Of a stretch of DNA of 64,000 nucleotides, positions 1 through 64,000 are shown in pieces (positions within the stretch are counted from its first letter, which is position 1; every line of letters starts with the position of its first letter). The stretch is from Gluconobacter sp. Dm-62 (GTDB taxonomy: Bacteria > Pseudomonadota > Alphaproteobacteria > Acetobacterales > Acetobacteraceae). A program made the position numbers and the translations under genes. The notes under the pieces are model-generated. The model saw only the letters and a list, made by a program, of their open reading frames with translations, made no database searches and was not told the origin of the DNA. The DNA is taken from contig NZ_JAERLY010000004.1 in NCBI RefSeq assembly GCF_018256155.1, forward strand, positions 124,001 to 188,000, in the 5' to 3' direction.

Positions 1-1
1 C

Positions 2-2188
2 CCGCGTGCCGACATGCCTGCCCTGCGCCGGACACTCGACGATGTCCTGATGGCGCGCTGGCAGGAAATGGGCGATTCCCCGCGCGCCGTGCTGGAAGAT
101 GTCCGGGCCGATCTGGCCGATACCGGGGTGATCCTGTCGAGCGGTCAGCTTGAAAAACTGTCCCAAAGCATCGCAGCCGCATTTGGCAGCGTGGATCTAG
201 GATTCGAAGACGATCTGCGGATTGCGGAAGAACGCCGCGCCCGGGAACAGGCCGATATTCAGGCCCGTGCGGAAGAACGCAGAACGCGCGAACTCGAACG
301 CCTGAAGCAGTGGGAAGAGGGACTGGTCAGCTTCGACGAGCTTCCGAATGTCCTGCACTGCTCGCGCCGCGAAGCCCTGCGCTGGATTGCCGAAAACCGA
401 ATTCCCGTTGCCCGCCGCGAAACGCGTCCGGACGGGATCGAACTGTTCTTCTTCGACCCAACGGAACTCAAACGCCTTCGGACGTTCCTGCCGCAATGGC
501 GCAGCGGAACCAAAGACCGGCCGGAAGTTCTGGATCTGGGCAACAAGGCCGGTAATGCCGCCATTGCCCGCGTTGCCGCCTTGGACCGTTTTGCCGGGCA
601 TTTCCGCACGGCCCGGGCGCTGAAACGCCGCATCACGCTGGTGACGGGTCCGACCAACTCCGGAAAATCCTATACCGCGCTCAATGCGCTGGCGAATGCC
701 GAAAGCGGTCTGGCGCTCGCTCCTCTGCGCCTGCTGGCTCATGAGTTCCGCGAGTCCCTGCTTTCACGCGGCGTTCCGGCATCGCTTTCCACGGGTGAAG
801 AGCGAATTGAAATGCCGGGCGCGCGTCATCTGGCGGCGACGGTTGAGATGTGTCCGTTCCACAACCCGGTGGACGTGGCGATCATCGACGAAGCGCAGAT
901 GCTCGCCGATCCGGACCGTGGTGCCGCCTGGACGGCCGCCATCATGGGTGTCCCCGCACGGCATGTTTTCGTCCTCGGCGCGGCGGACTGTATTCCGCTG
1001 GTCAAGCGTATTGCCGAGCTTTGTGACGATCCGGTGGACGAGATCCATCTCGAACGCAAAAGCCCGCTCAAAGCTGGCGAGACACTGCACCTCGATGAGC
1101 TCAAGCCCAGCGATGCCGTCATCGCCTTCTCACGCCGCGAAGTGCTGGATCTGCGCGCCGAGCTCATGGCGCGCGGGCGTCGCGTGGCCGTGGTGTACGG
1201 CGCGTTGAGCCCGGAAGTCCGCCGTGCTGAAGCGGCCCGGTTCAATAACGGGGAAGCCGATATCCTGATCGCGACGGACGCGATCGGCATGGGGCTGAAC
1301 CTGTCGATCCGGCGCGTCGTGTTCAGTGCGCTGCGCAAGTTCGACGGACGGCAGACACGCGATCTGGTCTCGCAGGAAATCAAACAGATCGGCGGCCGCG
1401 CGGGACGCTATGGCAAGCATGAAAGCGGGCTCGTCTGCGTGCTGGCCGGCGCTGGAAGCCCGACTTTCGTCAAGCGGATGCTGAGCGCGTCTCCTGAAGT
1501 TGTCACGGAACTCCGCCCGCTGGTTCAGCCGGATTCGGATATTGTCCGGGCCGTGGCAGAAGAAATTGCCAGCGACAGTCTCTATGGCGTTCTGACGCGT
1601 ATCAAACACGCCGTTCTGCGGGCCGATGATCCGAATTACCGTCTGGCCGACATGGAACAGGCGCTGGAGATCGCAGCCGCTCTGGAAGGCGTCGAGCACC
1701 TCGACCTTTCCACCCGCTGGACTTACGCCATGTGCCCGATTGACGAGCGCGACAATGGCATTCAGCGCCTTGTCCAGTGGGCTGCGGACCATGCTGCCGG
1801 ACGCCCGGTGCCACCACCGGGCACAGGACGCCTGCCGCATCCTGAGCAGGCAGGACGCGAAGAACTGGAACGGGCCGAAAAGCGGCACAAGCGACTGGTC
1901 GCGTGGCGCTGGCTCGCGCTGCGGTTTCCGGACGCCTATCCGGCGCGTCAGGACGCGGAAACCAACACGTCCATTCTTAATGACTGGATCGAACAGGTTC
2001 TGCGGACGCAGAGCCGGATGCGCGAAAGCCAGAAGCAGCAGCGCGTCGGTGGCCGCCCTGGACGCGGCCCCAATACGGACAGACCGGGTGGCAGGGCAGG
2101 CTTTTCCGGCCCGAAAAAGCCGGGGGGCCGCACCTTCCCTGCAAAAGGCAACAAACGACCGGGCGGTGCACGCAAGAGACCGTCATAA
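2..2188 (+). CDS. Suv3-like SF2 helicase, 5' end outside the window
   Basis: ATP-dependent nucleic-acid helicase resembling the mitochondrial Suv3 family found widely in alphaproteobacteria. Counting from the ATG at 14, the Walker A motif GPTNSGKS is at residues 212-219, the DEAQ box at 292-295 and helicase motif VI (QIGGRAGR) at 458-465. A charged, probably coiled N-terminal stretch (about 65-100) precedes the core. The last 50 residues form a basic Gly/Arg/Pro-rich tail, likely an RNA-binding extension. The frame is open upstream of position 14 to the window edge, and family members are often longer, so the true start is probably outside; I mark it partial. Family and motifs are seen; the exact substrate (RNA or DNA) is inferred. 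Confidence 0.85.
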   Translation, partial: PRADMPALRRTLDDVLMARWQEMGDSPRAVLEDVRADLADTGVILSSGQLEKLSQSIAAAFGSVDLGFEDDLRIAEERRAREQADIQARAEERRTRELERLKQWEEGLVSFDELPNVLHCSRREALRWIAENRIPVARRETRPDGIELFFFDPTELKRLRTFLPQWRSGTKDRPEVLDLGNKAGNAAIARVAALDRFAGHFRTARALKRRITLVTGPTNSGKSYTALNALANAESGLALAPLRLLAHEFRESLLSRGVPASLSTGEERIEMPGARHLAATVEMCPFHNPVDVAIIDEAQMLADPDRGAAWTAAIMGVPARHVFVLGAADCIPLVKRIAELCDDPVDEIHLERKSPLKAGETLHLDELKPSDAVIAFSRREVLDLRAELMARGRRVAVVYGALSPEVRRAEAARFNNGEADILIATDAIGMGLNLSIRRVVFSALRKFDGRQTRDLVSQEIKQIGGRAGRYGKHESGLVCVLAGAGSPTFVKRMLSASPEVVTELRPLVQPDSDIVRAVAEEIASDSLYGVLTRIKHAVLRADDPNYRLADMEQALEIAAALEGVEHLDLSTRWTYAMCPIDERDNGIQRLVQWAADHAAGRPVPPPGTGRLPHPEQAGREELERAEKRHKRLVAWRWLALRFPDAYPARQDAETNTSILNDWIEQVLRTQSRMRESQKQQRVGGRPGRGPNTDRPGGRAGFSGPKKPGGRTFPAKGNKRPGGARKRPS

Positions 2189-2196
2189 AATCAGGA

Positions 2197-2220
2197 CCGG
2201 CCTGACATCTGTCAGGCCGG
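2197..2220. terminator. hairpin between convergent genes
   Basis: A perfect 11-bp inverted repeat (CCGGCCTGACA, 2-nt loop, TGTCAGGCCGG) lies between the stop codons of the helicase (+) and the XRE regulator (-). It has no T-run on either side, so it is a terminator-like or mRNA 3'-end stabilising hairpin rather than a canonical intrinsic terminator. Confidence 0.5.
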
Positions 2221-2224
2221 GAGA

Positions 2225-2836
2225 TCAGGCCGTTCTGGACTGACCGATTGGTTTTACGTCCTGCACTTCACCCGATGTATTGCGAACCCGCCGCTCGATC
2301 CATTTCTGGGCCTGCAGCTTGATCAGCGGATCAAGCTGGCGATACAGGGTGAGCATCGTGTTTTCGTCGGGTGTCAGCGTCGCCTGAATGGCTTTGTAGG
2401 CCATGCCCGTCAGCAGGACTTCCGGTTCCACACCCAGAACTTCTGCAAGACTTCCCAAATGCTTGCCAACATGACCAGAACGGCCGGTCTCCCAGAAGGC
2501 CACGGCCGAGCGTGAAATTCCGACTTTTTCGGCAAGTTGCTGCTGGCTCAGTCCAGCCATTTCACGCAGAAGCCGGATGCGGCGCCCGAGTTCAAGCCCG
2601 GGGGAGAGCTGCGCCGCTGGAACCGCATTTCTGGTCAATACGGCCTCCGTTTCTCTGATCCATGCCCTGTATGTCATTTCGGAAACCTGGACTGGAGCGG
2701 CCGACTGGCCCTCGACTCTGAAACCGACCCGACCGGCCGCAAGCGTTATAATTTCCCTTACTTCACCATCAGGGCGTCCTGCAGCCGCCGAAGAGGCCCA
2801 TTTCTGCCCGAGTCCGAGCTGAATTGTTGTTCTCAT
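2225..2836 (-). CDS. XRE-family transcriptional regulator
   Basis: A 203-residue DNA-binding regulator. An XRE/Cro helix-turn-helix spans about residues 81-144 (LGRRIRLLREMAGLSQQQLA, then GISRSAVAFWETG). The 80 residues before it and the 60 after it are not recognised and may be oligomerisation or sensing segments. I chose the ATG at 2836, preceded by GGAG at 8-nt spacing, over an upstream in-frame ATG at 2950 that has no ribosome site and would read through the candidate operator. The gene is monocistronic and convergent with the helicase. The inverted repeat at 2903-2928 in its upstream region could be its own operator. Target genes are unknown. Confidence 0.85.
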   Translation of the reverse strand: MRTTIQLGLGQKWASSAAAGRPDGEVREIITLAAGRVGFRVEGQSAAPVQVSEMTYRAWIRETEAVLTRNAVPAAQLSPGLELGRRIRLLREMAGLSQQQLAEKVGISRSAVAFWETGRSGHVGKHLGSLAEVLGVEPEVLLTGMAYKAIQATLTPDENTMLTLYRQLDPLIKLQAQKWIERRVRNTSGEVQDVKPIGQSRTA

Positions 2837-2902
2837 CACTAAGTCTCCGGCACGATAACAGCGGCGCTTCACGCCATGCGACAAAAACTCGCCGCCGGTC
2901 AG

Positions 2903-2928
2903 AATTTTCCCACCACAACGGGAAAATT
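2903..2928. promoter_or_regulatory. inverted repeat upstream of XRE gene, candidate operator
   Basis: AATTTTCCC, 8-nt spacer, GGGAAAATT: a perfect 9-bp inverted repeat centred about 80 bp upstream of the XRE start codon. Size and symmetry suit a dimeric HTH protein, so autoregulation is a reasonable inference. On the plus strand it is followed by extra T residues, so a terminator is an alternative, but no plus-strand gene ends nearby. Confidence 0.4.
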
Positions 2929-3087
2929 TTTTCTGTTCGAACCATTTCAAGGATGGCGTTAGCTGGATCAGATTAGTCTTGTTTCGCTTTTCAGGGGAAG
3001 GGCAATCATACCCCCCTGCCCCTTTAAAAAAAGCGTGTAGCCCAAAAAGTTTTTTGGAAATCCAACTTCTAACGGTTACTCGGATGA

Positions 3088-3828
3088 TTACTGGGCGTCC
3101 TGCGGGACAAGTATCATTGTTCCGAGAGCAGCACTTCCATGCAGCACAAGGTGACTTGCGTCATCACGTGACCACGAGGTCACGGTCGGGAGGAAAGCCC
3201 CGATCTGCTGTTCCTGAACCATCAGTGTCGGAAGGCAGGCCTTCCGGGTCATGGCAAATGGCATAAAACGGATCGTCTGCGCAGCAAGCCTGAAATGGCC
3301 CATCAGGCGGTTGCAGCCATCCGTACCATAGACCGTACCGTCCTGTTGCAGGGTCAGGCCGGGTGCCTCGGACGTGCTGTCGAAATGAAGACTGCCGACG
3401 CTCTGGATCCGCCAGGCCCCGTAGGGCGCCTTTACTGCTGTACCTGCAACACGCCGGAGCAGAAGCTGGGGATGATCGAGGGGCATGCCGCCATCCGGGG
3501 TCGCAAAAAGCCGACGCCCTTCAACCGTAATTTCCGCATTCAGTACATAATGCCCTCCGGAAGGCAGAACCGGATAGGTGAGCGTATAGGGGATGGGCAC
3601 AGCATGATGGATATCTTCGCGCTGTTCGGCCATGACAAGCGGAGCGCCGTGTGTCGCACCCGTATCCTCGATCCAGACGCTCAGGACCGCCCCCGGCGGC
3701 AGGGCCATGCGCTCACGGTAAAGCGCCTGACCATGCAGAGTGCGCATGCTGTCCGCCTGTGCGGGACAGGATGACAGGACAGACCCTGCGGCCAGAAGAG
3801 CCAATGCGAAACGACGGATCGTGATCAT
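3088..3828 (-). CDS. YbaY/META-domain envelope lipoprotein
   Basis: A 246-residue exported protein. The N-terminus has a basic start, a hydrophobic core and a lipobox-like LSSC with Cys21, so it is probably a lipoprotein. Residues about 30-135 resemble the YbaY/YscW-type beta domain (GQALYRERMALPPGAVLSV). Residues about 140-240 form a META/HslJ domain, with the diagnostic GTDGCNRLMGHF and a following MTRKAC segment that may form a disulfide with the first Cys. Such proteins are associated with envelope stress tolerance; no enzymatic role is known. It sits 12 bp downstream of serS and may be co-transcribed with it. Confidence 0.75.
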   Translation of the reverse strand: MITIRRFALALLAAGSVLSSCPAQADSMRTLHGQALYRERMALPPGAVLSVWIEDTGATHGAPLVMAEQREDIHHAVPIPYTLTYPVLPSGGHYVLNAEITVEGRRLFATPDGGMPLDHPQLLLRRVAGTAVKAPYGAWRIQSVGSLHFDSTSEAPGLTLQQDGTVYGTDGCNRLMGHFRLAAQTIRFMPFAMTRKACLPTLMVQEQQIGAFLPTVTSWSRDDASHLVLHGSAALGTMILVPQDAQ

Positions 3829-3840
3829 GCCTGAAAGTCC

Positions 3841-5103
3841 TCAGCCGATGCGGTTCAGCCCGCCCATATACGGACGCAGAACCTCGGGGATATCGATGCT
3901 GCCGTCTTCGTTCTGATAGGTTTCCATCACGGCAATCATCGTCCGGCCGACAGCAAGACCGGACCCGTTGAGCGTGTTGACGAAAGCCGGTCCATTTTCT
4001 GCACGATAGCGCGCATTCATGCGGCGCGCCTGAAAATCTCGCGTGTTGGAGCACGAAGAGATCTCGCGCCAGGCCTTCTGGCCCGGAATCCAGGCTTCCA
4101 GATCATATGTCTTGGCCGCGCCAAAGCCCGTATCGCCCGCACAGAGCAGCATCCGGCGGAAGGTAATCCCCAGACGCGTCAGAATTGTCTCGGCGGCCTG
4201 CGTCATACGCTCGTGCTCGGCCTCGCTGTCTTCGGGCTTTACGACGGAGACCAGTTCGCATTTGGTGAACTGGTGCTGGCGCAGCATTCCGCGCACGTCA
4301 CGCCCGGCCGAACCGGCTTCCGACCGGAAGCACTGCGAGAGCGCGGTCATGCGGATCGGCAGCGCATCGGCAGGCAGGATATCGCCCATGACGGAGGCTG
4401 TGAGGGGGACTTCGGCAGTCGGGATCAGCCAGCGGCCGTCTTCGGTCCGGAACGAGTCCTCGGCAAACTTGGGCAGCTTGTCCGTGCCGTACATCGCGTC
4501 GTCATTGACCAGAAGCGGCACGCTGGTTTCGCTGTAGCCGAACTCGGTCGTATGGGTGTCGAGCATGAACTGGCCGAGCGCACGTTCCAGACGGGCGAGC
4601 GCCCCGCGCAGAACGACAAAGCGCGTACCAGACAGCTTGGCAGCAGTCGGGAAATCCATCTGGCCAAGCGCTTCGCCGAGTTCGAAATGCTGTTTCGGCT
4701 CGAAGGTAAATTCGCGCTTCTCGCCACGGACATGAACAACGACGTTGTCGTCCTCGCTCTTTCCGTCGGGCACGGACGCATCGAGATGGTTCGGCAGTGC
4801 TTTGAGCACATCGTCGATCCGGGTCTGGATCGTGTTGGCGCGCTCTTCGAGCCCGGCGATCTGGTCACGCAGGGCTACGGCCTTCGCTTCGATCTCGGCC
4901 GTGTCGAGCTTCTGGCGCTTGAGAAGGCCAATTTCCTTGGCCAGCGCCTTGCGGGCAGCCTGTACGTCCTGCAGTGCAGCCAGTGCGGCGCGGCGCTCTT
5001 CATCATCACTGACAAGCTGCTGCCCCACAGGTGACAGGCCCCGACGTGCGAGAGCAGCGTCAAAAGCGGCCGGGTCGGCGCGCAGGGCTTTCAGGTCATG
5101 CAT
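3841..5103 (-). CDS. serS: seryl-tRNA synthetase
   Basis: Charges tRNA-Ser with serine in the cytoplasm. The 420-residue protein has the family architecture: an N-terminal antiparallel coiled coil (about residues 30-110) that grips the tRNA variable arm, then the class II catalytic core. Motif 2 is seen as [20 protein letters not shown] and motif 3 as [18 protein letters not shown]. The length is normal. The start ATG gives [18 protein letters not shown], the usual SerS beginning. It lies 24 bp downstream of tatC in the same orientation; serS next to tatC is a common alphaproteobacterial arrangement. Confidence 0.97.
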
Positions 5104-5127
5104 GGTTCAGGGCTCCGGCAGGTGTCA

Positions 5128-5913
5128 TCAGTCTTCATCGGCAATCATGGCCTTGGGTTCAACGAACCGGGCCGTGAGAATGGATACCTCGTACAGCGCG
5201 ACGAGGGGAATGGCGAGGCTCAGCATCGTAATCGCATCGGGCGGCGCAATCACAGCCGCTACGGCAAAGGACGCCACAACAGCATAGCGGCGGAAACGCT
5301 TGAGCTGCGCCACGCTCAGCAGGCCGACGCGTACCAGCAGCGTCAGGACGACGGGCAGCTCGAAACAGACCCCGAACGCCAGGATCATTTTCGTGACCAG
5401 CGTCAGATATTCCGAGACCTTGGCCTGAAGCTCGATCTGCATGCCGCCATTGGCGTCCTGCGGCGTCTGGAATGACAGGAAGAACTGCCACGCGTACGGA
5501 AAGACCACATAATAGGCCAGTGCCGCACCGATCAGGAACATGATCGGAGTGGCGATCAGAAACGGGGCGAACGCGCGTTTCTCGCTGCGATACAGGCCGG
5601 GCGCGATGAAGATCCAGGCCTGGATGGCGATCATGGGAAAGGACAGGCAGGTCGCGCCGAAAACAGCCACGCGGATATAGGTGAAGAAAGCCTCATACAG
5701 CGCGGTGTAGATCAGATGCGGCTGTTCGCCGTTCTTGCGCATGATGTTGCCGAGCGGCGCCGCCAGAAAGCGGTAGATCTCGCCCGAGAAATGGTAGCAG
5801 ATGGCGAAGGCGATCACGAAGGTCACGATCGACCAGATCAGCCGTTTGCGCAGCTCCACGAGATGTTCGAGGAGCGGCATCGGCGTGTCGTTGATGCTGT
5901 CGGTGTCGGTCAT
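5128..5913 (-). CDS. tatC: Sec-independent protein translocase TatC
   Basis: Core receptor of the twin-arginine translocase in the inner membrane, recognising RR signal peptides of folded cargo. 261 residues with six hydrophobic segments. The conserved cytosolic N-terminus (PLLEHLVELRKRLIWSI) is seen, as is the conserved FxxE-type first periplasmic loop region. The start overlaps the tatB stop by 4 nt (ATGA), which implies translational coupling. Likely Tat cargo in this window includes GlpQ (58108) and perhaps the amidase (33857). tatA is not adjacent. Confidence 0.97.
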   Translation of the reverse strand: MTDTDSINDTPMPLLEHLVELRKRLIWSIVTFVIAFAICYHFSGEIYRFLAAPLGNIMRKNGEQPHLIYTALYEAFFTYIRVAVFGATCLSFPMIAIQAWIFIAPGLYRSEKRAFAPFLIATPIMFLIGAALAYYVVFPYAWQFFLSFQTPQDANGGMQIELQAKVSEYLTLVTKMILAFGVCFELPVVLTLLVRVGLLSVAQLKRFRRYAVVASFAVAAVIAPPDAITMLSLAIPLVALYEVSILTARFVEPKAMIADED

Positions 5914-6521
5914 TCGCCGTCCTTTCCGCTCGCGATGGGGATGCGCCGGCCAGCATGGATGGCCCGGACGGGCGGTAGGATATCGGGCGCACGCCAGCGG
6001 GAGCGCTCGTGCTGGAGCCGCCGTGCCGTGCTGGGCGGCAGAATGGACGGCGCGCCCGCAACATCATCGTTGACCCCCGCCTCTTCTTCCACCGGCATGT
6101 CCACGGCGGGTTCAAACTGCGGACGTGCGTTGTAGGGCACCGTTTCCAGATCGGTCAGGGACGATGCAGGCGGTGGCGGAAGCGGCGGTGCGGCCGGAAC
6201 CCTGGGCAGCGAAGCGGCGGACGCCTTCGTGGAGGCATCCAGATCCAGACTGCGCCGGATGGAGTTGTCGCCGTCGATGGCCTTGGTGACGCGATCTCGC
6301 AGGTTGAAGCTCTTCAGATCCCGGAACTGGTCACGGGCCTCGGACAAATCGGCCTCACGGACCATCTCGTCCACATGGGACTGGAACTCCGAAGCCATGC
6401 GCCGCATCGCCTTCAGTCCGTTGGACAGGGTGCGGATGGCAACCGGCAGGTCCTTCGGGCGGATGAAGACCATCGCCACCATCACGAACAGCGCGATTTC
6501 CGAGAAACTGAAGTCAAACAT
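5910..6521 (-). CDS. tatB: Sec-independent protein translocase TatB
   Basis: Partner of TatC in the twin-arginine receptor complex. 203 residues: one N-terminal transmembrane helix (FDFSFSEIALFVMVAMVFI), the hinge and amphipathic helix (RPKDLPVAIRTLSNGLKAM), then a long Pro/Ala-rich cytoplasmic tail that is less conserved. It has the TatB-type acidic residue in the membrane helix (SFSEIALF). It begins 9 bp after scpB ends and overlaps tatC by 4 nt. Because no tatA lies next to it, a dual TatA/TatB role cannot be excluded, but the length and sequence are TatB-like. Confidence 0.93.
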   Translation of the reverse strand: MFDFSFSEIALFVMVAMVFIRPKDLPVAIRTLSNGLKAMRRMASEFQSHVDEMVREADLSEARDQFRDLKSFNLRDRVTKAIDGDNSIRRSLDLDASTKASAASLPRVPAAPPLPPPPASSLTDLETVPYNARPQFEPAVDMPVEEEAGVNDDVAGAPSILPPSTARRLQHERSRWRAPDILPPVRAIHAGRRIPIASGKDGE

Positions 6522-6530
6522 GCGACATTC

Positions 6531-7142
6531 CTAGCCTGTCTGCTCCGTTCCGCCTACGGCAGAAGATTCGTTTGTATCCTCGCTAGGTTCAGGAGGCGCT
6601 TCGGTCGATGCGCGGTCCAGCAGGAAGTCTTCACGACGGGGCAGCGCACCAAGATCGGGCAGGGCGAAACTCTCCAGAAAATGCGCCGTGGTGCCCCACA
6701 AAACGGGACGTCCGGGAACTTCCTTGCGACCCTTCGGCGCAATCAGGCTGTCTTCGAGCAGGGCATCAAGAATGGCCTGTCCAAGCGAGACACCCCGGAT
6801 GGCTTCGATTTCCGCCCGGGTGCAGGGCTGGTGATAGGCCACGATCGCCAGCGTCTCCATGGCGCCACGGCTCAGACGACGCGGCTTTTCGACGATTTTC
6901 GTCAGAGCCGAGGCGAACTCAGGCCGGGTGCGGAACTGCCAGCCGCCCGCGACCATCACCAAATCGATGGCATGACCGGCATAAAGCGTACGAACGGCTT
7001 CAAGAGCCTCCTCAACCGTCACATTCACGGACTGGGCCTTGAAAAGCTCTGCAATCGCAGCGGGTCGGACAGGTTCGGGACTGGCGAAAACCAGCGCTTC
7101 CACCAGGCGGCAGGCGTGATCGAGGGAAGCGGAGTCGGTCAT
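6531..7142 (-). CDS. scpB: segregation and condensation protein B
   Basis: Winged-helix kite subunit of the bacterial SMC condensin, acting with ScpA and SMC in chromosome compaction and segregation. 203 residues from the ATG at 7142. Recognisable ScpB segments are RLVEALVFASPEPV near the N-terminus, ETLAIVAYHQPCTRAEIEAI in the middle and the GRPVLWGTTAHFLESF segment near the C-terminus. I prefer the ATG at 7142, which overlaps the scpA stop by 4 nt, over one five codons upstream. The last 30 residues are an acidic, unconserved tail. Confidence 0.95.
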   Translation of the reverse strand: MTDSASLDHACRLVEALVFASPEPVRPAAIAELFKAQSVNVTVEEALEAVRTLYAGHAIDLVMVAGGWQFRTRPEFASALTKIVEKPRRLSRGAMETLAIVAYHQPCTRAEIEAIRGVSLGQAILDALLEDSLIAPKGRKEVPGRPVLWGTTAHFLESFALPDLGALPRREDFLLDRASTEAPPEPSEDTNESSAVGGTEQTG

Positions 7143-7897
7143 GATGCGGGCCGCCATTCGATGTCCCCGAAAGCCTCGGGCTGACGCAGTTCAAGCACCC
7201 CGCCCTTCGCCATTTCCAGCCCCGCGAGGAGCGTCCCGGCCAGCGCCGCATTGCGCCCGTAAGGCCCTTCTTCGCCGTCCAGTTCGTTCGGGTCCGGCAG
7301 GAGAGAGGTGAGGGTCTGCCAGCCGACCACACTATCCGTTCCAAGGAGGCGCTTGAGACGGGACAGCGCGTCCTGCACGCTCCAGTAGCGGCGGGCACGA
7401 GGCGCATAGACCGTCCGGCGCCCCGTTCTGCGACGTGCGGACAGATAGGCGGTGATGAGCGCCGGCATGTCCACGCGCAGGCCGGAGCGGTCGATTTCAG
7501 TATGGTCCTCGCCCTGCCCGCGCCGGAACACGTCCAGACCAAGCCGGGGCTGTTCTGTCAGCCACTGGGCGGCGGCACGCATCCGTTCGAGTTCGATCAG
7601 GCGTTCCTGAAGAAGCTCGATGGCATCTTCGGCGTCCGGATCTTCGTTTTCGGCGGGAAGCAGCAGTTTGGATTTCAGCCAGGCGAGCCAGGCCGCCATG
7701 ACGAGCCAGTCCGCTGCCAGTTCCAGCCGCAGGCTCCGCGCTTCCGCACGGGCCTTATCCACGACGGCCAGATACTGGTCCACCAGTTGCAGGATGGAGA
7801 TTTTCGCCAGATCCACCTTCTGCTTGCGGGCCAGATCGAGGAGCAGGTCAAGCGGCCCCTCGAACCCGTCAAGCGTCAGATGGAGTGTCTCGCTCAA
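7139..7897 (-). CDS. scpA: segregation and condensation protein A
   Basis: Kleisin subunit of the SMC-ScpAB condensin; it bridges the SMC heads and binds ScpB. 252 residues. The N-terminal kleisin signature FEGPLDLLLDLARKQKVDLA is plain, followed by the SMC-neck binding helix (ILQLVDQYL) and a C-terminal winged helix. The gene starts 10 bp downstream of the SPOR-protein stop and is translationally coupled to scpB. In many alphaproteobacteria a beta-N-acetylhexosaminidase gene (nagZ) precedes scpA; here it does not. Confidence 0.96.
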   Translation of the reverse strand: MSETLHLTLDGFEGPLDLLLDLARKQKVDLAKISILQLVDQYLAVVDKARAEARSLRLELAADWLVMAAWLAWLKSKLLLPAENEDPDAEDAIELLQERLIELERMRAAAQWLTEQPRLGLDVFRRGQGEDHTEIDRSGLRVDMPALITAYLSARRRTGRRTVYAPRARRYWSVQDALSRLKRLLGTDSVVGWQTLTSLLPDPNELDGEEGPYGRNAALAGTLLAGLEMAKGGVLELRQPEAFGDIEWRPAS

Positions 7898-7907
7898 ACG
7901 CCAGCTC

Positions 7908-9038
7908 TCAGAACTGGGCTGGCGTACAGGCGACGGACTGTGCGTGCAGCTTCACACAATAGGCGCGTGCGGCCTTCAGATCCTCAAAGCCACCAATCCG
8001 CAGACGGACAAAAGTGTGGTCCCCGCGCGTGGTCTTTTCGAACAGCGGCGTATGTCCGGCGAACAGAGCCGGTGCCTGATGGCGCAGGCTGTCCCATTCC
8101 TTGCGGGCTGCAGCTTCGCTGTCGAACGCGCCGAGCTGGACTTCATGCGAACCACTGCCAGACCTTTCCGCCTTCTGCACTGCCGGAGCAGCCGCTTTCG
8201 GCGCCCCTACAGTATCAGGATTCGGCCCGGGTGCGGGCAGCGGCTTCTCAACCGGCCGCGCCGCATGATGGACGGGTGCATCTTCCTTCTTCGGAGCTTC
8301 CTTGGCAGGCGCTGCCTTAGGGGGCTCGGCCGGAGCGGCAGCCTGATCCTGCGGCTTTTCCGGAACTGTGGCAGGCAGCGCGGTCCCCGGAGACATCTGA
8401 CCCGTATCGGTCGGCGCAGCCGCCTCGGGCGGGATCGCAGGTGCCTGGGAGGCCGGAGCCTTGTCCGGAGTTGCGCCACCCTGTGCCGGGGCATCCGCTT
8501 TCGGGGCGTCTGTTGCAGGCGTCTCCGCCGCCGGAGTTCCGGGGGGAACGCCGTACTGACGGGCCAGCGCCTTCGTATCAGGCTGCTCTGGGCCAGGTGC
8601 CAGATGCGCTTCGCCGTTGCCGGTCATGTCGGTTTCGCCATCATCACCGCTCATGATCTGCATCCCGCCCGGATCGGCCGGACGGTCCTTCACGGGGCCC
8701 GGCGGCGGACCGATGATGGGAATGCCACCGTGATGGCCACCGGTCAGGGACCAGCCACCAACGGCCAGAAGCAGCACGACGCCAATACCAACCGCACCGC
8801 CGACGAGCTTGCGCGTGGCGGGATCACTGCCGAGTAGGGACGTCAGACGCCCTGCCCGGGCCGTATTCCCGGCCGCAGCCGGACGGCGACGCGGCGGGGG
8901 CTCGTCGTCATAGTCGTTGCTCAGACGTTCGCGGTCGAAACGCTGCTGCGGGCGCGGGCCTGAAGCGGGCTGCTTCGGAGGGCGGCCGTAATCGCCGGGA
9001 TCGGGGCGGTTGCGATCCTGATCGTTTTCCGGGTTCAT
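7908..9038 (-). CDS. SPOR-domain peptidoglycan-binding membrane protein
   Basis: Probable cell-division or cell-wall protein. 376 residues. A cytoplasmic N-terminus rich in Asp/Arg/Pro (about 1-75) is followed by one transmembrane segment (GGAVGIGVVLLLAVGGWSL, about 77-97), then a long Ala/Pro-rich linker of about 190 residues. The C-terminal SPOR domain is at about 297-376 (EVQLGAFDSEAAARKEWDSL and the RIGGFEDLKAARAYC helix). SPOR domains bind denuded septal glycan. It overlaps argS by 4 nt, and argS-SPOR-scpA order is typical in this class. The specific division role is inferred. Confidence 0.88.
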   Translation of the reverse strand: MNPENDQDRNRPDPGDYGRPPKQPASGPRPQQRFDRERLSNDYDDEPPPRRRPAAAGNTARAGRLTSLLGSDPATRKLVGGAVGIGVVLLLAVGGWSLTGGHHGGIPIIGPPPGPVKDRPADPGGMQIMSGDDGETDMTGNGEAHLAPGPEQPDTKALARQYGVPPGTPAAETPATDAPKADAPAQGGATPDKAPASQAPAIPPEAAAPTDTGQMSPGTALPATVPEKPQDQAAAPAEPPKAAPAKEAPKKEDAPVHHAARPVEKPLPAPGPNPDTVGAPKAAAPAVQKAERSGSGSHEVQLGAFDSEAAARKEWDSLRHQAPALFAGHTPLFEKTTRGDHTFVRLRIGGFEDLKAARAYCVKLHAQSVACTPAQF

Positions 9039-10843
9039 CGCATTTCCTCTACCGGCACAACGCCTAGAATGGTGAGGGCACAGCGCAGCGTTCCCGCAAT
9101 GGCCGAAACCAGCGCCAGCTTGGCGAGGCTGGTTGCGCGGTCGTTCTCATGCAGGAAGCGCAAGGTGGTGTCTTCGCGGCCCCGGTTCCACAGGGCATGG
9201 AAGTCAGAGGCCAGATCAATGCAATAGGTCGCGATCCGGTGCGGCTCGCGCGCTGTCGCAGCAGCTTCGACGCTACGCGGGAAAGCAGCCAGACGACGCA
9301 GGACGGCCAGTTCGACGTCCGAAGACAGATTGGACAGATCAGCGCCGCACAGGGCTTCCGGCGTCACGGCGTCCGCCCCGAACATCGTCTCAGCCGAGCG
9401 CAGGACCGAGCGGCAGCGGGCATGGGCGTACTGAACGTAGAACACCGGATTATCCCGCGTCTGGGCCACGACGGCATCCAGATCGAATTCCATCTGCGCA
9501 TCGGCTTTGCGGGTCAGCATCGTGAAGCGCACGGCGTCCCGGCCTACTTCATCCAGAAGGTCGCGCAGGGTCACGAACGTGCCGGCGCGCTTGGACATCT
9601 TCACCGGCTCGCCGTTCTTCACGACGCGCACGATCTGGCACATCACGACTTCAAAGCCGGTCTTGCCATCCGTCAGGGCGGAAATGGCAGCCCGCATGCG
9701 CGAGACGTACCCGCCGTGATCGGCACCGAGGACGTCGATCAGGACGTCGGCATTCTCGGCCTTCTGGGCGTGGTAGCCAATGTCGTTGGCGAAATAGGTG
9801 TTGGTGCCGTCGGACTTGCGAAGCGCGCGGTCCTGATCGTCGCCGAATTCAGTGGAGCGGAAGAGCGTCTGCGGGCGGGCTTCCCAGTCTTCGGGCATCT
9901 TGCCCTTGGGCGGCTCAAGCACGCCTTCATAGAGCAGGCCCTTGCTGTCGAGCTTGGCAATCGCGGCATCCACACGACCACTGGCCAGTGTTTCGGCTTC
10001 GCTGGCGAAGACTTCATGCGAAATGCCAAGCGCTTCCAGATCTTCGCGGATGGCGGCCATCATCTGCGTGAGGGCTTCACGACGCACGGTTTCGAACCAG
10101 ACGGACGGATCTGCCGGACCACCTTCGGCGTTGGCAAGCGCACGACCATGCTTTTCCGCAATGCTTTCGGCGACCGGGACCAGGTAGTCGCCCTGATATT
10201 GCAGGCCGTTCGGCGTTAGCGGACTGAAATCATCCGCGGAAATGTCGGTGCCAATGGCCTGAAGATAGCGCCAGTATGTGGCCCAGGTCAGGGCGACGAC
10301 CTGCGTTCCGGCGTCGTTGATGTAGTATTCGCGCGTCACGGGACTGCCTGCCGCTTCGAGCAGGTTGGCCAGTGCGTCACCGACCACCGCGCCACGGCAA
10401 TGACCGACATGCATCGGGCCGGTCGGGTTGGCGGAAACGTATTCCACGTTCACGCGCGTCCCCTGCCCCATTGTGGAGCGGCCATAGCGCTCGCCAGCCT
10501 TCAGCACGGAAACAGCCACGCCTTGCAGGACTTCGGGCCTGAGCGTCAGGTTCACGAACCCCGGCCCTGCGGCTTCAGCCTTCGCGATCTCCGGCAGTTC
10601 GGAGAACTTCGCAACCAGTTCGGCCGCAATATCGGCAGGCTTGCGACGCGCGGGCTTGGCGGCCAGCATCGCAGCGTTCGTGGCCATATCACCATGGGAC
10701 GGGTCCCGCGTGGGGGTCAGATCGACGCGCTGCACCACCTCTTCCGGCAGGCCGGGGACGACCGATCGCAGAGCGTCGCACACCTGAACCCGGGTGCGGG
10801 CAAAGAGACAGTCAGTCGTAAGGGTCGTGGTGTCAGCGGCCAT
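9035..10843 (-). CDS. argS: arginyl-tRNA synthetase
   Basis: Class I synthetase charging tRNA-Arg. 602 residues from the ATG at 10843 (MAADTTTLTTDCLFARTRVQ). An upstream in-frame TTG at 10873 is possible but adds only ten unconserved residues. The HIGH-like motif is GPMHVGHCRGAVVGDAL and the KMSKS-like motif is VKMSKRAGTFVTL. The C-terminal DALR anticodon-binding domain includes YVQYAHARCRSVLR. A substrate tRNA, tRNA-Arg(CCG), is also in this window at 48.7 kb. It is followed with a 4-nt overlap by the SPOR gene. Confidence 0.97.
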   Translation of the reverse strand: MAADTTTLTTDCLFARTRVQVCDALRSVVPGLPEEVVQRVDLTPTRDPSHGDMATNAAMLAAKPARRKPADIAAELVAKFSELPEIAKAEAAGPGFVNLTLRPEVLQGVAVSVLKAGERYGRSTMGQGTRVNVEYVSANPTGPMHVGHCRGAVVGDALANLLEAAGSPVTREYYINDAGTQVVALTWATYWRYLQAIGTDISADDFSPLTPNGLQYQGDYLVPVAESIAEKHGRALANAEGGPADPSVWFETVRREALTQMMAAIREDLEALGISHEVFASEAETLASGRVDAAIAKLDSKGLLYEGVLEPPKGKMPEDWEARPQTLFRSTEFGDDQDRALRKSDGTNTYFANDIGYHAQKAENADVLIDVLGADHGGYVSRMRAAISALTDGKTGFEVVMCQIVRVVKNGEPVKMSKRAGTFVTLRDLLDEVGRDAVRFTMLTRKADAQMEFDLDAVVAQTRDNPVFYVQYAHARCRSVLRSAETMFGADAVTPEALCGADLSNLSSDVELAVLRRLAAFPRSVEAAATAREPHRIATYCIDLASDFHALWNRGREDTTLRFLHENDRATSLAKLALVSAIAGTLRCALTILGVVPVEEMR

Positions 10844-10886
10844 TTCAGCTCGATTCCTGTAACGCGTCTTCAAATCAGAGGCTCTA

Positions 10887-12050
10887 TCAGCCCAGCACGG
10901 AGAGGTCCGTCAACCGTCGATGTTCTTCCATCGCGAAACGATCGGTCATTCCGGCAATATAATCGGCCACCAGACGCCTGCGCTGCACGTCATCGGCGGC
11001 TTTTGCATGTCCGCGCAGCGGATCGGGCAGAAGGCCGGGATCTTCGGACAGGATGTCGAAAATTTCGCGCACGGCGATCTTGGCCTTCCGCGCCATACGG
11101 TTGACGCGCCAGTGGCGGTACATATTGGCATAGAGAAACTTGCGGATGGCCTTGTTGGCTTCCCGCATTTCCGGACTGAATGCCACGACAGGATATCCGG
11201 CATTGCGGATATCGTCCGCCGATTGCGGATTAAGGGCTTCGAGGTTCCGGCGCGTCTGCTCCGTCAGGTCGGTGGCGAGCTGGTTGATGACAACGCGGAT
11301 GGTTTCATGACGCACACGCTGGGCCTGATCGGACGCCTCACGCCCGATCTGACGTTCCATGTCACGGGACCGGCGCAGGGCTTCGCCGACCAGCGGCAGG
11401 TCTGCGATATCTTCAAAAGACAGTAGCCCGGCGCGCAGACCATCATCTAAATCATGGCCGTGATAGGCGATATCATCCGACATGGCCGCAACCTGCGCTT
11501 CGGCCGAGGCGTGGCTTTGCAGATCCAGATGGTGTTTTGCGTCGTAGTCCACGAAATAGGGCGTCGGGCGTTTGACCGGGCCGTTATGCTTGGCAAGCCC
11601 TTCGAGCGCTTCCCAGGTCAGGTTCAGACCATCAAAGGCGTGGTAACGGGCTTCAAGAGCCGTCACGAGACGCAGCGACTGGGTGTTGTGGTCGAAACCA
11701 CCCCAGTCCTTCATCGCGAGAGACAGCGCGTCTTCACCGGCATGACCGAACGGCGTGTGACCGAGATCATGGGCCAGCGAGACGGTCTCCGTCAGGTCCT
11801 CGTTCAGGTCCAGATTGCGGGCAATGGAGCGCGCGATCTGCGCAACTTCGAGCGAATGTGTCAGGCGGGTGCGGAAAAAATCGCCTTCATGGTTGATGAA
11901 GACCTGCGTTTTATATTGCAGGGTCCGGAACCCGGCAGAGTGCAGCACGCGGTCGCGGTCGCGCTGCCAGGGGGAGCGGACCGGGCTTTCCACTTCGGAA
12001 TAGAGCCTGCCCCGGGAGCCGGAGTCCTGTACCGCGTAGATCGCTACCAT
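10887..12050 (-). CDS. dgt: deoxyguanosinetriphosphate triphosphohydrolase-like protein
   Basis: HD-superfamily dNTP triphosphohydrolase, which removes triphosphate from dNTPs and helps balance nucleotide pools. 387 residues from the ATG at 12050, which has AGGA nine nt upstream; an upstream in-frame start would lack a ribosome site. The family signature is clear: RTRLTHSLEVAQIARSIARN (first His) and SLAHDLGHTPFGHAGEDAL (the HD pair), plus MSDDIAYHGHDLDDGL. The gene lies 43 bp upstream of the argS start. The family name is secure; the preferred nucleotide is not known for this subgroup. Confidence 0.93.
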   Translation of the reverse strand: MVAIYAVQDSGSRGRLYSEVESPVRSPWQRDRDRVLHSAGFRTLQYKTQVFINHEGDFFRTRLTHSLEVAQIARSIARNLDLNEDLTETVSLAHDLGHTPFGHAGEDALSLAMKDWGGFDHNTQSLRLVTALEARYHAFDGLNLTWEALEGLAKHNGPVKRPTPYFVDYDAKHHLDLQSHASAEAQVAAMSDDIAYHGHDLDDGLRAGLLSFEDIADLPLVGEALRRSRDMERQIGREASDQAQRVRHETIRVVINQLATDLTEQTRRNLEALNPQSADDIRNAGYPVVAFSPEMREANKAIRKFLYANMYRHWRVNRMARKAKIAVREIFDILSEDPGLLPDPLRGHAKAADDVQRRRLVADYIAGMTDRFAMEEHRRLTDLSVLG

Positions 12051-12183
12051 CAAGACATGTCCTGTGTGTGAGCCGCCTGTCCGCAAACCTCGCCCGCAGG
12101 CATTACGGCCCGTAGAGCGCCGTCTGCGGCTGGATTACACGCTCATTCTACGCCAGCCCCACATCCGCGCAACCACGGAGCCT

Positions 12184-12213
12184 TTGCCCTTCGGGCCTCT
12201 CTGACCATATAAT
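12184..12213 (+). promoter_or_regulatory. candidate promoter for erpA-xth
   Basis: A perfect TATAAT (12208-12213) with TTGCCC (12184-12189) at 18-bp spacing, about 70 bp upstream of the erpA start codon in the 233-bp dgt/erpA divergent gap. Sigma-70-type reading; no other element seen in the gap. Confidence 0.5.
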
Positions 12214-12283
12214 CAGGACCGCAGCCGTCTTGCTGGGCCTTACAGGGTCCAGCCGCCTTTTCAGAGTCCGGGAACACACGCCC

Positions 12284-12628
12284 ATGTCCGACACCGTGCC
12301 TTTCAGCATTTCCGCCAGCGCCGCCGCGCGCATCAAGGACATCATCGCAGCCCAGCCCGAGCCCGACGGGCTTGCCTTGCGCGTTGCGGTTCTGGCGGGA
12401 GGCTGCAACGGGTTTCAGTACCAGTTCCGGCTGGAACGCGACCGGGCTGCGGATGATGTCGTCATCGAACGCGATGGCACGCAGGTGTTTGTTGATACGA
12501 CCAGCCTCGACCTGCTGGAAAACGCCGAGCTGGAATTCGTGGATAAGCTGATGGGCGCGCATTTCACGGTCACGAACCCCAATGCCGCCTCGTCCTGTGG
12601 CTGTGGCACCAGCTTCTCGCTGGCCTGA
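12284..12628 (+). CDS. erpA: A-type iron-sulfur cluster carrier, ErpA-like
   Basis: Small Fe-S carrier that delivers clusters to apo-enzymes. 114 residues from the ATG at 12284. The three cluster ligands typical of A-type carriers are present: Cys in VLAGGCNGFQY and the C-terminal pair in SSCGCGTSFS. The sequence FVDKLMGAHFTVTNPNA is typical of the ErpA/IscA group. Divergent from dgt and followed after 4 nt by xth. The ErpA-versus-IscA assignment rests on resemblance only. Confidence 0.9.
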   Translation: MSDTVPFSISASAAARIKDIIAAQPEPDGLALRVAVLAGGCNGFQYQFRLERDRAADDVVIERDGTQVFVDTTSLDLLENAELEFVDKLMGAHFTVTNPNAASSCGCGTSFSLA

Positions 12629-12632
12629 TCCG

Positions 12633-13409
12633 ATGAGCCCGACGCCGTTCACCTTCGCAAGCTGGAACATCAACTCCATCCGCGCCCGCGCCCATCATGT
12701 TCAGGACTGGCTGGAACGCCATCCAGAATGCGATCTGCTGTGCCTTCAGGAAATCAAATGCGAGGACAGCCAGTTCCCGGCGCTGTTCGCGGAAGCCGGG
12801 CTGCATGTCGCGACCTCGGGGCAGAAAGCCTATAACGGCGTGGCGCTGATCGGGCGTCGGCCTTTCACGGTCACGCATCATGCGCTGCCGGGATTTGAGC
12901 ATCCGTCCGCCCGCTATATCGAAACGGAACTCGACGGGATTACGATCGGCAATCTCTATCTGCCGAACGGCAATTCCGGCGGCGAAGACGGTTACGCGAC
13001 CAAGCTGGCGTTCTTCGACGCCCTGGCGGCGCGAGCACGGGTTCTGCTGGATGCGGAAAAGCCGTTCGCGTTCATCGGGGACTTCAATGTCTGCCCGACG
13101 GACGAGGATCTGGCTCCCGGCGCCCTCCCCCTCGATGATGCACTGGTGCGTCCCGAGACACGCGCGGCTTTCCGCAGGCTGGAATGGATGGGCCTGACGG
13201 ATGCACTGCGGGCCCTGCATCCTACGGGTCGGCATTACACGTTCTGGGACTATCAGGCCGGGGCGTTCCAGCGGAACTCAGGACTGCGGATCGATTATGC
13301 GTTGCTCTCCGCAAGCCTGACTGAACGACTGAAGTCTTTCATGATCGACTGGGACGAGCGGAGCAAAGAAAAAGCCTCCGATCACGTCCCGGTTCTCGTC
13401 ACGGTCTGA
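12633..13409 (+). CDS. xth: exodeoxyribonuclease III
   Basis: AP endonuclease and 3'-exonuclease of base-excision repair (endonuclease/exonuclease/phosphatase fold). 258 residues from the ATG at 12633, four nt after the erpA stop. Seen: the N-terminal FASWNINSIRAR with the conserved Asn, LCLQEIKCED with the catalytic metal-binding Glu, the NLYLPNG segment, IGDFNVCPTDEDL with catalytic Asp and Asn, and the C-terminal KASDHVPVLV with the catalytic Asp-His pair. Length is normal and all key residues are present. Confidence 0.95.
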   Translation: MSPTPFTFASWNINSIRARAHHVQDWLERHPECDLLCLQEIKCEDSQFPALFAEAGLHVATSGQKAYNGVALIGRRPFTVTHHALPGFEHPSARYIETELDGITIGNLYLPNGNSGGEDGYATKLAFFDALAARARVLLDAEKPFAFIGDFNVCPTDEDLAPGALPLDDALVRPETRAAFRRLEWMGLTDALRALHPTGRHYTFWDYQAGAFQRNSGLRIDYALLSASLTERLKSFMIDWDERSKEKASDHVPVLVTV

Positions 13410-13451
13410 CAGCTTAGGAGGCGGGAGGGGTCCTCCGGCCCCTTCCCCATC

Positions 13452-13724
13452 TCAGGCGTGACGCAGATTGGGTTTTCGCGTCAGATGGCCGGACTGCCAC
13501 TGATAGCCATTCCCGCTCCAGCGCCAGTGCCCCGGCACCCAGCGCATCCCATTCCCATGCGGCGGAATGGGCTCGGGCAGGACGTGCGGCGGTGGCGGCG
13601 GCTGACGGTAAGGGCCGCTATAGGGCACAAACTGTGCGTGGGCTGTTCCCGTCATGGGCGCAATCGCCATCGTACCTGCAAACAGGGCGGAAACAGCCAA
13701 GATCCCTGACAGATGTTTCAGCAT
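13452..13724 (-). CDS. small secreted YXWGXW-like protein
   Basis: A 90-residue exported protein of unknown function. It has a signal peptide (MLKHLSGILAVSALFAGTMA, cleavage near AHA-Q), a Pro-rich stretch, then tryptophan-rich units (RWVPGHWRWSGNGYQWQSGH) resembling YXWGXW repeats seen in secreted proteobacterial proteins. The ATG at 13724 has AGGAG seven nt upstream. The ATG six codons upstream lies on top of that ribosome site and is unlikely. Convergent with xth. Confidence 0.7.
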   Translation of the reverse strand: MLKHLSGILAVSALFAGTMAIAPMTGTAHAQFVPYSGPYRQPPPPPHVLPEPIPPHGNGMRWVPGHWRWSGNGYQWQSGHLTRKPNLRHA

Positions 13725-13863
13725 CAATGCTCTCCTTCTCATGACGCCTTGTCACGGAAAGATGATGCCAGGGTGCTGCGGGCGGCCATGAGGCGCATCT
13801 ATGGCGGAATCCGGGCAGCGCATAATTTTATGTTTCCAGACTTAGCCATCCGATACTGATCGC

Positions 13864-13905
13864 AAAAAAAGAGGGCACGTCCCGTAACAGGAAGCACCCC
13901 CTCTT
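13864..13905 (-). terminator. intrinsic terminator of the ferritin-like gene
   Basis: On the minus strand AAGAGGG pairs with CCCTCTT across a 23-nt loop and runs into a T-tract, 22 bp beyond the stop codon of the ferritin-like gene. Confidence 0.75.
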
Positions 13906-13926
13906 CAGATGAACGACGGGCCGCGA

Positions 13927-14490
13927 TCAGTTCAGAAACGGCTTGCCTTCATGAGCGACCAGCAGGTCGTGCAGATCCGTGGCGTGATCTTCCTCGTCAG
14001 CCAGGAAGCCTTCAAGCATGATGCGAGTTGTGGGGTCCTTGTCGCCGAAATAGCGGATCAGTTCCTGATAATGCTCGATCACCACGCGCTCGGCGATCAG
14101 GTCCTGCTTCACCATTTCAACGAGATTGCCGCCATTGCCGTATTCAGTGGCGGAACGGGTAGCCAGGCCTTCGGGATTGAAGTTCGGTACGCCACCAAGC
14201 TGGTCGATGCGGTTTGCGGCCGCCAGCATGTGTTTGCGCTCGGACGCCGCGTGTTCATTGAACTCCGCGCCAACGCTTTCGCTTGTCAGACCTTCAACGG
14301 AAATGGCGTGCATCGTGTAGCGCAGGACGCAGACCAGTTCGGTCGCGACAACAGCCTGAAGGATGTCGATCGCGGTTTTGACGTCGCCCCTATAGGTGGC
14401 CGTGACGGCACCATCGTCGAGAGATTTCTTTGCATTGGCGCGCAGCGTCTGCACGTCTGTCAGGAAGGCGTTCTTCTTGTCGTCAGCCAT
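13927..14490 (-). CDS. ferritin-like / bacterioferritin-family protein
   Basis: Four-helix di-iron protein, probably for iron storage or oxidative-stress protection in the cytoplasm. 187 residues from the ATG at 14490; a TTG 13 codons upstream is the alternative. Metal-ligand signatures are ATELVCVLRY (Glu in helix 1), NEHAASERKHM (E-x-x-H in helix 2), LIAERVVIEHY (helix 3) and ADEEDHATDL (E-x-x-H type in helix 4). It is longer than classical bacterioferritin at its N-terminus. It lies alone between two intrinsic terminators. I cannot tell whether haem is bound. Confidence 0.82.
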   Translation of the reverse strand: MADDKKNAFLTDVQTLRANAKKSLDDGAVTATYRGDVKTAIDILQAVVATELVCVLRYTMHAISVEGLTSESVGAEFNEHAASERKHMLAAANRIDQLGGVPNFNPEGLATRSATEYGNGGNLVEMVKQDLIAERVVIEHYQELIRYFGDKDPTTRIMLEGFLADEEDHATDLHDLLVAHEGKPFLN

Positions 14491-14561
14491 GGAAAATTCT
14501 GCCTCGAAGGTTGGGATCTGTTTCTCCAACGACAGAAATGACGAAGTGTTGCAGGCGGCAT

Positions 14562-14598
14562 AAAAAAACCGGCATCTCCCGAATGGAAGATGCCGGTT
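14562..14598 (-). terminator. intrinsic terminator of aspS
   Basis: Minus-strand stem AACCGGCATCTTCC with GGGAGATGCCGGTT (one G-T type pair), ATTC loop, followed by a run of seven T. Starts 30 bp beyond the aspS stop codon. Confidence 0.9.
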
Positions 14599-14627
14599 CT
14601 GAAACAGCGAATGAGGCTGCTTAAGGC

Positions 14628-16424
14628 TTATTTGCTGGCGGTCGGCTTGGGCTTCGGCAGGTCGAGCGCGAGATGCAGCTCTTTCAGGCGGGCCGGTTCG
14701 ATCGGGGCCGGAGCTTCCATCATCAGGTCCTCGCCGCTCTGGTTGAGCGGGAAGAGAATGACTTCGCGGATGTTCGGCTCATCGGCCAGCAGCATCACGA
14801 TACGGTCCACACCCGGTGCGGCGCCACCATGTGGCGGGGCACCGTAACGGAAGGCGTTCAGCATGCCGCCGAAACGCTCTTCCACGACTTCGGGGCCGTA
14901 GCCTGCGATCTCGAAGGCCCGCAGCATGACTTCCGGCAGATGATTCCGGATCGCGCCGGAGGACAGTTCCACGCCGTTGCAGACGATGTCGTACTGATAG
15001 GCGTTGATCGTCAGCGGGTCCTGAGTGTTCAGGGCGTCGAGACCACCCTGCGGCATGGAGAACGGGTTGTGCGAGAAGTCGACCTTCCCGGTTTCCTCGT
15101 TCAGCTCGAACATCGGGAAGTCCACGACCCAGCAGAAACGGAACGCGTTCTTCTCGATCAGATCCAGCTCGGTTGCGACCTTGGTGCGGACGACGCCAGA
15201 GAACTTGGCGACCTCATCCCCCTTGCCTGCTGCGAAGAACACAGCGTCACCAGCCTTCAGGCCGCAGGCTTCACGGATGCTCTCGACGCGATCCGCTTCG
15301 AGGTTCTTGGCAATCGGGCCCTTGCCGCCTTCTGCTTCGAAAATGATGTAGCCCAGACCACCGGCACCGCTTTCACGCGCCCAGGTGTTGAGCTTGTCGA
15401 AGAAGCCGCGCGGACGATCACCCGCACCCGGAGCCGGGATCGCACGGATCTGGCCGCCGGACGCTGCGATCTTGGCAAACAGGCCAAAGCCGGAATCGCG
15501 GAAGGCTTCCGTGACGTCCTTGATGATCAGCGGGTTACGCAGATCCGGCTTGTCAGAGCCGTAGTCGCGCATGGCGTCGGCATAAGGAATGCGCGGGAAT
15601 GCGCCGTCCGTGATCTTCCAGCCTTCGGGCGTAAACTCGTTGAACACGCCGGCGAGGACGGGTTCGAGCACCGTGAAGACGTCTTCCTGCGTGACGAACG
15701 ACATCTCGAAATCGAGCTGATAGAACTCGCCCGGGCTACGGTCAGCGCGCGACGCTTCATCGCGGAAGCAGGGTGCAATCTGGAAGTAGCGGTCGAAACC
15801 GGCAACCATCGCAAGCTGCTTGAACTGCTGCGGAGCCTGCGGCAGGGCGTAGAACTTGCCCGGATGCAGACGCGCCGGGACGAGGAAGTCACGCGCGCCT
15901 TCGGGAGACGAAGCCGTCAGGATCGGCGTCTGGAACTCGGTGAAGCCCTGCGCGATCATGCGCTGACGCAGGCTCGTGATGACCTTACTGCGGAGCAGGA
16001 TGTTCTGGTGCATCTTGTCGCGGCGCAGGTCGATGTAGCGATACTTCAGACGCAGGTCTTCGGGATAGTTCTCGTTGCCCGCCACCTGGAACGGCAGAAC
16101 TTCTGCGCTGGAGCGGACTTCAAGGGCGTCGGCCAGAACTTCTACATCACCGGTCGGCAGGTTCGGGTTGCGCTGCGATCCGTGACGCACCACGACCTTG
16201 CCGGTCACGGTGATGACGCTCTCGACGCGCAGGCGCTCGGCCTTTTCCAGCAGGTCCGTGCCGGAGGGGATGACGATCTGCGTCACGCCGTAATGATCGC
16301 GCAGGTCGATGAACAGCAGGCCGCCATGATCGCGCTTGCTGTGCACCCAGCCGGAGAGACGGACGACCTGTCCGGCATTCTCCTCACGCAGGGCGCTACA
16401 GTCATGGGTGCGGTATGGATGCAT
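14628..16424 (-). CDS. aspS: aspartyl-tRNA synthetase (probably non-discriminating type)
   Basis: Class II synthetase. 598 residues from the ATG at 16424, preceded by GAGG at 6-nt spacing; an upstream in-frame ATG at 16487 lacks one. Domain order: N-terminal OB-fold ([20 protein letters not shown]), class II core with motif 2 ([21 protein letters not shown] split across that region), the bacterial GAD insertion, and motif 3 ([19 protein letters not shown]). Many alphaproteobacterial AspRS charge both tRNA-Asp and tRNA-Asn; that specificity is inferred and not visible here. Monocistronic. Confidence 0.96.
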
Positions 16425-16517
16425 GTCGGGCCTCTTCAACGTCCTGTGCGGATAAGTGCGCGCAGGAAGCCGGGACGGCCCTCTCATGTCAAGTTTTCTG
16501 CGAGTTCACAGGCGCGT

Positions 16518-18089
16518 TCAGGCCTTTTCCTGCATGAAACCGGCAAAATCGACCGCAGCCCGCGCCATGTCGGCCGCATGCCCTGCTCCGGCCAGTGCGA
16601 CGGGCCTGCCATCCTTGAGATAGGTCGCAAGGAACTTGAAACCGCGGATATCGCCTTCCAGCGCAACGTTATCGAAGCTCTCGCCCCATCCCAGAAGCTC
16701 GATTTTCTTGCCGAACTGCTGCGTCCAGAACCACGGCATCGGAACATTCGGGGTGTCATGCCCCATCATCGCCAGAGCCGCGATGCGACCCTGCACTTCG
16801 GCATGGCGCCAGTGCTCGATTCGCCGGGGTGCGCCATCATGGAAGACAGCGGAGGCATCGCCTGCGGCATAGACATTGGGATAGGCCACAACCTCATCGC
16901 CCTGCGTCACCCGCATCTGGCCGTTCACGACAATCGCACCATGTTCGTCACGCTCCAGCCCCGACACGTAATCCGTAACCGGCGTCACCCCCACGCCCAG
17001 AAGCACGAAAGCGGCTGGCAGACGTGTGCCGTCGTCAAGCTCCACACCGGAGGCGGTTCCGTCGCCACCGTCCTCGGCATAGATCTCCGTGACCCGTGCG
17101 TCTGAGACGAATGCCACGCCGTTTTCTTCATGCAATTGCCGCAGGCGGATACCGATTTCGCGGCCGAACTGCTTTTCCATCGGGATTTCGCTGTCAGAGA
17201 TGATCGTCACGCCCACGCCACGCTGACGCAGGGATGAGGCCGCTTCAAGGCCGATGAACCCAGCCCCCACGATCGTCACCGCCAGATTCGAGTCCAGAAT
17301 GGCTGCAATCCGCTCCGCATCGGCCTCGCGGTGCAGCGTATAGACGCCTTTCATGTCCACGCCGGGAATGTCCGGCTTTCTGGTTACGGCCCCCGTGGCG
17401 ATCAGAACATGATCGGCGGTCAGATCCGTGCCGTCCTGCAATTTGGCCGTGCGGGTCTGCGGATCGAACTGCGCCACATGCCCCCGGACACGGGTGATGC
17501 CGCGTTCGGTGTAGAATTCTTCTTCCCGTACAGGCGGCGCATGGGCCTTTTCGGATTCGCTGACGAGGACGGTCTTGCTCAGGGCCGTGCGGTCGTAAGG
17601 AAGATCCTTTTCCTCGCTCACCATCGTGATGGTGCCCGCAAATCCTTCCGCCCGGAGCGTCACCGCCGCGCTGACAGCCGCGGCCCCAGCCCCCAGAAGC
17701 AGGACGCTCTCGTTTTCCTGCCGTTTTTCCGGAGCCTGCCGCAGCTTTGGCTTCAGTCCGACCAGCACCCTGCCATCCACGATCTGGACCGGATATTGCG
17801 GCAGCGGATCAAGGGCCAGCGGTTCAACGAGGCTGCCATCCGTCGCGTCGAAAACAGCCTTGTGCCAGGGGCAGACCAGCACACTGCCTTTTTCCGTCCG
17901 GCAGAAGGCGCCCTGTTCCAGCGGTGCCTCCTTATGGGGGCACTTGCCCGCAAAGCCATGCACGCTGTCCCCGTCCCGGATGAGAACCACCGGCGTGCCA
18001 TCCAGGGAAAATGGCGTGATCTTGCCGTCTTCGAGCGTATCGAAAGCACAGAGATCGCGAAAATCAGCGTTCGGGACGGATTGGGACAT
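16518..18089 (-). CDS. Rieske-domain FAD/NAD(P) oxidoreductase (AIFM3-like)
   Basis: Fusion of a Rieske [2Fe-2S] domain and a ferredoxin-reductase-type flavoprotein. 523 residues. The Rieske ligands are C50-P-H52 and C73-P-W-H76. The FAD-binding GAGAAAVSAAV lies near 130-145, and the NAD(P)-binding TIVGAGFIGLEAASSL near 268-285. VYAAGDASAVF is the FAD-pyrophosphate ATG/GD signature. The C-terminal reductase-specific domain ends at FAGFMQEKA. The arrangement matches the AIFM3/Nfrl type seen in bacteria and animals. Electron partner unknown; no oxygenase gene lies nearby. Monocistronic between aspS and a terminator. Confidence 0.88.
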   Translation of the reverse strand: MSQSVPNADFRDLCAFDTLEDGKITPFSLDGTPVVLIRDGDSVHGFAGKCPHKEAPLEQGAFCRTEKGSVLVCPWHKAVFDATDGSLVEPLALDPLPQYPVQIVDGRVLVGLKPKLRQAPEKRQENESVLLLGAGAAAVSAAVTLRAEGFAGTITMVSEEKDLPYDRTALSKTVLVSESEKAHAPPVREEEFYTERGITRVRGHVAQFDPQTRTAKLQDGTDLTADHVLIATGAVTRKPDIPGVDMKGVYTLHREADAERIAAILDSNLAVTIVGAGFIGLEAASSLRQRGVGVTIISDSEIPMEKQFGREIGIRLRQLHEENGVAFVSDARVTEIYAEDGGDGTASGVELDDGTRLPAAFVLLGVGVTPVTDYVSGLERDEHGAIVVNGQMRVTQGDEVVAYPNVYAAGDASAVFHDGAPRRIEHWRHAEVQGRIAALAMMGHDTPNVPMPWFWTQQFGKKIELLGWGESFDNVALEGDIRGFKFLATYLKDGRPVALAGAGHAADMARAAVDFAGFMQEKA

Positions 18090-18168
18090 CGGATATAGCC
18101 TCCCGGGCGGGGATTGGGGACAGTCATGAGAGCGAACGCAGCATAGGCCGGCGGGTTGGCAAACATCA

Positions 18169-18205
18169 AAAAGCCCGCCCGGACATCGTGTCCGGACGGG
18201 CTTTT
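18169..18205 (-). terminator. intrinsic terminator of DUF2076 gene
   Basis: AAAAGCCCG-C-CCGGACA, 3-nt loop, TGTCCGG-A-CGGGCTTTT: a near-perfect symmetrical stem with T-runs on both strands. It lies 29 bp beyond the DUF2076 stop codon and could act bidirectionally. Confidence 0.9.
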
Positions 18206-18233
18206 GAAAAACATCTGTCTGGTGAGGACAGGA

Positions 18234-19001
18234 TCAGAACATGTCGTCGAATCCGCCGCCGCCGTCACCGCCACCGAAGTCACCGCCGCCACCAGAATCG
18301 CCGCCGCCGAAATCGGAGTTGGAGAAATTACCGGCATCCGTGCCCGAGCCGCCGAAGGGGTCGGAGGCGGAAGCATCACCGCCGTAATTGTTGATGATGG
18401 TGTCGCCACCCGTGCCCCAGCCACCGGCTGCATCGCCGCCGCCATGATGATCGGAGAACAGGCCTTCAAGCGCGTTGGCGGCCATCATGCCACCCGCCAC
18501 ACCTGCGGCTGTCGTCAGGGCCGAGCCAAGGAAGCCCGAGCCGCCACGCTGGAACATGCCCGGCTGATAGCCTGGCGGATAGGCGTACTGCTGCTGCGGC
18601 ATGAAGTTCGGCGGCGGAGCAGCCTGTGAGCCCCAGCCCGGCGGCGGCGCGGACTGCTGCGGACGGTTGCCGCCGCTGAAGAGGCCACCAAACAGGCCCG
18701 GCTTGGACGCGCCGGACTGCTGCACCTGCGCGAGCTGCTGCTGGGCCTGCTGGAGCTGGAATTCGAGCTGACGGATACGGTTCTGCGCCTGTGCCAGAGC
18801 GGCTTCCTGCACCACGGCCATCTGGGTCACGCGATAGCGGGCTTCCGGATATTTCTGGAAGTTGTCGGCGATGAAGCGGTCCGCTTCTGGGTCGATGGGC
18901 GGCAGAGGGGCGGCCGGTGGCTGTCCAGGCCCCGTGACCTGCGGCCCTCCCCCGACACGGGCGACGAAACGGGCGATCAGATCGCGTTCTTCGTTGTTCA
19001 T
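18234..19001 (-). CDS. DUF2076 domain protein
   Basis: A 255-residue protein of unknown function. The N-terminal DUF2076 signature is NNEERDLIARFVARV, then DRFIADNFQKYPEARYRVTQ. A Gln-rich coiled coil follows (about 75-100, RQLEFQLQQAQQQLAQVQQ), then a Pro/Gly/Gln-rich linker and a hydrophobic segment (FLGSALTTAAGVAGGMMAA). The C-terminal third is almost entirely Gly/Asp/Ser and ends in DDMF. The third in-frame ATG (19001) sits nine nt from AAGG and is the best start. DUF2076 proteins are called periplasmic sensors in some annotations, but no signal peptide is visible. Confidence 0.75.
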   Translation of the reverse strand: MNNEERDLIARFVARVGGGPQVTGPGQPPAAPLPPIDPEADRFIADNFQKYPEARYRVTQMAVVQEAALAQAQNRIRQLEFQLQQAQQQLAQVQQSGASKPGLFGGLFSGGNRPQQSAPPPGWGSQAAPPPNFMPQQQYAYPPGYQPGMFQRGGSGFLGSALTTAAGVAGGMMAANALEGLFSDHHGGGDAAGGWGTGGDTIINNYGGDASASDPFGGSGTDAGNFSNSDFGGGDSGGGGDFGGGDGGGGFDDMF

Positions 19002-19166
19002 CGTCATCATCCTTCCAGATGAAGAAATTGCAGAGCGTCAATCATATGATGCACTCACACGCAGTCTACAAGATCGGCCACAAGATCGCTAAATGACGCT
19101 CCCTTCCGGTTATGGGCCGGTGGCTGTAAGGTGACGCCCGATTTCTGCCAACCGGAGCCTATCGAA

Positions 19167-20045
19167 TTGTCTGCGACCCGGCCGCTCTGCTTCCAGGACC
19201 TGATCCTGCGCCTTCATCAATTCTGGTCCGAGAAGGGCTGCGCCATTTTGCAGCCTTACGATACCGAACTCGGAGCAGGCACGCTCTCCCCTCACACCAC
19301 GCTCCGCGCACTCGGCCCCAAGCCCTGGGCCGCTGCCTATGTGCAGCCCTGCCGCCGTCCCTCGGATGGCCGTTACGGCGAGAACCCGAACCGTCTTCAG
19401 CACTATTACCAGTATCAGGTGCTGCTCAAGCCGACGCCGGAAGACAGCCAGCAGCTTCTGCTCGACAGCTACCGTGCCATCGGGATCGACCCCGAGCTGC
19501 ACGATATCCGATTCGTCGAGGATGACTGGGAAAACCCGACCATCGGCGCCTGGGGACTGGGCTGGGAAGTCTGGTGTGACGGGATGGAGGTCTCGCAGTT
19601 CACCTATTTCCAGCAGGTTGGCGGTATTCCGACCGTCATGCCATCGACGGAACTGACCTATGGACTCGAGCGTCTGGCGATGTATGTGCAGGGCGTCGAA
19701 AACGTTTACGACCTCGATTTCAACGGCCGTGGCCTGACCTATGGCGACGTGTTTCTGCGTGCCGAGCAGGACTATTCACGCCATAATTTCGAGCTCGCCG
19801 ACACGCAGATGCTGCTCACCCATTTCAACGATGCCGAGCGGGAGTCCATCCGGCTGTCCGAGGCCGGCGTGGCCCAGCCTGCCTATGACCAGTGCCTCAA
19901 GGCCTCGCATCTGTTCAATCTGCTGGATGCGCGGGGCGTGATTTCCGTGTCCGAGCGCGCATCCTATATCGGGCGCGTCCGTGCGCTTGCCAAAGCCGCC
20001 TGCGACGCCTGGCTCGCCGGTGAGGAGGAGACGTCCCATGGCTGA
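19167..20045 (+). CDS. glyQ: glycyl-tRNA synthetase alpha chain
   Basis: Catalytic class II subunit of the bacterial alpha2beta2 glycyl-tRNA synthetase. The conserved body begins [20 protein letters not shown] and includes [20 protein letters not shown] and the [20 protein letters not shown] segment. Start choice: a TTG at 19167 with GGAG nine nt upstream gives a normal N-terminus (292 residues). A GTG at 19131 would add 12 unconserved residues and has only a weak, overlapping ribosome site. glyS overlaps the 3' end by 8 nt, so the two chains are translationally coupled. Confidence 0.95.
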
Positions 20046-22146
20046 ACTCTTTATCGAACTGTTCAGCGAGGAAATCCCCTCCGGCATGCAGGCCCGTGCG
20101 GCGAACGATCTGGGTTCGCTGCTGACCAAAGCGCTCGACGGCCTGAATCCGCGTGATCTGCGCATTTTCTTCGGTGCCCGCCGTATCGCGGCGATCCTGA
20201 ATGTCGATGCCGAAATCCCGGCCCGCAGCGTGTCTGAGCGTGGCCCGCGTGAAGGTGCACCGGAAAAGGCGCTGGAAGGCTTCACCCGCAAGCATGGCGT
20301 CACACCGGCGGATCTGACGCTGGAAAACGGCTTCTGGGTTCTGAACAAGTCGCTCGACCCGGTGAGTGCGGAAAGCCGCGTGTCCGAAGCCGTGCCGGAG
20401 CTTCTGTGGAAGTTCCCCTGGCCGAAATCCATGCGCTGGGGCGCGGGGTCGAACTTCACATGGGTGCGCCCGCTGCGTCGGATCGCCTGCCTGCTGGATG
20501 GGCACGTCGTGCCATTCGCCCTCGCCCGTGACGGGGATGACGCGCATGGTCTGAAGGCGTCCAACCTCTCCGAAGGCCATCGCTTTCTCGCTCCGGGCGC
20601 GTTCGAGATCCTGTCTGGCCAGCAGTGGCAGGACGAGCTTGAAACGCGTTCGGTCATCGTGGACATGGACAGCCGCCGCGACATGGTGCGCACGGGTGTA
20701 GCGCGTCTGGCGGACCAGCATGGCATTACGGTCGTGCAGGATGACGGGCTGGTCGATGAAGTCTGCGGGCTGGTCGAATATCCGGTCCCGCTTCTGGGTA
20801 AAATCGACGCTGCGTTCATGGACCTGCCGGCCGAAGTGATGCAGGTCTCCATGCGGATCAACCAGCGCTATTTCGCGCTGCGCAATCCAGACGGCAAGGC
20901 TGCACCGTATTTCGCTTTCATCGGCAACCTGCCGTTCAAGGATGGCGGCAAGCTGACCACGGCGGGCAATGAGCGCGTGCTTCGCGCCCGGTTTGCCGAT
21001 GCGCGGCATTTCTGGGATCTGGATCGCAAGACCACGCTGGCCGACCGTGTTCCGGCGCTGGCGGCGGTAACGTTCCATGCCAAGCTGGGCACGCAGGCCG
21101 AGCGCGCCGAGCGGATCTCGAAGCTTGCAGGCACCGTGGCGCAGGCCATGGGTCTTGATGGCGCACAGATCGCGCAGGCTGAACGCGCGGGTCTGCTGGC
21201 CAAGGCGGATCTGACGACCGGAATGGTCGGCGAGTTCCCGGAACTTCAGGGCGTCATGGGCGGCTATTACGCGGCGCATGATGGTGAAGACGAGGCCGTC
21301 TCCCGTGCCGTGGCCGAGCATTACCTGCCGCGCGGTCAGTCCGATGAGACGGCCAAGGCACCGGTTTCGGTCGCTGTGGCGCTCGCGGACCGGCTCGACC
21401 TGCTGGCCGGTTTTTTTGCCATCGGTGAACTGCCGAGTGGTTCGGGCGATCCGTATGCGCTGCGTCGTGCGGCTCTGGGCATCATCCGGACGATCCGTGA
21501 CAACGGGCTGCGTTTAGACTTGTCTGACCTTCTTGCCAGAGCAGCAGACAGTTTCCACGACAATCCATTCAAAGACGTTCAATCCCAAACAAAATTGATG
21601 CCGTTTATTCAAGAACGTCTGCGCGTTATCCTTCGCACAGAAGGTCAAAGGCACGATGTTCTTGATGCATGCTTTGCTGGAAAGCGCTTTGACACCGTAG
21701 GGGAACTTGTACCAACAGCGCTGGATGGCGATCTGGTCCGGCTTCTGGCCCGGACTTCGGCGCTGTCAGAGATGATCCAGACGGAAGACGGACGCAACCT
21801 GCTCGCCGCCGCCAAGCGCGCCGCCAACATCCTGCGCATCGAGGACAAGAAGGACGGCCCGCATACCGGCGCACCCGATCCCACCCTCTATACGCAGGAC
21901 GAGGAACGCGCTCTGGCTGCCGGTCTCGATCAGGCCGTTCCCGCAATCGAGACGGCCCTGAAGGAAGAGCGTTTCACTGATGCGATGCAGGCCATTGCGG
22001 CCCTGCGTCCGACGCTGGACCGTTTCTTCGGAGCCGTGACGGTCAACGCGCCGGAGCCGGAGGTGCGGGCCAATCGCCTCAGACTGCTGTCCCGCTTCCG
22101 CGAGACGACGGCCCTGATCGCCGATTTCGGCCAGATCGAGGGCTGA
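20038..22146 (+). CDS. glyS: glycyl-tRNA synthetase beta chain
   Basis: tRNA-binding beta subunit of glycyl-tRNA synthetase. 702 residues from the ATG at 20038, preceded by GGAGGAG. It begins [20 protein letters not shown], the standard GlyS N-terminus, and has the HD-like middle region and the C-terminal anticodon-binding domain ([19 protein letters not shown]). Length is normal and the frame is intact. Odd feature: between about 21510 and 21720 the third codon positions become A/T-rich; my hand count gives roughly 85 G/C of 180 bases from 21541 to 21720, well below the surrounding gene, yet the protein looks ordinary. Confidence 0.96.
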
Positions 22147-22150
22147 GGCC

Positions 22151-24193
22151 ATGGGAGCGTGGTGGTCCGGGTCCGTCACCACGCTCCTTCACACTCCCCC
22201 GGCCCAACTCTGCGCCGCTTTAGCCCATAAGGTGGTGCAGAACCGTTTTCAGGGCGAGCCGCAGCAGGCTCGTGCCTGGGAAGCGCAGATTGACCTTTTG
22301 CGCGACATTCTTCCGACAATTCCCAACGCGCAGGACTGGCAGGTTCTGTTCGAGTTCCCGATCCCGCGGCTTGGCGGGAGAATTGACACGGTTCTGGTCT
22401 CACCCGGCGCGATTTATGTGCTGGAATTCAAGATCGGCGCGTCCAGTTTCGACGGTGCAGCGCTCTCCCAGACGGAAGGTTATGCGCTCGACCTGCTGGA
22501 TTTTCATGCTACCAGCCGGGCCCATCCGCTCATTCCCATTCTGGTTGCCACAGATGCGCCGCCCCGTGCTCAAACATCCCCTCTTCTGCTCCCGCTGGGC
22601 GTCACGGAGGTTCAGCGCGTCAATGCAGCGGGACTGAAAACGCTGCTGACCACGCTGGCGGCGCACACGGCGCAGACGGCTCATACCGATCACCCACTCA
22701 TCCCCGCGCAGTGGGAACATGCCCCCTACGATCCGGTCCCGAGCATCGTGGAAGCCGCCCGGCAGATCTACGCGACACATAGCGTTGCCGATATCCACAC
22801 GGCCCGTGCGGACGCGACAAACCTGACGCAGACCTCGGCCTGTATCGCCAGCATTCTGGAAACTGCCCGGACGGCTGGGCGCAAGGTCATCGTGTTCGTC
22901 TCGGGTATTCCGGGCGCGGGTAAGACGCTGTGTGGCCTGAAGGCGGCTTTTGCAGATGGGAGCGATGGAACGGGTGCGACGTTCCTGACCGGAAACCCCA
23001 CCCTTGTCTCGGTGCTACGCGAGGCCCTGACGCGCGATACGGTCAGGCGGGGGCAGAAGCGTCCCCTCGTGGAACAGCGGATGGAGTCCACCATCCAATC
23101 CCTGACCAAATTCCGCGATCACTATGTCGGGCGTCCGGCGGAATGTCCGCCCGAGCAGATCATGGTCATTGACGAGGCCCAGCGCTGCTGGACGCAGACT
23201 CAGGCTGTCCGCAAAAGCCAACAGCGGCATGTGAAGCTGACAGAGTCCGAGCCCGCGCATCTGCTGGACATCATGGGACGGCATGACGGGTTCGCGGCCA
23301 TTCTGTGCCTGATCGGGCATGGGCAAGAAATCAATGATGGTGAAGGCGGTCTGGCCTGCTGGGGTGAGGCCCTTCTGAGCCGCCCGGCGTGGCACGTTGA
23401 GGCGGCTCCGGACGTGATCGGAACCGGGGATCTGACGCATCTGCCTGCCACGCTCGAAGCCGGAAGGCAGCGCTTTTTACATCTCGGTGTCGCCATCCGA
23501 TCCCTGCGCGAGGAGACCGCCCCCCGATGGGTCAATGCCGTCCTTGATGGAGACGTCGAAACGGCACGGCATCTGGCCGGGCTGACAGATCTGCCGTTTC
23601 GGCTCACGCGCAGTCTGGACGATCTGCGTGCCGGGCTGCGTCATCGCTCGCGCCTGACCTATCGGTGTGGGCTGGTTGCAAGTTCGAAAGCGAAACGTCT
23701 TCGGGCCGAAGGGCTTGGCTGTGAAGTCCCGCACATGGACGACAAGGCCGTGTCCCAATGGTTCCTGAACCGCTGGGTTCCGGATAGGGATATCCGGGCG
23801 TCTGACGCCCTTGAGACCTGTGCGACGGAGTTTGCCATTCAGGGGCTGGAACTGGATTTTGTGGGGCTGTGCTGGGATGGCGATCTGATCCGCGCACCTT
23901 CAGGCGATCGCTGGCAGCCGCGCCGCTTTTCGGGCACGAAATGGGCCAATGTCAGTGCAGCGGAAGCGACTTTATGGCGGCTGAACACCTATCGCGTCCT
24001 GCTGACACGGGCCCGGTACGAGACCCTGATCTGGGTGCCGCAGGGCAATGCAGATGATCCAACACGAGATCCCGAAACACTGGACCGGATCGCGGATTTT
24101 CTGATGGCATGCGGCGTGCCTGCGCTGGAACCGGTCGCACACGCACCTGCCTTTACCGTGCAGAATGATCTGGCGGACCTTCTGGCCGGTTAG
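22151..24193 (+). CDS. PD-(D/E)xK nuclease fused to DUF2075 SF1-like helicase
   Basis: A 680-residue nuclease-helicase. The N-terminal domain carries a PD-(D/E)xK-type signature: GGRIDTVLV with D79, then YVLEFK with E92 and K94. A P-loop NTPase of the DUF2075 type follows: Walker A GIPGAGKT at 252-259, Walker B VIDEAQRCW with D341-Q344, and a C-terminal SF1 motif VI-like YRVLLTRARYETLIWVP near 635-655. It starts 4 nt after glyS and is convergent with rodA, with which its stop codon overlaps. Enzymes of this layout include anti-phage nuclease-helicases (Nhi-like, from memory). The defence role is inference; a repair function is the alternative. Confidence 0.8.
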   Translation: MGAWWSGSVTTLLHTPPAQLCAALAHKVVQNRFQGEPQQARAWEAQIDLLRDILPTIPNAQDWQVLFEFPIPRLGGRIDTVLVSPGAIYVLEFKIGASSFDGAALSQTEGYALDLLDFHATSRAHPLIPILVATDAPPRAQTSPLLLPLGVTEVQRVNAAGLKTLLTTLAAHTAQTAHTDHPLIPAQWEHAPYDPVPSIVEAARQIYATHSVADIHTARADATNLTQTSACIASILETARTAGRKVIVFVSGIPGAGKTLCGLKAAFADGSDGTGATFLTGNPTLVSVLREALTRDTVRRGQKRPLVEQRMESTIQSLTKFRDHYVGRPAECPPEQIMVIDEAQRCWTQTQAVRKSQQRHVKLTESEPAHLLDIMGRHDGFAAILCLIGHGQEINDGEGGLACWGEALLSRPAWHVEAAPDVIGTGDLTHLPATLEAGRQRFLHLGVAIRSLREETAPRWVNAVLDGDVETARHLAGLTDLPFRLTRSLDDLRAGLRHRSRLTYRCGLVASSKAKRLRAEGLGCEVPHMDDKAVSQWFLNRWVPDRDIRASDALETCATEFAIQGLELDFVGLCWDGDLIRAPSGDRWQPRRFSGTKWANVSAAEATLWRLNTYRVLLTRARYETLIWVPQGNADDPTRDPETLDRIADFLMACGVPALEPVAHAPAFTVQNDLADLLAG

Positions 24194-25377
24194 TCCTCGT
24201 CCTCTTCCACACCCGGATCACGCTCGTTGCGATGCACCCAGGCGGACATGAGCAGCCCAAAGCCGAACATCATCGTCAGCATGGCCGAGCCACCATAGGA
24301 AATGAGCGGCAGCGGCACACCACCCACCGGGATGGCCCCCATAACCATGGACAGGTTCACCGCGCAGTACAGAAAAAAATCCATCGCAATGCCCAGACCC
24401 AGCAGCCGCCCGAACTGGTTGCGGCTGCGGATGGCGATGAGCATGCCCCCCATAACGAGCGTTCCCAGCAGCACAATGACGGCGATCCCGCCGACAAAGC
24501 CCCACTCTTCTCCGATCATGGTGAAGATGAAGTCCGTCTGTTTTTCCGGCAGGAAGTTCAGCTGGCCCTGACTGCCATGCAGGTATCCCTCGCCCCACAT
24601 GCCACCGGAGCCGAGCGCGATCTTGGACTGGATGATGTTGTAACCCGCACCCAGCGGATCATGTTCGGGATGCAGGAACGTATCGATCCGGGCCTTCTGG
24701 TAGTCGTGCAGATGGCTGTAGATCAGCTTGCCCATGAACGGCAGTGGCGCCACGAGCAGCACGATCTGCCACAGGCGCATCCCGGCTGCGAAGAACAGCG
24801 TCGCCCCGATGACACCGATAATCGTCGCAGTCCCGAGATTGGGTTCCTTGAGCACTAGCAGGACCGGCAGCAGCGTCAGAAGTGCGGGCGGGATCAGGCG
24901 CAGCGGATTGCCCATCCGTTCGTTACCGATCCGGTGAAACCAGGTCGCCAGCATCAGAACGAGGCCGATTTTCGCGAATTCGGAGGGCTGGAACTGCATC
25001 CCCGCCAGATTGATCCAGCGTTCCGCGCCCTTTCCCACATGCCCCATCCGCAACACAAGGGCGAGCAGCGTGACCGAAAGAAGATAGACCGGAACCGCCG
25101 CCATACGCAGAAGACGGGGGCTGATGAGCGAGACGGCGATCATCATCACCAGACCGAACCCAAACCGCACCATCTGCGGCGCGGCAAACGGCTTGGCCGA
25201 ACCACCACCGGCTGAATAGAGCGCGATATAGCCCACCCCCGCTAGCACGCAGACCAGCAGAACATAGATCCAGTTGACCTGAAGCAGGCGCGCCATCGGG
25301 CGGAAATCGGGCTCGGCCCGTAGGAGACGCCGATCGGATTTAAGGAAGCCGAACGTGTTCAGGCCATTGCGCTTCAT
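24190..25377 (-). CDS. rodA: rod-shape peptidoglycan polymerase RodA
   Basis: SEDS-family glycosyltransferase that polymerises lateral-wall peptidoglycan together with PBP2. 395 residues with about ten transmembrane helices. Conserved SEDS segments are GAERWINLAGMQFQPSEFAK, the GAGYNIIQSKIALGSGGMWG loop and the PLISYGGSAMLTMM segment. The start overlaps the mrdA stop by 4 nt. The gene ends the mreBCD-mrdA-rodA cluster, and its stop codon overlaps that of the convergent nuclease-helicase, leaving no room for an intergenic terminator. Confidence 0.96.
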   Translation of the reverse strand: MKRNGLNTFGFLKSDRRLLRAEPDFRPMARLLQVNWIYVLLVCVLAGVGYIALYSAGGGSAKPFAAPQMVRFGFGLVMMIAVSLISPRLLRMAAVPVYLLSVTLLALVLRMGHVGKGAERWINLAGMQFQPSEFAKIGLVLMLATWFHRIGNERMGNPLRLIPPALLTLLPVLLVLKEPNLGTATIIGVIGATLFFAAGMRLWQIVLLVAPLPFMGKLIYSHLHDYQKARIDTFLHPEHDPLGAGYNIIQSKIALGSGGMWGEGYLHGSQGQLNFLPEKQTDFIFTMIGEEWGFVGGIAVIVLLGTLVMGGMLIAIRSRNQFGRLLGLGIAMDFFLYCAVNLSMVMGAIPVGGVPLPLISYGGSAMLTMMFGFGLLMSAWVHRNERDPGVEEDED

Positions 25378-27386
25378 TGCGTTGTCCCCGGCTCCGAGTG
25401 AGCGTCTGCGACGGGAGGGGCTGTGGAAACAGAGGGGATGGCTTCAGCCGGAGCGGCCGGCGTTTCTGCTCCGGCTGGTGGTGGTGCAACAGTTGGGGCG
25501 GCAGGACGGACATCACTGGCCGGGTCGCGCAGCAAGGTGTCGGTCATGATGAGCTTGGCGAGAGGCGCGGCTTCATCCGCACCAGCATTCCCATGTTCCA
25601 CAACCACTGCGACGGCATATTTCGGATTGTCGTAAGGCGCAAAGCAGATGAACAGCGCATGGGGCCGGTATTCCCAGGGCAGGTTCATGGAATTGAAGTG
25701 CCCGGACTCACGCAGTGCGCGTGAAACACGGCGGACCTGTGCCGACCCCGTCTTTCCCGCCATCTGGATCCCCGGCAGGTCCAGCCGCGCCTTGGGGGCC
25801 GTGCCATGCTGATCGTTGACGACCGCGAACATCCCGCCCCGCACGACGTCCAGATAGTCCGGCGGCAGATCGACCTTTGCCACGTCCTCCACTGAAGCCA
25901 GCGCTGAAAGCTGATCGTTGGTCGCGCGTAGCAGATGCGGCTGCACGTTCCGGCCCGAAGCAATACGGGAGGTATAGGTGGCAAGTTCCAGCGGCGTGAC
26001 CTGCACGAAACCCTGCCCAATGCCCGCATTGACCGTATCGCCACCATTCCAGTGGAAGCCGTGCTTCTGCCGCCATTCAGGCGTCGGGATCACGCCGGAC
26101 CGGACATGCGGCAGCTCGATCTCAGGCTTGACGCCCAGCCCCATCGCATTGCCGACCGCCTTGATCGGGTCCATGCCGCACCGGCGCGCCACTTCATAGA
26201 AATAGACGTCGCAGGAGAATTTCAGACCCTCACGCATGTTGATCATGCCGTGGCCCCAGCGGTTCCAGCAATGGAAGCGCACACCGCCCAGATCGTAATA
26301 TCCAGGGCAGTTGAAGCGGTCCTGTGCCGTAACGGAGCCTGATTTGAGGGCGGCAAGGGCCACGGCGGGTTTAAAGGTCGAGCCGGGCGGGTAGAGACCG
26401 GACACCGCCTTGTCCACCAGCGGCGTGCGCGGATCGCTGGCCCATTCGTTCCACTGGGCGTGACTGACGCCGGAATCGAACAGCGACGGATCGAAGGACG
26501 GCGTGCTGACCATCGCCATCACCTCGCCGTTGCGACAGTCCATGACCACCGCACTGGCCACACGGTCTTCAAGACGGTTGAGCACCTGCTGCTGAAGGAC
26601 GGAGTCCAGCGTCAGGCGCACATCCTCGCCCTGCTGGCCTTCCACGCGATCGATCTCGCCAATCACGCGACCGACGGCGTTGACTTCCATCTCCACGGAA
26701 CCCGATTCGCCACGCAGGGATGCTTCCTGCGTCTGTTCGATCCCGGCCCGTCCAACCCGCATTCCCGGCAGCGACAGCGTCGTGTCCTTGGAGACGTCCT
26801 CTTCGTTTGGCGGTGCGACATAGCCCACGATATGGGCCATCAGATCCTTGAACGGATAAAGCCGTGTCGATCCCACATCGACCAGAACACCCGGCAGAGA
26901 GGGCGCATTCAGCTCGATCCGGGCCATGTCGTCCCAAGACAGGAATTCATGCAACGTGACGGGCACGTATTTATGGACATGCCGCAGATCACGTTCGATG
27001 CGCGCACGGTCATGTTCATCCAGCGGGACGATCTGGGAAAAGCGCTCGATGACGGCCGGAATATCCGTCGTCTCTTCCGGCATCAGAAGCGCGCGCCAGC
27101 TGACCTTGTTGTCCGCCAGCGCGATACCGAAGCGGTCATGAACCGTGCCGCGGGCTGGCGCGAGAAGACGCTTGCTCGTCCGGTTGCGTTCGGCAAGCTG
27201 GCGCAGGTGCCCCCCATCCACGACCTGCAGATTATACAGCCGCCGCCCGAGCACACCCAGCACCCCGGCCTGCACGGCCATGACCAGCAGCGCACGGCGC
27301 GTGAAGACGCCCCGCCCCGAACGCACAGGCTCAGCCTGGCGCTTTTGGCGCATCCGCGACCGGAAAGGGGTTTTTCGGGAAAACAT
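25374..27386 (-). CDS. mrdA: penicillin-binding protein 2
   Basis: Class B transpeptidase of the elongasome, cross-linking wall peptides with RodA as partner. 670 residues: short Arg-rich cytoplasmic N-terminus, one membrane anchor (ALLVMAVQAGVLGVLG), dimerisation domain, then the transpeptidase domain. Active-site motifs are S336-T-F-K339, S391-C-D393 and K545-T-G547. The last 50 residues are a Pro/Ala-rich unconserved tail. 62 bp separate it from mreD, with which it shares orientation. Confidence 0.96.
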   Translation of the reverse strand: MFSRKTPFRSRMRQKRQAEPVRSGRGVFTRRALLVMAVQAGVLGVLGRRLYNLQVVDGGHLRQLAERNRTSKRLLAPARGTVHDRFGIALADNKVSWRALLMPEETTDIPAVIERFSQIVPLDEHDRARIERDLRHVHKYVPVTLHEFLSWDDMARIELNAPSLPGVLVDVGSTRLYPFKDLMAHIVGYVAPPNEEDVSKDTTLSLPGMRVGRAGIEQTQEASLRGESGSVEMEVNAVGRVIGEIDRVEGQQGEDVRLTLDSVLQQQVLNRLEDRVASAVVMDCRNGEVMAMVSTPSFDPSLFDSGVSHAQWNEWASDPRTPLVDKAVSGLYPPGSTFKPAVALAALKSGSVTAQDRFNCPGYYDLGGVRFHCWNRWGHGMINMREGLKFSCDVYFYEVARRCGMDPIKAVGNAMGLGVKPEIELPHVRSGVIPTPEWRQKHGFHWNGGDTVNAGIGQGFVQVTPLELATYTSRIASGRNVQPHLLRATNDQLSALASVEDVAKVDLPPDYLDVVRGGMFAVVNDQHGTAPKARLDLPGIQMAGKTGSAQVRRVSRALRESGHFNSMNLPWEYRPHALFICFAPYDNPKYAVAVVVEHGNAGADEAAPLAKLIMTDTLLRDPASDVRPAAPTVAPPPAGAETPAAPAEAIPSVSTAPPVADAHSEPGTTQ

Positions 27387-27448
27387 CAGGGCAGAAATTC
27401 AGATCCGGAAAAGAAAACAGCCTTCCACGCGGCACGCAGAAGACGCTG

Positions 27449-28015
27449 TCAGGCCTGATCGGGATTGGCAAATGTGCGGCGTCCCCAGACAAACAGCGCT
27501 GTCAGGCTGGGATAGATACCGATTGTAAGCGCCGCCTGAAAGAGGCCAGGTGCGGGAGAAAGCAGTGCAACGGCATGCAGGCACACCAGCGCCCACTGAA
27601 AAAAGGAGGCCAGAACAGCGAAAATGCTGAAAATCAGCCACCCAGCGATGAAACCCAGACGCGACAGGCCATAGCGCCAGTGATGCGCCACGCCATAAAT
27701 CACAAGCAGGGACAGCAGCACTGTGCCCGGCGGCCCGAAACTGAAAATTTCCACGATCAGCCCGCACAAAAAAACCGCAAGTGCTGGCATGGAACGGGGG
27801 CGGCTATGCGCCCAGAACCAGACCGTACACATCGCAATCCCAAACTGAAGCTGCGCCTGCCCCGGAATTCCGAACGGTGCGGACAGCAGAATGGCGGACA
27901 ACATGATGAACAGCGACGGCATGGCCGCCCTGCTGGACATGTCGAGCGCGCGGCGGAAGGTCTGTTTGGGCTCAACCGCGGAGTGCAGATGCGGCGTGGA
28001 GTTCTCGGCAACCAT
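27449..28015 (-). CDS. mreD: rod-shape-determining protein MreD
   Basis: Small integral membrane protein of the elongasome. 188 residues from the ATG at 28015, just after the mreC stop at 28021. An upstream in-frame start would extend into mreC. Five or so hydrophobic helices are visible (PSLFIMLSAILLSAPFGIPG and the following segments). MreD sequences diverge strongly; position directly after mreC is the main support. The N-terminal 40 residues are polar and longer than usual. Confidence 0.88.
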   Translation of the reverse strand: MVAENSTPHLHSAVEPKQTFRRALDMSSRAAMPSLFIMLSAILLSAPFGIPGQAQLQFGIAMCTVWFWAHSRPRSMPALAVFLCGLIVEIFSFGPPGTVLLSLLVIYGVAHHWRYGLSRLGFIAGWLIFSIFAVLASFFQWALVCLHAVALLSPAPGLFQAALTIGIYPSLTALFVWGRRTFANPDQA

Positions 28016-28020
28016 GGCGC

Positions 28021-28950
28021 TTACTGCCCTCCCCGCCCCGGCATGTCCGGCAGATTGGGCAGCCATGAGAACGGCAGAGGACCGGTCAGCGGATTTTGCG
28101 GCAGTTTGCGCACCTTCACACGGCCTGGCGCATCAGGTGCCTGCGAATCGTCATCGCCGTAATCGAACACGCGGACGATATCCAGTCGGTCCAGATCCGC
28201 ATCCGGAACCACGACCGGCCGGTTCGGTGCACTGTAATGGACCGTGCCAACCGGCAGTCCGGCAGGCATCGTGCTCTGGCCGCGGGTTTCCACGCGCTCG
28301 CCCTCAACAGGGTGGTGATCCTGTGGATAGAAGATCAGGCGCGGCGCGGCGGTATCGTCACCAGCCATGATCGCATCCCCATGTGAGCTTCCAAGCGTCA
28401 CAGGAATGCGGCTCGCATCATCGTTGATCATCAGAACGCGGACCGTATGGGGCCCGACTTCGGTCACACGTCCCAGCAGCCCTGCAGCGTCCAGCGCGAC
28501 ATCCCCGATCCGCACCTCATGTCCACTGCCCACATCCAGCAGAACTGCACGTGAGTACGGGCCACCGTCGTCCCGCGTCACCCGACCGGTCACATACTGA
28601 GGCACCGTCTCGGGGATCCAGTGCAGGCTTTTCTTGAGACGACCGTTCTCGGCCGCGAGCGCCACCGCAACGTCATACCAATGCCGCAGAGCACGGTTTT
28701 CTTCGCGCAGCCGGGCATTTTCTTTCGCCAGATCCGTCGCACCGCGCAGGTCCGTCAGCCAGACTGTGGCGCGCTCCTGCGGCCAGACGAGCCCATGATA
28801 GGCCGGCGCCATGAAATCCGTCGCCATAAGTCGCACCCCGTCAACGGCCGGACGACGGACCAGTCCGAGAAGGACAAGCCCGACCGCCAGCAGGATCAGG
28901 ATGGGCAGGACCGCCTTTGCAAGCACCTGCCGGGCATGGATGGAAAGCAT
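28021..28950 (-). CDS. mreC: rod-shape-determining protein MreC
   Basis: Periplasmic scaffold of the elongasome that activates PBP2. 309 residues: one N-terminal membrane anchor (LPILILLAVGLVLLGLV), a coiled coil (about 80-115, NARLREENRALRHWYDVAVA), then two beta-barrel subdomains (RVTRDDGGPYSRAVLLDVGS and DAAGLLGRVTEVGPHTVRVL). The C-terminal tail of about 45 residues is Pro-rich and unconserved. 17 bp downstream of mreB. Confidence 0.95.
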   Translation of the reverse strand: MLSIHARQVLAKAVLPILILLAVGLVLLGLVRRPAVDGVRLMATDFMAPAYHGLVWPQERATVWLTDLRGATDLAKENARLREENRALRHWYDVAVALAAENGRLKKSLHWIPETVPQYVTGRVTRDDGGPYSRAVLLDVGSGHEVRIGDVALDAAGLLGRVTEVGPHTVRVLMINDDASRIPVTLGSSHGDAIMAGDDTAAPRLIFYPQDHHPVEGERVETRGQSTMPAGLPVGTVHYSAPNRPVVVPDADLDRLDIVRVFDYGDDDSQAPDAPGRVKVRKLPQNPLTGPLPFSWLPNLPDMPGRGGQ

Positions 28951-28967
28951 CCGGCGTTAGACAGTCC

Positions 28968-30224
<1,257 letters not shown>

Positions 30225-30313
30225 TCACGTTGTGAGTGTCTAGAATTGTGAAATCGTTCCTTCCATGCCGATCACCGGACCGTGGTTCGGAACGCCAAAC
30301 AGGATGTTTTGTC

Positions 30314-30568
30314 ATGAAGACCTTCACAACACCGCGCTTTCTGGCAGCTCTGGCCCTCTGTGGCGTCGCTCTGACCGGCTGTGGCAGCCCCTATGACAGC
30401 GGCTCCCGTGCCGGGTCCGGTGCACTGATTGGTGCAGGCGGCGGTGCGGCAATCGGCGCATTGGCTGGTGGTGGCCATGGCGCGCTCATCGGTGCCCTTG
30501 CGGGAGGTGGCACAGGTGCGGCAGTTGGTGCGGCGACAACGCCCAACCGCCCACGTAACGGATATTGA
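30314..30568 (+). CDS. glycine-zipper lipoprotein, short paralogue
   Basis: A predicted 84-residue lipoprotein. Signal peptide with lipobox LTGC (Cys near residue 22), a short DSGSRAGSG linker, then two glycine-zipper blocks (GAGGGAAIGALAGGGHGALI and its repeat) ending in TTPNRPRNGY. Glycine zippers of this type insert in or pack on the outer membrane. The ATG at 30314 has AGGA upstream; the frame is open further upstream but without a signal peptide. It is a tandem paralogue of the next gene, sharing the SGSR, zipper and TTPNRP segments. Confidence 0.75.
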   Translation: MKTFTTPRFLAALALCGVALTGCGSPYDSGSRAGSGALIGAGGGAAIGALAGGGHGALIGALAGGGTGAAVGAATTPNRPRNGY

Positions 30569-30615
30569 GCTATAAGCAGCGCTCACTCCGTTAGAGACGA
30601 TCAAGGATTCGGACT

Positions 30616-31122
30616 ATGAGGACCGTTTTTTCCCATTCTGCCCTGCGCTGCACCGCGCTGGTCGGAGCATTCGCCACGGTTATGGCTCTGGGTGGATGCG
30701 AAGGGAATTATGACCCAGGCTCACGCGCACTGGGAGGCGGCCTGCTTGGCGGCGGAACCGGCGCTGCGATCGGTGCACTGGCTGGCGGTGGCCGCGGTGC
30801 GGCAATCGGCGCGCTGGCTGGCGGCGTTCTGGGTGCCGGCGCGGGTGCCGTGACCACTCCCAACCGCCCTGGCTATCAGAGTGGCTATGGCAACGGCCAG
30901 CAGCAGGGTTATTACAACAACCAGCAGGGCAGCTACCCGCAGCAGCAGGGTCAGTACATGCAGCCGCAGTATCAGTGCCCTCCCGGCACGACCTGCCAGC
31001 AGCCCCAGTACCAGTGCCCGCCTAATACGAACTGCCAGTATCCCCCCAATAGCGGGTATTCCCAGCAGGGCGGCTATCCGCAGCAGCAGCCCCAGAATTA
31101 CCAGGGCGGATACGGCTACTAA
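30616..31122 (+). CDS. glycine-zipper lipoprotein with Gln/Tyr/Gly/Pro-rich tail
   Basis: 168 residues. Lipobox LGGC (Cys near 28), a glycine-zipper region almost identical to its upstream neighbour (GTGAAIGALAGGGRGAAIGA) and the shared TTPNRPG. It then carries an 80-residue low-complexity tail of Gln, Tyr, Gly, Asn and Pro with two near-repeats, QPQYQCPPGTTCQ and QPQYQCPPNTNCQ, that contribute four Cys. No domain recognised in the tail. The 47-bp gap suggests one transcript with the previous gene. Outer-membrane anchoring is inferred. Confidence 0.78.
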   Translation: MRTVFSHSALRCTALVGAFATVMALGGCEGNYDPGSRALGGGLLGGGTGAAIGALAGGGRGAAIGALAGGVLGAGAGAVTTPNRPGYQSGYGNGQQQGYYNNQQGSYPQQQGQYMQPQYQCPPGTTCQQPQYQCPPNTNCQYPPNSGYSQQGGYPQQQPQNYQGGYGY

Positions 31123-31147
31123 GCCTCACCGCCCGGAACCATCAGCC

Positions 31148-31915
31148 TCAGATCATTCTCAGGCCGATGATCGCCAGGAGGATGCCCAGAAACCATCTCT
31201 GAGCATCTTCCGGCAGGCGTCCAGCCAGCAGCGTTCCGAGCAGAATGCCTGGGATGGACCCCATAAGCAGCTCCACCAGCACAACTGAATCGACGGCACC
31301 TTGCAGCCAATGTCCTCCACCAGCCAGAAGCGCCAGCGGAACGGCGTGGGCGATATCCGTCGCCACGAGCACCCGTGTGCTGACCCGGGGATACAGCACC
31401 GTCAGCGCAGCCATGCCGATGGCGCCCGCCCCTACTGATGAGAGTGTCACCAGCGTTCCCAGAACGATACCCAGCAGAACCGTCAGGGCATCGACCGTCT
31501 GCGGGCGCAGCGTCCCGGCATTGGTGGACCATTTCTGCAGCCAGGGCTTGAACAGGATCGCCGGCACCGTCAGCAGAAGGGCCACGCCCAGAACTTCCGT
31601 GATCAGCTTTGAGATGAACGGGCTCGGACCAAAATGTCGTAAGAAGATCAGGCACAACAGACCGGCGGGAAGACTACCAGCCATCTGAAGAAGAACGATT
31701 CTCCAACGTACAACGCCGTGATGACGGTTAAGCGCTGTTCCAAAGATCTTGGTAATGGCCGCGTAGAGCAGATCCGTGCCAACAGCCGATTGCGGTTTCA
31801 CGCCAAAAAGCAGGATCAGCAACGGAGTCATCAGGGACCCACCACCGACCCCGGTCATTCCGACGAGGAAGCCAACCAGAAGCCCTGAAAGCGTATAGAG
31901 CCATGAATGCGGCAT
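31148..31915 (-). CDS. TauE/SafE-family membrane permease
   Basis: Probable anion exporter or importer of the sulfite/organosulfonate TauE/SafE family. 255 residues with about eight hydrophobic helices. The two family half-repeats are seen: GLLVGFLVGMTGVGGGSLMTPL at the N-terminus (split by its glycine motif) and TLVTLSSVGAGAIGMAALTV in the second half. Substrate cannot be read from sequence. It stands alone, convergent with the glycine-zipper pair. A hairpin that encloses its ribosome site (31922-31942) suggests post-transcriptional control. Confidence 0.85.
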   Translation of the reverse strand: MPHSWLYTLSGLLVGFLVGMTGVGGGSLMTPLLILLFGVKPQSAVGTDLLYAAITKIFGTALNRHHGVVRWRIVLLQMAGSLPAGLLCLIFLRHFGPSPFISKLITEVLGVALLLTVPAILFKPWLQKWSTNAGTLRPQTVDALTVLLGIVLGTLVTLSSVGAGAIGMAALTVLYPRVSTRVLVATDIAHAVPLALLAGGGHWLQGAVDSVVLVELLMGSIPGILLGTLLAGRLPEDAQRWFLGILLAIIGLRMI

Positions 31916-31921
31916 GACGGT

Positions 31922-31942
31922 CCCTTATTACTCAGATAAGGG
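31922..31942 (-). promoter_or_regulatory. inverted repeat enclosing the permease ribosome site
   Basis: CCCTTAT, 7-nt spacer CTGAGTA, ATAAGGG, read on the minus strand, ends six nt before the ATG at 31915. The AAGGGA ribosome site is part of the right arm, so the RNA hairpin would hide it. As DNA, the same repeat could be a repressor operator. Confidence 0.45.
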
Positions 31943-32014
31943 AACCATAATGATCGTATTATGTTTGTCCACTGCTTATATATACTATATATTATGGTTG
32001 TTTTATTCTGTGCT

Positions 32015-32047
32015 AAAAAAATGGGCCTGCAGGTTCCCCACAGGCCC
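32015..32047 (-). terminator. intrinsic terminator of leuA
   Basis: Minus-strand stem GGGCCTG with CAGGCCC, 11-nt loop, then AT and a run of seven T. It begins 30 bp beyond the leuA stop codon. Confidence 0.85.
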
Positions 32048-32076
32048 GTTTCCGAAAGTGTTCTGAACCTGACAGA

Positions 32077-33648
32077 TCAGGACAGCGCTTCGGGCTCCGT
32101 CCGCTCACGCTTCGTCAACAGCTTGTTCAGCGCGTGAATATACGCACGAACAGCGGACACAACCGTATCGGCATCGGCGCCCTGCCCGTCCACGAGTTTG
32201 CCGTTTTCCTGCAGGCGCACCGTCGTGCGCGCCTGCGCGTCCGTGCCTTCGGTGACATTCGCCACCGAGAACAGCGCGAGTTCGGCCGTGTGCGGGAACG
32301 CTTCGCCAATAGCCCGGAACGCTGCATCAACGGGGCCGTTTCCGCTGACTTCTGCATACTGGATGGCACCGTCCACGCTGATTTCAAGCTTGGCGTGGGA
32401 TTTCTGCTTCGTGCCGGATGCCAGTTCCAGCGAAATCAGATGAACACGCTCGTGATCGCGGCTCTCGTCATCGACGAGTGCACGGATATCGTCGTCGAAC
32501 ACAACCTTCTTGCTGTCGGCCAGATCCTTGAAACGCGCGAAAGCTGCGTTCAGGGCCTCATCTTCCAGCGGCGGATAACCGAGCTGCGCCAGCTTGTCAC
32601 GGAACGCTGCGCGGCCTGAGTGCTTGCCCATGACCAGCGAGGTCTTGTTCCAGCCCACGCTCTCCGGCGTCATGATTTCGTAAGTCGCAGCGTTTTTCAG
32701 GATACCGTCCTGGTGGATGCCACTTTCATGCGCGAATGCATTGCGGCCGACGATCGCCTTGTTCGGCTGAACGTCGAAGCCCGTGATCGTCGCGAGCATG
32801 CGCGACATGCCCAGCAGCTTCGTCGTCTCGATACCGGTTGTCTTGCCGTACTGGTCATGACGGGTGCGCAGGGCCATGACGATTTCTTCAAGCGCCGCAT
32901 TGCCAGCACGCTCGCCGATACCGTTGATGGTGCACTCGATCTGACGCGCGCCACCTTCGACGGAAGCGAGCGTGTTGGCGACGCCGAGCCCCAGATCATT
33001 ATGGTTATGGGCGGAGAAAATCACCTGATCCGCACCCGGCACGCGCTCGCGCAGCATGGTGAAGATGGCGCGCATTTCTTCCGGCGTGGCGAAACCGACC
33101 GTGTCGGGGATGTTGATCGTGTTGGCGCCATTGCGGATCGCCATTTCCACGCAGCGGCACAGGAAGTCCGGATCGGTACGGGAGCCGTCCTCGGCCGACC
33201 ATTCGACGTCATCCGTGAACTGACGGGCCTTCTGGTTGCCCGACGCAATGATTTCCAGAACCGTTTCCGGCTCCATCCGCAGCTTGTACTTCATGTGCAG
33301 CGGCGATGTGGAAATGAAGTTGTGAATGCGCGGACGCTCGGCCTTTTTCAGCGCTTCGCCACAGGATTCGATGTCGCGCTTGCCACCGCTGCGGGCCAGA
33401 CCGCAGATCACCGATCCGCGGACATCTTCGGCAATGCGCCGGACACTCTCGAAATCGCCTTCTGAGGCAACGGGAAAACCGGCCTCGATCACGTCCACAC
33501 CCAGATTGCTCAACGCATGGGCCATGCGGAGCTTCTCTTCGATGTTCATCGAAAAGCCGGGGGACTGTTCGCCGTCGCGCAGCGTGGTGTCGAAGATAAT
33601 GACGCGGTCGTCGGCGATGGTGCCGAAGGACGGATGGTGGAAAGTCAT
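32077..33648 (-). CDS. leuA: 2-isopropylmalate synthase
   Basis: First committed enzyme of leucine biosynthesis: condenses acetyl-CoA with 2-ketoisovalerate. 523 residues. The DRE-TIM metallolyase signature FDTTLRDGEQSPG is near residue 20, the metal-binding SAHNHNDLGLGVANTL is in the barrel, and the C-terminal LeuA dimer/regulatory domain (about 400-510) for leucine feedback is complete. The gene is monocistronic; leuBCD are not nearby. It is preceded by a leucine-rich leader peptide and competing hairpins (33669-33780), so expression is probably leucine-responsive. Confidence 0.96.
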   Translation of the reverse strand: MTFHHPSFGTIADDRVIIFDTTLRDGEQSPGFSMNIEEKLRMAHALSNLGVDVIEAGFPVASEGDFESVRRIAEDVRGSVICGLARSGGKRDIESCGEALKKAERPRIHNFISTSPLHMKYKLRMEPETVLEIIASGNQKARQFTDDVEWSAEDGSRTDPDFLCRCVEMAIRNGANTINIPDTVGFATPEEMRAIFTMLRERVPGADQVIFSAHNHNDLGLGVANTLASVEGGARQIECTINGIGERAGNAALEEIVMALRTRHDQYGKTTGIETTKLLGMSRMLATITGFDVQPNKAIVGRNAFAHESGIHQDGILKNAATYEIMTPESVGWNKTSLVMGKHSGRAAFRDKLAQLGYPPLEDEALNAAFARFKDLADSKKVVFDDDIRALVDDESRDHERVHLISLELASGTKQKSHAKLEISVDGAIQYAEVSGNGPVDAAFRAIGEAFPHTAELALFSVANVTEGTDAQARTTVRLQENGKLVDGQGADADTVVSAVRAYIHALNKLLTKRERTEPEALS

Positions 33649-33668
33649 GATTGCGATCGTCTCGTCTG

Positions 33669-33742
33669 GTTCAGGATGGTTTTCGGTCTGTTATCCCCTG
33701 AACGCAACGGAGCGCTGTCCGCCTTGGAAAGGCGTTCAGGGG
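33669..33742 (-). promoter_or_regulatory. competing RNA hairpins in the leuA leader
   Basis: On the leuA transcript, CCCCUGAACGC (33742-33732, overlapping the leader stop codon) is an exact 11-nt complement of GCGUUCAGGGG (33705-33695). The second strand can instead pair through GUUCAGG with CCUGAAC (33675-33669), which lies 20 nt before the leuA start. The two helices exclude each other. No T-run follows either, so control may act on translation or through Rho. Confidence 0.6.
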
Positions 33743-33780
33743 CCGATAAGTCGAAGCGAGAGGATCGAAAGATACGTCAT
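33736..33780 (-). CDS. leuL: leucine-rich leader peptide of leuA
   Basis: A 14-codon frame reading MTYLSILSLRLIGP, stop TGA, located 87 nt before leuA. Four of 14 codons are Leu and two are Ile. No Shine-Dalgarno sequence precedes it. A TTGCGC-N17-CATTTA promoter ends eight nt upstream, so transcription would begin at or within about three nt of the ATG; the peptide is likely translated from a leaderless mRNA, as reported for some alphaproteobacterial trp leaders. The stop codon lies within the first strand of the competing hairpins. Function as an attenuator is inferred from composition, position and RNA pairing. Confidence 0.6.
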   Translation of the reverse strand: MTYLSILSLRLIGP

Positions 33781-33788
33781 GGGTGGGT

Positions 33789-33827
33789 TAAATGACCGAT
33801 TCTTGCGTCATGCGCAACCCGCATGAC
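33789..33827 (-). promoter_or_regulatory. leu leader promoter with overlapping palindrome
   Basis: Minus-strand -35 TTGCGC (33817-33812), 17-bp spacer, -10 CATTTA (33794-33789). A perfect 8-bp inverted repeat GTCATGCG-N5-CGCATGAC (33807-33827) covers the -35, which is where a repressor dimer would block RNA polymerase. The binding protein is unknown. Confidence 0.5.
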
Positions 33828-33856
33828 CGTGAAGTCTCTATTGCGAAACCCGCAGA

Positions 33857-34681
33857 TCAGCCCGTCATGACACCCGAATGTGTCGCAAAATAGCGGTCTA
33901 TGGCGGTTTTCATGGCACTGGCCACCTGCGTCCGATGCACGGCCTGACGCAGCGCCGCTTCATCGAGCCGGTTGGACATGAATCCCATCTCCACCAGAAC
34001 CGACGGAATTTCGGACGACTTCAAAACCACGAACGCCGCATGGCGTGACGGATGGGTCAGCAGCCCGATCCTGTTGCGGAACGAACTGACGACGCTTGAC
34101 GCCATATGTGCGGACCCCCGGCGCGTTTCTTCTGACACGAGACTGGCGAGGATCTGCTGCACGTCGGGAGACATGCCGTGAAAAGCCGGTCCCGCGAAAC
34201 GATCGGCACTGTTTTCAGTCCGCGCGAGGGACGCCGTCTGCGCGTCAGAGGCGCCACCCGAAAGCGTATAGACGCTCGCGCCCCGCACATCCCTGTCATG
34301 CAGGGCATCGGCGTGCATCGAGATAAAGAGATGCGCCTGATGCCGCTGCGCCAGCTCAACGCGGCCTTCAAGCGGAATGAACCGGTCTTCGGAACGGGTC
34401 ATGGCGACGCGGTACTGACCGGACGCAAGAAGCTGGCGGCTCAGTTCGGAAGCAGCAGCTTCGGCAATATGCTTTTCATAAGTACCTGAAATCCCTATGG
34501 CACCAGGGTCTTTTCCGCCATGTCCGGGGTCCAGCATGACAAGTGGCTTTGGAGGCGCGGCGCCCCGATGCACAGCAGGTGCAGACAGTTTTCCATGGAG
34601 CGGATGACGCGCAAATGCCGTCATGGGTGCCAGCAGCGGCAGTCCCGAGAGACCACTTACCAGTGTGCGTCGCGTCAGCAT
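33857..34681 (-). CDS. N-acetylmuramoyl-L-alanine amidase
   Basis: Zinc amidase that cuts the lactyl-amide bond of peptidoglycan; AmiC-type, periplasmic. 274 residues from the ATG at 34681. The N-terminus MLTRRTLVSGLSGLPLLAP reads as a possible twin-arginine signal. Amidase_3 signatures: LDPGHGGKDPGAIG with the first zinc His, GTYEKHIAE with a ligand Glu, HLFISMHADA with the second His, and SVLVEMGFMSN with the catalytic Glu. No AMIN or LysM domain is present. Upstream in-frame starts (34723, 34807) lack ribosome sites. Role in daughter-cell separation is inferred from family. Confidence 0.88.
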   Translation of the reverse strand: MLTRRTLVSGLSGLPLLAPMTAFARHPLHGKLSAPAVHRGAAPPKPLVMLDPGHGGKDPGAIGISGTYEKHIAEAAASELSRQLLASGQYRVAMTRSEDRFIPLEGRVELAQRHQAHLFISMHADALHDRDVRGASVYTLSGGASDAQTASLARTENSADRFAGPAFHGMSPDVQQILASLVSEETRRGSAHMASSVVSSFRNRIGLLTHPSRHAAFVVLKSSEIPSVLVEMGFMSNRLDEAALRQAVHRTQVASAMKTAIDRYFATHSGVMTG

Positions 34682-35237
34682 CCCTTGTTTCCCGGTCGCA
34701 GCGGTGAATGACGGGGTAAGCATACAACACGAAACCCTGTCAGGAACATGGCACAAAACCACCGGAAAACAGCGCACGAACAAATGAAAAGACACCGCGC
34801 TTGCCACGGAAGGCGGTTTCAGTCATCCTGCGCAACAGGGACCTGTAAAGTGCGGTCCGACCGGATCACGGGCTTAAACCTTTCCCGTACCGCTCCCGCC
34901 TTTTCCTGTCCTCACCACGACGTCCCGTCGTTTGACAGATGCGCGACTAGCCTTCCGCACCCTGTCCTGACCGGATCGAAGTGGTGATATGTAACTCCGG
35001 TACAGGCCAGACGCCCGTCCGGATCAGGTTTTTCATCCGGCTCCAGATTCTGGACCGGCCGTCTGTTCAGGGGACGAATGTCACTCAACGTGCTCGCAGC
35101 CAGTAACCTCAGCGCAACGGGACCCAACGTGTCCCGTCGCTGCGCGTTCGGACTGCGCCGTTCCCTCCACCCCACACAATCTGACGTTCCCCCCGGCCCA
35201 GGCAGCCATTATGGAGCGTCGTGGAGTTCAGTTTTCC
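34682..35237. other. 556-bp divergent intergenic region, structured rne leader
   Basis: No gene or tRNA seen. The part next to rne is rich in inverted repeats. Nested arms are CAGACG (35008) with CGTCTG (to 35065), and CCGGAT with ATCCGG (35019-35040). A strong stem (35112-35145) is made of ACGGGAC with GTCCCGT closed below by GCGCA with TGCGC. In enterobacteria the rne 5' leader is structured and mediates RNase E autoregulation, so a similar role is plausible. A TTGACA at 34932 has no matching -10. Confidence 0.5.
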
Positions 35238-38051
35238 ATGACCAAGCGTATGCTCATCGACACCACACACGCGGAAGAAACGCGTGTTGTGGTCATGGAT
35301 GGTGACCGCGTCGAAGATTACGACGTCGAGACATCGACCAAGAAGCAGCTCAAGGGCAACATCTATCTTGCCAAGGTCATTCGCGTAGAGCCGAGCCTTC
35401 AGGCCGCTTTCGTCGAATATGGTGGCAACCGCCACGGCTTCCTCGCCTTCAGCGAAATCCATCCCGACTATTTCCAGATCCCTGTCGCAGACCGCGAAAA
35501 GCTTATCGCGCTCCAGGAAGAGGAAATTGCCGAGCGCGGCGATGCCGGCGATGATGCCGAGACCGAAACGGTCGCTGAAGACGCATCCGACAGCGAAGAC
35601 GGTGACAACCATGACCGTCGCGCACCCGAGACCGTTGGCGGCGAGCACGACACGGGCGAAGAAAGCGCGTCGTCGCGTCGCACGGCCCGTTTTCTGCGCA
35701 ACTACAAGATCCAGGAAGTCATCCGCCGCCGTCAGGTGCTGCTGGTGCAGGTCGTCAAGGAAGAGCGCGGCAACAAGGGCGCGGCCCTGACAACCTATGT
35801 CTCCCTTGCCGGTCGCTACTGCGTCCTGATGCCGAACGCCCTGCGTGGCGGTGGCGTTTCGCGCAAGATCACGTCCGATGCCGACCGCCGCCGTCTGCGC
35901 GACGTCATTGCAGAGCTGGACCTGCCGAAATCCATGGCGATGATCGTCCGGACAGCCGGTGCCGGTCGCCCGGCTCAGGAAGTCACGCGCGACTGCGAAT
36001 ATCTGCTCCAGCTCTGGGACGATATCCGCTCGCACGCCCTGTCTTCGGTCGCGCCGACGCTGGTCTATGAGGAAGCAAGCCTCATCAAGCGCGTTATCCG
36101 TGACCTGTATTCCAAGGACATCGAAGACATCCTCGTGGATGGCGAAGCCGCCTGGAAGAGCGCGCGCGAGTTCATGCGCCTGCTGATGCCGAGCAACGCC
36201 AACAAGGTGAAGCTCTGGCAGAACCGCGGCCAGAGCCTGTTTGCGCGCTACAATGTCGAAGGCCATCTGGACGCGATGTTCTCGCCCACGGCCCGTCTGC
36301 CGTCAGGTGGCTATCTGGTCATCAACCAGACCGAAGCCCTCGTCGCCATCGACGTGAACTCCGGCAAGTCCACCTCCCAGCGCAACATCGAGGAAACGGC
36401 CCTGCGCACGAACCTCGAAGCTGCCGAGGAAGTGGGCCGCCAGCTTCGTCTGCGCGATCTGGCCGGTCTGGTCGTGATCGATTTCATCGACATGGAAAGC
36501 CGCCGCCACAACGCACAGGTGGAAAAGCGCCTCAAGGAAGCCCTGCGCTCCGACCGCGCACGCATCCAGGTCGGGCATATTTCCCATTTCGGCCTGCTGG
36601 AGATGTCCCGCCAGCGCCTGCGTCCGTCCATTGCGGAATCCGTCCTGACGCCCTGCCCGCACTGTCAGGGCACCGGCTTCATCCGTGGAACGGAAAGCTC
36701 GGCCCTGCATGTCCTGCGCGCCATCGACGAGGAAGGCGCACGTCAGCGTTCGGCTGAAATCGAAGTGCATGTGGGCTCGGAAATTGCGCTCTACATCCTC
36801 AACCACAAGCGCTCCTGGCTGGCGGATATCGAACGCCATCACCGCATGCAGGTGATTTTCCGCACGGAAGAAAACCTGGCTGCGGCTGACATGCGCATCG
36901 AGCGCCTTCAGGCCCAGACCCCGGCTCCTGCACAGGTCCGCGCTCCGGAACGCGCTGTCGAACGTGCTCCCGAGCATGTCCGGACGATTGAGATCATCGA
37001 AGAACAGGCTCCTGTCGCCCTGCGCACGGAAACGCCTGTTGTCGATGCCGAGATCATCGAGGACGTGGCAACCTCCGAAAGCGACGAGGAAAGCAATGGC
37101 GGCCGTCGCCGTCGCCGTCGTCGCCGTCGTGGTGGCCGTCGTGAGCAGAACGGTGACGTTACGGCTACGGATAACGGTCAGGAGCAGGATGCTCCGACGG
37201 CTGAAACCCGCGAGATCGCAGCACCCGAAGGCGCAGATGAGAACGGGATCATCCCGGGCCGTCGCCGGACCCGCTTCAAGCGTGTCGTCAAGGAGAATGA
37301 AGGCTCCGAGACAGCCGCTGCCGAACCCGTGTCCGAGGCCCGTGACGTGGCCCCGGCCCGTCCGACTCAGACCCCGCGTCCGAGTGCTCCGGCACAGCCC
37401 CCCCGCAACCCGCGACGTCGTGAAGAGCGCGAGGAGCGTCCGGCTCCGCGTCGTTACACGGGTCCGACGCCGGCTGATCCGTTTGGTGGCAGCTTCGACA
37501 TCTTCGACGTGATCGAGCAGGCCGAGTTTGAAGGGACGACACAGGCCCTTCAGACTGGAATCAGCGCCCCCACGGAAGTCGTGATCGAGCATATCCCGGC
37601 TGCTGAAACGACCATCGTCGTGGAAGAACCTGTGGCGGAGGAGGCTCCCAAGCCCCGTCGGGGTCGTGGACGTCGTCCGGCCCGCGCCAAGGCTGTGGAG
37701 GCCGCTCCAGCCGAGACGGTTACAGCTGAAGCCCCTGTGGCCGACGCAGCACCGGCAGCGGAAGAGCCTGTGGCCGAAGAGGCTCCCAAGCCCCGTCGGA
37801 CTCGGACGCGCCGCGCACCGAAGGCACAGGCCGTCGAGGCTGAAGCTCCGGCTGAGCCCGTGGCAGACGTCGCTCCGGCTCCGGCAGAGGTCGCATCCGA
37901 AGAGGCCGTCAAGCCAAAGCGCATCCGCGCCCGTCGCGCTCCGAAGGCCAAGCCTGTCGAAGCTGCAACGGAAGAGGGCAATGTCCTTCAGCCGGTGAAC
38001 ATTGATGAAGTCGCGCCGGCGAAGCGTCGTGCTGGCTGGTGGAAGCGCTGA
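35238..38051 (+). CDS. rne: ribonuclease E
   Basis: Endoribonuclease and degradosome scaffold. 937 residues from the ATG at 35238 (MTKRMLIDTTHAEETRVVVM). The S1 RNA-binding domain (about 36-200) is interrupted by an acidic insertion at about 93-145, as in other alphaproteobacterial RNase E. Catalytic metal ligands are D372 (IDVNSGKS) and D415 (VIDFIDME), and the zinc link is CPHC at 473-476. The C-terminal half is disordered, with an Arg run (RRRRRRRRGGRR) and three Ala/Pro/Glu units each ending in a basic RTRRAP-like block. The last residues, RRAGWWKR, match the GWW tail that binds PNPase in Caulobacter. Confidence 0.95.
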   Translation: MTKRMLIDTTHAEETRVVVMDGDRVEDYDVETSTKKQLKGNIYLAKVIRVEPSLQAAFVEYGGNRHGFLAFSEIHPDYFQIPVADREKLIALQEEEIAERGDAGDDAETETVAEDASDSEDGDNHDRRAPETVGGEHDTGEESASSRRTARFLRNYKIQEVIRRRQVLLVQVVKEERGNKGAALTTYVSLAGRYCVLMPNALRGGGVSRKITSDADRRRLRDVIAELDLPKSMAMIVRTAGAGRPAQEVTRDCEYLLQLWDDIRSHALSSVAPTLVYEEASLIKRVIRDLYSKDIEDILVDGEAAWKSAREFMRLLMPSNANKVKLWQNRGQSLFARYNVEGHLDAMFSPTARLPSGGYLVINQTEALVAIDVNSGKSTSQRNIEETALRTNLEAAEEVGRQLRLRDLAGLVVIDFIDMESRRHNAQVEKRLKEALRSDRARIQVGHISHFGLLEMSRQRLRPSIAESVLTPCPHCQGTGFIRGTESSALHVLRAIDEEGARQRSAEIEVHVGSEIALYILNHKRSWLADIERHHRMQVIFRTEENLAAADMRIERLQAQTPAPAQVRAPERAVERAPEHVRTIEIIEEQAPVALRTETPVVDAEIIEDVATSESDEESNGGRRRRRRRRRGGRREQNGDVTATDNGQEQDAPTAETREIAAPEGADENGIIPGRRRTRFKRVVKENEGSETAAAEPVSEARDVAPARPTQTPRPSAPAQPPRNPRRREEREERPAPRRYTGPTPADPFGGSFDIFDVIEQAEFEGTTQALQTGISAPTEVVIEHIPAAETTIVVEEPVAEEAPKPRRGRGRRPARAKAVEAAPAETVTAEAPVADAAPAAEEPVAEEAPKPRRTRTRRAPKAQAVEAEAPAEPVADVAPAPAEVASEEAVKPKRIRARRAPKAKPVEAATEEGNVLQPVNIDEVAPAKRRAGWWKR

Positions 38052-38077
38052 TCTTTCAGCGTCTTCGCCGAACATGA

Positions 38078-38111
38078 AAAAGGCCGGTCGGGATATCCCG
38101 ACCGGCCTTTT
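38078..38111 (+). terminator. bidirectional intrinsic terminator after rne
   Basis: A perfect 17-bp palindrome, AAAAGGCCGGTCGGGAT and its complement, with T-runs on both strands. It lies between the convergent stop codons of rne (+) and the small lipoprotein gene (-) and can serve both. Confidence 0.92.
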
Positions 38112-38133
38112 CCTTTAGTACGAAATAAGCTTT

Positions 38134-38493
38134 CTAGCGGCAGACGCTCTGTGCGCCGGTTGCCGCAATATAGGTCCCGGTCAGCGGCTGGAAACAGGCA
38201 TTGCGCGGGCAGGAACTCGTGCTGGCCACACCCTGCGGGTAGAGCGCTGCACCTGCCTGAGCCTGCTCCTGAAGCGCCGTACCGCAAAGCGGTGTGTTCA
38301 GCGGTGCGGACGGATCATTGAACAGCTTTTTCTTGCCATCCTCTGGCGCTTCCTCTGCCAGACCCGGAGCAAAATCCTGCGGCGGGATTCTGGCCTGCGT
38401 TGCAGAAGCGGCAGGATGCGCAGGAGCCGTTGGCTGCTGGGCGCAAGCTGCCAGCAGCGGCAGGGCAACAAGACTCAACCAGAACGAACGCAT
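38134..38493 (-). CDS. small lipoprotein of unknown function
   Basis: 119 residues. A short signal peptide, MRSFWLSLVALPLLAACAQQ, has lipobox LAAC with Cys17. The mature part is Pro/Ala-rich, then holds four Cys (PLCGTALQ, TSSCPRNAC, SVCR at the end), which could form two disulfides in the periplasm. No domain recognised. 32 bp downstream of xseA in the same direction, so possibly co-transcribed with it. Confidence 0.7.
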   Translation of the reverse strand: MRSFWLSLVALPLLAACAQQPTAPAHPAASATQARIPPQDFAPGLAEEAPEDGKKKLFNDPSAPLNTPLCGTALQEQAQAGAALYPQGVASTSSCPRNACFQPLTGTYIAATGAQSVCR

Positions 38494-38525
38494 GCAGACT
38501 CCGGATCACAGATCAGATGGAAAGA

Positions 38526-40079
38526 TTACAGTCCAAGATCGCCCTGCGGCGACAGACTGTCCAGTCTTGCCCCACGATCCCCGTTCGCGAAAGACAGAAC
38601 GACGCGATCGGCAACAGGGCGGGCCTCCGCACTCGTAACGGGCTGTCCGTTCTCATCCTGCACGAGGACATAGCCCCGGCTAAGAATGGCGCGGGGAGAG
38701 ACAGCTTCAAGATGGCTACCAAGTCCCTGAAGCCGGGCCTGCTGGAGACGGATGGCGCTTCTGAGAACATCCGACGACAGGCGCTGGCGCTCGGTTCGGA
38801 GCTGAAAAGTCTGGAGCGAGCGCTGCCAGGCCGTATCCAGCCCACCCGACACGCTCCGAAGGGCAGCGCGACGGCGTTCGATCAGCAGTTCCGGGCTGGG
38901 CAGATGGGTCGTGGGTGCCGTCAGGCGCGCGCGGGCGCGGCTGACGAGAACTTCGGGCGCGGGCAGACGCAGGGCCTGCAATCGCGTCCGGCTGCGTCCG
39001 ATCAGAAGCTCCGGCGATGGAAGGTGCATCCCCGGCGCGTCGAGCCGGTTGCGGATACGCATGAGGAAGGACGGGAGTGCCAGATCGAGACGCTGTCCAC
39101 GATCATCCAGCCGCATCCGGGCGGAATCGAGCAGTCCCGGCAGGTCCGGCAGACGGGCGGCGGCCTGATCCAGTCTTGCCCGCGCCGTCTGGATGATGCG
39201 GGTAAGCGCACCCGTCAGGCGCGCATTGCGATGCGCCATGTCCGCGACCATTTCCGACCGCAGGGGCACGGCCATTTCGGCCGCAGCAGTCGGTGTGGGC
39301 GCGCGACGGTCCGAGACGAGATCGATCAGCGTGGTGTCAGTTTCATGGCCGACCGCCGAAATGACCGGGACGGGACATGCTGCAACGGCGCGCAGGACGC
39401 GTTCGTCGTTGAAGGCCATCAGATCTTCGAGAGAGCCACCACCACGCGCGACGATCAGAATATCCGGCGTGCGCGGGCGGCGGACGGACATGCCTTCGAT
39501 GGCAGCGGCAATCTGGGCTGCCGCGCCCTCTCCCTGCACCGGAACCGGCCAGAGCAGGACGTCACGCGGGAAACGGCGGCTGATCGTCGTGATGATATCG
39601 TGCAGCACCGCGCCGGAACGCGACGTGATGACACCCACGAGGGACGGCAGGAACGGAATGGCTTTCTTGCGCTCGGGGTCGAACAGCCCTTCTTCGAGCA
39701 GCTTGCGGCGCAGGCGCTCGATATTTGCAAGCAAAGCCCCCTCGCCCGCGAACTCCATGCGGTCAATGACAAGCTGGTAGCTGGAGCGTTCGCCATAGGC
39801 CGAGACGCGGCCGGTTGCGATGACTTCATTGCCGTTCTCGGGCGCCATGCCGAGACGCGAGACGCTTCCGCGCCAGATCACACCGGCGATCTTGCCGCCT
39901 TCATCCTTGAGCGACAGATAGATATGGCCGGACGGATAGCGCTTGAGTTCCGTGATCTCACCACGCACGCGGACACGGCCGAATCCGCTCTCCAGCGTGC
40001 GTTTGATCGCCCCGGAAATTTCGGAAACCGAATATTGCGGAACATTCCCGCGGATCGATGCGCCATCACTCTCCATCAT
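38526..40079 (-). CDS. xseA: exodeoxyribonuclease VII large subunit
   Basis: Large subunit of the single-strand exonuclease VII. 517 residues: N-terminal OB fold (SEISGAIKRTLESGFGRVRV), the catalytic core with DILIVARGGGSLEDLMAFND and VISAVGHETDTTLIDLVSD, then a long helical coiled-coil arm. The arm contains repeats of roughly 25-27 residues with the pattern L-P-x-P-E-x-L-[IV]-x-R-x-R (about 318-420), for example HLPSPELLIGRSRTRL and RLPAPEVLVSRARARL. The conserved ILSRGYVLV closes the domain. Divergent from purD; the small subunit gene is not nearby. Confidence 0.94.
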   Translation of the reverse strand: MMESDGASIRGNVPQYSVSEISGAIKRTLESGFGRVRVRGEITELKRYPSGHIYLSLKDEGGKIAGVIWRGSVSRLGMAPENGNEVIATGRVSAYGERSSYQLVIDRMEFAGEGALLANIERLRRKLLEEGLFDPERKKAIPFLPSLVGVITSRSGAVLHDIITTISRRFPRDVLLWPVPVQGEGAAAQIAAAIEGMSVRRPRTPDILIVARGGGSLEDLMAFNDERVLRAVAACPVPVISAVGHETDTTLIDLVSDRRAPTPTAAAEMAVPLRSEMVADMAHRNARLTGALTRIIQTARARLDQAAARLPDLPGLLDSARMRLDDRGQRLDLALPSFLMRIRNRLDAPGMHLPSPELLIGRSRTRLQALRLPAPEVLVSRARARLTAPTTHLPSPELLIERRRAALRSVSGGLDTAWQRSLQTFQLRTERQRLSSDVLRSAIRLQQARLQGLGSHLEAVSPRAILSRGYVLVQDENGQPVTSAEARPVADRVVLSFANGDRGARLDSLSPQGDLGL

Positions 40080-40145
40080 GGCATCAGTCTATGCTACGCA
40101 CGCCGTCAAACGAAGCCCACGATTGCATAATAAAGGATAAGCGGA

Positions 40146-41375
40146 ATGCGCGTTTTGCTGGTCGGGTCCGGAGGGCGTGAACATGCCCTGGCTACATGTC
40201 TTGCGCGCTCGCCGAGCCTGACCGCCCTGTATGCCGCCCCCGGCAATCCGGGAATGGCCGCGGTTGCAACTCTCGTTCCGCTGAAAGCCGACGACGTTGC
40301 CGGGCTGGTGCAGTTCGCACAGGATCAGAAGATTGATCTGATTGTCCCCGGTCCCGAAGCGCCGCTGGTGGCCGGTCTGGCGGATGTCTGCGCTGAAGCG
40401 GGCATTCCGTGCGCGGGTCCGACGAAGGCTGCGGCCCTGCTGGAAGGCAGCAAGGCGTTCACGAAGGACGTAGCGGACGCCGCTGGCATTCCGACGGCAC
40501 GCTGGGAGCAGTTCGAGGACGAAGCGCCTGCCATCGAGTTCGTGCGTCGTCGAGGTGCACCGATCGTCATCAAGGCGGACGGTCTGGCTGGCGGCAAGGG
40601 CGTGGTTGTCGCCCAGAGCGTTGAGGAGGCCGAGAACGCCATCCGTCAGCTCGGTATGCCGCTTGTGATCGAGGAATGTCTGGTGGGCGAGGAAGTCTCG
40701 CTCTTCGCCTTCTGCTCGGACGACAAGGCCGTGCTTATCGGTGCGGCCCGCGATCACAAGCGCCTCGGCGATGGCGATACCGGCCCAAATACCGGTGGCA
40801 TGGGTGCGATTTCCCCGCCCCCCGCTTTCGGGCGCGAGATGCAGGAAAAGGCGCTCGACATCATGGTGCGCCCCATGCTGGCGGAGATGGTCCGTCGTGG
40901 CACGCCGTTTCGGGGTGTGATCTTCGCCGGGCTGATGCTGACGACCGAAGGGCCGAAGCTGATCGAATACAATGTCCGCTTCGGCGATCCGGAAGCCCAG
41001 GCCCTGCTGATCCGGCTGAAATCGGACCTGCTGCCGATCCTCGCGGCACTGGCGCAGGGCAGTCTGGACCATGCGGCCGCAGAGTTTTCCGACGAACACT
41101 CAATCTCGCTGGTGCTGGCCGCGAACGGCTATCCGGACGCCCCGAAAAAGGGTGGCCGGATCAGCGGGATCGAGCGCGCCGAAGCTGTTCCGGGGGTCTC
41201 GGTCTTTCATGCAGGAACAAAGCTGATCGACGGCGTTCTGGTTGCCGATGGCGGGCGTGTGCTGACGGTCTGCGCCAAGGCGGCAACGCCGGAAGAGGCC
41301 CGCAAGCTGGCCTATGAAGGCGCATCCGCAATCCAGTGGGAAGATAAAATCTTCCGTAACGATATCGGGCTGTAA
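40146..41375 (+). CDS. purD: phosphoribosylamine--glycine ligase
   Basis: ATP-grasp enzyme of purine biosynthesis making glycinamide ribonucleotide. 409 residues, normal length. Begins MRVLLVGSGGREHALATCLA. The ATP-grasp core shows PIVIKADGLAGGKGVVVA and the diagnostic DHKRLGDGDTGPNTGGMGAI. The C-terminal segment VVLAANGYP-like SLVLAANGYPDAPKKG is also typical. Divergently transcribed from xseA with a 66-bp gap. Confidence 0.97.
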   Translation: MRVLLVGSGGREHALATCLARSPSLTALYAAPGNPGMAAVATLVPLKADDVAGLVQFAQDQKIDLIVPGPEAPLVAGLADVCAEAGIPCAGPTKAAALLEGSKAFTKDVADAAGIPTARWEQFEDEAPAIEFVRRRGAPIVIKADGLAGGKGVVVAQSVEEAENAIRQLGMPLVIEECLVGEEVSLFAFCSDDKAVLIGAARDHKRLGDGDTGPNTGGMGAISPPPAFGREMQEKALDIMVRPMLAEMVRRGTPFRGVIFAGLMLTTEGPKLIEYNVRFGDPEAQALLIRLKSDLLPILAALAQGSLDHAAAEFSDEHSISLVLAANGYPDAPKKGGRISGIERAEAVPGVSVFHAGTKLIDGVLVADGGRVLTVCAKAATPEEARKLAYEGASAIQWEDKIFRNDIGL

Positions 41376-41395
41376 GATCGGACAGGGGCAAGCTG

Positions 41396-42388
41396 TCAGT
41401 TGATCGTTCCGGATTTCTGGGAGACAGCCGTTTGCCCCTGATGGCTTTCATCGAAATGTAGGTGATGCCCTGCTTCCAGTGGCCTGCTCTCTTCAGGCAA
41501 AACAAAAACCTGAGCATTCTGCCGGTCGATCAGGACCGCAGAATGCTCGAAAAACGGCAGGCCAAAAGCCCCCTTTTCAAGAGACGACTGAAACAGGACG
41601 CTGAACGCGGGCAAGGCATGGCTGCCAATGTTCATATCCGTTACGGCATGTCGGCGCCCCACCGAAATGCCGACATAGCGTGTGGTCACGATGGGGTCCT
41701 GACGCAGGTCTTCGGGCGTCACCCCAGCGTCACTGGCCCAGGATTGGGGCATGACAGTTTCCGAAAGATCCGGGTCCAGAGCCATTTCCCGGCTGTGATG
41801 ACCGATCGTGACAGCCATGCGTCCATCCGCAGACACATCGCTTCCATAGGCAGCCGAGCCCATGAGCCTCACAGGGGCCGTGCGACAGGCTGCCGTACGT
41901 CTGAAGCGCAGTAACGCGATTTTCCGGTGTGGGACGTCCAGCAGGATTGATGTCGTGTCAAACACGTCTCCACCCAGCCCCAGCATTCCGATGATCGGCA
42001 AACCGTTGATCTGGTGTCGGGCGGGTCCTTCCAGAAGGTTGGCGAGCACGCCGTGAAGATTGAGTTCTCCGAGCTGAAGATCTTCCAGTCCGGTTCGGGA
42101 TGTCACGATCAGCTCCCCATTCTGCGCCATCAGGGGCGCATCCCCGCCTCGTGGGAACCAGAGGTCCGCCGTGTCATGCACGAGAATGCGGGAAAAAGCC
42201 GGGCTGACGTAGAACGCTGCCTTCTCGCCGTTAACGAGGGCTTCAATGAGTGGGGAGTCACCGTGCCCCCCAAGTAAAGGAAGCACGATGGAGGCCACAA
42301 TACAGTCGGAGACATCCCTGTCCTGCGCCCAGACAGATACAGGGTGCAGCACGAGCGCCAAAACCGCTATCCAAAAAACTGTTCTCAT
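41396..42388 (-). CDS. exported retropepsin-like protein without catalytic Asp
   Basis: 330 residues from the ATG at 42388 (ATG at 42394 equally possible; both served by AGGAAAGGA). Signal peptide MRTVFWIAVLALVLHPVSVW with cleavage near WAQ. Two half-domains resemble bacterial retropepsin-like proteins: IGMLGLGGDVFDTTSILLDV in the first and GAFGLPFFEHSAVLIDRQNA in the second. The position where such proteases carry D-T-G reads VSPAFS here, so catalysis is doubtful. It is last in a run after polA, the SCO-like protein and the solute-binding protein. Function unknown. Confidence 0.6.
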   Translation of the reverse strand: MRTVFWIAVLALVLHPVSVWAQDRDVSDCIVASIVLPLLGGHGDSPLIEALVNGEKAAFYVSPAFSRILVHDTADLWFPRGGDAPLMAQNGELIVTSRTGLEDLQLGELNLHGVLANLLEGPARHQINGLPIIGMLGLGGDVFDTTSILLDVPHRKIALLRFRRTAACRTAPVRLMGSAAYGSDVSADGRMAVTIGHHSREMALDPDLSETVMPQSWASDAGVTPEDLRQDPIVTTRYVGISVGRRHAVTDMNIGSHALPAFSVLFQSSLEKGAFGLPFFEHSAVLIDRQNAQVFVLPEESRPLEAGHHLHFDESHQGQTAVSQKSGTIN

Positions 42389-42444
42389 GCCCATTCCTTT
42401 CCTGAGAAGAAAGGAAAGCACAAATACTGCTATCTCCTCAGACT

Positions 42445-44100
42445 TTATTGTACCCACACGTGAGAAAACACCATGTGGTTCAACAGCGTCGAGTAATAGT
42501 TGCCGAGCCGTTTTGAGACGAAATCGACGGTGCGCATCTGGATCATGGGCGCGCCGGGCATCTGCTTCATAATGGCACGTCCGGCATCCTGCCATATTGG
42601 GGCAGCTTTTGCGGGGTCAGTCTGCGCCATGGCCTGACCAAACAGGGACTGGACGTGCTGGTCGCAGAAGCCGGTGAAGTTCGGTGAAACGGCCGAATTC
42701 GGATGGTAATTGTCACAGCCAAAAAGGTCGTCGAGAAATGTCGAGGCAGATGGGTAATCTGCGAACCAGTAAGCCAGCGCAATCTGAACATGATTGGCGC
42801 TGTTCTGCTCGTAGGGCTCCGCAAGGCCAGCTGTAATCGGACGCAGTTGTGCGTTCAGCCCTATGGATTGGAGGGCGTTGCGCAGATAAGTCCCCATACC
42901 GAGTTCCATGGCGCGGTTGGGAACAACCAGTGTTACGGATGCACCCTCGGCCCCGGCCTCATGGATAAGCCGACGCGCACCCTCTATATCCTGCGGACAG
43001 TCCATTCCCAGATCAGCGCCCGGAATGCCGTGCGGCACCATCTGGCACAAGGGCTCGGAAATCGCGTTGCCACCGAACAGGATGGTCATGGCATGCCGGT
43101 TGACGGCCATGCTGACAGCCCGACGCACCCGCACATCCGTGAACGGCTTTTCATGGATGTTCATCGCCAGATAATACAGGCCCAGCAGCGTATTGATGTG
43201 CACCTGGGACGTATATTGCGCGCCCAGTTCACCCAGACGGTCTGCTGGCTTGGCGTCCAGCATCCAGTCATACCGGCCCTGCTCAACGGCTGTGACCTGC
43301 GCTTCGTCCGAGAGGCCGAAATCATATTCGATCCGGTCCACGAAACCATCTGTCTGGGCCTGCGGGTTCCAGATGTGGAAATAAGGGTTTCGCTCCAGCA
43401 CCATCCCATGCCCCGGATCATACTGGGTGATGCGATACGGGCCTGTCCCCGGAGCGGTTGTTCCACCAAGGTCGTGAGGCGGGATGGAGGCAGGCAGGAT
43501 CACGGCGTGGGGAAACGCGAGTTCGTAGAGAAATTCGCCATCCGGTTTCGTCAGATGAAAGACGATTTCGCCAGTTTCAGGGTGTCCTTCAACACCGGGA
43601 AGCGTACAGCGGTCAGGCTTTTCCAGACAATCTTTCGCGCCTTCGATGCCGCCGTAGAACGACGCTGCGGTCGGGCTGCCCGCGCGATAGATGCGACGGA
43701 AAGACGCCACCACATCCTCGACCCGTACGGGAGAGCCGTCTGAAAAATGCAGCCCAGGCCGCAGATGCAGGCGCCATGTCAGACCATCCGGACTGATCTG
43801 GGGCATGGCATCAGCGAGGTCCGGCACAACCTCCAGCCCCGCCGTTCCCGGCACCATACGAAACGTCAGCAGCGGATCATACATGTTGAGGAACACCTGA
43901 ATGTACTGGGTTCCGTAGTTGATCTGCGGGTCCAGCGTGCCGCCGGGACCATCGGCCGTCAGGTGCAGCGTGCCGCCACGATGGGGACTACCGAGCGTGA
44001 CGCCGTTCCAGTCAGGCGGTGTCTGCTCCTGCGCGCGGGCCTGAGAGAGACCCAGCCCCAGAAACAGACCCGCAGCGAAAAGCGCAGCCCCCCGCGTCAT
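42445..44100 (-). CDS. periplasmic oligopeptide-type ABC solute-binding protein
   Basis: Family 5 extracellular solute-binding protein (OppA/DppA type). 551 residues with a signal peptide (MTRGAALFAAGLFLGLGLSQ, cleavage near ARA-Q). Typical family segments are RGGTLHLTADGPGGTLDPQI, LADAMPQISPDGLTWRLHLR and VRRAVSMAVNRHAM. Cys-containing segments such as FGCDNYHPNS and FTGFCDQHV suggest disulfides. No permease or ATPase genes are adjacent, so it is an orphan receptor. Its start codon directly abuts the stop of the SCO-like gene. Confidence 0.88.
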   Translation of the reverse strand: MTRGAALFAAGLFLGLGLSQARAQEQTPPDWNGVTLGSPHRGGTLHLTADGPGGTLDPQINYGTQYIQVFLNMYDPLLTFRMVPGTAGLEVVPDLADAMPQISPDGLTWRLHLRPGLHFSDGSPVRVEDVVASFRRIYRAGSPTAASFYGGIEGAKDCLEKPDRCTLPGVEGHPETGEIVFHLTKPDGEFLYELAFPHAVILPASIPPHDLGGTTAPGTGPYRITQYDPGHGMVLERNPYFHIWNPQAQTDGFVDRIEYDFGLSDEAQVTAVEQGRYDWMLDAKPADRLGELGAQYTSQVHINTLLGLYYLAMNIHEKPFTDVRVRRAVSMAVNRHAMTILFGGNAISEPLCQMVPHGIPGADLGMDCPQDIEGARRLIHEAGAEGASVTLVVPNRAMELGMGTYLRNALQSIGLNAQLRPITAGLAEPYEQNSANHVQIALAYWFADYPSASTFLDDLFGCDNYHPNSAVSPNFTGFCDQHVQSLFGQAMAQTDPAKAAPIWQDAGRAIMKQMPGAPMIQMRTVDFVSKRLGNYYSTLLNHMVFSHVWVQ

Positions 44101-44709
44101 TCAGCGCTTCGCAAGTTCGCGCAGACGCGCGATCAGGGCGTCCGCATTTCCATCAGCCGGGATGGTGCCGGCATAACGCGCATTCGGGTCCATAATGACG
44201 ATCTGCGGCGCGGGGACAAAGTGATCCCCCTCCTTCTGGAGCGGCGCATGATATTCGGCCGTCATGGCCTTGATCATGTTCGGTGTTCCGGTGAAGGGCA
44301 TGACATGGGGGGCGACGGGAATGACGTATTCCCTCAGCGCATCAGTCTCGTCGAACGGGTTGAGGGACACAGCAAGCGGCGAAATGCGGATGCCTTCTGC
44401 CCGCAGCTTCACCAGAGCCTGATCCATGCTCTTCAGAACAGGCTGGCATTTGTCCTCGGGGCAGTTGGCGTCGAAGAACCAGACCAGCATCCAAGTGTTG
44501 TGGAAATCGCCTTCGGTGACGGTGCTTTCGCCCAGCGAGTCCAGACGGAAGCTGCCGCCGACCTCATTGCCGTTGGACTGAACCAGAAGGCCAGGCCCGC
44601 CATTGGACGCAAGATGGAAGCCGACATATCCCAGAACGGCCGCCACAGCGAGCACGCTCCAGATGATGCGATTGCCGACCCGCTTGCGGCGTTCGTGATT
44701 GGTCTGCAT
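44101..44709 (-). CDS. SCO1/SenC-like thioredoxin-fold protein
   Basis: Membrane-anchored thioredoxin-fold protein, probably for copper delivery to cytochrome oxidase or thiol reduction. 202 residues: N-terminal membrane helix (IIWSVLAVAAVLGYVGFHLA) and a periplasmic domain. The expected metal-binding Cys pair appears as CPEDKCQP, that is C-x4-C instead of the usual C-x3-C; a His in GDHFVPAPQIVIMDP is near the expected third ligand. PVAPHVMPFTGTPNMIKAM is also family-like. It starts 13 bp after polA ends; no oxidase genes are nearby. The function is tentative. Confidence 0.7.
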   Translation of the reverse strand: MQTNHERRKRVGNRIIWSVLAVAAVLGYVGFHLASNGGPGLLVQSNGNEVGGSFRLDSLGESTVTEGDFHNTWMLVWFFDANCPEDKCQPVLKSMDQALVKLRAEGIRISPLAVSLNPFDETDALREYVIPVAPHVMPFTGTPNMIKAMTAEYHAPLQKEGDHFVPAPQIVIMDPNARYAGTIPADGNADALIARLRELAKR

Positions 44710-44722
44710 GACCTTCCTGTCT

Positions 44723-47557
44723 TTAATGTGCGTCAGCCCAGCTTGGGCCGATACCGGTTTCTACTTCAAGGGCCACGTCGAGTGTGGCGGCCCCTTCCAT
44801 TTCCATGCGAACGAACTCCGCCAGGGCCTTTGCGTCCTGCTCTTCAACTTCGAAGAGCAGTTCATCGTGCACCTGAAGAACCATTTTCGCCTTCAGCCCA
44901 GTGGCTGGCAGACGCCGCGCCAGATGGACCATCGCGCGCTTGATGATGTCCGCCGCACCGCCCTGAAGCGGGGCGTTGATGGCCTGACGTTCCGCATAGG
45001 CGCGACGGGCACCGTTCTTCTCGGTGATGCCCGGCACATAGCAGCGACGCCCGAACGGTGTCGTGACATAGCCATGCTTCTTCGCCTCTTCCTTGGTCCG
45101 CTCCATATAGGCGCGGATGCCAGGATAGCGGGCGAAATAGGCGTCGATATAGGACCGTGCCTCGCCCGGCGAAATCTGGAGCTGCTGCGCCAGACCGAAG
45201 GCCGAAATGCCGTAAATGATACCGAAATTGATGGCCTTGGCCCGGCGACGGGTCAGGGGGTCCATGCCTTCGAGCGGAATACCGAACACTTCGGACGCCG
45301 TGCGCGCATGAATGTCCTGCCCAAGACGGAACGCCTCAAGCAAAGGTTCGATCTTCGCGACATGGGCCAGAAGACGCAGTTCGATCTGGCTGTAATCCGC
45401 CGAGAGCAGAACACATCCGGGAGCCGCCACGAACGCCTTGCGGATGCGCGCGCCTTCTTCGGTGCGGATGGGGATGTTCTGAAGGTTCGGCTCGTTGGAA
45501 GACAGACGGCCCGTCGTGGTGATGGCCATCTGGAAGGACGTATGAACCCGCTGCGTGTCCTGATCCATCTGCTGAACCAGCGCATCGGCATAGGTCGATT
45601 TCAGCTTGGCCAGCTGACGCCAGTCCAGAATTTTCCGCGGCAGGTCATGCCCCTGCTCGGCCAGCGTTTCCAGCACGCCGGAATCCGTGCCCCAGCTTCC
45701 GCTTTTCGTCCGCTTGCCGCCTGGCAGGCCCATTTCGTCGAACAGGATCTCACCGAGCTGCTTGGGGGAGCCGACATTGAAAGTCCGTCCCACCTGTTCG
45801 TGGATTTCCTGCTCGATCGTGCCCATGCGCTCGGCAAAATCGACGGACATGCGACGCAGTTCGGTGGCGTCCACCTTGATGCCGGCATCCTCCATATCCG
45901 TCAGGATCTGGATCAACGGGCGCTCGATTTCCTCATATAATGCCAGAGCCTGACGGGTCCGCAACTGCGGACGCAGCACCTGCCACAGACGCAGCGTCAC
46001 GTCCGCATCCTCGGCGGCATATGCGGTCGCTACATCGATTGCGACCTGCGCGAACGGGATGCGCTTGCGGCCCGTCCCCGTCACAGAATCATAGGGGACA
46101 GGCGTGTGCCCCAGATGCAGTTCCGACAGCTCATCCATGCCCTGACCGTGCTCAGCGGCGGACTGGGCGTAGGAAATCAGCATCGTGTCGTCGATGGGCG
46201 TGATCTCAGGAACACCTGCGCCGCGAAAGACGGTCAGATCGTATTTCGCGTTCTGGAATACTTTCAGGACGGACGCATCGCGCAGCAACGGCCCCAAACG
46301 CTCCAGCGCCTCGGCACGGTCAAGCTGGCGGCTGGCAGGCTCATCTACTGGAGCCTCTTCCAGAAGATCGCGCGTCACTTCATGCAGGAACGGCACATAA
46401 CAGGCCTTCCCCGGCGCGACCGATAGCGACAGCCCGACCATATTGGCCTGCCGCGCATTGAGACTGTCCGTCTCGGTATCGACGGCCACCACACCTGCGA
46501 CACGCGCATCCGCAATCCAGCGGTCCAGCGCCTCCAGATCCGTCACGGTCTCGTAGGGACCATAAGCTGCATCGGGGATCGCGACTGTCACAGCCTCGTC
46601 CCGTTCCGCCGCCTTCTCCTCGGGCCGGACGATCTGACGCGTGAACGGACGCGGCTTTGCGGCCAGACCTAGCCCCATGCGCTGGATGGTGGAGTGGAAC
46701 CCCATCTCCTCAAGCCAGTCCCGCAGCGTCTCACGGACAGGCTCGCGGCAACCCAGTTCGCTGATCGGTTGCGGCATGGGCGCGTTGTCGTCCAGCAGAA
46801 CCAGCTTGCGGGACATGCGTGCGGCCTCGGCATGTTCGATCAGGTTATCCCGCCGCTTGGACGCCTTCATGCTTGGTGCGGCGGCGAGGATCTGCTCCAG
46901 CGTGCCGTATTCGTTGACGAGCTGCGCGGCACCCTTCGGACCAATACCGGGAACGCCGGGCACATTGTCCGTCGAATCCCCCATCAGCGCCTGCACGTCC
47001 ACAACCTGATCAGGACGGACGCCGAACTTGGCTTCAACCTCGGCCTCACGGATCGGCTTCTGCTTCATCGGGTCCATCAGCTCAACGCCGGGACGCACGA
47101 GCTGCATCAGATCCTTGTCAGACGAAATGATGGTGCAGCAGCCGCCGTCTTCCACGACCGCTTTCGCATAGGCTGCAAGAAGATCATCCGCTTCCCAGCC
47201 TGCAAGCTCGATCGACGGCACGTTGAAGGCCGCCGTGGCATCGCGGATCAGACCGAACTGTGGGCGCAGGTCTTCAGGTGGCTCGGGACGATGCGCCTTG
47301 TACTGCGGGTAAATTTCATTACGGAACGTCACGCGACCGGCATCGAAAATTACGGCCAGATGCGTTCCCACATGATCCCGCAGCAGCCGCGTCAGCATGT
47401 TCGTAAAGCCATAAACCGCGTTGACTGGCACGCCTTCAGGGCTGCTCATCGGCGGCAGGGCATGGAACGCACGGAAGATGAAACCAGACCCGTCGATCAG
47501 TACCAGATGAGGCTTTCCCGAATCAGGCTTTTCCAGATCAGGTTTTTCTGACGGCAC
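44723..47557 (-). CDS. polA: DNA polymerase I
   Basis: Repair and Okazaki-fragment polymerase. 944 residues with all three domains: 5'-nuclease (LVLIDGSGFIFRAFHALPPM and AGWEADDLLAAYAK), proofreading 3'-exonuclease with intact acidic residues (VAVDTETDSL, NAKYDLTVF and AAEDADVTLRL), and the polymerase domain (LLSADYSQIELRLLAHVAK, KAINFGIIYGISAFGLAQQL, VLQVHDELLFEVEE). Proofreading therefore looks functional, unlike some bacterial homologues. The start codon lies 3 bp from the divergent hydrolase frame. Confidence 0.97.
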   Translation of the reverse strand: MPSEKPDLEKPDSGKPHLVLIDGSGFIFRAFHALPPMSSPEGVPVNAVYGFTNMLTRLLRDHVGTHLAVIFDAGRVTFRNEIYPQYKAHRPEPPEDLRPQFGLIRDATAAFNVPSIELAGWEADDLLAAYAKAVVEDGGCCTIISSDKDLMQLVRPGVELMDPMKQKPIREAEVEAKFGVRPDQVVDVQALMGDSTDNVPGVPGIGPKGAAQLVNEYGTLEQILAAAPSMKASKRRDNLIEHAEAARMSRKLVLLDDNAPMPQPISELGCREPVRETLRDWLEEMGFHSTIQRMGLGLAAKPRPFTRQIVRPEEKAAERDEAVTVAIPDAAYGPYETVTDLEALDRWIADARVAGVVAVDTETDSLNARQANMVGLSLSVAPGKACYVPFLHEVTRDLLEEAPVDEPASRQLDRAEALERLGPLLRDASVLKVFQNAKYDLTVFRGAGVPEITPIDDTMLISYAQSAAEHGQGMDELSELHLGHTPVPYDSVTGTGRKRIPFAQVAIDVATAYAAEDADVTLRLWQVLRPQLRTRQALALYEEIERPLIQILTDMEDAGIKVDATELRRMSVDFAERMGTIEQEIHEQVGRTFNVGSPKQLGEILFDEMGLPGGKRTKSGSWGTDSGVLETLAEQGHDLPRKILDWRQLAKLKSTYADALVQQMDQDTQRVHTSFQMAITTTGRLSSNEPNLQNIPIRTEEGARIRKAFVAAPGCVLLSADYSQIELRLLAHVAKIEPLLEAFRLGQDIHARTASEVFGIPLEGMDPLTRRRAKAINFGIIYGISAFGLAQQLQISPGEARSYIDAYFARYPGIRAYMERTKEEAKKHGYVTTPFGRRCYVPGITEKNGARRAYAERQAINAPLQGGAADIIKRAMVHLARRLPATGLKAKMVLQVHDELLFEVEEQDAKALAEFVRMEMEGAATLDVALEVETGIGPSWADAH

Positions 47558-47607
47558 GAATGTCTCCCTTCTCGCCCCAAAGGAGCGGACGTTCTAAAAT
47601 CTTGGCG

Positions 47608-48633
47608 ATGATAGGCCCATTCCCTTCCGTTTCAAACCGCTTCGCACGTCTTTCCTGCACAGTGCTCTGCCTGCTGGCGCTCCAGGCCTGCACAGCGCCG
47701 CATATGCCGGACCTGCATCCAACAGCGCAGGAAACTGCCCTCATCCCCCCTACACTGACACTCGACATGTCAGACGGCGCCCGTATTCCACTTCGTCTCT
47801 ACCCGGCCACCACACCAGAACCGCGCGGCATCATTCTTGCCCTGCATGGATATGGCGACAGCCGGGACGCGTGGGAATTTGCTGCGCCGACCTTTGCATT
47901 CGCAGGCTTCACTCTTGCCGCCCCCGACATTCGCGGTTTCGGACAGACAGCGGACCGCGGCGGATGGAGCAGCACGGCAAGGCTGGTTCAGGACGCCCGC
48001 GAACAGGTGCTCTGGCTGCACGCCCGGTATCCGAACACACCCATTCACCTCATGGGCGAAAGTATGGGAGGCGCCATCGCACTCCTGCTGGCAGCAACAG
48101 ACACGCCGCATATTGCCAGCACAGTCCTTCTCGCCCCGGCAGCGCTGGATATCGGTCAGCCCTGGGAGGGCCTTCTGGGGGGCATGGATCTGCTGGCGCC
48201 ACACTGGAAACTCGACGGATCAGCCGTGCCAGGCCACCGGGTTGCCAGCGACAATATGCGCGCCCTGCGACGGATGTATTTCGACCCCCTCACTCTGCAC
48301 AGCTCAATAATTCATCCGCTCTACGGCCTGACATTGCTGATGCGGAGCGCTTACGAAGCCGCCCCCAAAGCCCGGACCCCGCTGCTCATCATCTTTGGAG
48401 GCCGGGACCAGTTCGTCCTGCCGCCCTTCACGGTGCGTCTGCTCCAAAAACTGCCCCGCGGCACCCGGATGGACGAACTGCCCGGCGGCCATCATCTCCT
48501 CAGCCGGGATCGCAGAGGGGCCGCACAGGATGCTGTCTCATGGCTGACCGAACCGGAGCACTTTTTGCCATCGGGTGGCGATATTGCCGCCGCGGCATGG
48601 CAGGCCACAGCCCAGACCAGCACTTTTCCATGA
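47608..48633 (+). CDS. alpha/beta-hydrolase lipoprotein (monoacylglycerol-lipase-like)
   Basis: 341 residues from the ATG at 47608, chosen because it gives a signal peptide with lipobox LQAC (ALQACTAPHMPDL). An ATG at 47560 is the alternative; neither has a good ribosome site. The serine hydrolase triad is visible: HLMGESMGGAIAL (nucleophile elbow G-E-S-M-G), GGRDQFVLP (Asp) and LPGGHHLLS (His), with oxyanion-side ALHGYGDSRDAW. The closest family is the lysophospholipase/monoacylglycerol lipase group. Substrate unknown; membrane anchoring inferred. It is the last gene before tRNA-Arg. Confidence 0.82.
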   Translation: MIGPFPSVSNRFARLSCTVLCLLALQACTAPHMPDLHPTAQETALIPPTLTLDMSDGARIPLRLYPATTPEPRGIILALHGYGDSRDAWEFAAPTFAFAGFTLAAPDIRGFGQTADRGGWSSTARLVQDAREQVLWLHARYPNTPIHLMGESMGGAIALLLAATDTPHIASTVLLAPAALDIGQPWEGLLGGMDLLAPHWKLDGSAVPGHRVASDNMRALRRMYFDPLTLHSSIIHPLYGLTLLMRSAYEAAPKARTPLLIIFGGRDQFVLPPFTVRLLQKLPRGTRMDELPGGHHLLSRDRRGAAQDAVSWLTEPEHFLPSGGDIAAAAWQATAQTSTFP

Positions 48634-48719
48634 CCTTCTCGCCATCACCCGGCTGAACAGCAGAACTTTCAAAAAGAGGGCTGGCAATCTTCTGCCGAAG
48701 CAGTTATCTGAACCCACAT

Positions 48720-48796
48720 GGACCTGTAGCTCAGCTGGATAGAGCGTTGCCCTCCGAAGGCAAAGGTCACGCGTTCGAATCGCGTCAGGTCCACCA
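48720..48796 (+). tRNA. tRNA-Arg(CCG), CCA encoded
   Basis: A 77-nt cloverleaf: acceptor arms GGACCTG and CAGGTCC, D-arm with AGCTCAGCTGGATAGAGC, anticodon loop CTCCGAA (anticodon CCG) closed by TTGCC and GGCAA, T-arm GTTCGAATC, discriminator A and an encoded CCA. It reads Arg CGG codons. The region immediately downstream is accessory in character, as often happens at tRNA integration sites. Confidence 0.96.
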
Positions 48797-49323
48797 CCAA
48801 TCTTAAAATTCGCTGTTTTCCGGCAGGTTTGATATTCGACTTCAGACTTGCCATCGACGGAGACGCCATTTGCGTCTGCTTGGGAGGCAACTTCACTCGG
48901 GCTCCGGCGGCCTCGATGGCAGCGATCTGGTGTATATGCAGCCAGCTTCAGCGGGCGTTCGGGTTGCAGCCTTTCTCAGACACTGCGGACTACATCGAGG
49001 CGGAAGTCGAACCTCACAGCGCTAGGTGATAAACTGACTGCAAAAGTTGTTTGCTGACGTCAAACGACCTTGCCCAGTCGCCCGGAACATCCCTACCCCG
49101 TTCGGCGACCAGTGCTCCAGTTCGATGCACAACGGCTCGTGGACGGGAATGACTGGGCCAAGGCATAAAAAGGCCAGAACAGTGTCCTGCCGTTTACAGT
49201 TAACGGCGTGCTTTCACACTTCGGGTGATGGTGACACGTTTCTGCAAACTTCAGGTGGTGTCTAAATCTGTTAAGGGTGAAATCAGGCAACCATTCACGC
49301 TGCCAGCTCAAGAAAGCCTGCGA
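48797..49323. other. 527-bp tRNA-proximal stretch without a recognisable gene
   Basis: Only short open frames occur on either strand and none resembles a known protein or begins with a good ribosome site. I looked for a repeat of the tRNA 3' end (an attachment-site duplication) within the next 1.5 kb and found none. Probably decayed accessory DNA. Confidence 0.5.
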
Positions 49324-49884
49324 ATGCACAATCCCTGGGATGGAACTGACGGTTTCCTGTTCTTTGCGACAGACCGGTTCGTCGCTGTATTCGCCATGAT
49401 GGACTGTGGCTGGAATTTTGTTTCGCCAACCGGATGGTGCGCGCATACGGCTGTACCGGCTTCACAAGAATGGCTCATTGACAATATCGACCATACTCTG
49501 AGGACAAGCGAAAACCTGCGGAATACAGAACTCTTTTATGATGATGATGCCGTAAAAGCTCTGATGCAATCAGGAAGTGACAGGAATGATGCTTTATGGG
49601 CCGAGATCCGCAAGGCTTATAGATACCGCACGCCAGCCAACGCGCGCGCGTCAACCTGGATGGCCGCCGTTAAAATCACAAAGACTGAAATACGCGTGAA
49701 TGCGATTATCAAAAACCGCAATGGAACCTGGGCGGCATGGGAAAGTCCCCACACGTCTAAACGCATTCTCCTGCCTCTCAACGCGACAGCAGCAGAAATT
49801 ACAGACGCAACACTGAAGATGCTGACCCTGAGTACCCTGCGGGGTCTCACAATGAAAGAAGCCTCCGAAACGCCTGAAACGTGA
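49324..49884 (+). CDS. orphan hypothetical protein
   Basis: I do not recognise this 186-residue protein. It has no signal peptide or membrane segment. It is rich in Trp, Asn, Thr and Lys (for example WDGTDGFLFFATDRFVAVFA and KITKTEIRVNAIIKNRNG), looks globular and probably mixed alpha/beta. Its codon use is visibly more A/T-rich than that of neighbours, which fits recent acquisition next to tRNA-Arg. The start is uncertain: the frame is open from a GTG at 49225, but the first 33 residues look non-coding, so I use the ATG at 49324, which has only a weak AAGAAAG upstream. Confidence 0.55.
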   Translation: MHNPWDGTDGFLFFATDRFVAVFAMMDCGWNFVSPTGWCAHTAVPASQEWLIDNIDHTLRTSENLRNTELFYDDDAVKALMQSGSDRNDALWAEIRKAYRYRTPANARASTWMAAVKITKTEIRVNAIIKNRNGTWAAWESPHTSKRILLPLNATAAEITDATLKMLTLSTLRGLTMKEASETPET

Positions 49885-50274
49885 GGAAAGCTCCTGTTTT
49901 CCTGACAGGATCAGGTGTCTGGTATCATGGTTTTCAAGAAGCACTTTTCAGCGATAGCTGAGGCGAGGCCACGCTGGAGTTTTTCCCATGTGGCATCAAC
50001 CAGGAACTTCAAACGGCTCTTTCTGGCGCGAAAGATGGCAGACACGAGGTTTGCGTCCAGCGTGACGTCTATGCGGACTACCGTGGCAGGTGTGCGCACC
50101 GTGACCACATTGAAATCATGTGCAGAAGACTAAAAACTGGAAACGCGTTGCGACACGCTATGACAGTTGCCCACACGCTCTCTTTTCGGCCAGCTACCTC
50201 GCTGTAACCGGCATGTCCTGTATGCTCAGCGCAGTCATCGCACCCGAGATTTGTCTCTGGCTGGGGCTTTTCTT
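49885..50274. other. 390-bp gap holding a transposase remnant
   Basis: Apart from the IS5-type fragment at about 50060-50230, nothing is assignable. A 65-codon frame on the minus strand (49911-50108) reads like protein in places but matches nothing I know and has no ribosome site I can defend. Confidence 0.45.
50060..50230 (+). pseudogene. IS5-family transposase C-terminal remnant, frameshifted
   Basis: Two adjoining frames together read HRDHIEIMCRRLK then NWKRVATRYDSCPHALFSA, which is the C-terminal IEIMFGRLKDWRRVATRYDRC-type block of IS5-family DDE transposases common in Acetobacteraceae. The frames join at a run of five A (CTAAAAACTGG, about 50130-50140). Six A would restore one frame, so a single-base deletion is the likely lesion. 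Only about 50 codons survive; the N-terminal part, catalytic DDE region and terminal inverted repeats are not seen. Confidence 0.75.
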
Positions 50275-51972
50275 TCAAACCACGCTCATTGTCCGAACAT
50301 CGATCATTCCAAAATCCGTGATTTTGAGATGAGGAATGACGGGTAGCGGCAGAAAAGCCAGTTGCAGGAAAGGCTCTTCCAGAACAACGCCCATGTCCTT
50401 TGCTGCTTTTCGCAAAATAATGAGATCGTCCCGCACTTGCTCGTACGGGGCATCGCTCATCAGGCCCGCGACCGGGAGGCGCAGCTCCGCCAAAACTTGA
50501 CCGTCCCGCACGGCGACGAAGCCGCCACCGGTTTTTTCCAAATGATTTACAGCGCAGGCCATGTCGGCATCATCGGTGCCGACAACGCAGATATTGTGAC
50601 TGTCATGCCCGACGGAAGACGCCAGTGCCCCTGCACTGAGCCCGAAGCCCTGCACAAAACCCCGGCCGATATTGTCGTTATGTCCATGCCGGGCGACGAC
50701 GCAGACTTTTGCGATATCCTGCCGGGGATCGGGTAAGACCAGACCCTCTTTTTCTGGCAGATCCAGACGCAGAAACTTCGTGATGATTTGGCCCGGAATC
50801 AGGCCCATGACCGGACGGTCTGTGCCGCTTCCTTCAATGCGCATATCCTGCGCGCTCACTGGGCGCGGCAGTTTCACACTTTCCAGCCCGACCGGTGATA
50901 CGATCTCACGGGCTGCGAACAGCGTATCGTTCACCAAGCGTCCGGCAGAAATGACATCAGAGACCTGACAGCGCTCCAGATCGTCAAGCAGGACAATATC
51001 CGCGCGCTTGCCCGGCGCGATTTGTCCACGATCTTTCAGACCGAAAGCCGAAGCTGCGGACAGGGAGGCCGCACGATAGGCAGCCAGAGGCTCCACGCCA
51101 AGTTCAATGGCCCGACGGATCAGGAAGTCCAGATGGCCTTCATGGGCGATTTCAAGCGGGTTGCGGTCATCGGTGCAAAACGCGAAGAACGGTGAGGTCG
51201 CGACGTTCAGAAGCGGCACCAGTGCTTCAAGATCCTTGCAGACCGATCCCTCCCGGATCAGCACCGTCATGCCCTTGCGGACTTTTTCCAGCGCCTCATC
51301 GGCAGCGGTGGCTTCATGATCGGTTGAAATACCGGCCGCCAGATAGCCATTCAGGGCCTTGCCGCGCATGAGCGGTGCATGACCGTCGATGTGACCGTCC
51401 GCAAAAGCCGCCAGCTTGTCCAGGCAGCCCGGATCGCCATTGAGAACACCCGGAATATTCATGAACTCGGCCAGACCGATCACTTTCGGATGGTTCCGAT
51501 AGGCCAGCAGATCATCCACATTCAGAATTGCGCCCGATGTCTCCATAGACGTCGCTGGTACGCAACTTGAGAGATTGACGCGCAGATCCATGATGGTCCG
51601 CTCAGCGGCGGCCAGAAAGTAATCAAACGCCGTACGCCCCAGCACATTGGCCATTTCATGCGGATCACAAATGGCTGTCGTCACACCATGCGGCAGAACA
51701 CAGCGATCAAACTCGAACGGCGTGACGAGTGAGGATTCAACGTGCAGATGGGTGTCGATAAAGCCCGGCACGGCGATCCGGCCTGCGCCGTCAATCGTCT
51801 GCACGCCTTCATAGCCGCCGTAAGTCCCGACAATCCGGTCGCCGCAAACGGCGATGTCGGTCGGAATCAGATCGCCCGTAACCAGATCGAACAGCCGGAC
51901 ATTCCGGATGACCAGATCGGCGGGTTCGCGGCCCTGCCCCTGGGCCACGCGACGCATGATGGTTTTCTGCAT
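50275..51972 (-). CDS. ade: adenine deaminase
   Basis: Amidohydrolase converting adenine to hypoxanthine in purine salvage. 565 residues. The metal-binding [20 protein letters not shown] holds the H-x-H motif and the family-specific HVESS. Further signatures are [49 protein letters not shown] and the C-terminal ade domain ending in [17 protein letters not shown]. Normal length. Downstream (minus direction) of panC by about 58 bp. Confidence 0.95.
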
Positions 51973-52030
51973 GCCTGAAATCCTCCGTACGTCAGCAGTT
52001 CATGCTTATACCGCACGAAGGGGGAGCAAC

Positions 52031-52858
52031 TCAAAGCGGCATGTTGTCAATCAGCCGGACCGCACCTGCCTGTACGGCCAGAAGTGCCAGAGCATTGTCG
52101 GAACAGGGCTGTTCGCGGCGGAACGTCTCCGCATTCACAACCGTCGCGTAATCGATATTCGGAAGTCCGGCTTTGGTCAGGACGGTGCGCATGGCATTTT
52201 CCAGAAAATCCGCATTTCGCTCGCCCTTGTGGAACCGCCGCGCGGCCTCCTGCAAAGCCTGATACAGGGCCGGAGCTTTCTGACGGTTCTCAGCCGTCAG
52301 GCGCACATTGCGGCTGGAACGGGCTAGGCCATCCGCTTCCCGCGCGATCTCACAGACCACGATTTCAACTGGGATATCCAGATCCGCCACAAAACGCCGG
52401 ACCACCGCGCATTGCTGGGCATCCTTCTGTCCGAAATAAACCCGCTGTGGCTGAACGATGTTGAACAGCTTGGTCACGACCGTCGCAACGCCGGAAAAAT
52501 GTCCGGGACGGGACTGGCCTTCCAGTTCCTCCGCAACACCACCGACTTCGATCCGCGTGACAGAACCGGACGGATAGAGCACGTCAGGCGTCGGCAGAAA
52601 CACAAGATCAGCCCCGGCTTCTTTCAGAAGCGCCAGATCACGTTCCGGATCGCGTGGATAGGACGCATAGTCCTCGTTCGGGCCGAACTGTGTGGGATTG
52701 ACGAAGATGCTGACGGCGACCGCACCATTTTCCGCCTTCGCGCGCCGGACCAGCCCAAGATGGCCTTCATGCAGAAACCCCATGGTCGGAACGAAACCGA
52801 GGGTCGGGTAGGCCGTCCGCGCAGCGCGGAACGCGCCGATTGTCTCAAAAACCTGCAT
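52031..52858 (-). CDS. panC: pantothenate synthetase
   Basis: Pantoate--beta-alanine ligase, last step of vitamin B5 synthesis. 275 residues from the ATG at 52858, preceded by AGGGA at 6-nt spacing. Seen: FVPTMGFLHEGHLGLVRRAK with the HIGH-like HEGH, SIFVNPTQFGPNEDYASYPR, RPGHFSGVATVVTKLFNIVQ and YFGQKDAQQ. The conserved SSRN motif (RSSRNVRLT) is intact. Divergent from the flavoprotein gene; panB is not nearby. Confidence 0.96.
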   Translation of the reverse strand: MQVFETIGAFRAARTAYPTLGFVPTMGFLHEGHLGLVRRAKAENGAVAVSIFVNPTQFGPNEDYASYPRDPERDLALLKEAGADLVFLPTPDVLYPSGSVTRIEVGGVAEELEGQSRPGHFSGVATVVTKLFNIVQPQRVYFGQKDAQQCAVVRRFVADLDIPVEIVVCEIAREADGLARSSRNVRLTAENRQKAPALYQALQEAARRFHKGERNADFLENAMRTVLTKAGLPNIDYATVVNAETFRREQPCSDNALALLAVQAGAVRLIDNMPL

Positions 52859-52932
52859 GTCATTTCCCTTTCCGGCCAGAACTGCGGGCGCGGAGCCTGA
52901 CAAACCCGAGCTCACATGGCAATCAGGCGCTT

Positions 52933-54156
52933 ATGAATGCTGCGTCCCCTTCCCCGTCCATCGCCATTATCGGAGCCGGTCCCGCAGGGCTGTTTGCAGC
53001 CGAAATCCTGTCCGCGCGGGGATGCAGGGTGCAGGTCTTCGACCAGATGCCCAGCGTGGGGCGCAAACTGCTCATGGCCGGACGCAGCGACCTGAATCTG
53101 ACGCATTCGGAGCCGCTAGATCGTTTTTTGCAACGCTACGGTAAAGCGCAGGACTGGCTGGAGCCCATCATTCGCGCATTTTCGCCTGAGGCGTTGACAG
53201 AGTGGGCCGAAGGGCTTGGACAGTCGTGTTTTTCCGGCTCCTCGGGGCGCGTATTCCCCACGGCAATGAAAGCCTCTCCCCTTCTGCGTGCGTGGCTGCG
53301 ACGACTGGCCGAACAGGGCACTGAAATCCATACCCGGCATCGCTTCGTGGGCTGGAATGGTGAACGCCTGCTGTTCGAAACGCCTGACGGTCAGAAATCC
53401 GTGCAGGCCGATGCGACCCTTCTGACCATGGGCGGCGCAAGCTGGTCCCGCCTGGGTTCGGATGGATGCTGGGCGGATCTCCTGACGGGTGAGACCGCGC
53501 CTTTCGCCCCGGCGAATTGTGGTTTCCTGCCCGACTGGCCCACCGATTTCGCCGCTCGGCACGAAGGCAGCGTGCTTCATTCAGTGGGACTGAGCTTCGG
53601 GACGCGGCAGACACGCGGCGATCTGACCATCACGTCGCGCGGGCTTGAAGGCTCGGCACTTTATGCGCTTTCGGCGGACCTCCGGGAGAGGATCCTGAAT
53701 GAAAGACGCGCCGTTCTCACTCTCGACCTGCGCCCGACGCTTTCAGCCGAGGACGTTCTGAAACGCCTGCTGGCCCAGCGCGAGCGCGAGAGCCAGACCA
53801 ACCGTCTGCGCAAAGCCTTGTCGCTGGATGCGCCGTCCCGCGAACTTCTACGGTTCGCCACCCCGAAAGACGCATCCCCGCTTCAGCTTGCCCAGAACAT
53901 CAAGGCCCTCCCCCTGCCGCTAATCGGCATGGATGCGCTTGATCGCGCCATCTCCACAGCGGGCGGCGTGCGGCAGGATGCCGTGGATGGGCGGTTCATG
54001 CTGAAATCCCGCCCCGGTGTTTTCGTGGCCGGTGAAATGCTGGACTGGGAGGCCCCGACGGGCGGCTATCTGCTCCAGGGATGTTTTTCAACGGCTCATG
54101 CTGCGGCAAATGGCGTCCTTGGGTGGCTAGAATCGTGCAATTCCGCTATCGCCTGA
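52933..54156 (+). CDS. BaiN/HI0933-like flavoprotein (TIGR03862 type)
   Basis: FAD-dependent oxidoreductase of uncertain substrate. 407 residues from the ATG at 52933. N-terminal dinucleotide fold IAIIGAGPAGLFAAEILSAR, then GRKLLMAGRSDLNLTHSE, SGRVFPTAMKASPLLRAWLR, TLLTMGGASWSRLGSDGCW and the C-terminal FAD-contact GVFVAGEMLDWEAPTGGYLL. These are hallmarks of the HI0933/YhiN group; a reduction of an unsaturated substrate is known only for BaiN. It is followed after 4 nt by the HerA-like ATPase. Confidence 0.85.
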   Translation: MNAASPSPSIAIIGAGPAGLFAAEILSARGCRVQVFDQMPSVGRKLLMAGRSDLNLTHSEPLDRFLQRYGKAQDWLEPIIRAFSPEALTEWAEGLGQSCFSGSSGRVFPTAMKASPLLRAWLRRLAEQGTEIHTRHRFVGWNGERLLFETPDGQKSVQADATLLTMGGASWSRLGSDGCWADLLTGETAPFAPANCGFLPDWPTDFAARHEGSVLHSVGLSFGTRQTRGDLTITSRGLEGSALYALSADLRERILNERRAVLTLDLRPTLSAEDVLKRLLAQRERESQTNRLRKALSLDAPSRELLRFATPKDASPLQLAQNIKALPLPLIGMDALDRAISTAGGVRQDAVDGRFMLKSRPGVFVAGEMLDWEAPTGGYLLQGCFSTAHAAANGVLGWLESCNSAIA

Positions 54157-54160
54157 CGCC

Positions 54161-55600
54161 ATGACATCCATCGTTCTCGGACAGGGCCGCGACGGCTCCG
54201 ACACCTGCATTGATCTGCCGGAACTCCTGGCCACGCGCCTGCTGGTCCAGGGCAATTCCGGCTCGGGAAAATCGCATCTCCTGCGGCGCCTGCTGGAGCA
54301 GACGGCCACCCTCGTCCAGCAGGTCATGATCGATCCGGAAGGCGATTTCGTCACTCTAGCCGACCATTACGGGCATCTGGTGATCGACGTTGAAGACCAG
54401 TCCGAAGCCAGCCTTCGCGCGGCTGGCGAGCGTGTGCGCGCCCATCGCGCATCTGTGGTGCTGAACCTTGAACAGGTCGAAGCCGAAATGCAGCTTCGGG
54501 CCGCAGGCGCGTTCCTCAACGGCATGTTCGAGGCACCCCGCGCGCACTGGTATCCTGCCCTCGTGGTGGTGGACGAAGCACAGCTTTTCGCGCCCGTCAC
54601 GGGCGGCGATACGTCTGACGAAGCGCGTCGCCTGTCACTCGGGGCCATGACAAATCTCATGTGCCGTGGGCGAAAGCGCGGTCTCGCCGGGGTCATAGCC
54701 ACCCAGCGCCTCGCCAAACTGGCCAAGAACGTGGCCGCCGAGGCATCCAACTTCCTGATGGGCCGGACCTTTCTCGATATCGACATGGCACGTGCCGCCG
54801 ATCTTCTGGGCATGGAGCGACGGGCAGCGGAATCCTTCCGGGATCTGGCGCGCGGACAGTTCATGGCGCTCGGCCCTGCCCTGAGCCGCCGCCCGAAACT
54901 TGTGGCGATTGGGCCCGTCACAACCGCAAGCCATGCCACGGGTCCGGTTCTTCTGCCGCTTGAACCCGTCTCCGCCGAAGACCTGCGGGACATCATCCTT
55001 GAGCCGGTCCACGAGTTCACACCCCGCGCACGCCGGGACTCCCGACCACCGCCGCCGGATCTACTGGCACAGCTCGACGCCTATGGTGCAGAGCGCGAAG
55101 CCGAAGAACCTGCACCGGCAGCCGTCATCGTAGAAGCTGATACGGACCAGCTCTGGTCGCTGGTGGCCGAAGTCGTGGCGGGTGAAGGCTCGGACTACAA
55201 GCCGCTGGCCACGCTGTATCAGGACTTTCAGCTCCGGGCGCGGATCCAGGGCCTGTCGCGCAATGTTCTGGAGCTTGGGCCGTTCCACCGGATGCTGGCT
55301 ACCATCCGCGCCGGGCTGGACCGCGCGCGCGCTGATGGCGAGGAATGGAAACAGGCTCAGACCATTGCCGCGACCCTGCCCGAGGACGTGCAGGGCGTCT
55401 TCCTGCTCCTCGCCCGCACGGCGCTGGACGGTGAAACCTGCCCGGGCGACGAGGCTCTGGCCCGCGCCTATGGCACGCACTCGCTGGGCCGTGCGCGGCG
55501 GCAGCTGAACTATCTGGAAGAGCGCGAAGTCATCGTTCTTCAGGACACGCCGCTAGGCCGTCGCGTCGCCATTGTCGGGCTGGGATGGCAGACCGCCTGA
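54161..55600 (+). CDS. HerA/DUF87-like ATPase
   Basis: 479-residue P-loop ATPase of the HerA/FtsK fold. Walker A is in LVQGNSGSGKSHLLRRLLEQ, Walker B in PALVVVDEAQLFAPV, and an Arg-finger-like GRKRGLAGVIATQRLAKLAK follows. A DUF87-like VMIDPEGDF segment is also present. The C-terminal part (about 300-479) is helical, contains a DPxxxL-free linker with Pro-rich RDSRPPPPDLL, and ends in what looks like a small winged-helix (ARRQLNYLEEREVIVL). HerA relatives translocate DNA; no NurA nuclease partner is nearby. Function unknown. Confidence 0.78.
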   Translation: MTSIVLGQGRDGSDTCIDLPELLATRLLVQGNSGSGKSHLLRRLLEQTATLVQQVMIDPEGDFVTLADHYGHLVIDVEDQSEASLRAAGERVRAHRASVVLNLEQVEAEMQLRAAGAFLNGMFEAPRAHWYPALVVVDEAQLFAPVTGGDTSDEARRLSLGAMTNLMCRGRKRGLAGVIATQRLAKLAKNVAAEASNFLMGRTFLDIDMARAADLLGMERRAAESFRDLARGQFMALGPALSRRPKLVAIGPVTTASHATGPVLLPLEPVSAEDLRDIILEPVHEFTPRARRDSRPPPPDLLAQLDAYGAEREAEEPAPAAVIVEADTDQLWSLVAEVVAGEGSDYKPLATLYQDFQLRARIQGLSRNVLELGPFHRMLATIRAGLDRARADGEEWKQAQTIAATLPEDVQGVFLLLARTALDGETCPGDEALARAYGTHSLGRARRQLNYLEEREVIVLQDTPLGRRVAIVGLGWQTA

Positions 55601-55604
55601 GGGG

Positions 55605-55644
55605 CTGTCACATCTCTGTCACACGACGTTCACAGGAGCTTCAC
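55605..55644 (+). promoter_or_regulatory. two tandem Pho boxes (PhoB sites)
   Basis: Four 7-mers spaced exactly 11 bp apart: CTGTCAC (55605), CTGTCAC (55616), CGTTCAC (55627) and GCTTCAC (55638). They match the PhoB half-site pattern CTGTCAT and its spacing, giving two 18-bp boxes in tandem. The next gene starts 68 bp downstream. A -10-like TTTAAG or AAGATT lies at about 55654-55666. Confidence 0.88.
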
Positions 55645-55712
55645 ACGCAGATCTTTAAGGAAAGATTAGGGTCCGCCGCGTCCGAACCCTTCTCGCCCCG
55701 GAAAGATCCTCA

Positions 55713-58094
55713 ATGCCGCGCAACCTGCTGCGTTCCCGCCTGCTCCTGACAGTTTTCTGCTCGCCATTTGCGCTGGCTGCAGCCCTCCCTCACCCTGCCA
55801 ATGCCGAAACGACAGGGACGAAAAAAGCCACGGCTGCCAAACATGACGCCAAGCACAAGGCCAAGGTTACAGCGGTCGAAGGCAGCACCGAACAGTTGGT
55901 CATCACGGCCCGGCGCACGCGTTCCGAGCAGGGACTGAGCCATGTGCAGCTTCAGCGGATCCTTCCGGGCGTGAACCCGGTCAAGGCGCTGGAAATGCTG
56001 CCGGGCGTGGTGTTCAACAACGCTGATCCATGGGGCAACAACGAGCAGAACTCCTCGCTCTATGTGCACGGCTTCAACCAGAACCAGCTCGGCTACACGC
56101 TCGACGGTATCCCACTCGGCGATCAGGCTTACGGCAACTATAACGGCCTGTCCCCGCAGCGGGCGGCCATCAGCGAGAACATCGGTTCGGCATCGGTTTC
56201 TTCGGGCGCAGGTGCGCTGGGTACGGCGTCCACGTCCAACCTTGGCGGAACACTGCAGTTCACGACGCAGGACCCGCTGAAGAAGCGCGGCGCGCAGATC
56301 GAACAGGTTTTCGGAAGCTGGTCCACGTTCCGTACCTTCGCCCGCCTCGATACAGGTGAGTTCGGCAACGGCAATTCGGCCTATGTCTCCTTTGCACGTC
56401 AGGATGCACGCGCCTGGGACTTTGCCGGTCATCAGGGCGGCTATCAGGTCAATGCGAAGTTCGTGCACAACAGCGAGCACGACCATTTCTCGACGTTCTT
56501 CGACTGGTCCCAGAAGGTTGAGCCGAACGAAGACAGCATTACCCTTCCGAGCGGTTATGGTCTTTATGTCCGTCCGTTCACCTTCCCAAATTTCAATTAC
56601 GCCAAGGCCAACGCGAATGCGGTCGGCCTGAACTATCGCAACTATTACTCCGCGGCCCAGCGCGAGGATTTCCTCGCCTATTCCAAGTGGACGCATGATT
56701 TCAGCGAGAACCTGCACTGGGACAACAGCATCTATTATCACCATGATCTGGGTGAAGGTGTTGTGGCCGGTCCGATTTCGGCCGCCGGTCTGCCGACGCT
56801 GTTCGCCGCCTATTTCCCGGGTCAGGATCTGAACACCGTCTTCGGCGGTTCGGGCTATGCTACGCGGACGACCGAATACTGGGACAACCGCGGTGGCTTG
56901 ATGTCCACGCTGCGCTACCATCTGGGCAAGCACTCGATCGAGCTTGGCGGCTGGTATGAACGCAACAACAACACGCAGGCCCGTCGCTGGTATCCGCTGG
57001 ACGCAAACAACCCGACCACGCCTTACGAGCGCCAGCAGAACGCCCTGATCGACCAGTACACCAACAATTTCTACACCAACACGTTCGTCACGCATCTGCA
57101 GGACAACTGGCAGATCTCGAAGAACTTCTCCCTGATGGCGGGCTTCAAATCCGAGCTGGTCTATACGAACGGCACCCTGCCGGTCGCCGCAAAGGCTGGT
57201 TCGCTCTCCCCATCCTATGCCGTGACGGCACCGGGTGGCGAGATCGATGCTGCCAAGCCGTTCCTGCCCGCTTTCGGCGCAGTCTGGGATATCACGAAGC
57301 ACGAACAGTGGTTCGCCAACATCCAGGAAAACATGCGCTCCTATCAGGACGCAGGTTACGGCAACGCCACCCCCTGGGGTGCGACCAGTCAGGCTGCTTT
57401 CGAAGAGTTCAAGAACAACGGCAAGCCCGAGACGTCATGGACGTATGAGACCGGTCTGCGTGAACATCGCCAGATCCATCTCGGACCGCTGACGGCGATC
57501 GAAGGTCAGGTCGAGTACTATCACGTTCACTTCTCGAACCGTCTTCTGGCCGTGGCGACGACGCAGACCCTGTCGTCCATCATCGGTTCGGCCACCACGC
57601 TCGCAAACGTGGGCTCGGTCACGACGGATGGTATGGATTTCTCCTTCACCACCCATTTCGGACCGCATTTCTCGCTGTACAACGCGCTGTCCTATAACAA
57701 GTCCACGTACAACGATAATTACAGCACGGGTTCGAGCATCATTCACACGGCGGGCAAGAACGTCGTCGGCATGCCGGACTGGTCGGAGAAGTTCGTCTTC
57801 ACCACCAACTGGGGCAATGCTTACGGCCAGTTCACCGGTGACGTGATCGGCAAGCGTTATGCGACCTACACCAACGACATGTGGGCCGCGCCCTACGCGC
57901 AGTTCAACCTGAACGCGGGTTACACCTTCCACAACATCCCGCACATCGCGTCGCTGAAGGTCCAGGGCAACATCACCAACCTGACAAACACGAAGGGATG
58001 GTCCACGATCAACGCGACCCAGACTTCGGGTCAGTTCTCGGCCTACCCCATCGCGCCGCGCATGTTCTTCCTGAGCCTCAGCGCGGCCCTGTAA
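55713..58094 (+). CDS. TonB-dependent outer-membrane receptor, probably phosphate-starvation induced
   Basis: 793-residue outer-membrane active transporter. Signal peptide 1-32 (FALAAALPHPANA), a Lys/Ala-rich linker, a TonB-box-like QLVITARR, a plug domain (NPVKALEMLPGVVFNNADPW, LYVHGFNQNQLGYTLDGIPL), then a 22-strand barrel with many aromatic strands. The C-terminus (ARMFFLSLSAAL-like) ends in Leu, not the usual Phe. It lies directly under two Pho boxes and 13 bp upstream of glpQ, so its ligand is probably a phosphorus compound such as a phosphodiester; that is inference. Confidence 0.92.
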   Translation: MPRNLLRSRLLLTVFCSPFALAAALPHPANAETTGTKKATAAKHDAKHKAKVTAVEGSTEQLVITARRTRSEQGLSHVQLQRILPGVNPVKALEMLPGVVFNNADPWGNNEQNSSLYVHGFNQNQLGYTLDGIPLGDQAYGNYNGLSPQRAAISENIGSASVSSGAGALGTASTSNLGGTLQFTTQDPLKKRGAQIEQVFGSWSTFRTFARLDTGEFGNGNSAYVSFARQDARAWDFAGHQGGYQVNAKFVHNSEHDHFSTFFDWSQKVEPNEDSITLPSGYGLYVRPFTFPNFNYAKANANAVGLNYRNYYSAAQREDFLAYSKWTHDFSENLHWDNSIYYHHDLGEGVVAGPISAAGLPTLFAAYFPGQDLNTVFGGSGYATRTTEYWDNRGGLMSTLRYHLGKHSIELGGWYERNNNTQARRWYPLDANNPTTPYERQQNALIDQYTNNFYTNTFVTHLQDNWQISKNFSLMAGFKSELVYTNGTLPVAAKAGSLSPSYAVTAPGGEIDAAKPFLPAFGAVWDITKHEQWFANIQENMRSYQDAGYGNATPWGATSQAAFEEFKNNGKPETSWTYETGLREHRQIHLGPLTAIEGQVEYYHVHFSNRLLAVATTQTLSSIIGSATTLANVGSVTTDGMDFSFTTHFGPHFSLYNALSYNKSTYNDNYSTGSSIIHTAGKNVVGMPDWSEKFVFTTNWGNAYGQFTGDVIGKRYATYTNDMWAAPYAQFNLNAGYTFHNIPHIASLKVQGNITNLTNTKGWSTINATQTSGQFSAYPIAPRMFFLSLSAAL

Positions 58095-58107
58095 GGAATA
58101 CTGCCCC

Positions 58108-59214
58108 ATGCTGACACGTCGCCAGAGCCTCGGCCTGCTCGCAGCCGGGCTTCCCGCCCTGCACCTGCGGGCGAAAGCCGCGCCCTCACTGGCGCCGAAG
58201 CCTCTCGTGTTCGCCCATCGCGGGGCCTCGGCCCTGCGTCCGGAGCACACGCTGGCCTCCTATGCCCGCGCCATGATGGATGGCGCGGACTTCATCGAGC
58301 CCGATCTCGTCATGACAAAGGACGGCCATCTGGTCGTCCGCCATGAGAGCAATATCGCCGGGACGACCGATGTTGCGGACCATCCGGAGTTCGCCTCCCG
58401 TCACCGGTCCCTCAAGATCGACGGGCGCGTCGAGACCGGCTGGTTCACAACCGACTTCACGCTCGCAGAACTCAAGACCCTGCGTGCGCGCGAACGTCTT
58501 TCCACGATCCGGGTCCACAACACCCGCTATGACGACCATTTCGAAATCCCGACCTTCGAGGAAGTCATCGAACAGGTCGCTGCCCAGTCAGCCGCCACGG
58601 GTAAGGTTTTTGGCCTTGTGCCGGAAATCAAGCATTCCACACATTTCAACAGCCTCGGTCTGAACCCCGAAGCCGTTTTCCTTCAAACCATCGCCGCCCA
58701 CGACTACACCCGGCAGGCCCCGCTGGAACTCCAGTCCTTCGAGACGAGCAATCTGGGACGCATCCGCGCAGATGTTCTGTCCATCAACCCGCAGGCGCGT
58801 CTGATGCTGCTCATGGGCGAGCGCAAGGACGTCCCGCCGGATCTGATGGCAGCGGGCAAGACCACGACCTTCGGCGATCTCATGACGCCCGAAGGTCTCA
58901 AGGACGTCCGCCGCTATGCCGACGTGATCGGCCCGTCCAACACGGACCTGATCCCGCGCGACAGCAAAGGCGCCTGGCTGGAGCCATCCAGCCTCGTGAC
59001 CGATGCCCATCGGGCCGGGCTTCTGGTTCATTCCTACACGGCACGGCCGGAAAACCATTTCCTCCCGGCTCAGCTTCGCAGCGATGCTGGGGACGCTGTC
59101 CGCAATCCCAAGGGCATGGTCGCGGAACTGCGCCGCTATCTGGACATGGGGATCGACGGCTTCTTCACCGATGATCCCGCACTGGGACGCATTGCGGTAG
59201 ATCGCACGATCTGA
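58108..59214 (+). CDS. glpQ: glycerophosphodiester phosphodiesterase
   Basis: Periplasmic enzyme that hydrolyses deacylated phospholipids to glycerol 3-phosphate and an alcohol. 368 residues. Twin-arginine-like signal peptide MLTRRQSLGLLAAGLPAL. GDPD catalytic signatures: VFAHRGASALRPEHTLASY (catalytic His-Arg and metal Glu), DFIEPDLVMTKDGHLVVRHE (Glu, Asp and second His) and VPEIKHS. DGFFTDDPALG closes the barrel. GlpQ-type longer form (with the GDPD insertion). Co-transcribed with the TonB receptor and ended by a strong terminator, so it is part of the Pho unit. Confidence 0.95.
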   Translation: MLTRRQSLGLLAAGLPALHLRAKAAPSLAPKPLVFAHRGASALRPEHTLASYARAMMDGADFIEPDLVMTKDGHLVVRHESNIAGTTDVADHPEFASRHRSLKIDGRVETGWFTTDFTLAELKTLRARERLSTIRVHNTRYDDHFEIPTFEEVIEQVAAQSAATGKVFGLVPEIKHSTHFNSLGLNPEAVFLQTIAAHDYTRQAPLELQSFETSNLGRIRADVLSINPQARLMLLMGERKDVPPDLMAAGKTTTFGDLMTPEGLKDVRRYADVIGPSNTDLIPRDSKGAWLEPSSLVTDAHRAGLLVHSYTARPENHFLPAQLRSDAGDAVRNPKGMVAELRRYLDMGIDGFFTDDPALGRIAVDRTI

Positions 59215-59230
59215 ACGCCATTATCCCATA

Positions 59231-59270
59231 AAAAAAGGAGGCCTCCCATAACGGGAGAGCCTCCTTTTTT
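59231..59270 (+). terminator. bidirectional intrinsic terminator after glpQ
   Basis: AAAAAAGGAGGC pairs with GCCTCCTTTTTT, with an inner CTCCC/GGGAG helix and small loop. T-runs occur on both strands. It lies between the convergent stops of glpQ (+) and the PfpI-like gene (-). Confidence 0.92.
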
Positions 59271-59287
59271 GTGCCCTGATAAAAATT

Positions 59288-59815
59288 TCAGGCGAGCTTG
59301 AAATGCCTGATGATGGCCTTGTTGAAAGCCGGGATATCATCCGGGCATCGGGAGAAAACATAAGGCCCGTCAACGACGACCTCATTATCCACCCAGCTCG
59401 CCCCGGCATTTTCCAGATCCGTCCGGATGGCTGGCCAGGACGTCACGGTCCGTCCTTTCAGCTCCCCCACTTCGATCAGCGTCTGCGCGCCGTGGCAGAT
59501 GGCGGCGATTGGCTTGTTCGCCTTCACGAAGGCCGTGGCGAAGGCCACCACATCCTTGTTCAGCCGCAGCGCATCCGGAGAGGCCAGGCCACCCGGAAGC
59601 AGCAACGCGTCATAATCCTCGGCCTTCGCATCGGCGATCGCCAGATCGGCCTGGATCTTACGGGACGGATAAATGTCCTTGTTCACGGCCTGGAATTCCC
59701 CTGCCTTGAGGGAAATGACCGTGACGGTCGCACCCGCCTTTTCCAGCGCTTCCTGCGGACCCGTCAGTTCGATTTCTTCAAGACCATTGGTGGCCAGTGC
59801 AGCGACTTTTACCAT
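59288..59815 (-). CDS. DJ-1/PfpI-family protein
   Basis: 175 residues of the DJ-1/PfpI superfamily (general-stress, glyoxalase or deglycase-like enzymes). The nucleophile elbow is PIAAICHGAQTLIEVGELKG with the reactive Cys and adjacent His; LLLPGGLASPDAL is the conserved glycine turn, and the Glu near the N-terminus is in GLEEIELTGP. The exact activity in this subgroup is debated. 57 bp downstream of aldA in the same direction, so it may detoxify aldehydes alongside it. Confidence 0.88.
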   Translation of the reverse strand: MVKVAALATNGLEEIELTGPQEALEKAGATVTVISLKAGEFQAVNKDIYPSRKIQADLAIADAKAEDYDALLLPGGLASPDALRLNKDVVAFATAFVKANKPIAAICHGAQTLIEVGELKGRTVTSWPAIRTDLENAGASWVDNEVVVDGPYVFSRCPDDIPAFNKAIIRHFKLA

Positions 59816-59872
59816 GATGCTGATCCTTTCAGAAAAACACGGGCGACCACCATACAGTCGCCCATTCGTCCA

Positions 59873-61315
59873 TTACGCGTTGAGGTAAATGGTCTTCGTC
59901 TGGACATAGGCTTCCATGCCGTGCTGCCCGTCCTCGCCACCAAGGCCACTTTCCTTGTAACCATGATGGAAGCCCTGCGGCGCCTCGCCACCCGGACGGT
60001 TCACATAGACCTCACCAAATTCCAGTTCGCGGGTCATGCGCAGGATCTTGTTCAGATCGTTCGTGAAGAGATACGCCGACAGTCCATAGCGGCAGTCATT
60101 GGCCCAGGCGATGGCCTGATCAAAATCCTTCACGCGGATCAGCGACATCACCGGACCAAAGACTTCGTTGTGCACGATATCCATGTCCTGCGTCACATCC
60201 GTCAGCAGCGTCGGGGCATAGAAGTACCCCTTGTCGTACACGCCACCCGTCAGCCGCTTGCCACCGGATGCAAGACGCGCGCCCTGCCGGACCGCATGCT
60301 CGACCATCTCATGGACCTTGTTGAGCTCGTCCTCGCTCACCTTCGGCCCCAGATCCGTGCTGGCATCCGTCGGCAGCCCGACCTTCAGCGCATCAATCTT
60401 CTCGCGGACCTTCCCGACGAACCTGTCATAGACAGCCTCATGGATATAGGTGCGCTCGTTGGAAGTGCAGACCTGCCCTCCGTTGCCAAAGCGCGCTGAC
60501 ACCGCGGCATCGGCCGCCTTGTCCAGATCGGCATCTTCCATGACCATGAACGGCGCCTTGCCGCCCAGCTCAAGCCGGACTTCCTTCAGCGTCTCGGACG
60601 CAGCGGCCATGATCTTCTTGCCGGCGGGAGTCGAGCCCGTCATCGTGATGAGCTTGATGTCCTTGTGCGCCACCAGCGGTACGCCAACATCCTTGCCGTC
60701 GCCCGTCACGATATTGATGACACCGTGCGGAATTTTCGCTTCTTCAACCAGCTTCGCCAGATGCAGACAGGCCAGCGGCGTCAGTTCATGCGGCTTGAGG
60801 ACGATCGTGTTGCCAGCCGCCACAGCCGGACCGATCTTGCGGGCACAGAGCGCGAGCGGAAAGTTCCAAGCCGTAATCGCGCCGATAACACCCAGCGGCA
60901 CGCGATCGATCAGGATTTTCTCGTCCGGTGAACTCCCCGGGATGATCTCGCCCTGCAGACGCAGGACGTTCTCTGCGGCAAAACGTAGCAGACCGATGGC
61001 GAAATCGACCTCCACCCGGGCTTCCTTAAGCGGTTTGCCCATTTCGGAGGTGATAAGTGCCGCCAGCTTTTCCTTGTCGCGCTTCACCAGATCCTTGAGC
61101 GCATGGATGTAATCAGCACGCTCGGTCGCCGTGCGGCGGCTCCAGCCGGTAAAAGCCGATTTCGCAGCGGAGACGGCAGCGTCCACATCGGCCTGCGTGC
61201 CCTTGGCCACTTCGCCCACGACAGCTTTTGTGGCCGGGTTTTCAACCATGATCCATTCGCCGCTCTTTGGTGCGACCCAGCTTCCGTTGATGAAGAGATT
61301 GCTTTTCTCAGTCAT
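59873..61315 (-). CDS. aldA: lactaldehyde/glycolaldehyde dehydrogenase (AldA-like)
   Basis: NAD(P)-dependent aldehyde dehydrogenase. 480 residues from the ATG at 61315, with AGGA at 6-nt spacing; the frame extends upstream without a ribosome site. Catalytic Cys in GNGGQVCTSNE, general-base Glu in VRLELGGKAPF, cofactor-binding ITMTGSTPAGKKIM and PWNF-like ITAWNFPLALCARKIG. The C-terminus GFHHGYKESGLGGEDGQHGM resembles E. coli AldA, so glycolaldehyde or lactaldehyde is the likely substrate. Downstream of a LysR gene in the same direction, a possible regulator. Confidence 0.85.
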   Translation of the reverse strand: MTEKSNLFINGSWVAPKSGEWIMVENPATKAVVGEVAKGTQADVDAAVSAAKSAFTGWSRRTATERADYIHALKDLVKRDKEKLAALITSEMGKPLKEARVEVDFAIGLLRFAAENVLRLQGEIIPGSSPDEKILIDRVPLGVIGAITAWNFPLALCARKIGPAVAAGNTIVLKPHELTPLACLHLAKLVEEAKIPHGVINIVTGDGKDVGVPLVAHKDIKLITMTGSTPAGKKIMAAASETLKEVRLELGGKAPFMVMEDADLDKAADAAVSARFGNGGQVCTSNERTYIHEAVYDRFVGKVREKIDALKVGLPTDASTDLGPKVSEDELNKVHEMVEHAVRQGARLASGGKRLTGGVYDKGYFYAPTLLTDVTQDMDIVHNEVFGPVMSLIRVKDFDQAIAWANDCRYGLSAYLFTNDLNKILRMTRELEFGEVYVNRPGGEAPQGFHHGYKESGLGGEDGQHGMEAYVQTKTIYLNA

Positions 61316-61454
61316 GAAATTTCCTGCATTTTCTGTGTGGCGACCCTGCGCTTGGTAATGAAACAGACGCATCAGCCAGCCAGCAGTTCATTCGATGACC
61401 GTAAGGTGCAGGCATTCCCTGATAATAAAAAGTGATGATTCGTGAGCTATGGAC

Positions 61455-62327
61455 TCACTTTTCATGAGCATCCGAATGCGGCGGTGCATAATCCAGAAAT
61501 CTGCGTCCCAGATCATTCAGTCCCGGCTCACGCCAGATGAAATAGACTTCACTGCCTTTCAGATCTTCGGGATATGTAAACGCAATGCCTTCACGACGCC
61601 GTCTTTTGACCTGCGAAATGATACTGTGCGGCACACAGGAAATACCCAGTCCGGCCTGAACGCAGGCGAGAATGACATCATAGGATTCAACCGTGTGGAT
61701 GATCGCGTTTGAAACGCCGTGCCGTTCAAGCCAGGTCTCGAAATACCGGCGATAGAAGCAGTCCGTGTTGAACAGGAAAACATGCTGCCCGTCCCGCGCG
61801 CCCTTCTGGCCAACCGGCATGGCAAGCGCCAGTTTTTCCCTGAAGGCGAAGCGGCTCTCCATGAGCGGATGTACAATCGGGCCATCCGTCAGCGCCAGAT
61901 CAATCTCCCCGTCCGCCAACATCCGCTCCAGCGTGTAGGTCGGGCGTAGAAACATCTTCAGCTCTACACCCGGGCAGGCTTTGAGAAACTCCGGCACAAT
62001 CCGCGGCAGATATCCCTCCAGAGCGACATCCAGCGCCCCGATATTCAGAATGCCGCGCGGAGTGCCCTCAGTGAACAGATCCGTCAGGGACTGCGCACCT
62101 GACACAACCGGCCTCGCCTGCTGATAGAAGAGCCGCCCTTCGGGAGTGGGTGTCAGGCGACCCTTTTCACGCAGAAACAGCTCCTGCCCGAGCAGCAGTT
62201 CCAGCTCCTTCAGCCGCGCCGTTACGTTGGACGCCACACAGTTCAGACGCCGTGACGCTGCCACGACCGTCCCCTCCTCCACGACCGCGCAGAACATTTC
62301 AAGCTGGGCGAGGCGGAGCGGATTCAT
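61455..62327 (-). CDS. LysR-family transcriptional regulator
   Basis: 290 residues. N-terminal winged HTH MNPLRLAQLEMFCAVVEEGT with CVASNVTARLKELELLLGQE as recognition region, then a periplasmic-binding-like sensor domain (about 90-280). LysR proteins sense small metabolites and usually act on adjacent genes; here aldA follows 139 bp downstream in the same orientation instead of the classical divergent layout. Effector unknown. Confidence 0.92.
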   Translation of the reverse strand: MNPLRLAQLEMFCAVVEEGTVVAASRRLNCVASNVTARLKELELLLGQELFLREKGRLTPTPEGRLFYQQARPVVSGAQSLTDLFTEGTPRGILNIGALDVALEGYLPRIVPEFLKACPGVELKMFLRPTYTLERMLADGEIDLALTDGPIVHPLMESRFAFREKLALAMPVGQKGARDGQHVFLFNTDCFYRRYFETWLERHGVSNAIIHTVESYDVILACVQAGLGISCVPHSIISQVKRRRREGIAFTYPEDLKGSEVYFIWREPGLNDLGRRFLDYAPPHSDAHEK

Positions 62328-62382
62328 GGGACAATATCCTTATCGGGGCGGGATTATCCCCCGGCAGAAGATATCCCCAGAA

Positions 62383-62910
62383 TCAGGGAACATCTCCGGG
62401 GAAGGGCCTGTGGATTGTTTCTGAAGAACTGGGGACCGATCGCGCCAGGGCAGCTTTCCTGCGGAGTCGCACGATGAGTGTATCCAGTGCGGATAAAAAC
62501 CGGCTCCGGTCGTTTTTCCCAAAGGACGGATTATAGGTTGTGACTGCTCCCGTCTCGCGCAGACCCTGCATCAGATCCCGCATGGCCGAGACCATACCCA
62601 CTGAGCGTTCGTCGATTTCCTCGCCATTGGGCCGCAGGACGGAGCCTTTTTTCGCCAGACAACGCACCGCGAGCGGAATATCGCTGGTGATGACAATGTC
62701 GGATGGCGTCACCTGTTCCGCAATCCAGTCATCCGCCACGTCCGGCCCTTCCGGCACCACGACGCGCTCAATGAGCGGCGACTGCGGGATGTTCATCCAG
62801 CTATTGGCAACGATGACTGTCTTGAGGCCATAGCGTGCCCCGACCCGGTAGATCTCGTCCTTGACCGGGCACGCATCGGCATCCACCAGAAGCCGGGTGG
62901 TCTCGGCCAT
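62383..62910 (-). CDS. YaiI/YqxD-family protein (UPF0178)
   Basis: 175 residues of the DUF188 family with a PIN-like fold. Conserved LLVDADACPVKDEIYRVGAR at the N-terminus, DDWIAEQVTPSDIVITSDIP in the middle and VLRPNGEEID later; the Asp residues are those expected for a nuclease-like site. Biochemical function is unknown. Starts 3 bp after the gluconokinase stop in the same direction, so it is part of the rpiA-gntK run. Confidence 0.9.
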   Translation of the reverse strand: MAETTRLLVDADACPVKDEIYRVGARYGLKTVIVANSWMNIPQSPLIERVVVPEGPDVADDWIAEQVTPSDIVITSDIPLAVRCLAKKGSVLRPNGEEIDERSVGMVSAMRDLMQGLRETGAVTTYNPSFGKNDRSRFLSALDTLIVRLRRKAALARSVPSSSETIHRPFPGDVP

Positions 62911-62913
62911 GGA

Positions 62914-63456
62914 TCAGTCCTCCGCCTGAAAATGGCTGATCAGCTCCTCCAGCACCACATCGGGATGCTTCTCGCCCGAGACGCGGATCACCGGCTCGTC
63001 ATCACCGGGAACCTCAAGCGTCGCAAGCTGGCTGGGCAGCAGGCTGGCCGGCATGAAATGTCCTTCCCGCCGCTCCAGCCGCTCGGCAAGTTCCGCAGCC
63101 GATGTGTCGATATGCACAAATTCAATCGGCAGATCCGCACCACGAAGTTGCTCGCGATAGGCGCGCTTGAGTGCGGAACATGTCAGCACCGCGCCATGCC
63201 CGGCTTCGACCTGCGCGCGCAGCCAATCATGACAGAGCGCAAGCCAGGGCGCACGGTCCGCATCGGTCAGCGGCTGTCCCGTGCTCATCTTCTCGACATT
63301 GGCCGGCGGATGCAGCGCATCCCCTTCCTGAAAATGCCAACCCAGACGCGTGGCAAGACCGGTTGCGACCGTTGTCTTGCCTGTTCCGGAGACGCCCATG
63401 ACCACGAGAAAACGCGGCTTCAGACCCATCTGCGTTTCGTGTTCCGTCATTTTCAT
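62914..63456 (-). CDS. gntK: gluconokinase
   Basis: ATP-dependent kinase converting gluconate to 6-phosphogluconate, the entry of gluconate into the pentose-phosphate pathway. 180 residues. P-loop VVMGVSGTGKTTVATGLATR, then WHFQEGDALHPPANVEKMST and PLTDADRAPWL, all typical of the small (thermoresistant-type) gluconokinases. Overlaps rpiA by 4 nt, so coupling to pentose-phosphate metabolism is built into the operon. For a gluconate-producing bacterium this is a central gene. Confidence 0.95.
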   Translation of the reverse strand: MKMTEHETQMGLKPRFLVVMGVSGTGKTTVATGLATRLGWHFQEGDALHPPANVEKMSTGQPLTDADRAPWLALCHDWLRAQVEAGHGAVLTCSALKRAYREQLRGADLPIEFVHIDTSAAELAERLERREGHFMPASLLPSQLATLEVPGDDEPVIRVSGEKHPDVVLEELISHFQAED

Positions 63457-64000
63457 GGCTCCCAGTGCTCCACCCCGTCCGGCGTTGCCACCAGAACTTC
63501 GGACGCCATGTTGAGAAACATGCCATGCTCGACGACACCGACGATCCGGTCGATTTTATCAGCCAGTTTTTCAGGGTTGTCGATCGGCCCGAAATGGCAG
63601 TCGAGGATCATGTTGCCGGTATCGGTCACGAACAGCGAACCGGCCCGATCCGTGCGAGGCTTCACACCGCGTGCGCCACAGGCCGCCAGCAGTTCCGCCG
63701 TGCATTCCCAGCCAAAGGAAATGACCTCTACGGGAACAGGTGCCCTTTCGCCCAACAGGTCCACGGGCTTGGTGCCGTCCACGATCACCACGAAGCGCTT
63801 GGCCGCCTGCGCCACGATTTTCTCGCGCAGCAATGCGCCACCCAGACCCTTGATCAGGTTGAGCGAGCCACGCTGGACCTCGTCCGCACCATCAATGGCG
63901 ATGTCGATCCGGCGATGCGCGCTGAAATCCGTCAGGGGGATCCCGGCCTTGAGCGCCTTGTCTTCGCTGTCGTCGGATGTCGGGATTCCGAAAATCTCCA
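63453..64000 (-). CDS. rpiA: ribose-5-phosphate isomerase A, 5' end outside the window
   Basis: Interconverts ribose 5-phosphate and ribulose 5-phosphate. The last 182 codons are in the window and the frame is open to the right edge. The catalytic region DIAIDGADEVQRGSLNLIKG is present, followed by GGALLREKIVAQAAKRFVVI with the conserved Lys and Glu, and DTGNMILDCHFGPI. The remaining 40 or so N-terminal residues should lie beyond position 64000. First gene seen of the run rpiA-gntK-yaiI. Confidence 0.95.
   Translation of the reverse strand, partial: EIFGIPTSDDSEDKALKAGIPLTDFSAHRRIDIAIDGADEVQRGSLNLIKGLGGALLREKIVAQAAKRFVVIVDGTKPVDLLGERAPVPVEVISFGWECTAELLAACGARGVKPRTDRAGSLFVTDTGNMILDCHFGPIDNPEKLADKIDRIVGVVEHGMFLNMASEVLVATPDGVEHWEP

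Follow-up and report, generated by a model that had tools for sequence, protein, structure and literature searches.

In the leu operon attenuator of Escherichia coli and Salmonella (leuL; Leu_leader in Rfam), a terminator and an antiterminator act on transcription. In the translational attenuators of the erm and cat genes, an antibiotic is sensed and a ribosome stalled on the leader frees a ribosome-binding site (RBS) that is otherwise masked. For alphaproteobacteria, the 2004 abstract of Vitreschak and colleagues reportedly names ilvIH, not leuA.

The LEU element that precedes leuA in actinobacteria is described, in the available passages of Seliverstov et al. (2005; PMC1262725), as comprising a leader that contains Leu codons and a base stem in which Leu codons pair with the Shine-Dalgarno (SD) box. 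Its mechanism was left open in those passages, and its authors, given the mutant data, judged control of the classical leader-peptide type to be unlikely (PMC1262725). Excerpts of two further papers present leuL1 of Streptomyces, a leuA leader without a typical terminator (PMC8079986), and the leuA leader of C. glutamicum, which contains four consecutive Leu codons (PMC4046766). In the available passages of Corbino et al. (2005; PMC1273637), an ilvB leader peptide is mentioned for alphaproteobacteria, and the term leuA is absent from these passages. In our search of the open literature, whose coverage mostly leaves subscription papers aside, no alphaproteobacterial leuA leader was described.

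The leuA leader frame and the hairpin P2

The window, by which we mean the whole stretch of 64,000 nucleotides of Gluconobacter sp. Dm-62 DNA that was analysed, carries the following features upstream of and including leuA.

33736 to 33780, minus strand: leader peptide frame MTYLSILSLRLIGP and stop, 14 codons, as read in the window sequence
33771-33769, 33762-33760, 33756-33754 and 33750-33748, minus strand: the four leader Leu codons CTT, CTC, CTT and CTT
33732 to 33742, minus strand: P2 5' arm CCCCTGAACGC, which holds the leader stop TGA (33738-33736); from fold and covariation
33695 to 33705, minus strand: P2 3' arm GCGTTCAGGGG, with no T-run after it; from fold and covariation
32077 to 33648, minus strand: leuA, 2-isopropylmalate synthase, downstream of the leader (Pfam HMGL-like and LeuA_dimer)

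An earlier note, made from the sequence alone, had described, upstream of leuA, a frame of 14 codons of which four encode Leu, and had placed its stop codon inside the first strand of an exact 11-bp helix, and both descriptions are borne out by the window sequence. The frame runs from 33780 to 33736 on the minus strand (ATG ACG TAT CTT TCG ATC CTC TCG CTT CGA CTT ATC GGC CCC TGA), and P2 is an exact 11-bp complement (33742-33732 with 33705-33695) that is seen in both computed folds. The longest perfect inverted repeat among 500 dinucleotide-keeping shuffles of 33780-33649 was 10, versus 11 in P2, and the leader as a whole folds modestly better than its shuffles (z -1.83 and -1.25). Leucine is encoded in the window's leader by CTT and CTC only; CTG makes up 107 of the 177 Leu codons in four neighbourhood ORFs, leuA included. 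The leader Arg codon (33753-33751) is CGA, found 3 times among 183 Arg codons in four neighbourhood ORFs, and this rare codon may contribute an extra ribosome pause.

The closest named leuA loci are those of Gluconobacter, with LeuA up to 99% identical. Conservation in relatives, on which the earlier reading had been made to depend, is seen for the leader end together with the P2 5' arm (CGACT-N6-CCCCTGA or a close variant), which is present in 77 of 80 named Acetobacteraceae leuA loci. Letters are missing within this motif in L057, the locus L068, counted as lacking it, has the motif minus one C, and no motif match was found within the roughly 320 bases before leuA in L102 and L111, which are AT-rich Acetobacter assemblies from ruminant abomasum. 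P2 was also present in all of 15 further Acetobacteraceae loci, picked among the matches listed. Loci of Gluconobacter, Neokomagataea and Saccharibacter possess a 14-codon ATG frame whose residues differ and whose common end is L-x-L-R-L-x-x-P-stop, and in many genomes of the class a leader ending in the pattern ...L-[R/L]-L-x-x-P-stop stands, with P2, before leuA.

Covariance models of the leader end plus P2 (R1) and of 87 class-wide sequences (R2), run with stricter filters at the cost of weak matches, matched 96 and 127 of 387 genomes of the class, respectively, the latter in 95 of its 264 genera; the window's genome holds one R2 match. A draw at the level of the phylum gave a match in 103 of 397 genomes, with the listed matches all belonging to the same class or to closer relatives, and says nothing on absence from other classes, 274 no-match genomes being unlisted. 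LeuA is encoded just downstream of the R1 matches at 30 of 30 loci (the window's own included) and at 61 of 65, and the four of these 65 first-round loci without a LeuA match are L198, L200, L202 and L206. Among the held-out R2 loci, 55 of 60 had a LeuA match by tblastn; two of the other five (L293 and L294) head a cupin-leuA pair, and three (L237, L257 and L263) look like false matches and have weak scores. In the cupin-leuA pair, seen in two genomes of one family, a 118-aa Cupin_2 gene (Pfam; L293, 6054-6410; L294, 6099-6455, minus) lies between the leader element and leuA.

Comparisons were made on two sets of loci. The first drew on 173 of 189 loci, 16 having been skipped for lack of a motif, anchor, start or hairpin; L162 was removed because the hairpin finder took the wrong hairpin, and removal of similar loci reduced 172 to 89, of which 87 were kept in the model alignment with two long-loop loci omitted. 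The second, held-out set began as 60 loci hand-picked from class and phylum matches unused for the models, not all matches having been fetched. It lost 5 loci without a tblastn LeuA match and 6 without a start codon, leaving 49, and then 43 after redundancy removal. The 89 and the 43 together are the 132 non-redundant loci referred to below.

P2 is strongly covarying. Pairing is found in 95.6% of P2 cells of the 87-sequence alignment, and 41 cells still pair after a change on both sides, where shuffles give 7.4 +/- 5.4; shifting one arm by a single column lowers pairing to 55-62%. Used as a positive control, the P2 duplex compared between own and cross-species arms gave z of -9.8, -11.8 and -16.9, the last for all 132 loci, and arm pairs such as CCCCTAGGCG/CGCTTAGGGG, CCTCTGAGCG/CGCTCAGAGG and CCCTTAGGCG/CGCCTAAGGG differ in letters between loci. 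In 112 of the 132 loci the corresponding position of P2 is occupied by a stop codon (TGA in 96, TAG in 12, TAA in 4), the others having TGG (18) or another codon (2). The loci with TGG in place of the stop include ten of the first 89 (L207-L209, L211-L213, L215-L217 and L220), all Acetobacteraceae picked by hand; their leader ends in ...PWA and a stop two codons later, and this stop is therefore still within the P2 hairpin. Over the 132 loci, Leu occurs 4.39 times per 12 codons in the leader frame versus 0.43 and 1.54 in the other two frames, and it is found at codon -6, counted back from the stop, in 123 loci and at codon -4 in all 132, the latter partly owing to the way in which loci were found.

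A promoter-like sequence was seen by eye upstream of the frame.

33789 to 33817, minus strand: weak promoter-like pair TTGCGC (33817-33812), 17 nt, CATTTA (33794-33789)

This pair, which the consensus promoter scan did not pick up, ends 8 nt before the leader ATG and would yield a nearly leaderless leader transcript. Among relatives, TANNNT lies 4-9 nt before an in-frame ATG in 23 of 113, at least two of these (L054 and L281) being internal ATGs, versus 5.7% at random positions; the window lacks TANNNT. The leaders may, judging by such sequences, be leaderless transcripts. In L074 the promoter-like pair reads TTGCAA-N16-TATGGT-7-ATG.

Pairing of leader codons with the leuA ribosome-binding region

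The features that concern the second helix, P1, are these.

33757 to 33766, minus strand: P1 5' strand GATCCTCTCG, codons 6-8 including Leu7, the anti-Shine-Dalgarno strand; from pairing and covariation
33655 to 33664, minus strand: P1 3' strand CGAGACGATC, the leuA ribosome-binding region, -16 to -7 from the start; from fold and covariation
33747 to 33753, minus strand: leader segment CGACTTA between P1 and P2, conserved among the relatives compared

P1 was absent from the description in the earlier note. Nine of its 10 positions are paired (33766-33757 with 33664-33655), and the helix is present in the minimum-energy fold of the leader. Taken singly, the window's P1 is within chance, 259 of 2000 shuffles being equal or better, and support for it therefore rests on cross-species comparison. 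For this purpose a duplex was computed between the 26 nt before P2 and the locus's own RBS stretch, and its energy was set, by permutation, against that obtained with the RBS stretches of all other loci. The P1 3' strand is in none of the search models; the start of leuA was assigned by SD score, which may have given a wrong codon in some loci.

Over the 132 loci, with the RBS stretch taken as -40..-1, own pairs gave -16.76 versus -13.05 kcal/mol across species (z -14.6, 0 of 20000 permutations), and with the stretch -22..-1 the z was -11.0. The first 89 loci by themselves (-22..-1) gave -13.19 own versus -10.19 kcal/mol cross (z -10.5, 0 of 20000). In the 43 held-out loci the signal recurs with z -5.3 for -40..-1 (0 of 20000) and is weaker in the tight window -22..-1 (z -3.5, 3 of 20000). 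Controls in the first 89 loci gave z of -1.1 for leuA +3..+25, -1.8 for the reversed RBS and -2.1 for both the upstream leader and the post-P2 stretch, and the stretch -44..-22 gave -5.1 against the leader; controls ranged from -1.7 to -2.1 in the held-out loci and from -2.1 to -3.4 over all 132. Base composition accounts for some of the P1 signal. That composition explains it entirely was rejected, as the controls with reversed RBS, reversed leader, leuA +3..+25 and upstream leader are far weaker, though nonzero.

The details of the pairing point the same way. Perfect complementary runs of at least 8 occur in 27 of 132 own pairs versus 2.4% of cross pairs, and in sliding windows the signal follows the antidiagonal, as a nested helix requires. 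In the 51 loci with a perfect run of at least 7 (30-nt leader window), the RBS-side strand is centred at -14, and 78% overlap -20..-4. The letters of P1 are wholly replaced between taxa with pairing kept, as in GCCUCACC/GGUGAGGC, UCGUCUUA/UAAGACGA and CUUCGGCUGC/GCAGCCGAAG. Within the Gluconobacter group, 20 of 23 rows have 9 of 9 pairs, with one compensated pair in L049; three Neokomagataea rows have 4 to 5 of 9 in the Gluconobacter register and pair in a shifted one.

Next to P1, the counterpart of CGACTTA in several relatives pairs with a TAAGTC that precedes the leuA SD. The letters CTTA within it (window 33750-33747) are mostly kept while the codon that starts with their A changes in meaning (I, S, T, R, M), a near-invariance that, like that of CCCC, is partly built in, the model used to find loci containing both. 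CTTA pairs with TAAG in some loci.

What a ribosome on the leader would do to this pairing was modelled with a 31-nt unpaired footprint, as the energy to open leuA -18..+3 and with no shuffled control. Averaged over the 132 loci, opening the RBS costs 9.3 kcal/mol in free RNA and 7.9 when the ribosome is at the stop; for A-site positions from codon -11 to codon -4 the cost is 6.5 to 6.9, and from codon -10 to codon -6 it is 6.5-6.7. For the window's own leuA the cost is 8.4 kcal/mol in free RNA and 5.5 to 5.9 for ribosomes placed from codon -13 to codon -1, a modelled gain of about 3 kcal/mol; a ribosome at the stop brings no gain (8.55), and one at codon -14, the start, gives 11.1. A drop of more than 0.5 below free RNA is seen in 87 to 91 of the 132 loci for ribosomes placed from codon -11 to codon -4, and in 77 for a ribosome placed at the stop. 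When these positions are compared within a locus, codon -6 has a lower value than the stop by more than 0.5 in 69 loci and a higher one in 22. The model accordingly predicts that a ribosome which waits within the leader opens the leuA RBS, and opens it more than one at the stop. Ribosomes at non-Leu leader codons open the RBS in the model too, and specificity must therefore come from where ribosomes wait.

Comparison and modelling together point to a leader strand that would mask the leuA RBS and would itself be covered by a stalled ribosome, and we put at about 0.73 the probability that the element is a ribosome-mediated translational attenuator of leuA, with its sensor codons lying in the anti-Shine-Dalgarno strand. 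In the proposed mechanism the P1 5' strand, that is, the stretch of leader Leu codons, would pair with the leuA RBS on the P1 3' strand, and P2, with the stop codon in its 5' arm, would fold the intervening RNA and bring the two strands of P1 together. With leucyl-tRNA in ample supply, the ribosome would complete the leader and depart, P2 and P1 would close, and the leuA RBS would be masked; with leucine short, the ribosome would wait at the Leu codons on the P1 5' strand, P1 would be blocked, and leuA would be translated. We infer the response to leucine, the direction of control, and translation rather than transcription as the step controlled.

Rho, the third strand and terminators as rival explanations

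The earlier note had also pointed to a missing U-tract terminator. There is indeed no T-run after P2 in the window, and a terminator scan found no terminator-like site there; what the note took to be the unusual part of the wiring is, however, the rule of the family, a T-run of at least 5 within 12 nt after P2 occurring in 6 of the 132 loci and no such run in the other 126. An intrinsic terminator was rejected on these grounds, both as a feature of the window and as a family rule. The same absence favours Rho-dependent transcription attenuation, in which the untranslated stretch after the leader, from P2 to leuA, would load Rho unless a stalled ribosome or open translation of leuA prevents it. 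The 46 nt in question hold 14 C and 8 G, and precedents given in the available passages of PMC1262725 are tna and, as a proposal, the mycobacterial cys leaders. Such a scheme does not require P1, yet P1 covaries strongly with the RBS, and we regard Rho-dependent attenuation as unlikely; Rho polarity could act jointly with a translational switch. Of the two outputs that the earlier note had offered, translation initiation or Rho access, the former is the likely one.

A further strand was central to the wiring first proposed for this leader.

33669 to 33675, minus strand: CCTGAAC, the third strand, with which the P2 3' arm may pair instead; conservation limited to a group of relatives

In that wiring, strand 2 of P2 would choose between strand 1 and this third strand near leuA, and the choice would be the switch. 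The complement itself is there as described: all 7 nt of 33675-33669, 20 nt before leuA, can pair with a portion of the second strand, and CCTGA is invariant in 23 of 23 aligned Gluconobacter and Neokomagataea rows. L048 and L049 keep CCTGAAC despite an alignment gap at that place, and L043-L047 read CCTGACC, by which 2 of the 7 pairs of the 2:3 helix are lost. Compared class-wide, the strands of P2 covary and the pairing with the third strand does not: as a general switch it gives z 0.03 over the 132 loci and, with the opposite sign, +2.2 in the 43 held-out loci, and in the first 89 the 2:3 helix gives -1.1 with the spacer and -1.7 with the RBS. The sole candidate examined for a mutually exclusive antiterminator helix is thus without covariation in these 132 loci. 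The 2:3 helix is also nested within P1, off the SD, and therefore competes with P2, not with the masking of the RBS. The choice between strands 1 and 3 is in our judgement very improbable as the switch, and a role of the 2:3 helix confined to the Gluconobacter and Neokomagataea group is possible; the general idea of a ribosome-mediated switch without an intrinsic terminator is supported, with a translational attenuator built on P1 as its probable form.

A shade less probable again is a classical transcription attenuator in which P2 is a terminator that works without a clear U-tract. T8-T9 follows P2 in L108 (Commensalibacter) and L168, and T5-T6 lies within 12 nt in five others of the 132 loci, but 126 loci are without a T-run of 5 and the covariation of P1 would be left unexplained. 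Least probable of all is an RNA that binds a protein or a small molecule, with the frame incidental, a possibility that Seliverstov et al. raised for the LEU element of actinobacteria: near-invariant CTTA, with a second codon that changes meaning (I, S, T, R, M, P), would suit it, but Leu is enriched in one frame only, the 14-codon frame is kept in three genera, and the stop codon keeps its place in P2 in 112 of 132 loci.

The two loci with the longest T-runs merit a separate word. In L108 (uncultured Commensalibacter, 1829-1903) and the related L168, the leader stop is TAG, not TGA, and P2 is followed by T8-T9 and therefore resembles an intrinsic terminator there, which suggests that the leader scaffold is able to change its output.

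Relation to described leaders and meaning for leucine synthesis

Against Rfam release 15 the window gave no gathering-level match, the only hit being a chance-level U6 match inside leuA (E 8.2), and 12 relatives gave no known leader family and one chance-level snoRNA match; membership in a known Rfam leader family was rejected for the window and these relatives. With leuL of E. coli and Salmonella the element shares a Leu-containing leader peptide before leuA and the ribosome as sensor, and differs in having no U-tract and, as we infer, the RBS as target. As in erm and cat, a stalled leader ribosome would unmask an RBS, whereas in leuA the sensor codons lie within the anti-SD strand and shortage of an amino acid would be the signal. 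The trpL leader of S. meliloti (rnTrpL), in the available passages of PMC10117765, is likewise an alphaproteobacterial 14-codon leader of an amino-acid gene with a leaderless frame, but is part of an attenuator that acts on transcription and from which a small RNA is released.

To the actinobacterial LEU element, as far as the available passages describe it, the likeness is threefold: a leader frame before leuA with a run of Leu codons, a base stem that joins Leu codons to the leuA SD, to which P1 corresponds, and no terminator in either (PMC1262725; for Streptomyces leuL1, PMC8079986). Inside the stem the LEU element contains a pseudoknot and an alternative hairpin, whereas the alphaproteobacterial element contains a hairpin with the leader stop in its 5' arm (PMC1262725), and the peptide ends differ, being MRFGLLLLSCRGEGL and stop in the Streptomyces excerpt (PMC8079986) versus ...LRLxxP and stop here. 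Judged by its published description, the LEU element is one that the alphaproteobacterial element would work like.

The element is, apparently, a widespread and undescribed version of a known kind of leader switch. A broader reading, which we offer tentatively and at somewhat less than even odds, is that this undescribed alphaproteobacterial leucine switch uses its sensor codons as the anti-SD strand of leuA, CUC and CUU being near-complements of AAGGAG; this intrinsic pre-adaptation may have given rise to the actinobacterial LEU device independently, and in Commensalibacter the scaffold would have become an intrinsic terminator, which would be a natural example of passage from translational to transcriptional control. 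Two questions become testable: does the actinobacterial LEU element, for which the available passages of the 2005 paper give no accepted mechanism, operate as a ribosome switch wired in this way, and does the resemblance of Leu codons to an anti-SD sequence favour the repeated origin of such a switch? Surveys based on terminators would miss a switch of this kind, which also went without a match in Rfam release 15. If the reading of the element as a translational attenuator is right, a large share of the Alphaproteobacteria, industrially used acetic acid bacteria among them, would set their leucine synthesis by a one-helix translational switch.
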